In this document: in pieces, positions 1 to 34,817 of the stretch
How the letters are laid out: each line of letters starts with the position of its first letter
Position numbering within the stretch: the stretch's first letter is position 1
The notes under the pieces: model-generated
The model's database searches: none
Told to the model about the DNA's origin: nothing
Seen by the model: the letters and a program-made list of their open reading frames with translations, nothing else
Assembly (NCBI GenBank): GCA_023819525.1
Contig: JAMWCT010000004.1
Span: 1-34,817 of the forward strand
DNA from: Candidatus Omnitrophota bacterium
GTDB lineage: Bacteria > Omnitrophota > Gorgyraeia > Duberdicusellales > 4484-171
DNA length: 34,817 bases
Direction: 5' to 3'
Translations under genes and position numbers: made by a program

Positions 1-40
1 ATACTACCCCTTTCCACTTACGAAGTGGAAAATAAAGGGG
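1..40. repeat. Perfect inverted repeat/hairpin CCCC-TTTCCACTT-ACG-AAGTGGAAA-..-GGGG
   Basis: TTTCCACTT (11-19) and AAGTGGAAA (23-31) are exact reverse complements around ACG; outer CCCCTTT (7-13) pairs with AAAGGGG (34-40). Core resembles motifs at 27700 and 34595. Confidence 0.7.
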
Positions 41-122
41 TTAAAATTGGGTATGATGCGCCTAAAATAAGTCCTATTAAATCTAAAAAGTATTTGACTT
101 TTAGATGAATAACTTGTAAAAT

Positions 123-163
123 AAAGTTAGATATATTTAACTTTGTTATATAAAACTAACTTT
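123..163. promoter_or_regulatory. Candidate operator of the DtxR-type regulator: palindromic AAAGTTA...TAACTTT plus a third half-site CTAACTTT
   Basis: AAAGTTA 123-129, TAACTTT 138-144, CTAACTTT 156-163, directly upstream of the regulator start codon at 169. Confidence 0.4.
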
Positions 164-168
164 AAAAT

Positions 169-615
169 ATGAAAGGTCAATTGAGTTCTAATATTGAGGA
201 TTATCTTGAAACAATAGTTATACTTAGTAATCAAAACAAAGCAGTAAGAGTCAAAGATATCGCAAAAAAAATGGATGTTACTATGCCATCAGTGCATTCT
301 GCATTGTGTATTTTAAAAGCTCAAAAACTTATAAATCACCAAAAGTATGGCTATGTTGAGTTAACTGAAAAAGGTCAGATTATTGGCAGCAAAATCTATC
401 GCGTCCATAAGAAACTTACTGAATTTTTAACAGAGGTTCTTAACATAGATGACAAAGTTGCAGAAAAAGATGCTTGCGAATTGGAGCATTGTATAAGTTC
501 TAAAACTTTAGAGAAACTAGTGGCATTTTTAGAATTTTTAAAAGTACATCAGAGCTCTAAAAATCAAAATTTGATTTGTGGGTTTGTCAAGTTTTTAGAA
601 AAGAAAAGAAAATGA
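169..615 (+). CDS. DtxR/MntR-family metal-dependent transcriptional regulator
   Basis: N-terminal wHTH (EDYLETIVILSNQNKAVRVKDIAKKMDVTMPSVHSAL) and C-terminal metal/dimerisation pattern; immediately precedes feoAB. Confidence 0.9.
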   Translation: MKGQLSSNIEDYLETIVILSNQNKAVRVKDIAKKMDVTMPSVHSALCILKAQKLINHQKYGYVELTEKGQIIGSKIYRVHKKLTEFLTEVLNIDDKVAEKDACELEHCISSKTLEKLVAFLEFLKVHQSSKNQNLICGFVKFLEKKRK

Positions 616-848
616 AAACAAAAACCGACGTTACTCAATTAAACGAAGGTCAAAAAGCAAAAGTTGTTGAAATTCATGGTGGATGTGGATTAATTAAAAA
701 GTTAGACACTCTTGGTATAAGGCCTGGGGTGGAAATAAAAAAAATTGGTTCACAAATTTTGAAAGGTCCGCAGATATTAAAGATAGCCAATACTTATGTT
801 GCGATTGGTTTTGGAATGGCAAAAAAAATTATTGTAGAAAAAATTTGA
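612..848 (+). CDS. feoA: FeoA-domain protein
   Basis: Small SH3-like FeoA pattern (KVVEIHGGCGLIKKLDTLGIRPGVEIKKIG); ATG overlaps the upstream stop; TGATG overlap with feoB. ORF-track start (576) is upstream of the likely ATG at 612. Confidence 0.85.
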   Translation: MKTKTDVTQLNEGQKAKVVEIHGGCGLIKKLDTLGIRPGVEIKKIGSQILKGPQILKIANTYVAIGFGMAKKIIVEKI

Positions 849-2542
849 TGAAAAGGGTATTTTTAATAGGAAATCCAAATGTTGGTAAAAGTGCGCTCTT
901 TTCTCGCTTAACTGGTATAGATGTTATTTGTTCAAATTATCCGGGCACAACAGTTGAATATTGTAAAGGTTATATAAAAGCTGGCGATGAAAAGATTGAA
1001 GTTATAGATGTTCCGGGAACTTATTCTCTTTACGCCACTTCAAAAGCCGAAGAAGTTGCTGTTAAGATGTTGGAGGAAGGCGCGGATATAGTAATTAATA
1101 TAGTTGATTCTACAAATTTAGAGAGGAATCTTAACCTTACTTTACAATTGCTAAAAAAAAATATTCCGGTTATCGTTGCTTTAAATTTTTGGGATGAAAC
1201 AAAACATAAAGGTATATCAATAGATGTTAAAGAACTTGAAAAACTACTTGGGGTGCCTGTTGTTGCAACATGTGCAAGGACTGGTGAAGGCATAAAGGAA
1301 CTTATAGATAGATTAAAAGAGGCAAGATCAAAAACTTATGAATTTGTTGAAGAAGAAAAATGGAAAGAAATAGGAAAGATAATCAATCGTGTTCAAAAAT
1401 TATCCCATAAACACCACACTTTTCTCGATCAACTTTCAGAAATTTCCATAAGGCCATTAACAGGAATTCTTTTTGCTTTAATAGTTTTGTATATCACATT
1501 TAAGATAGTTAGGTTTATCGCTGAAGGGTTAATTTTATTAATTGAGCCGATATTTAATGAATATTATGTTCCATTTATTAGTAATATAGTTGAAAAAACA
1601 ATTCCTATAAAATTTTTGCAGGATTTATTATTAGGCACAACGCATAAGGTTATGGAGTCATTTGGTCTGCTAACCACAGGTCTTTATATTCCTTTTGTTG
1701 CGGTTTTACCATATATACTCTCATTTTATATTGTTTTAGGTTTTTTAGAAGACATAGGGTACTTGCCACGCGTAGGGGTTTTGCTAGATGTTTTTTTGCA
1801 CAGAATAGGTGTTCATGGTTATACTTCTATACCTATACTTTTAGGATTTGGTTGTAAAGTTCCGGGCATGCTTGCTACTAGAATTTTAGAAACAGAAAGA
1901 GAAAAAATGATTGCTACTGCTTTAATCTTAATGATGTCCCCGTGTATGCCACAAACAGCAATGATAATAAGTTTAGTTAGTCCTTATGGGATAAGATATC
2001 TTTTTTTAATATTTTCAATTTTATTTTTTATCGCAATAATAAATGGATTTATTCTACATAAAATTCTTAAAGGTGAAACTCCAGAACTTTTCGTTGAAAT
2101 TCCTCCGTATAGGTTACCATATATCCCAACATTGATTAAAAAACTATGGATAAGACTAAAAGCATTTTTGCAAGAAGCAGTCCCAATGATAATTTTTGGT
2201 GTATTTATTGCAGGTGTGCTTGATATTTTTGGAATAACAAATTTTATCGCTAAAATCTTTGGCAAGCCTTTAATATGGCTGTTTGGTCTTCCTAAAGAAA
2301 TAGTTCCTGTAATGATATTAGGTTTTTTAAGAAAAGACGTTTCTATCGCGCTACTTACACCTTTTAATCTTAATATAAAACAAATTTTGATCGCTTCTGT
2401 ATTTATGGTTTTATATTTGCCTTGCATTGCTACATTTTTTACTTTACTAAAAGAGATGGGGCCAAAAAGAACAGCAAAAATTATTTTTTTAATGTTATTT
2501 ACCGCAATATTTGTCAGTGCGTTACTTAATTTAGTTCTTTAA
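848..2542 (+). CDS. feoB: Ferrous iron transporter FeoB
   Basis: GNPNVGKSALFSRLTG G1 motif, DVPGTYSL G3, membrane Gate motifs (GFGCKVPGMLATR, GFLRKDVSIALL). Confidence 0.95.
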   Translation: MKRVFLIGNPNVGKSALFSRLTGIDVICSNYPGTTVEYCKGYIKAGDEKIEVIDVPGTYSLYATSKAEEVAVKMLEEGADIVINIVDSTNLERNLNLTLQLLKKNIPVIVALNFWDETKHKGISIDVKELEKLLGVPVVATCARTGEGIKELIDRLKEARSKTYEFVEEEKWKEIGKIINRVQKLSHKHHTFLDQLSEISIRPLTGILFALIVLYITFKIVRFIAEGLILLIEPIFNEYYVPFISNIVEKTIPIKFLQDLLLGTTHKVMESFGLLTTGLYIPFVAVLPYILSFYIVLGFLEDIGYLPRVGVLLDVFLHRIGVHGYTSIPILLGFGCKVPGMLATRILETEREKMIATALILMMSPCMPQTAMIISLVSPYGIRYLFLIFSILFFIAIINGFILHKILKGETPELFVEIPPYRLPYIPTLIKKLWIRLKAFLQEAVPMIIFGVFIAGVLDIFGITNFIAKIFGKPLIWLFGLPKEIVPVMILGFLRKDVSIALLTPFNLNIKQILIASVFMVLYLPCIATFFTLLKEMGPKRTAKIIFLMLFTAIFVSALLNLVL

Positions 2543-2685
2543 AAAAGTCAATAAACTAAAAATATTTCTAAATTGATTATAGTTTAATAAATTGTGAAAA
2601 TTTTTAAAAAGTTCTTTTTAATTTTCTTTAAACCTTTAGAGACACGATCTCTCTTCCTATTTCCGTTGCCTAAATTTAAAGCTTC

Positions 2686-2713
2686 TTGACAGAATAAAAA
2701 AAAGTGATATCGT
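2686..2713 (+). promoter_or_regulatory. Sigma70-like promoter TTGACA-16-TATCGT, 8 nt upstream of ATG 2722
   Basis: TTGACA 2686-2691, spacer 16, TATCGT 2708-2713. Confidence 0.5.
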
Positions 2714-2721
2714 ATAAATTG

Positions 2722-3108
2722 ATGGAGAATACTCCTTCCAAAAAAATATTAGTTGTTGATGATGATGAGGTTGTTTTGAATAGTTTAACAGAGATTTTAA
2801 GACGCGCTAACTTTGAAGTTTTTTCAACAATCAGTGGCTACCAAGCCATAAAACTTGCAGAAGAAAACTTACCTGATGTTATTATTTTAGACATTATCCT
2901 TCCAGATATAGATGGAGGAGAAGTTGCGTTTACTCTTTCAAAAAAGCCTCAAACCTCTAACATTCCGATAATATTTTTAACAGGAATTTTAAAAAAAGGA
3001 GAAGAAGAATTAATAAAAAAAAGTGGAAAACATTATGTTTTAGCAAAGCCAGTGACAGCTAATGAGATATTGACTATGATAAATAAAGTAATCGGTGATA
3101 ATCAATGA
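2722..3108 (+). CDS. Single-domain response regulator (CheY-like receiver)
   Basis: ILVVDDDEVVLNSL, VIILDIILPDIDGGE, KPV receiver motifs. ORF-track GTG start at 2704 lies inside the promoter; ATG 2722 preferred. Confidence 0.9.
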   Translation: MENTPSKKILVVDDDEVVLNSLTEILRRANFEVFSTISGYQAIKLAEENLPDVIILDIILPDIDGGEVAFTLSKKPQTSNIPIIFLTGILKKGEEELIKKSGKHYVLAKPVTANEILTMINKVIGDNQ

Positions 3109-3473
3109 ATCTTAATGTTACAGTTAGTAAAAAGGAAGAAGGGGTTTTCATTTTAAAATTAATTGGCTCTCTTGAAACAGATACATATTTAGAATTAGAA
3201 AAAGTTGCCCTACCACTAATTAATTCTTCTATTAAAGCTATAATATTAGATATGAAAGATTTGGATTATATAAGTAGTTTGGGTTTAAGTGCTATATTTA
3301 AGATTAAGGCTGCTTTAGAAAAAAATAAAGCAGTTCTATTAATAACAAATCTAAAACCTAAAATACATCAAGTTTTTAATCTTATAAAAGCCTTACCTGA
3401 ATCCCTTTTTGAGACCATGCAAGAAGCAGATGAGTATCTTGACAAATTCCTTTCTGACATTGAAAAAGAGTAA
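3105..3473 (+). CDS. STAS-domain anti-sigma factor antagonist
   Basis: DMKDLDYISSLGLSAIFKIKAAL matches the STAS motif with conserved Ser; ATGA overlap with response regulator. Confidence 0.85.
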   Translation: MNLNVTVSKKEEGVFILKLIGSLETDTYLELEKVALPLINSSIKAIILDMKDLDYISSLGLSAIFKIKAALEKNKAVLLITNLKPKIHQVFNLIKALPESLFETMQEADEYLDKFLSDIEKE

Positions 3474-3540
3474 TTTCAAATAAATTCTCACCACCCAATG
3501 ACTTAAAATTCTTAGTTTTTTTAAAACTCTATTAACTTTC

Positions 3541-3568
3541 TTGACAGCTAATATTTTTCTGATATAGT
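3541..3568 (+). promoter_or_regulatory. Sigma70-like promoter TTGACA-16-TATAGT for purSQL
   Basis: TTGACA 3541-3546, TATAGT 3563-3568; strong SD AAAGGAG before ATG 3622. Confidence 0.55.
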
Positions 3569-3621
3569 TAAGAAAATATTTTGTTAGCAAAATAAAAACA
3601 GGTTAAATAAAAGGAGTTTTT

Positions 3622-3864
3622 ATGGTTGAGGCAGAAATTTATATTACACTTAAAAAAGATCTTGCAGATCCACAAGGTATTACAATAAAACGCGCATTAG
3701 AGGCTTTGGGATACAAAAATGTTGAAAAGGTGGGTATGGGTAAATTAATAATTATTAATTTAAATTGCGATGACAAAATAGAGGCTGAAAAACAGATACG
3801 ACAGATGTGCGAAAGACTTTTAGCTAACCCTATAATTGAAGATTATAGTTTCAAAATAAAATAA
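3622..3864 (+). CDS. purS: Phosphoribosylformylglycinamidine synthase subunit PurS
   Basis: [31 protein letters not shown]; followed by purQ/purL. Confidence 0.95.
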
Positions 3865-3878
3865 AAATATTGGTCAAT

Positions 3879-4577
3879 ATGAAATTTGGAGTGGTGGTTT
3901 TTCCTGGTTCTAATTGCGATCAAGATTGTTTCTATGTGATAAAGAATATTTTAAATAAGCCTGTTGAATATCTTTGGCATCAATCAACAGAAATAAATAA
4001 TTTTGATTGCATAATATTGCCAGGGGGATTTAGTTATGGAGATTATTTAAGGGCAGGTGCTATTGCAAGATTTTCTCCTATAATGAGATCTATTTATGAT
4101 TTTGTAGAGAAGGGAAAATTGGTAATTGGCATTTGTAATGGTTTCCAGATATTGCTTGAGGCAGGTTTACTTTCTGGTGCAATGATAAGAAATGAGAATT
4201 GTCGTTTTATATGTAAATATGTTTATATAAGGGTTGAGAATACTAATACACCTTTTACAAATTTATGTAAGACAAACCAAGTTTTAAAAATTCCAATAGC
4301 CCACAATGAAGGTAATTACTATATTGATACAGAAGGTTTAGAAGAATTAAAAAAAAATAATCAGATTGTTTTTCGTTATTGTGATAAAAGCGGAGAGGTT
4401 AGTAAAATTCATAATCCAAATGGTGCAATAGATAATATTTCTGGAATAATAAATAAAAAAGGTAATGTTTTAGGTTTAATGCCACATCCTGAAAGAAGTT
4501 CAGAAAAGTTATTAAGCTCCACTGATGGTCTTTTGATTTTTAAATCAATCATAAATTGGATAGAAAATAAGCTTTAA
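3879..4577 (+). CDS. purQ: Phosphoribosylformylglycinamidine synthase subunit PurQ
   Basis: [44 protein letters not shown]. Confidence 0.97.
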
Positions 4578-4586
4578 TTTTAAAAT

Positions 4587-6794
4587 ATGATAAAACCACA
4601 TATATACAAATCTTTAGGCCTTGCAACCCCTCAATATAAAAAAATATTAGAAATACTAAAAAGAGAACCAACACCTACTGAATTAGCTATTTTTTCTGTA
4701 GAGTGGTCTGAACACTGCGGATATTGTTCTTCAAAGAAACTACTTAAATTATTGCCAAAAAAAGGTAAAGCAAAAACCTTAATTGGCGAAGATGCAGGAG
4801 GAGTAGTTATAGATAAAAATTTAGCAATTGTTTTTAAAATGGAAAGTCACAACCACCCTTCACAAGTAGAACCCCATCAAGGAGCGGCAACTGGTGTAGG
4901 CGGTATTATTAGAGATATTTTTACTTGTGGGGCAAGGCCTATTGCTTTACTTGATTCTTTACGTTTCGGTCCTATAAATAAAGCTTATAATCGTTATATA
5001 TTTAAAGGTGTTGTTGATGGAATACAGTTTTATGGAAATTGTGTAGGCGTGCCAACAGTAGGCGGAGAAATTTATTTTGAGAAATGCTATAGTGGAAATT
5101 GTCTTGTAAATGTAATGTGTATAGGAGTAGTTGATCCAGAAAAAGTAGTTAGAGCAAAAGCAGAAGGCGTTGGTAATTCTCTTATTTATGCCGGGGCTAG
5201 CACTGGTAGGGATGGTATTGGTGGATGTAGCGTTTTGGCTTCATGCGAATTTAAGGAAAAAGATGAAAAAAGACCTACAGTTCAAATTGGTGATCCCTTT
5301 ATGGAAAAATGTCTTATTGAAGCAACATTGGAGGCTTTAGAGACGGGCGATATCGTTGGGATAAAGGATATGGGAGCAGCAGGGCTTACTTGTTCAATAA
5401 GTGAGATGGTAGCTACAGGAGATGTAGGAGCCCAGATAGAACTCGAGCGTGTTCCTTTGCGTCAGAAGAATTTAGAGCCTTGGGAGATAATGATGTCTGA
5501 GTCGCAGGAACGAATGCTTATGTGCGTTAAAGAAGGTAAAGAAAAAAAAATAAAAAAAATTTTTCAAAAATGGGGCCTTAATGCAGAAGTCATTGGCAAA
5601 ATCACGAATACAAAATTTATAGATATTAAATATAAAAATCAAACAGTTGCAAAAATTCCGGCAAAATCACTTGTAAATGCACCTCTATATAATCGTAAAG
5701 CTGAAAAACCAAAATACTTAAAAATCCTACGAAGTTTAAATCTAAAAAAAATTTCAAAAATAAAAAATTATAATAAAATTTTGCTTACTTTGTTAGGTTC
5801 AGAAAATATTTGTAGTAAAAAATGGGTATATGAGCAATATGATCATATGGTTCAAACAAATACAGTCATATTACCCGGTTCTGATGCAGCAGTTTTAAAA
5901 TTAAAAGGAACAAATAAAGCGATTGCAGCAACAACTGATTGCAATAGTCGTTATTGTTTTGTAAATCCATATAGAGGTGCTCAAATTGCAGTAGCAGAGG
6001 CGGCAAGGAATTTAGTTTGTAGTGGAGCAGAACCTTTGGCAGTTACTGATTGTTTAAATTTCGGAAATCCAAATAATCCAACCGTTTTTTGGGAGTTTAA
6101 AAATTGTATAAAGGGTATAGCGAGTGCCTGTAAATATTTTAATTTAGCGGTTGTAAGCGGGAATGTTTCTTTTTATAATGAAAGCCCAAAAGGAAGAGTT
6201 TATCCAACACCTATAATAGGTATGATTGGAGTTATATATGATGTAGGAAAAGCCACCTCTCATTATTTTAAAAAAGAAGATGATGTAATAATTCTTTTAG
6301 GAGTTTGCAAAAACGAGCTAGGTGCGAGTGAATATTTATCAAAAATTTATAAGGTATTTAGTGGAGATGCGCCAAGTTTAGATTTAGCTTTAGAGAAAGC
6401 CGTCCAAAAAACAACATTGGAAAGTATAAGTAGAAGTTTAGTTAGTTCAGCGCATGATTGTTCAGAAGGAGGACTTGCGGTTGCACTTGCTGAATGTTGT
6501 ATATTTGATAAAGAAAATATGATAGGGGCTATTATTTATGGATTAGATTTTAATATTCGAGAAGATGCTTTGCTTTTTGGTGAGACACAATCAAGGATAA
6601 TAATTTCTTGTCCAAAAAATTCAGTTGAGCATATAAGAAAAATTGCGCAAAAAAATAACGCACCATTTAAAGTGATTGGTAAAACAGGTGGGAAAAATTT
6701 AATTATTTATAAAAAAAATAAAGTTTTGTTAGATGTATCATTAGAAAAATTGCATAATAGGTGGTACAATTCTTTAGAAGAAAAAATTATTTAA
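4587..6794 (+). CDS. purL: Phosphoribosylformylglycinamidine synthase subunit PurL
   Basis: SVEWSEHCGYCSSK, ESHNHPSQVEPHQGAATGVGGIIRDIF, GDPFMEKCLIEA, DCSEGGLAVALAE. Confidence 0.97.
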   Translation: MIKPHIYKSLGLATPQYKKILEILKREPTPTELAIFSVEWSEHCGYCSSKKLLKLLPKKGKAKTLIGEDAGGVVIDKNLAIVFKMESHNHPSQVEPHQGAATGVGGIIRDIFTCGARPIALLDSLRFGPINKAYNRYIFKGVVDGIQFYGNCVGVPTVGGEIYFEKCYSGNCLVNVMCIGVVDPEKVVRAKAEGVGNSLIYAGASTGRDGIGGCSVLASCEFKEKDEKRPTVQIGDPFMEKCLIEATLEALETGDIVGIKDMGAAGLTCSISEMVATGDVGAQIELERVPLRQKNLEPWEIMMSESQERMLMCVKEGKEKKIKKIFQKWGLNAEVIGKITNTKFIDIKYKNQTVAKIPAKSLVNAPLYNRKAEKPKYLKILRSLNLKKISKIKNYNKILLTLLGSENICSKKWVYEQYDHMVQTNTVILPGSDAAVLKLKGTNKAIAATTDCNSRYCFVNPYRGAQIAVAEAARNLVCSGAEPLAVTDCLNFGNPNNPTVFWEFKNCIKGIASACKYFNLAVVSGNVSFYNESPKGRVYPTPIIGMIGVIYDVGKATSHYFKKEDDVIILLGVCKNELGASEYLSKIYKVFSGDAPSLDLALEKAVQKTTLESISRSLVSSAHDCSEGGLAVALAECCIFDKENMIGAIIYGLDFNIREDALLFGETQSRIIISCPKNSVEHIRKIAQKNNAPFKVIGKTGGKNLIIYKKNKVLLDVSLEKLHNRWYNSLEEKII

Positions 6795-6813
6795 ATAAAT
6801 TTTATAAGACATT

Positions 6814-6841
6814 TTGACTTTTTAATTATTTATAGTATAAT
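6814..6841 (+). promoter_or_regulatory. Sigma70-like promoter TTGACT-16-TATAAT, 11 nt upstream of ATG 6853
   Basis: TTGACT 6814-6819, spacer 16, TATAAT 6836-6841. Confidence 0.6.
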
Positions 6842-6852
6842 AATTGTCACAT

Positions 6853-8136
6853 ATGAAAATTTTTATTTTCTATATCAGTATTGGATTAATTTTCGAAATA
6901 GTTTTTAGTCCTTTTCTCTTTTGCGACAACTATCAGAAAACTCAAAAACTCTTAGAAACAGAAGAACAACTTTCAGGGGAGGCTCTTTATAAAAGTTATG
7001 TAGGCTATGGCTTAAAAAATTTTGAAGAAGAAAATTTTGAAGAAGCAAAAAAATATTTTTGGAAGGCTTTAAATATAGACCCAACTCAACCAGACGCATA
7101 TGTTAATTTAGGAATAATACATCTATATCAACAAGATTATGAAACTGCTTTACGTCTTTTTTCTGAAGCTGAAAAACTGGCAGCTGATACTTATTCTAAA
7201 AAAGAAGTTCTTTATTATAACCTTGGCCTTTTATATTTTAAAACTAACGAATATAATAAAGCAAAAGAGTATTTCTTAAAGGCTATAGAGATTTATCCAG
7301 ATTTTGGGGAGGCTCTATACTATTTAGGATATTGTTATGATGTAGTTGGGGAGGGAGAGCCTGCCTTAATAAATATAATCAAAGCAAAAAATGCATTTTC
7401 TAGAAACAACCAATCCCAACTTTATCAGAAGGCTTGCGAAGCAATTGAATCCCTAAAAGCAAAATATAATCAAGATACAACAATTCTTGCTCAAAAAATT
7501 TTAGAACAAGCTGAAATAGCGCATGGAGAAAATAGGCTTGAACAAGCCATAAGCCTTCTTGAAGAAAGCATTTTTCTTAATCCAGAAAATAGTAAAGCAT
7601 ATTATATATTAGGTAATATATATTTTGAAAAAGGGGCAACTTATTTAGCGTTAGAGAATTTTAAAAAAGCCGTCTTAATTACACCTACATTCTTTGATGC
7701 AAATTTAAGTATGGGAGAGATTTTGGTTAAACTAAAAAGATACGATGAGGCTTTAGATATATTTAATAAAGTATTAAATCAAGATAAAAATAATATCAGA
7801 GCAAATTATGATTTAGGTCTTTTGTATTCAAAATTAGAAAAACCAAAAGAAGCTGAAAAATATTTTTTGCAAGTAAGAAAATTTTCCCCAGATAGCCCTC
7901 CTAAATCATTAATTAATGTAGAATCCCCCACTCTTAAAGAACAAAAATTAGTTACAACATACACTGATATAAAAATGGGAAAAGCAATTCAAAAAAGTAA
8001 ATCTAAAAGTTTTTATGCTACCTCACAGATGCAAAAAAATAAAGGAATTTTTCATAAAGGTTATTATATAGCAGAGCCAAACCTTAGTTCTAAAGGTAAA
8101 CGCATAAATAAATTTCAAAAGACTTTAGATTATTAA
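6853..8136 (+). CDS. TPR-repeat protein with N-terminal signal sequence
   Basis: Multiple TPR units (PDAYVNLGIIHLYQQDYETALRLFSEAEKL; SKAYYILGNIYFEKGATYLALENFKKAV); hydrophobic N-terminus. TTG start at 6844 in track considered less likely. Confidence 0.85.
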   Translation: MKIFIFYISIGLIFEIVFSPFLFCDNYQKTQKLLETEEQLSGEALYKSYVGYGLKNFEEENFEEAKKYFWKALNIDPTQPDAYVNLGIIHLYQQDYETALRLFSEAEKLAADTYSKKEVLYYNLGLLYFKTNEYNKAKEYFLKAIEIYPDFGEALYYLGYCYDVVGEGEPALINIIKAKNAFSRNNQSQLYQKACEAIESLKAKYNQDTTILAQKILEQAEIAHGENRLEQAISLLEESIFLNPENSKAYYILGNIYFEKGATYLALENFKKAVLITPTFFDANLSMGEILVKLKRYDEALDIFNKVLNQDKNNIRANYDLGLLYSKLEKPKEAEKYFLQVRKFSPDSPPKSLINVESPTLKEQKLVTTYTDIKMGKAIQKSKSKSFYATSQMQKNKGIFHKGYYIAEPNLSSKGKRINKFQKTLDY

Positions 8137-8152
8137 TCAAAGCGGAGGAGTT

Positions 8153-8737
8153 ATGTATAAAAAAATAGTGGGATTTGTTTTTGTTTTTTTAACGATTTGT
8201 TTTTTAAAGTGTTTTGCTATTGATGGGATTGAATTGTTAAGTGGTTACTTTGGTCTGTGGCAGAAAGATTTAGAAGAGACAAATAGTACCTATCAAGGAG
8301 TGCCGCTTTTTTTGGATTTTGATTTTGATGTAAGGGGTTTTTTAGAAAAAATTGGTTTGAAAACAAAAGGAAAAATTGATTTTGTTCTTGAGCCTTTTGC
8401 TAATACTATATTAAAGCCAAATGATAATATTGAGGCAGGTTGTAATTTTCTTTTAAAATATGTTTTTCCATTAAGTGAAACTTTTCAACCTTACATAAAA
8501 GCAGGAGAAGGCATCTCTTATATGAGCCAGCATACTTATGAACAATCGACGCAGTATAATTTTCTCTCACAAGGCGCTTTAGGCTTTCATTTTTTTATCA
8601 AAGATAATATTGCTATTACAGCTGAGTATAGATATAGACATCTTTCTAATGCTAGCATAAAGCATCCAAACAATGGTATAAATACTGATTTTATACTAGG
8701 AGGCATTACGTTTTTTTTCAATGATACGAAAAGCTAA
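8153..8737 (+). CDS. Acyloxyacyl hydrolase / PagL-like lipid A 3-O-deacylase family outer-membrane beta-barrel
   Basis: Signal peptide; C-terminal AEYRYRHLSNASIKHPNNGIN...FILGGITFFF typical of the PagL His-Ser region. Confidence 0.8.
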   Translation: MYKKIVGFVFVFLTICFLKCFAIDGIELLSGYFGLWQKDLEETNSTYQGVPLFLDFDFDVRGFLEKIGLKTKGKIDFVLEPFANTILKPNDNIEAGCNFLLKYVFPLSETFQPYIKAGEGISYMSQHTYEQSTQYNFLSQGALGFHFFIKDNIAITAEYRYRHLSNASIKHPNNGINTDFILGGITFFFNDTKS

Positions 8738-9176
8738 AATTTCCGATGCAGAGAGTATTTATAAAATTATAAATAGCTGGGCAAAGAAAGGCCGTCTCCT
8801 GGAGCGTTCTTTGAATTATATTTATGAAAATATAAGAGATTTTTGGGTTTATGAATATAATAGAAAAGTTGTAGGCTGTTGCGCTTTACATATTGTAGGT
8901 TGGGAGGGTTTGGCAGAGATAAAATCACTTGCGGTAAAAAAAGAATATCATAATAAAGGTATTGGGAAAAAGTTAGTTTTGAGATGTTTAGAAGAGGCAA
9001 AAAGTTTAGGCGTTAAAAAAGTTTTTGCTTTAACATTTATTCCATCATTTTTTTTAAAACTTAAATTTTTATCAATCAATAGAAGGCAGTTGCCTCATAA
9101 AATTTGGAGCGATTGTGTAAATTGTATATTTTTCCCAAATTGTCATGAAGAGGCTGTAATTTATACAATAAGTTAG
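8721..9176 (+). CDS. GNAT N-acetyltransferase, short ArgA-like
   Basis: IRKAKISDAESIYKII, LAVKKEYHNKGIGKKL acetyl-CoA site, C-terminal KIWSDCVNCIFFPNCHE. Confidence 0.8.
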   Translation: MIRKAKISDAESIYKIINSWAKKGRLLERSLNYIYENIRDFWVYEYNRKVVGCCALHIVGWEGLAEIKSLAVKKEYHNKGIGKKLVLRCLEEAKSLGVKKVFALTFIPSFFLKLKFLSINRRQLPHKIWSDCVNCIFFPNCHEEAVIYTIS

Positions 9177-9202
9177 AGAAATTGTCATTGGGAGGAAATA
9201 TT

Positions 9203-10366
9203 ATGTCACTCATTAACTACAAATTAACAGAAGAACAGGAGATGCTTAAAAATTTATGTCGTCAAATTGCTGAAGAAAAGATAAAGCCATACTCAAGAGA
9301 ACTAGATGAAAAAGAAGAGTTTCCTTGGGAGATCATGAAGATATTGGCTCAGTCAGATCTTTTTTCCATTTGCATACCACAAGAATATGGTGGTATGGGT
9401 GGAGGTTTGTTGGAGCTATGTATAGCTACAGAAGAGATTTCAAGAGTAGATGGTGGTGTTGCTGCTTCTTATGCCGCTTCATTTTTAGGTATGTTTCCAA
9501 TACTTTTATATGGAACAGAAGAACAGAAGAAAAAATATTTACCACAACTAGCATCAGGTAGTAAATTGGCAGCGTTTGCTTTGACTGAACCTGAGGCTGG
9601 TTCTGACGCTTCAGCAATTAGGACCGTTGCTAAAAAAGAAGGTGATCACTATATTTTAAATGGCACAAAGCATTTTATCACAAATGGTGGGGAGGCAGAG
9701 ATTTATACTGTTATTGCTGTAACCGATAAATCAAAAGGACCACGTGGAGTATCTGCTTTTATTGTTGAGAAGGGAACAGAAGGTTTTACTTTTGGGAAAA
9801 AGGAAGAAAAATTAGGAATTAGAACATCTTCTACAAGAGAACTGATTTTTTCAGATGTAAGGGTGAGCAAAGAAAATTTACTTGGCGGAAGAGAAGGTAT
9901 TGGTTTTATTGTGACTATGAAAACCTTTGATCAATCCCGTCCGGGTGTTGCAGCTCAAGCAGTTGGTATAGCGCAAGGAGCTTTAGAGCTGGCAGTTGAA
10001 TATGCACATAAACGAGTACAATTTGGTAAACCAATCAGTTCTTTTCAAGGAATACAATGGATACTTGCTGATATGGCAACAAAGGTAGAAGCTGCTAGAA
10101 GTTTAGTTTATAGTGTTGCTTTAATGGTTGATAGAGGTGAAAAAGAAGTTGGCGCAGCCTCGGCTATGGCAAAGTTGTTTGCTTCTGATGTGGCCATGGA
10201 AGTAACAACAAATGCCGTCCAAATTTTTGGAGGTTATGGTTATATGCGCGATTATCCGGTAGAGAAATTTATGCGCGATGCAAAGATAACTCAAATTTAT
10301 GAAGGAACAAATCAAATCCAGCGCAATATTATAGCTTTAGACCTAATTAAGCGCTACGCAAAATAA
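9203..10366 (+). CDS. Acyl-CoA dehydrogenase
   Basis: AFALTEPEAGSDASAI, IFGGYGYMRDYPVEKFMRDAKITQIYEGTNQIQR (catalytic Glu region); strong SD GGGAGG. ATG 9203 preferred over TTG 9182. Confidence 0.95.
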   Translation: MSLINYKLTEEQEMLKNLCRQIAEEKIKPYSRELDEKEEFPWEIMKILAQSDLFSICIPQEYGGMGGGLLELCIATEEISRVDGGVAASYAASFLGMFPILLYGTEEQKKKYLPQLASGSKLAAFALTEPEAGSDASAIRTVAKKEGDHYILNGTKHFITNGGEAEIYTVIAVTDKSKGPRGVSAFIVEKGTEGFTFGKKEEKLGIRTSSTRELIFSDVRVSKENLLGGREGIGFIVTMKTFDQSRPGVAAQAVGIAQGALELAVEYAHKRVQFGKPISSFQGIQWILADMATKVEAARSLVYSVALMVDRGEKEVGAASAMAKLFASDVAMEVTTNAVQIFGGYGYMRDYPVEKFMRDAKITQIYEGTNQIQRNIIALDLIKRYAK

Positions 10367-10390
10367 AATTAAAAAATCACGCCAATAATA

Positions 10391-10418
10391 TTGTAGTTTA
10401 AATAATTTTTGATATAAT
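10391..10418 (+). promoter_or_regulatory. Sigma70-like promoter TTGTAG-16-TATAAT for rpsU
   Basis: TTGTAG 10391-10396, TATAAT 10413-10418. Confidence 0.45.
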
Positions 10419-10452
10419 ATAAAAATATAGTATTCTATCAAAAGGAGGAATA

Positions 10453-10608
10453 ATGGCAGAAGTTAGGATAGAGAAAAAAGAAGATTTTGAAAAAGCGTTG
10501 CGCAAATTTAATATTCAATGCAAACGAGAGGGAATTTTAAAGGAGTGTCGCGAACGCCAATATTATACAAAACCATCTGAGAGAAAAAGGAGAAATGTTA
10601 AAAAATAG
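10453..10608 (+). CDS. rpsU: 30S ribosomal protein bS21
   Basis: Own translation MAEVRIEKKEDFEKALRKFNIQCKREGILKECRERQYYTKPSERKRRNVKK; strong SD AAAGGAGG; missed by ORF track because of length. Confidence 0.92.
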   Translation: MAEVRIEKKEDFEKALRKFNIQCKREGILKECRERQYYTKPSERKRRNVKK

Positions 10609-10632
10609 AATATATAAAATTTTTAATTTTAG

Positions 10633-10911
10633 ATGGATTGTAGTGAAGTTAGAAAAATAATACCTGAATATGTTAATCACACCATTACTGAAGATAGAAC
10701 TACAGAAGTAGAAGAACATTTATGTATTTGCAACGACTGTAGACAATTTTTAAATAATTTTATAGATAACCCTTCAAAATCACCAACTTCTAAACCAACG
10801 TCTTGCAGTGAACCTGCTAGCAAGAAAGTGTTTAGTTTTTTTGATTATATTATTTTGGCTATTGGATTAGGTGTGTTTTTATTTTTTATCTATCTTATTT
10901 TAAGAAAATAA
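10633..10911 (+). CDS. zf-HC2 (anti-sigma-factor-like zinc finger) protein with one C-terminal TM helix
   Basis: MDCSEVRKIIPEYVNHTIT...VEEHLCICNDCRQFL (HxxxCxxC) and C-terminal hydrophobic segment. Confidence 0.8.
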   Translation: MDCSEVRKIIPEYVNHTITEDRTTEVEEHLCICNDCRQFLNNFIDNPSKSPTSKPTSCSEPASKKVFSFFDYIILAIGLGVFLFFIYLILRK

Positions 10912-10921
10912 TATTTATTTT

Positions 10922-11644
10922 ATGAAAATAAATATAAGAGAAAAAGATAATATAGTTATTCTTGATTTAGAAGGAAATATTGATATTAATGCATCAAATT
11001 TCATTGAAACTATTGGATGGGTGCTGGTTAATAAGTCTAAAAATATTATATGCAATTTTGAAGGGATAGACATAATTGATTATGTTGGGGTATCTTTAAT
11101 TGCAGTTGCATATAAGAATGTTATTAATCATAATGGGAATATGTTGCTTTGTAATGTTCCAGCTCATATTCTAAAATTGTTTACTATTGTTGGATTAGAT
11201 AAGGTATTTGATTATTATCAGACAGAAGAAGATGCAATTAAAATTTTAAAGGAACTCCAAATATTTGATAGAATTACATCTGCGAAACTACGTCGACGTT
11301 TTAGACGAATCCCATATAAGGGCGACATAGAATATAAACAAAAATTTTCACCAACTGATATTTTTTATAAAGGAAAAATTTTAAACTTAAGCGCAATCGG
11401 TGCATTTATTGTTTGCGATAAAATATTTTCTATTGGGGAAATCTTGCAAACTAAATTCTATCTTTTGCCAGACGAGATGGAATTAAAATTAGATGCAAAA
11501 GTTATTTGGATTGCCGATGAAGAAATCCAACCATTAGAATCTCCGGCCATGGGTATAGAATTTTATAATATAGAAGCGCATACCCAACAACTTATAATTG
11601 ATTTTGTTGAAAAAAATTTTGCAAATACAGATATAAATGAATAA
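10922..11644 (+). CDS. STAS-PilZ fusion protein
   Basis: N-terminal STAS fold pattern; C-terminal PilZ with RRRFRR and NLSAIGAFI (RxxxR ... [D/N]xSxxG). Confidence 0.8.
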   Translation: MKINIREKDNIVILDLEGNIDINASNFIETIGWVLVNKSKNIICNFEGIDIIDYVGVSLIAVAYKNVINHNGNMLLCNVPAHILKLFTIVGLDKVFDYYQTEEDAIKILKELQIFDRITSAKLRRRFRRIPYKGDIEYKQKFSPTDIFYKGKILNLSAIGAFIVCDKIFSIGEILQTKFYLLPDEMELKLDAKVIWIADEEIQPLESPAMGIEFYNIEAHTQQLIIDFVEKNFANTDINE

Positions 11645-12011
11645 AAAAATAATTGAGTGTTTGATAAAATTAATTTTGGCTGTAAATATTTTGTTAGTTT
11701 TTGGATGCGGCTCTGCGATAGGAACATTGATTGAATTAAGTCATAATGAAAAATTAAAAGAAAAAGCAGCAAAAGAAGAAGCAGAAAAGTTTGAACGCCT
11801 AAAGTTTTATATTTTCGAAAATAAACTTCAAAGAGGGGCGTCAAAAAAATTTGTTATAGAAAAAATTGGTTATCCAAATCTTGAGTATTTAACAGAAACA
11901 GGCATTAAATTTGTATATTTTAAAGGCACCCCTTTAAGTGATGAGAAAATATATTTATTTTTTGATAAAAATGGTTCTCTAATAAATTTAGAGTGCATAA
12001 AATGTAAATAA
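11637..12011 (+). CDS. Small lipoprotein, SmpA/OmlA-like C-terminal pattern
   Basis: Lipobox LVFGC; GASKKFVIEKIGYPNLEYLTETGIKFVYFK...LFFDKNGSLINL. Confidence 0.55.
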   Translation: MNKKIIECLIKLILAVNILLVFGCGSAIGTLIELSHNEKLKEKAAKEEAEKFERLKFYIFENKLQRGASKKFVIEKIGYPNLEYLTETGIKFVYFKGTPLSDEKIYLFFDKNGSLINLECIKCK

Positions 12012-12027
12012 AAATTTTTAAGTATCA

Positions 12028-12669
12028 ATGATAAAAGGTGCTAATAGCGAAAAGTTTGCATTTTTTTTATCATTAATTCTACATATAGCTTTAATTAGTT
12101 TACTAAATTACTCTTTACAGAAACAATCTATAACAAATACAGTTTTTAAAAATAAAGAAAAATATCAAATGTTTTCTACTCAAAACTTAAATATTATGAA
12201 GACCAATAGAGATATTTCAGAAAAAAAAACCTCAACTTTTTTACCTCCGCCTTATGTTGGAGATATTTTTGAAACATTTAAATTGTCGTCACAATCTATA
12301 TCATTAGAAAAACCAAAAATTATCCAAGAAAAATTTATAGAAGTCGATACAACTGAATTTATTGATATAAATTTAAAAAAACTTCCAAAATATATGGACT
12401 ATTATTGGCTTGTTCGTTCGCAAATAAGTAAGATTGCACATAATATATACAATGTAAACCAAACAGGTTTTGTAGTTTTAAATTTTGTAATTAGCCGGGA
12501 AGGCAAACTCCTAGAGGTTAGGTTTATAAAAAAATCAGATAGTGAAATTTTAAATGAAATTGCTTTAAAAAGTATTTATAATGCTAGCCCATTTCCACCT
12601 TTTCCAAAAGAACTTCAAGATAAGAATAATCTTCCCTTTAATCTTTCTATTCATTTTAAAAACAGTTAG
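12028..12669 (+). CDS. TonB C-terminal-domain (energy transducer-like) protein
   Basis: N-terminal TM anchor; C-terminal TGFVVLNFVISREGKLLEVRFIKKSDSEILNEIALKSIYNASPFPPFP. Confidence 0.8.
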   Translation: MIKGANSEKFAFFLSLILHIALISLLNYSLQKQSITNTVFKNKEKYQMFSTQNLNIMKTNRDISEKKTSTFLPPPYVGDIFETFKLSSQSISLEKPKIIQEKFIEVDTTEFIDINLKKLPKYMDYYWLVRSQISKIAHNIYNVNQTGFVVLNFVISREGKLLEVRFIKKSDSEILNEIALKSIYNASPFPPFPKELQDKNNLPFNLSIHFKNS

Positions 12670-12850
12670 ATGCATTTAAACTACTCAACTCCACAAGATG
12701 GGGAAATTCTATTTATCAAGTAGAAAGAAAATGATAAACCAGATGTGATATACTTATAAAAGTCTGTTTTTTCTAAATATTCTTGTATATTTTGTAAAAA
12801 TTGATAAACTTAAATTAATAAATAGAAATTTTGACTCATCCAATATAGGC

Positions 12851-12878
12851 TTGATAGTTTTAAGAAATTTAATATAAT
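12851..12878 (+). promoter_or_regulatory. Sigma70-like promoter TTGATA-16-TATAAT, 5 nt upstream of ATG 12884
   Basis: TTGATA 12851-12856, spacer 16, TATAAT 12873-12878. Confidence 0.55.
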
Positions 12879-12883
12879 AATTT

Positions 12884-13756
12884 ATGATGAGAAAGAAGGT
12901 TTTAATTTTTTCGTTTATTTTTATTTTCTTTACTATAAAAGCGCAGGATTTTAAGGATTGCGAATTTTGCGGGACATTTTATCCAAAAGAGCAAGAACTG
13001 TTAAATTCAATCATAGATGATTTTTTAAAAGAGGCCCAAGAAAAAATAGATGGTCAAATTTTAGGTATAGTTTCTCCACATGCAGGTTATATGTATTCTG
13101 GAAAGGTAGCAGCATACAGTTATAAAATTTTAGAAAATGAAAAATTTGAAACTGTTATTTTGTTAGGTCCAACTCATCGCTACTATTTTGAAGGTATAGC
13201 AATATATAAGGAGGGATTTTTTAAAGTTCCATTAGGGGTTTTAGAAATAGATAAAGTGCTGACAGAACAATTCAGTTTACTTAAATTTGCTAATTTCAAT
13301 AACAATTATTTTGTTGGCGAGCATTCTTTGGAGGTGCAGTTACCTTTTATCTTAAAAACAGTTGGTACTGTTAAAATCGTTCCTATACTTTTTGGTAAAA
13401 TTTCTTACCAAGAACTGAAAGAATTTGCACAGAAATTAGTTCAATTATCTTTAAATAAAAAAATTCTAATTATAGTTTCAACTGACTTTTCACATTATCT
13501 AAAGTATGATGAGGCAGTAAATTTTGATAGACAAACAATAAATTTATTAGAAAATATGGAAGATTATGCGCTTTTTGTTTCAGAACAGTTAAATGGTGGA
13601 AGGGCTTGCGGAATAATGCCACTTATAAGTTTTATTTTGTATTCAAAGAATAAAAATGCAAAAATAAAGATTTTGAAATATTTAAATTCAGGTGATACGG
13701 CAGGCGATAAAAATAGAGTTGTAGGTTATGTTAGCGCGGTTTCATATATACCTTAA
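12884..13756 (+). CDS. MEMO1-family protein (AmmeMemoRadiSam system protein B) with signal peptide
   Basis: GTFYPKEQELL, SPHAGYMYSGKVAA, LGPTHRYYFEGI, GGRACGIMPL; N-terminal MMRKKVLIFSFIFIFFTIKAQ. Confidence 0.9.
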   Translation: MMRKKVLIFSFIFIFFTIKAQDFKDCEFCGTFYPKEQELLNSIIDDFLKEAQEKIDGQILGIVSPHAGYMYSGKVAAYSYKILENEKFETVILLGPTHRYYFEGIAIYKEGFFKVPLGVLEIDKVLTEQFSLLKFANFNNNYFVGEHSLEVQLPFILKTVGTVKIVPILFGKISYQELKEFAQKLVQLSLNKKILIIVSTDFSHYLKYDEAVNFDRQTINLLENMEDYALFVSEQLNGGRACGIMPLISFILYSKNKNAKIKILKYLNSGDTAGDKNRVVGYVSAVSYIP

Positions 13757-14597
13757 AAAAAGTTATGTAATAAAATTTTTTTTTGTTTTAATTATGGCTT
13801 TGTCAACTAATAACATTTGGGCACAAGAAAAATATTCCAAAGAAGAAAAAGAATATATGTTAAATTTGGCAAGACAGACTTTGGTTTGGTATTTAGTGTA
13901 TAAGAAAATACCACAACCAAAACCTGAAGAATTAACTGAAAATTTAAAAGAAAAAAGACCATGTTTTGTGACCTTAATTAAACGCAATTATGGCTTACGC
14001 GGTTGCATAGGGATGTTTGAATTTGACCAACCTCTATATAAAAATATTATAAGTAGAGCGATAGCCGCTGCAACAGAGGATTTTAGATTCCCATACCCTG
14101 TATCGCCTGAGGAGTTAGATGATATACAGATTGAAATAAGTATACTTACAGAACCAAAGCGGCTAGATTTTAGTGATCCTAAAGATTTATTGGAAAAAAT
14201 TACCCCATATAAAGATGGGATTATTTTGCACACTGATTATGGTAGCTCTACATATTTACCCCAAGTTTGGGAGCAGTTACCTGATAAAGAGCTATTTCTT
14301 TCCAGTTTATGTCAAAAACATGGTGCACCAGCTAATTGGTGGAAAACAAACTATAAAAAATTAAAAGTAGAATTGTATCAGGCAATTCATTTTAGTGAAG
14401 AAGGCTTTGGGGGCAAAAAAATAGTTGGACCTTATGGGGCAGTTGTTGGAAAGAGAGGAGCAACTATACTTGGAAAAGTTTCATTGCTTAAAGACCTAAC
14501 TATTAAAAAAGGCACATATTTAAAAGAAGGCACATATTTAGAAGAGGGAACTATTGTAACAGCAGATTCAGATATAATTGAGAGGCCAAGTAGATAA
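13728..14597 (+). CDS. AMMECR1-family protein (AmmeMemoRadiSam system protein A) with signal peptide and C-terminal repeat extension
   Basis: RPCFVTLIKRNYGLRGCIGMFEFDQPLYKNI, PVSPEELDDIQIEISILTEP, LPQVWEQ; N-terminal hydrophobic segment ending NIWAQ; C-terminal LTIKKGTYLKEGTYLEEGTIV repeats. Confidence 0.9.
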   Translation: MLARFHIYLKKSYVIKFFFVLIMALSTNNIWAQEKYSKEEKEYMLNLARQTLVWYLVYKKIPQPKPEELTENLKEKRPCFVTLIKRNYGLRGCIGMFEFDQPLYKNIISRAIAAATEDFRFPYPVSPEELDDIQIEISILTEPKRLDFSDPKDLLEKITPYKDGIILHTDYGSSTYLPQVWEQLPDKELFLSSLCQKHGAPANWWKTNYKKLKVELYQAIHFSEEGFGGKKIVGPYGAVVGKRGATILGKVSLLKDLTIKKGTYLKEGTYLEEGTIVTADSDIIERPSR

Positions 14598-14630
14598 TTT
14601 TTTAAACCTTCCTGAAATTCTTTTAATAAA

Positions 14631-15344
14631 ATGTCAAAGGTGAGGGTATATTTTAAAGAAATAACCGATAAAGACAATGTTGTGATTGAAGATAAAGATA
14701 TAGTTCATAAGATAAGAGATGTTTTGCGCTTATCACAAGAAGACAAAGTATATCTTTTTGATGGTGAGGGAAGAGAATATTGTGCGATTGTTGATAGAAT
14801 AACAAAAAATTTAGTGACTCTTAAAAATATAAAGTTAGAGCGCCTCCAAGAAGAAACAAAATTTAAATTATTTTTAGGTTTTCCATTATTAAGAGAGGAA
14901 AAGATTGATTTTATTTTACAAAAAACAACTGAACTTGGGGTGAGTGGTTTTATACCATTTTTTTGCAAAAATAGTTTAAATAATAGGCCATCAGCTGAAA
15001 AAATAAAAAGATGGATAAAAATAATTATTGAAGCAACACGGCAATCAGATCGTCTATGGTGCCCACAATTACTTGAGACCAGTTCGTTTGATAAAATACT
15101 TAAAATGGATTTTGAGGAAAAATTCGTCGCAACAAAAAATGGTAAAAAAATAGATACATATCTAAAAAAATATTTTAGCAAAGAGATTTTTATTATAGTT
15201 GGACCTGAAGGCGATTTTGATAAGGATGAGTATATTTTGTTAGAAAAAAATAATTTTAAAAAAATTTTACTTTCCCAAAACACATTAAGAGTTGAAACAG
15301 CTGCTATTTTTGCAGTCGGATTATTTAATTATTTTTTATTATGA
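14631..15344 (+). CDS. rsmE: 16S rRNA (uracil1498-N3)-methyltransferase RsmE
   Basis: KIDFILQKTTELGVSGFIPF, IIEATRQSDRLWCPQL, IIVGPEGDFDKDEY, LRVETAAI. Confidence 0.93.
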   Translation: MSKVRVYFKEITDKDNVVIEDKDIVHKIRDVLRLSQEDKVYLFDGEGREYCAIVDRITKNLVTLKNIKLERLQEETKFKLFLGFPLLREEKIDFILQKTTELGVSGFIPFFCKNSLNNRPSAEKIKRWIKIIIEATRQSDRLWCPQLLETSSFDKILKMDFEEKFVATKNGKKIDTYLKKYFSKEIFIIVGPEGDFDKDEYILLEKNNFKKILLSQNTLRVETAAIFAVGLFNYFLL

Positions 15345-16573
15345 GGATTAAATTTTTAACTTTAGGTTGTAAGGTTAATCAATATGAAACACAGGCGCTA
15401 AAGGAAGAATTTAGCCGTTTAGGTCATATTATATGTGATAGCGACGCTGATATGTGTGTGATAAATACCTGTTCTGTAACGCACAGGGCTGATAGAAAAT
15501 CTATTGAGGCTATTTTAAGTGCAAAAAAAAGATATCCAAAAGCTAAAATAGTTGTGACCGGTTGTTTTGCGCAATATGATGGTAAAAAAATAAAAGAGTT
15601 GGGCGTAGATTACATTATTCCACAAGATAAAAAGCAGTCATTAGTGGGGTTAATAAATAATGGGACTTTACAGGCTAAAAATATATGGTCATTAAAGATT
15701 AGTAGTTTTTCAAATGAGCGTGCGTTTTTAAAGATTCAAGATGGTTGTGATTTTTGTTGTTCTTTTTGTAAAATTCCTTATATACGAGGCAATTCTGTAA
15801 GTAGAAAAAAGGAAGAAGTTATAGAAGAGTTTAAAAGATTAGCCAGATATCATAAAGAAATAGTGCTATGTGGGGTAAATTTAGCTCTTTATGGAAAAGA
15901 TCTATCAGGCTATGTAAGGCTCAAGACTCTTATCAATGAAATTTTAGAATTAGGATATCCAACTAGAATTAGATTAAGTTCACTTGAGCCTTGTTTGGTT
16001 ACAGACCAACTGATAAAGATTTTTTCCCATCCAAAAATTTGTCCACATATACATCTACCATTTCAAAGTGGAGACGATACTGTTTTGGAAAAAATGAATA
16101 AAGTAGAAACAGTTTCGTTATATAAAGATCTTGTTTATAAATTGCGCAAAATAAATCCTTCTATCGCGATAAGTTGTGATATGATGATAGGCTTTCCAGC
16201 AGAAAATGATTTGACATTTCAGAATACCGTTGATTTTTTAAAAGATGTAAGACCAATGCGGATGCATATTTTTACATTTTCTCCAAGAAATTTAACAGCT
16301 TTTTCAGATACAAAAATTAAAGACCAAAGAATAATATATAAGCGGTATAATTTTTTAAAAAAATTAGCATTTGATTTCTCGATTGAATATAAAAAAAGTT
16401 TTTTAGGAAAGACGCAAGAGATGATTATTGAAGAGCAATGTGATGGTTACGTTGTCGGATATACTCAAAATTATATAAGAGTATGGCTTAAAGGGATTTA
16501 CCCAAAAGGAGAAATAATAGCAGTAAAGATTACTTCGGTTAGCGAAGACGGAAAAGTTTTTGCATCAATTTAA
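15341..16573 (+). CDS. mtaB: MtaB-like tRNA (N6-threonylcarbamoyladenosine) methylthiotransferase
   Basis: LGCKVNQYETQAL; radical SAM CDFCCSFCKIPYIRG; IHLPFQSGDDTVLEKMNK. Confidence 0.88.
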   Translation: MRIKFLTLGCKVNQYETQALKEEFSRLGHIICDSDADMCVINTCSVTHRADRKSIEAILSAKKRYPKAKIVVTGCFAQYDGKKIKELGVDYIIPQDKKQSLVGLINNGTLQAKNIWSLKISSFSNERAFLKIQDGCDFCCSFCKIPYIRGNSVSRKKEEVIEEFKRLARYHKEIVLCGVNLALYGKDLSGYVRLKTLINEILELGYPTRIRLSSLEPCLVTDQLIKIFSHPKICPHIHLPFQSGDDTVLEKMNKVETVSLYKDLVYKLRKINPSIAISCDMMIGFPAENDLTFQNTVDFLKDVRPMRMHIFTFSPRNLTAFSDTKIKDQRIIYKRYNFLKKLAFDFSIEYKKSFLGKTQEMIIEEQCDGYVVGYTQNYIRVWLKGIYPKGEIIAVKITSVSEDGKVFASI

Positions 16574-16578
16574 AATAT

Positions 16579-17376
16579 ATGAAAGTGCCAATAAGTGTAG
16601 TTGTAATTACTAAAAACGAAGAGGCTAGGTTAGAGAGGTGTCTTAAAAGCGTAAAAGATTGGGCAGAAGAGATAATTATTGTTGATGACTACAGTTACGA
16701 TAGCACGAAAGAAATTGCAAGCAAATTTACAGATAAAATATTTGTTAAAAAAATGAACAATGAAGGAGAACATCGGAATTGGGCGCACACAAAAGCAAGT
16801 TGCAATTGGATATTAAGTTTAGATGCAGATGAAGTTTTAACGGATGAATTAAAAAAAGAGATAGAACAAATTTTTAATTCTAAAGCGAATTTGAAGTTTA
16901 GTGGTTTTACTATACCAAGAAAAAATTTTATTGGAAATTATTGGATGCGTGCAGCATCACAATATCCCGCAGCACAATTAAAACTTTTTTATAAAAATAA
17001 ATTTAGATGGGAAGAAGTAGAAGTCCATCCGCGCGCATTTTTACAAGGTAGATGTGGACATCTTCAAAATCCAATTTTACATTATACCTATAGAAATTTT
17101 GAAGATTTTTTGCAGAAATTAAATAGGCAGACAACGCAAGAAGCACAAAAATGGTTTAAAATATATAAACTCAACCCAAAAAAAGCAAATTATAAGATGA
17201 ATTTAATACATGCCTTATGGAGGGTTTTAGATAGATTTATACGTTATTTTCTTATTAAAAAAGGCTACAAAGATGGATTTATTGGATTTATGATGGCAAT
17301 ATTTTCTTCTTTGTATCAGATAGTTTCGTATGCAAAATATTGGGAGTTAAAAAATGAAGGTAGTTTTTTTAGATAG
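16579..17376 (+). CDS. Family 2 glycosyltransferase (LPS core-type)
   Basis: ISVVVITKNEEARLERCLKSVKDWAEEIIIVDDYSYDST...SLDADE. Confidence 0.9.
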   Translation: MKVPISVVVITKNEEARLERCLKSVKDWAEEIIIVDDYSYDSTKEIASKFTDKIFVKKMNNEGEHRNWAHTKASCNWILSLDADEVLTDELKKEIEQIFNSKANLKFSGFTIPRKNFIGNYWMRAASQYPAAQLKLFYKNKFRWEEVEVHPRAFLQGRCGHLQNPILHYTYRNFEDFLQKLNRQTTQEAQKWFKIYKLNPKKANYKMNLIHALWRVLDRFIRYFLIKKGYKDGFIGFMMAIFSSLYQIVSYAKYWELKNEGSFFR

Positions 17377-17902
17377 GGACGGTGTAATTAATAAATATCC
17401 GGGCGATAATGATTATGTAAAAAGTTGGAAAGAATTTGAATTTATCCCTGGCAGTATTGAGGGTTTGCGTAAATTATGTTCTTATGATTTTAGATTAATT
17501 GTTATTTCAAATCAAGCAGGAGTTGGTAAAAGAATATTTTCAAAAGAAAATTTAGATATTATTACTAAAAAAATGTTAAGTGTTCTAAAAAAGAAAGATG
17601 TTTATATTGATGGTGTTTATTATTGCACACATCGCAAAGAAGATAATTGTTTTTGCAGAAAGCCAAAAATAGCACTTTTACACAGAGCACTTTCTGATTT
17701 AAAAATAAAGCCAAATATCAGTTTTTTTATAGGAGATTCTTTTGTTGATATGGAGACTGCAAGAAAATTTGGTGCAAAGACTATTTTGTTACTTTCTGGA
17801 AAAGAAAAAATTTCCAATCGCCCTCATTGGAAATTTGAGCCAGAATATATTTTTGATAATCTTTTAGTCGCTTCCCACTATCTTTGTGAGCATTTTGGAT
17901 AA
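17354..17902 (+). CDS. HAD-IIIA phosphatase, GmhB-like heptose-1,7-bisphosphate phosphatase
   Basis: VVFLDRDGVINKYPGDNDYVKSW, SNQAGVGKRIF, CFCRKPKIALLHRA, FIGDSFVDMETA. Confidence 0.85.
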   Translation: MKVVFLDRDGVINKYPGDNDYVKSWKEFEFIPGSIEGLRKLCSYDFRLIVISNQAGVGKRIFSKENLDIITKKMLSVLKKKDVYIDGVYYCTHRKEDNCFCRKPKIALLHRALSDLKIKPNISFFIGDSFVDMETARKFGAKTILLLSGKEKISNRPHWKFEPEYIFDNLLVASHYLCEHFG

Positions 17903-17911
17903 TTTAAATTT

Positions 17912-18973
17912 ATGAGTGATATTCTTCTGGTATATGCAAGTTTCGGGGAAGGGCATAAAATCGCGGCTATATCTTTAGAAAAGTTCTTAAATGCACCTTC
18001 ATATGACCTTTTAGATTTTTCATCTAATTTTGTAAAGAAGTTTTTTTCATATAGTTATATAAATATAACTCAAAATATGCCTAATTTATGGAGACTACTT
18101 TTTTATGGAACAAAAAATAAACGTATACAAAAAAGTATTGAAAAAATTAATCTATTTTTAGCCAATAAATTTTTGCTTTATTTAAAAAAAACAAAACCAA
18201 AAATAATCATAACAACTCATTTTTTTCCACTGTATTTTATTGCAAAAGCAAAAAAAGAATTTCCACTTAAAGTTATTGCTATTGTTACAGATTTAGCAGC
18301 GCATCCATTATGGGTAAATACTTGTGTGGATCGTTATTTTGTTGCTACAAAGCAAACCAAAGAAGAACTTATTTCTTATAATGTAGAGACAGATAAAATA
18401 ATATCTGGCTATGTTCCATTAAGAGAAGGATTTTTAGAAAAATTAAATGAAAAAAATTTGCGAAAAAAATTTTTTTTAGATGATAAACCTTGTCTTTTAT
18501 TTATGTCATCTTTACGAGGAAAGTTTCCTTATTTAAGGGGGTCTATTAAAAAGTTAAAAGATAATTTTAATATTTTTATCATATGTGGAAGAAATAAAAA
18601 ATTAAAAAATTATTTTTCGAAATTAAAATGTCCTTCAGTCAAACTTTTTTTAAAATATGAAAACATATGGGAGTTATTTTATTTAAGTTCCGCTATTATC
18701 ACTAAACCAGGTGGTCTTACAGTTTTTGAAGGGCTTTATATGAAAAAGCCATTTATTTTTACAAGTTTTATACCCGGCCAAGAAAAAGAAAATATGGATT
18801 TTTTAATTAAGCACGGTGTGGCTAGATTTGCAAAAAGTAAAAAACAATTTTTAAATGCAATCGATTATTTTGCATTCAAAAATAATTTTTTTAAACAAAA
18901 TTATCCTATAGAGGTTAGAGACATTAGGGATATTTTAAAGAAAAATCTTATCCAATTACTAAAGGCAAAATGA
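17912..18973 (+). CDS. MurG/MGDG-synthase-like glycosyltransferase
   Basis: ILLVYASFGEGHKIAAISL; TKPGGLTVFEGLYMKKPFIFTSFIPGQEKEN. Confidence 0.85.
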   Translation: MSDILLVYASFGEGHKIAAISLEKFLNAPSYDLLDFSSNFVKKFFSYSYINITQNMPNLWRLLFYGTKNKRIQKSIEKINLFLANKFLLYLKKTKPKIIITTHFFPLYFIAKAKKEFPLKVIAIVTDLAAHPLWVNTCVDRYFVATKQTKEELISYNVETDKIISGYVPLREGFLEKLNEKNLRKKFFLDDKPCLLFMSSLRGKFPYLRGSIKKLKDNFNIFIICGRNKKLKNYFSKLKCPSVKLFLKYENIWELFYLSSAIITKPGGLTVFEGLYMKKPFIFTSFIPGQEKENMDFLIKHGVARFAKSKKQFLNAIDYFAFKNNFFKQNYPIEVRDIRDILKKNLIQLLKAK

Positions 18974-20757
18974 ACTTTTCTGTTGCAAAGATAATTTTAC
19001 CTGTTGCAATAAATAAAAGTTTTGATTATAAAATACCAAATTCTTTAAAACTAAAAATTGGGATGCGAGTTTTGGTTGATTTTAATAATAAAAAGAGAGT
19101 GGGTGTAATTTCTGCCTTTCGAAACACCTCAGAGATTAAAATTAATAAGTTAAAAACTATACTTAGTGATTTAGAAAATTTTCCCTCAATAAGTAAAGAG
19201 CATCTAAATTTCGCATCTATTTTAAGTAAATATTATCTTTATTCACAAAATGAGTTTGTTTTTATGATGCTTCCACAGTATTTAAAAAAGCCTAGAAAGA
19301 TTTTTTTTAAAGAGATTTCTATAATAAAGCCACAGAAAGATAAATTTAAAAGAGTTTTTATAAAAAATGATACATTTAATAAAAGATACACTTTTTGGAA
19401 AAATATAGTAGCAGAAGAGTTGGAAAAAGGTTCTGTTATGATTTTATTTCCACAAATATCTTATCTTAATTATGCGCGCAATATATTAGAAAAAGATTTT
19501 TCTGACAGAATTTGTATATTACATAGTCAGCAGAAAGAAAAAGAATTATTTTTAAATTGGCAAAATTCAAGAAAAAGAAGTCTTATTCTAGGCACACGCG
19601 TTGCAATTTTTTATTACCCCTTAGATTTAAATTTGCTTATTGTGGAAGATGAAAATAGCCCTTATTATTTTCAAGAAGAAAAGCCTTTCTATCATCTTTT
19701 GGAATTAGCAACTTTGCTTTCAAAATTTAAAAAGATTAGTTTAATTTTAAGCGCAGATTACCCATGTTTATCCACATATAAATTTATTCTTAACGGCCAA
19801 ATAGATTTTAAAGATAATTTATCAGCAAACAAAAAAATAGAAATAGTAGAGACAAAAGGTTCGAAAATTTTTAGCCCGCTTTTGGTAGAGTTAATAAGAA
19901 AAAATCTTTCGGATAATAAAAAAATAGTTTTACTGTGGAATAAAAAAGGTTTTGCAAGGGTTTTGTATTGTAATAGTTGTGGTTACTCTTTTAGATGTCA
20001 ATATTGTTCTGGTTTTTTACATCTTCTGGATGTTACTACTGGAATATGTTCTTATTGTTACAGAAAACAGGTTATTCCAAAAATATGTCTTGCTTGCAAT
20101 AAAGGTTACATTAAAGGAAAGGGTTTAGGCATACAGAGATTAGAAGCTATACTAAAAAATATATATCCAGATGTAAAAATAGCAACTTTAGAAGATATGA
20201 CAGCTGATACACAGATTATTCTTGCTACATCAAAAATATTAAATTTTTTATATAAAGATGAGTTTTTTGATGTAGGTTTTCTTTTAGATACTGATATGTT
20301 TCTTTCGCAACCAGATTATCAGGCAACCTATGATACTTTCATATATATAAATAAACTTTCTTATATTTTTAAAGATATTTTGTATGTAATGACTCATAAT
20401 AAAAACCATTATATTTTTAAAAATTTATTAAAGTGGGAGGAATTTTATAAAGAAGAATTACAGTTGCGCAAACAATTTGATTTACCACCTTATAAAAAAA
20501 TAGCAGATATCATAATACGTGGAAAAAATAAAAATAAACTTTCTAAAAGGGTAGAAAATTTGTATAATAAATTAAAACAATATAAAAATGTTAAAGTTTA
20601 TGGACCTTTAGAAAATTATCCACCTAAATTGCGAGGTAAATTTTATTATAAATTAGTTATTAAATCAAAAAGCCAAATACGCTTACGGCAAATTTTAAAA
20701 AATGAAATAGAACAATTACGGGCTTCTTCTTTCAAAATAGCACTTATCATTAGATGA
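18970..20757 (+). CDS. priA: PriA-family (primosomal protein N') homologue with degenerate helicase motifs
   Basis: N-terminal 3'-BD pattern, PriA zinc-binding Cys cluster (CNSCGYSFRCQYCSGFLH...CSYCYRKQ...PKICLACNKG) and GKGLGIQRLEAILK; Walker A, DEEH and motif VI not conserved. Confidence 0.8.
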   Translation: MNFSVAKIILPVAINKSFDYKIPNSLKLKIGMRVLVDFNNKKRVGVISAFRNTSEIKINKLKTILSDLENFPSISKEHLNFASILSKYYLYSQNEFVFMMLPQYLKKPRKIFFKEISIIKPQKDKFKRVFIKNDTFNKRYTFWKNIVAEELEKGSVMILFPQISYLNYARNILEKDFSDRICILHSQQKEKELFLNWQNSRKRSLILGTRVAIFYYPLDLNLLIVEDENSPYYFQEEKPFYHLLELATLLSKFKKISLILSADYPCLSTYKFILNGQIDFKDNLSANKKIEIVETKGSKIFSPLLVELIRKNLSDNKKIVLLWNKKGFARVLYCNSCGYSFRCQYCSGFLHLLDVTTGICSYCYRKQVIPKICLACNKGYIKGKGLGIQRLEAILKNIYPDVKIATLEDMTADTQIILATSKILNFLYKDEFFDVGFLLDTDMFLSQPDYQATYDTFIYINKLSYIFKDILYVMTHNKNHYIFKNLLKWEEFYKEELQLRKQFDLPPYKKIADIIIRGKNKNKLSKRVENLYNKLKQYKNVKVYGPLENYPPKLRGKFYYKLVIKSKSQIRLRQILKNEIEQLRASSFKIALIIR

Positions 20758-21686
20758 TGCGTTATATTTTTTTTGGTAGTTCAGAATTTTCTTGTATTAT
20801 TTTAGAAAGACTTTGTCAACAAAGTATTTCTCCATCTTTAATTATAACTCAACCGCCTAAAAAAAAGGGTAGGGGTCTAAAAGAATTACCGACCGAAGTA
20901 GGTTTATTTGCTAAAGAAAATAATCTCACCCTACTTACACCAGAAAATTTAAATAACGGAGAACTTATTGAGAAGATAAGAAAATTTGAGCCACATTTAT
21001 TTATCGTTGTAGACTATGGTAAAAAAATACCTAAAAATTTACTTTTAATCCCAAAAATATTACCATTAGGCATACATCCATCAATTTTGCCAAAATATAG
21101 AGGTCCTGCTCCAATAAATTGGGCAATTATTAATGGAGAAAAATATAGCGGCGTAACTATATTTAAGATTACAGAAAAAATAGATAGTGGCCAGATAATT
21201 TTGCAAAAAGCAATAGAAATTTTAGATACAGATGATGCAATTTCTTTAAAAAATAAATTGGCTTTTTTGGCAGTCGATTTACTTTTAGAGACATTAAACA
21301 ATATAAAGACTAATAACTTTAAACTAACGCCACAAGACCAAAATTTAGCCACATTTGCACCAAAATTAAAAAAAGAAGACGGTAAAATAAATTGGGATAA
21401 CGAAGCTAAATGTATATTTAATTTAATAAGGGGACTAAAAGGTTGGCCATCAGCATATACTTATTTTCACCAGACAATGATAAAAGTTTTAGAGGCAGAA
21501 GTTTGCGAACAAAAAGTATTGCAACCACCAGCGACTATTGTAAAAATTGATAAAACTGGTATATATGTATCTACAAAAAAGGGCATATTAAAAATTAAAA
21601 AATTACAACCCCAAAATAAAAAAAATATGGATGCATATGCTTTTGTAATAGGTCATAAAGTTAAGGTAGGTGATAAATTTTTATAA
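20754..21686 (+). CDS. fmt: Methionyl-tRNA formyltransferase family protein
   Basis: FFGSSEFS, GIHPSILPKYRGPAPINWAIINGEKYSGVTIFKITEKIDSGQI; FAPKLKKEDGKINW. Confidence 0.9.
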   Translation: MMRYIFFGSSEFSCIILERLCQQSISPSLIITQPPKKKGRGLKELPTEVGLFAKENNLTLLTPENLNNGELIEKIRKFEPHLFIVVDYGKKIPKNLLLIPKILPLGIHPSILPKYRGPAPINWAIINGEKYSGVTIFKITEKIDSGQIILQKAIEILDTDDAISLKNKLAFLAVDLLLETLNNIKTNNFKLTPQDQNLATFAPKLKKEDGKINWDNEAKCIFNLIRGLKGWPSAYTYFHQTMIKVLEAEVCEQKVLQPPATIVKIDKTGIYVSTKKGILKIKKLQPQNKKNMDAYAFVIGHKVKVGDKFL

Positions 21687-21690
21687 AGCA

Positions 21691-21963
21691 ATGAGAAAAT
21701 TATATCATATAATTTTTTCTGGTAGAGTTCAAGGTGTAGGCTTTAGATATACGACTAGATATTTGGCAAAAAAATATAATCTTTGTGGATGGGTTAAGAA
21801 TTTAGCAAATGGAGATGTTGAGCTAGAGGTTGAAGGTGAAAAAACTGATTTAGATAACTTTTTAGATGAGCTAAAAGAAGAATTTAGAGGGTATATAAGA
21901 GATTATAATTTAGATGAGTTTTCTTTTACAAATAAATATAATGATTTTCAAATAAGATTTTAA
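21691..21963 (+). CDS. acyP: Acylphosphatase
   Basis: FSGRVQGVGFRYTTRYLAKKYNLCGWVKNLANGDVELEVEG. Confidence 0.95.
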   Translation: MRKLYHIIFSGRVQGVGFRYTTRYLAKKYNLCGWVKNLANGDVELEVEGEKTDLDNFLDELKEEFRGYIRDYNLDEFSFTNKYNDFQIRF

Positions 21964-21976
21964 ATAATTCATTTTT

Positions 21977-24711
<2,735 letters not shown>

Positions 24712-24729
24712 TCCCCTTTAGATAACAAA

Positions 24730-25200
24730 ATGTTTTTTGCGCAACAAGGAAAAGTTAGACAACGCGTGGTAGTCAATTTAGAAAGGATAGATTTGTTAAG
24801 AGAAACTAATATAGCTGATATTTTGATAAATAAGATAAAAGACTATACCACGACCACAAAGCTTATGTAAATAGCCAAAACCTCTTTGCGATTGGGCTAA
24901 AGAATATGGAATAATAATTATCTTAAGGCGTCTGGGGAAAGTATTAAGGTTAGAGGATATATTTTCAGGAAATACCTTAACCTACATAAATACCGCAGTA
25001 ATCTCTCTGAATGTAGCTTGGCATTAGTTAGTAATTGTCTTGTCAGTAGAGGTAATAAGCTTTATACCGCTAAATGGATAAATAATGTCTACGAACCTTT
25101 TTTGAAAGATTTAGGTTTACATTATAACTAAAGACGGTATCATTTCTGCTTTGTGAATTATTTAAAGGAAATGCCCAGACTTTTAAAATCAAGGGTTTTA
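24730..25200 (+). pseudogene. Decayed transposase remnant, IS1634-like (IS4-superfamily DDE)
   Basis: Own three-frame reading: MFFAQQGKVRQRVVVNLERIDLLRE..* ; DWAKEYGIIIILRRLGKVLRLEDIFSGN..* ; SLALVSNCLVSRGNKLYTAKWINNVYEPFLKDLGLHYN*. Frameshifts and stops between segments. Confidence 0.65.
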
Positions 25201-25232
25201 AAAATCAACTGTTAAAGTTGCACAAAGAATCG

Positions 25233-26483
25233 CTAATTTTTGTAGTGCAAATTGCCAATATAGCTTTTTGTATATTTTATTTTTTCAGATTGGATAGTTT
25301 TTAGAAAAATCTCAAGACGATTTTTTAAATTTTTTGGTGGATTGGCTATATCTTGGGTATTAAAATAGTCTACAAATAGATTTGCTTGCGCAATCTTTGG
25401 TATGATTTTTTTATTTTTTACAATAAATTCAATACTCTCCATAAAATCTTTTTCAGTTTCATTCGGATAACCAAAAATTAAACTAATTTCGAAATGAAGT
25501 CCTGCTTTTTTAAATATTTTAAAAAAATTAATTGCATCTTCTGTGGTAAAACCCTTATCCATTAATGAAAGCACTTTATTAGAGCCACTTTCCATTCCAA
25601 CAAAAACATTATAGCAGCCACTTTTTTTTATTAGTTTTGCAAGATATAGTGGAAAGTTCTTTTCAATACGCATTTGCGCTTCCCAATTTATTTTTATATT
25701 GTTTTTTAAAAGTAATAGGCAAAAGTTTTCAAGCCATTCTCGGCTAAAATTGAAAAGCGAATCGCAAAAGATAAAATTTGGTATACTATATTCATTTTTA
25801 AGATGTTTAATTAGATCCACTACATATTTGGGTGAATGATACCGCATCTTTTTATATAATAATTTTTCTGAACAAAAATGACAGTTATACAAGCAACCTC
25901 TTGAAGAGAATAGAGGGATACTCATAGAGTAATTTTGAGGAAGTAATGGTTGAAAATTAAGAAACGGCAAGGTGTCTAATTCTTTGATTTCATTAAACTT
26001 ATAGATTTTTTGATTGCTTTCTGTTAAAATTTTATAAAGTGGGTTTTCCCCTTCTCCTATAACCCAAAAATAATCATCTATTAATTTATTTTGAAGATCT
26101 AAAAAAAGTGTTTGTGGGCCACCAAATATTATTTTTTTTGTTGGGTAAAGCATTTTGATTTCATTCGCTAATTTAAGGGCAAATGGCATATTTCGTTTTA
26201 AAATTGAAAATCCGATAAATTCTATATTTTTAATTTTTTTATAGAAATTTTCAAAAATGAAAGGGAAATTTTTTTTGGCAATAAGGAAAAGATTTTTTTC
26301 AAATTCTCTATCCAAATTTAACCATTGGGTTTTAGTAAATTTTAATAGCTTAAAAAATATAAAATTTAGGTCAATTGTTGTCACTTTAATATTTTTTGAT
26401 AAAAGATAATTTTTAAGGTATATTAAAGATAAAGGTGGAGTTTTTAGCCAAAATGGTGGAGTTTGAACAATAATTATTTCCAT
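25233..26483 (-). CDS. B12-binding-domain radical SAM protein (product unknown)
   Basis: GGPQTLFLD, GEGENPLYKIL, SRGCLYNCHFC (CxxxCxxC), GMESGSNKVLSLMDKGFT. Start preferred at ATG 26483 (MEIIIVQTPPFWLKTPPLSL). Confidence 0.88.
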   Translation of the reverse strand: MEIIIVQTPPFWLKTPPLSLIYLKNYLLSKNIKVTTIDLNFIFFKLLKFTKTQWLNLDREFEKNLFLIAKKNFPFIFENFYKKIKNIEFIGFSILKRNMPFALKLANEIKMLYPTKKIIFGGPQTLFLDLQNKLIDDYFWVIGEGENPLYKILTESNQKIYKFNEIKELDTLPFLNFQPLLPQNYSMSIPLFSSRGCLYNCHFCSEKLLYKKMRYHSPKYVVDLIKHLKNEYSIPNFIFCDSLFNFSREWLENFCLLLLKNNIKINWEAQMRIEKNFPLYLAKLIKKSGCYNVFVGMESGSNKVLSLMDKGFTTEDAINFFKIFKKAGLHFEISLIFGYPNETEKDFMESIEFIVKNKKIIPKIAQANLFVDYFNTQDIANPPKNLKNRLEIFLKTIQSEKIKYTKSYIGNLHYKN

Positions 26484-26499
26484 TTTCACACTTTTACTT

Positions 26500-27636
26500 A
26501 TGAGTGGTTTATATATACATATTCCTTTTTGCAAAAATAAATGTATATATTGTAATTTTTATAGCATTGTATATCGCAAACAATCTGCTACTGAATACAT
26601 AAATATTCTTAAAAAACAGCTATCAAATTTAAATCAAAATTTTTCTACCATTTATATAGGAGGTGGCACCCCAACAATATTAGATTTTTTAGAACTTAAA
26701 GCACTATTATATAGTTTACGTAAATTTATAAAAAATGCAAATGAGATTACTATTGAGGCTAATCCAGAAAGTTTAAATGTAGATAAGGTTAAACTTTTTA
26801 TAGATGAAGGCGTAAACAGAATAAGTATAGGTGCGCAGTCGTTTAATGATAAGAAGTTAGAAAGATTAGGCCGCATGCATTCTTCATATCAAGCAAAAAC
26901 GGCAATAAGTTTATGTAAAAAATACGGTTTTAAAAATATAAATATTGATTTAATTTTTGGCGTATTTGGCGAAACATATCCGATTTGGAAAAAAGATTTA
27001 CTTGAAGTAATTAAATTAGCTCCTAGCCATGTCTCAATATACATGCTTACATATGAAAAAAACACCCCTCTATATAAACAACTTCAAAAAAAATTGATAT
27101 TACAAATGGATGAAGAGTTGGTAGTTAAGATGTATAAATTCGCAATAAATTTTTTGGAAAAAAATGGTTTTTGTCAATATGAAATATCAAATTTTGCAAA
27201 AAGAAATTATTTTTGTCAACACAATATAAATTATTGGGAAAATAATCCATATACAGGATTAGGGCCTTCGGCTTTTTCCTACAATGATGGAGTAAGGGCA
27301 AAAAATATCTCTTGTTTAAAAGAATACATAGAAAAAGTTAAAAAAAATGAAAATTTTATTGCATTTAGTGAAAAATTAAAGCCTATAAGAAGAGCGAAAG
27401 AAACAGCGAGTTTAAAGATTCGCACAATTGAAGGGATTGATTTTGATTGGTTTTATAAAAAAACTGGTTTTGATTTTTTAGTTTTAGAAAAAGAAGCCTT
27501 AAGAATGCTAATTAAAAATAGGTTAATACGGTATAGAATCTGTAATGATCCTGCAAAAAATAAGTTAAAGGTTGGGATTTGTCTAACCAAAAAAGGGCTA
27601 CTATTTTCTGATACTGTTTCAGCTGCACTTTTGTAA
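26500..27636 (+). CDS. hemW: HemW-like radical SAM protein
   Basis: GLYIHIPFCKNKCIYCNFYS, IYIGGGTPTIL, ISIGAQSFND, YEISNFAKRNYFCQHNINYW. Confidence 0.92.
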   Translation: MSGLYIHIPFCKNKCIYCNFYSIVYRKQSATEYINILKKQLSNLNQNFSTIYIGGGTPTILDFLELKALLYSLRKFIKNANEITIEANPESLNVDKVKLFIDEGVNRISIGAQSFNDKKLERLGRMHSSYQAKTAISLCKKYGFKNINIDLIFGVFGETYPIWKKDLLEVIKLAPSHVSIYMLTYEKNTPLYKQLQKKLILQMDEELVVKMYKFAINFLEKNGFCQYEISNFAKRNYFCQHNINYWENNPYTGLGPSAFSYNDGVRAKNISCLKEYIEKVKKNENFIAFSEKLKPIRRAKETASLKIRTIEGIDFDWFYKKTGFDFLVLEKEALRMLIKNRLIRYRICNDPAKNKLKVGICLTKKGLLFSDTVSAALL

Positions 27637-27689
27637 TTAAAATTTTATTCTAAATTAAATATTACATAGTTTCGAAAAGATCACGTTAT

Positions 27690-28014
27690 TTAAACATTTT
27701 TTCCCTTTACAAAGTTAAAATAGTTAGTTTTTCATATTATGCATAACTTAATAAGTGTAAGCGTTTTAAAAAGTTTAATTTTTTTTAAAAGCTTTTAGGG
27801 TTAAATTTTAAAAATGGTTTATCTAAAGCTTTAATAAAAAGATGATTTTTTTTTGGATTAGTCAAATTGACACAAAAGATTTATCTAGTATTTATCAATA
27901 GCAGTCTTTGATAAAAAAATTAGGACTATCTTGATATTTTAGATGCGTAAAAAGGAATAAATATGCACTTAATTTACTATCACTAAGACTTGAAACTTTA
28001 ATTGATTTAATAAC
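27690..28014. repeat. Degenerate repeat copy A (upstream of rrn)
   Basis: Shares ordered blocks with 34587-34817: AAAGTTAAAATAGTTnGTTTTTCATATTATGnATAACTTAATAAGTGTAA, GCTTTAATAAAAAG, AATTGATTTAATAAC. Confidence 0.65.
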
Positions 28015-28067
28015 TAAGAGACTAAAAGTGGATACCAGCTGTCTAAACAAATATTTAAAAAAAACTC

Positions 28068-28095
28068 TTGACAAAAAAAATTTTTGGATTATAAA
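28068..28095 (+). promoter_or_regulatory. rrn promoter P1 candidate TTGACA-16-TATAAA
   Basis: TTGACA 28068-28073, TATAAA 28090-28095. Confidence 0.6.
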
Positions 28096-28114
28096 TATTA
28101 CACCTGCCAATTCT

Positions 28115-28143
28115 TTGACAATTAAAGAAATTTATGCTATATA
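28115..28143 (+). promoter_or_regulatory. rrn promoter P2 candidate TTGACA-17-TATATA with extended -10 TGC
   Basis: TTGACA 28115-28120, TATATA 28138-28143, TG at 28135-28136. Confidence 0.6.
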
Positions 28144-28190
28144 TCTTATAGGCAGAAATTTAATTAGAGTAGAAAAATAGGTTTTTGTTT

Positions 28191-28227
28191 ATAAAAGCAT
28201 CAAAAATGATGCTTTTATTATTTTTTT
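28191..28227 (+). terminator. Intrinsic-terminator-like hairpin in the putative rrn leader
   Basis: ATAAAAGCATC / AAAAAT / GATGCTTTTAT, 11-bp perfect stem followed by TATTTTTTT. Confidence 0.65.
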
Positions 28228-28236
28228 GTTCTTTGA
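28227..28236 (+). promoter_or_regulatory. boxA-like antitermination element TGTTCTTTGA
   Basis: Matches the bacterial rrn boxA pattern TG(C/T)TCTTT(A/G)A; lies about 20 nt before 16S. Confidence 0.55.
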
Positions 28237-28256
28237 TCTTAAATTGGAATTAAAAC

Positions 28257-29843
<1,587 letters not shown>

Positions 29844-29966
29844 CAATTTAATTTTTTTTTAGAGCTAGATTTCCTCCAAAGGTTTTTTATTCATTTTAGC
29901 ACTATAAAAACAAATTCAATTTTGAGAACATTTATTATTTCCGTCTTTACGCGATAAAGCACGGAA

Positions 29967-30039
29967 GGGCCCATAGCTCAGTTGGCAGAGCACCGTGCTG
30001 ATAACGCGGGGGTGTCTGGTTCGATCCCAGATGGGCCCA
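29967..30039 (+). tRNA. tRNA-Ile (GAT)
   Basis: GGGCCCA/TGGGCCC acceptor, anticodon loop CTGATAA, GGTTCGATCCC T-arm; CCA not encoded. Confidence 0.96.
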
Positions 30040-30124
30040 TTCTATGGAGCACAACAGATATATACGTTTTCAATAGTTTTTAAAATTACTCTTAGCCATA
30101 ACTCACATATCATTAGCCATTAAA

Positions 30125-30197
30125 GGGGCCGTGGTTCAGTTGGGAGAACGCCTGCTTTGCAAGCAGGAGGTCAGCGGTTCAAATCCGCTCGGCTCCA
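30125..30197 (+). tRNA. tRNA-Ala (TGC)
   Basis: GGGGCCG/CGGCTCC acceptor, anticodon loop TTTGCAA, GGTTCAAATCC T-arm. Confidence 0.96.
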
Positions 30198-30288
30198 AAG
30201 AAGGAAAAGTAGATAGTTAGGATAGCAAGTTTTAAATTTAATAAAAAATTAAAACTTACGAATTTAGAAGCATAATATTATTTTAAAT

Positions 30289-30300
30289 TGTTCATTGAAA
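30289..30300 (+). promoter_or_regulatory. Second boxA-like element TGTTCATTGAAA in 16S-23S spacer
   Basis: Position and sequence similar to spacer boxA just before 23S. Confidence 0.4.
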
Positions 30301-30303
30301 ATT

Positions 30304-33280
<2,977 letters not shown>

Positions 33281-33323
33281 ATTTTTTTAAACTATTGTTT
33301 ATTTGAATAGTTTTTATGAAATT

Positions 33324-33439
33324 GGGGGTGCTTTTACCGGAGGGGCCACACCCGTTCCCATTCCGAATACGGCCGTTAAGCCCTCCAGGGCCGATGGTAC
33401 TGTTCTCGCAAGGGAATGGGAGAGTAGGTCAGTGCCCCC
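33324..33439 (+). rRNA. rrf: 5S ribosomal RNA
   Basis: GGGGGTGC...CCACACCCGTTCCCATTCCGAATACGG...GTGCCCCC terminal stem. Confidence 0.95.
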
Positions 33440-33478
33440 TTTTTTGTTTTTTTATAATAAAAATAATTAGTTTAGTTT

Positions 33479-33907
33479 ATGCAAAAAACAACAAAATTTT
33501 TTAACAATGTCCAAAGAAATTGGTATCTTGTAGATGCCAAGGATAAAATTTTAGGCAGGCTTTCCCGAAATATAGCAAGAATTTTACAAGGAAAGCATAA
33601 ACCTTGTTATAGTCCAAATTTTTTATGTGGAGATTATGTTATAGTTATAAATTCAAGGTATATAAAATTAACAGGCAAAAAAAGCGAAGAAAAAATATAC
33701 GATAAGTATTCTGGTTATCCTGATGGCAGAAGAGAGATGACATTTAGAGAACTTTCAAGAAAAAATCCATCAAAAATTTTATATTTTGCAATAAAGGGTA
33801 TGCTTCCAAAGACTCGTTTAGGAAAAAGAATGTTACGTATGTTAAAAATTTATCCGGATGATAAACATAGTCATCAAGCACAAAAGCCACAAAAAATAGA
33901 ATTATAG
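33479..33907 (+). CDS. rplM: 50S ribosomal protein uL13
   Basis: NWYLVDAKDKILGRLSRNIARILQGKHKPCYSPNFLCGDYVIVIN; GMLPKTRLGKRML. Confidence 0.97.
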   Translation: MQKTTKFFNNVQRNWYLVDAKDKILGRLSRNIARILQGKHKPCYSPNFLCGDYVIVINSRYIKLTGKKSEEKIYDKYSGYPDGRREMTFRELSRKNPSKILYFAIKGMLPKTRLGKRMLRMLKIYPDDKHSHQAQKPQKIEL

Positions 33908-33910
33908 AAT

Positions 33911-34351
33911 ATGAATACAGAAATAGCAAATAGAAATTCAGTTAACGAAGAACAAAAAAACAATAACATAATTTTTGCGACAGGTAGAAGAAAAGAGGCG
34001 ATTGCAAGAGTTAGATTGATCCCTCAAGGAAAAGGTAAAATTCTAATTAATGGAAGAGACTATCTTAATTATTTTTGTACCATAGAACAACGGATGCAAG
34101 TTAAAAAGCCAATAGTTGCTGCTAATGTAGAAAATAAAATTGATATATTGGCAAATGTAAAAGGCGGAGGCTTAACTGGTCAAGCAGGTGCTGTAAGTTT
34201 AGGGATTGCACGTTGTTTAGCTAATTTAGATCCACAGTTAAGAGCAATTTTAAGAAAAGAAGATTTGCTAACAAGAGATCCGCGCGCCAAAGAAAGAAAA
34301 AAATATGGGAGAAAAGGCGCAAGAAAAAGATTTCAGTGGACAAAAAGATAA
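33911..34351 (+). CDS. rpsI: 30S ribosomal protein uS9
   Basis: ATGRRKEAIARVRL; GGGLTGQAGAVSLGIARCL; C-terminal KKYGRKGARKRFQWTKR. Confidence 0.97.
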   Translation: MNTEIANRNSVNEEQKNNNIIFATGRRKEAIARVRLIPQGKGKILINGRDYLNYFCTIEQRMQVKKPIVAANVENKIDILANVKGGGLTGQAGAVSLGIARCLANLDPQLRAILRKEDLLTRDPRAKERKKYGRKGARKRFQWTKR

Positions 34352-34586
34352 TTTTTTCAAAAAACCCTCACCATTCATTAATCAACGAAAAATAAAGAGC
34401 CAAAAGCAGTCAAATACTTTCAAGATGTTTCCTATGACTGTCCAAAAAAACTGCATTTTTGCAATACCTAACACTAACTACATTTTTTGCTTTCTTAAAA
34501 CACAAGCACAAAAAATCCTTACTTAACTAAAATACATTAGACGCGCACTATAAAAAGGTATCTGATTTTTAAGATATTAATTTATT

Positions 34587-34817
34587 TAAACACTTTTCCA
34601 CCTACGAAGTTAAAATAGTTTGTTTTTCATATTATGTATAACTTAATAAGTGTAACTTTTTTGGAGAGTTTAAATTTTTAAAGCTTTAAAAAGGATTTAT
34701 CTTAAGGCTTTAATAAAAAGTTGTTTTCATCTTTAAAAATAGATGTTAAAAACCTTCCAGAAAGAAATAGTTGAAGATGAATTCTTATAAAATCTAAACC
34801 TAAATTGATTTAATAAC
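34587..34817. repeat. Degenerate repeat copy B (downstream of rpsI, runs off the window)
   Basis: Ordered similarity to copy A at 27690-28014; last 15 nt AATTGATTTAATAAC identical to 28000-28014. Confidence 0.6.

Follow-up and report, generated by a model that had tools for sequence, protein, structure and literature searches.

Loss of the helicase motifs from PriA in a Candidatus Omnitrophota genome and its probable role as a pseudohelicase

The only PriA of this organism is likely a pseudohelicase, which would recognise forks and recruit DnaB but not unwind DNA. Its ATP-binding and hydrolysis motifs were gone. The fold, the 3'-end-binding domain, the fork-wedge (aromatic-rich) loop, the zinc region and the C-terminal core were kept. 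This eroded state was inherited across a very large clade of Omnitrophota and had more than one origin.

Omnitrophota are uncultured bacteria of nano size and form a large group. The window, which means the whole stretch of 34,817 nucleotides analysed here, belonged to a metagenome-assembled genome (MAG) of 1.65 Mb that was estimated to be 90% complete and 4.3% contaminated. The nearest named records to this genome were Candidatus Omnitrophota MAGs, such as Ca. Susulua stagnicola, and all Omnitrophota genomes in the comparison were draft or metagenome assemblies. Families are given as anonymous f- and p-numbers, and f1 is the family of the window's genome.

Results

Loss of the helicase motifs in PriA

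The priA homologue of 595 aa was located at 18970..20757 on the plus strand, and domain profiles, a phmmer alignment and an AlphaFold model pointed to a pseudohelicase. The former motif I (P-loop), placed by alignment and model, covered residues 134-143 (19369..19398, plus strand) and read DTFNKRYTFW, with Arg139 at the position of the Walker Lys. Intact relatives had TGSGKTEVY at this site. The former motif II was aligned to residues 222-233 (19633..19668, plus strand), which read LLIVEDENSPYY, compared to LIIVDEEHETSY in intact relatives. DEEH was changed to E(D/E)EN. The former motifs V and VI were aligned to residues 419-467 (20224..20370, plus strand). Intact relatives had GTQMIAKGLDFP...QVAGRAGR there, and in the window PriA GTQM...AKG and QVAGRAGR were replaced, with D442 and D449 kept. 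The signatures of an active helicase, Walker A GxGKT, DEEH, motif V GTQM..KG and motif VI QVAGRAGR, were all missing, and no intact GKT or DExH was found elsewhere in the protein. The original prediction had quoted strings for motifs I, II and V/VI, and alignment with intact relatives showed that they were placed at the right positions.

In the main eroded clade, the motif columns of 89 homologues showed the same erosion, which is far beyond chance. The Walker A Lys was kept in 6% of these proteins and was Arg in 80% (100% in f1). The motif V Gly was retained in 3%, and the Q/G/R/G/R residues of motif VI in about 3-4% or less. The motif II glutamate, E228, was kept in 97% of the clade. This glutamate and the frequent Arg could mean that ATP hydrolysis persists in a rearranged site, with Arg for the Walker Lys and EExN for DExH. 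However, K230R alone abolishes the ATPase of E. coli PriA (PMC4504706), and the P-loop glycines, the Thr, the Q-motif Gln and the motif VI arginines were all lost in the window PriA. Such a rearranged site was considered very improbable.

Predicted structure

The AlphaFold model of the window PriA had a pLDDT of 90.8 and a pTM of 0.88. In a Foldseek search with this model, the nine best matches were all PriA structures, and the top match was 8fak with a TM of 0.88. At the P-loop site, the model had a three-residue loop and a helix from residue 136. The intact control had a strand, a five-residue loop and a helix at Lys174. With the shorter loop and the early helix of the model, the phosphate loop appears to be absent as a structure too. 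We also considered that PriA might be locked in a fork-bound shape, because the TM was 0.88 for 8fak and 0.67-0.76 for other PriA structures. However, the intact control likewise matched 8fak (0.87), so this preference is no evidence for a locked state.

Retained modules of PriA

Two Pfam domains were matched in the 595-aa ORF, PriA_3primeBD (PF17764, 2.6e-24) and PriA_C (PF18074, 9.1e-13). No DEAD/ResIII and no Helicase_C domain was over the Pfam cut-off in this protein. The equivalog profile TIGR00595 gave 195 bits, which was below the curated cut-off of 230. The phmmer alignment to Klebsiella and E. coli PriA spanned residues 3-108 and 123-579.

The 3'-DNA-binding domain was retained at residues 7-102 (18988..19275, plus strand), with F18, D19, Y20 and R33 invariant. 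Conservation also identified the aromatic-rich loop region at residues 230-241 (19657..19692, plus strand), with Y233, Q235, P239 and Y241 kept. The cysteine-rich (zinc) region (19969..20097, plus strand) had all eight conserved cysteines, namely C334, C337, C343, C346, C360, C363, C373 and C376. The C-terminal domain was retained at residues 507-587 (20488..20730, plus strand). The retention of the 3'-binding domain and the zinc region had been predicted, and it was borne out by the profile match and the cysteines. The protein was identified as PriA by these three modules together with the PriA fold and the locus beside fmt.

Retention was compared between 44 intact and 89 eroded PriA of the main clade at positions at least 95% conserved in the intact proteins. 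Mean retention in the eroded proteins was 0.89 in the 3'-binding domain, 0.80 in the zinc region and 0.62 in the C-terminal domain. Helicase domain 1 retained less (0.48), and the motif V/VI part (HD2b) retained least (0.32). The zinc cysteines were kept in 94-96% of the eroded proteins, and the C-terminal residues E496, R500 and P507 in 100%. The positions kept in domain 1 (W197, G208, F214, Y233 and P239) were structural sites and the aromatic-rich loop. In an alignment of diverse PriA, no stretch was conserved enough for a collection-wide scan.

The priA locus and selection on the gene

The downstream gene fmt (20754..21686, plus strand) overlapped the priA stop, and the upstream gene, an MGDG-synthase-like glycosyltransferase (17912..18973, plus strand), overlapped the priA start and was a conserved neighbour in f1. 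In eroded lineages, fmt was directly downstream of priA in 32/32 cases in f1, 4/4 in f2, 20/21 in f4 and 5/5 in p46. The same order was found in many intact lineages. Since intact and eroded lineages share this locus, the gene is the ancestral priA and not a paralogue, and it was inherited vertically at the priA-fmt locus. The conserved neighbours were a HAD phosphatase, the glycosyltransferase, fmt and ligA, and no helicase that could supply a motor was found near priA. A second, intact PriA would have pointed to a decaying paralogue. None was found in the window's genome or in three single-contig relatives (G001, G004 and G025).

The reading frame was open in every sampled relative. The dN/dS of nine degenerate PriA pairs was 0.07-0.30. 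Four intact pairs were compared, of which three gave 0.06-0.09 and one was saturated in dS. The eroded PriA is under purifying selection and is not a decaying copy. Fast divergence and the few relatives without detectable PriA, such as G053, are what a gene decaying toward loss would give. However, the low dN/dS, the lack of internal stops in own-family relatives and the residues invariant across a very deep clade made decay very unlikely. An assembly or alignment artefact could be suspected in a MAG that is 90% complete. However, the identical eroded state was found in more than 30 own-family members from separate assemblies, single-contig ones included, and an artefact is hardly credible.

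Two other features were observed. No ORF of at least 100 aa was found on either strand at 27637-32783 of the window, where tRNA-Ile and tRNA-Ala lie at 29967-30197, and this region is probably an rRNA operon. At L002:715-2604 (minus strand), an Mfd-like protein of 629 aa had the RNA-polymerase-binding and translocase parts and apparently no UvrB-like N-terminal module. Mfd-like ORFs of similar length were present in other genomes of the phylum.

Distribution and number of losses in Omnitrophota

The phylum was surveyed with TIGR00595 and protein searches, and PriA was extracted from 150 genomes. The distribution was bimodal, with PriA either fully intact or eroded. Intact proteins, of about 660-750 aa, carried GxGKT/S, DEE(H/Q), GTQM..KG and Q.(A/G/S)GR(A/S)GR. 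They were found in 18 families of the window's class and in most other classes. Eroded PriA was found in f1, f2 and 17 more families of the same class (f42 by a fragment only), and in p46 of another class. No genome with both forms was found among the matches listed. Two high-completeness genomes, G053 and G184, had no detectable PriA, which may be real loss or assembly gaps.

A species tree was built from 22 ribosomal proteins of 77 genomes. The eroded state needed 4 changes on this tree, and the starred branches also forced at least 4. These were in one very large clade, in f13 (beside intact f7), in f20 (beside intact f17) and in p46. FastTree also set f6 apart. In the PriA gene tree, 2 origins sufficed, which is possibly the result of long-branch attraction. 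With the ribosomal data, a single origin within the class was rejected by the AU test when f13 was included (p 0.011) and was not rejected without f13 (p 0.31). Our range is 2 to 5 independent motor losses, with 4 as the best estimate. The original prediction was a parallel loss of ATPase activity, and the loss of the catalytic motifs was recurrent within Omnitrophota.

The whole zinc region was deleted in three eroded lineages, which were p46, part of f30 (4/6 genomes) and one genus of f1 (G027). This deletion is a later step that followed motor loss. The zinc-deleted loci were L126-L130, L132-L135 and L143.

SSB tails and the PriA pocket

The acidic PF tip of SSB is normally a central docking motif in bacterial genome maintenance. 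The SSB of the window's genome (L260:1483-1947) ended in ...DNTGESL and had no canonical tip. SSB C-termini were compared in 95 genomes (relatives' loci L261-L360), with second paralogues left out. A PF end was found in 34/35 genomes grouped as intact-PriA, a group that includes G053, the genome with no detectable PriA; the exception was f34. It was also found in 7/7 genomes of f6, f13, f20 and p46, which were eroded separately. The chromosomal SSB had it in 0/53 genomes of the main eroded clade, which includes the window's genome. The single-contig genomes G004 and G125 had one SSB each, neither with PF. The tails of the main clade were recurrent, with (V/I)DLG(E/S)EP and an LGEAI-like end in the window's order and D-D-I/V-x-W-x-E in sister groups.

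The SSB-tip pocket of Klebsiella PriA consists of Trp82, Tyr86, Lys370, Arg697 and Gln701 (PMC5531588). The Trp, the one pocket residue compared, was present in 38/44 intact PriA. It was likewise present in f34, f20 and every p46 protein, and 0/~95 PriA of the main clade had it. From these sequences, PriA of the main clade seems no longer to use the standard SSB-tip contact. As this clade accounts for only one or two losses of the tip, the correlation is no statistical proof of coupling. The motor can be lost without the tip, because f6, f13, f20 and p46 kept the tip with an eroded PriA. It is possible, and we suggest this tentatively, that the whole SSB-PriA interface was rewired in the main clade, with clade-specific tails instead of the bacterial (D/E)xPF tip, a lost pocket Trp and a non-unwinding PriA that is recruited otherwise.

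Second SSBs were observed in f26, f30, f32, f36 and f41. In G120 (L359, G120:C11:57000-58400), a second SSB paralogue, possibly a PriB-like duplicate, was just upstream of priA. None of the other listed genomes had this arrangement.

The lost pocket Trp, the fast evolution of the helicase core seen in HD2b and the zinc deletions would also fit a repurposed PriA that kept DNA binding and gave up restart, e.g. as a fork-protection or structural protein. However, the kept residues belong to the modules that read forks (the 3'-binding domain, the aromatic-rich loop and the C-terminal domain), and no other PriA was found that could carry out restart. Repurposing was considered unlikely, and a PriA pseudohelicase in restart is preferred.

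Discussion

Proposed function in replication restart

The window's genome carries RecG, a UvrD-type helicase, DciA and SSB. In the proposed mechanism, abandoned forks and D-loops would be recognised by structure. PriA would then serve as a landing pad for DnaB, and the loader involved would probably be the DciA-type protein of this genome. The lagging strand would not be unwound by PriA; single-stranded DNA may be exposed by the RecG or UvrD-type helicase, or exposure may be unneeded at most forks. The E. coli zinc region is needed for PriB docking. The zinc region is deleted in three lineages, so downstream assembly must differ from that of E. coli in these lineages at least.

A RecG-like partner had been proposed as a check, and RecG is present here. 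However, as a compensating helicase it was rejected, because it was found in all 80 genomes whatever the PriA state, and a UvrD-type helicase in all 40 tested. RecQ was over the cut-off in 6/40 genomes with both kinds of PriA, and not in the window's genome. No gain of a compensating helicase was found in these three comparisons. DciA was not found in some genomes at the search sensitivity used and was more divergent in the main clade. Since it was present here and in most genomes, it is no clean correlate of eroded PriA.

The original prediction of a non-catalytic restart scaffold was supported in that the catalytic residues were lost, the fold and the binding modules were kept, and selection was purifying. 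The scaffold role itself would follow from what is known in Deinococcus and E. coli. That prediction did not include the precedent in Deinococcus, the recurrence across the phylum, the loss of the SSB tip or the zinc-domain deletions that came later.

Since E. coli can restart without the helicase motifs of PriA, their conservation is a puzzle. Close relatives in one phylum kept or lost the motor several times, which allows the puzzle to be tested by comparing them. The SSB-tip loss that accompanies the eroded PriA of the main clade suggests that central docking hubs are replaceable, and it offers natural variants for study. The annotation "priA helicase" is incorrect for a large set of genomes.

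Comparison with known systems

No earlier account of motor loss in Omnitrophota was found in open-licence papers, and a report in a subscription journal could exist. The window PriA probably belongs to the pseudohelicase class of the Deinococcus type, as its catalytic residues are lost and its fold and binding domains are under selection. D. radiodurans PriA has no ATPase and still binds forks and DnaB; it lacks functional ATPase and helicase residues, with Walker Lys changed to Arg, and keeps the DNA-binding parts (PMC4504706). However, the changes described there are milder and confined to Deinococcus-Thermus. In Omnitrophota, the motifs are erased, as known here from sequence, the loss was recurrent within one phylum, and the zinc region was deleted in some lineages.

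The actinobacterial PriA, whose helicase motifs are missing in annotation records, is likewise a single divergent PriA, in an unrelated phylum. It is a smaller, very divergent orthologue (PMC1193525). In Omnitrophota, intact and eroded forms stand side by side, and the transition is traceable.

Compared with E. coli and Klebsiella PriA (8fak, 4nl4 and 6dcr), the fold and domain order are alike except for the winged helix (TM 0.88). The window PriA lacks the P-loop, DEEH, motif V, motif VI, the winged helix and Trp82. In E. coli, PriA-PriB restart does not depend on the PriA ATPase in vivo, and DnaB is still loaded by K230A PriA in vitro (PMC10175261). The K230R and K230A proteins are a functional model of ATPase-free primosome assembly, as point mutants in contrast to the extensive natural erosion in Omnitrophota.
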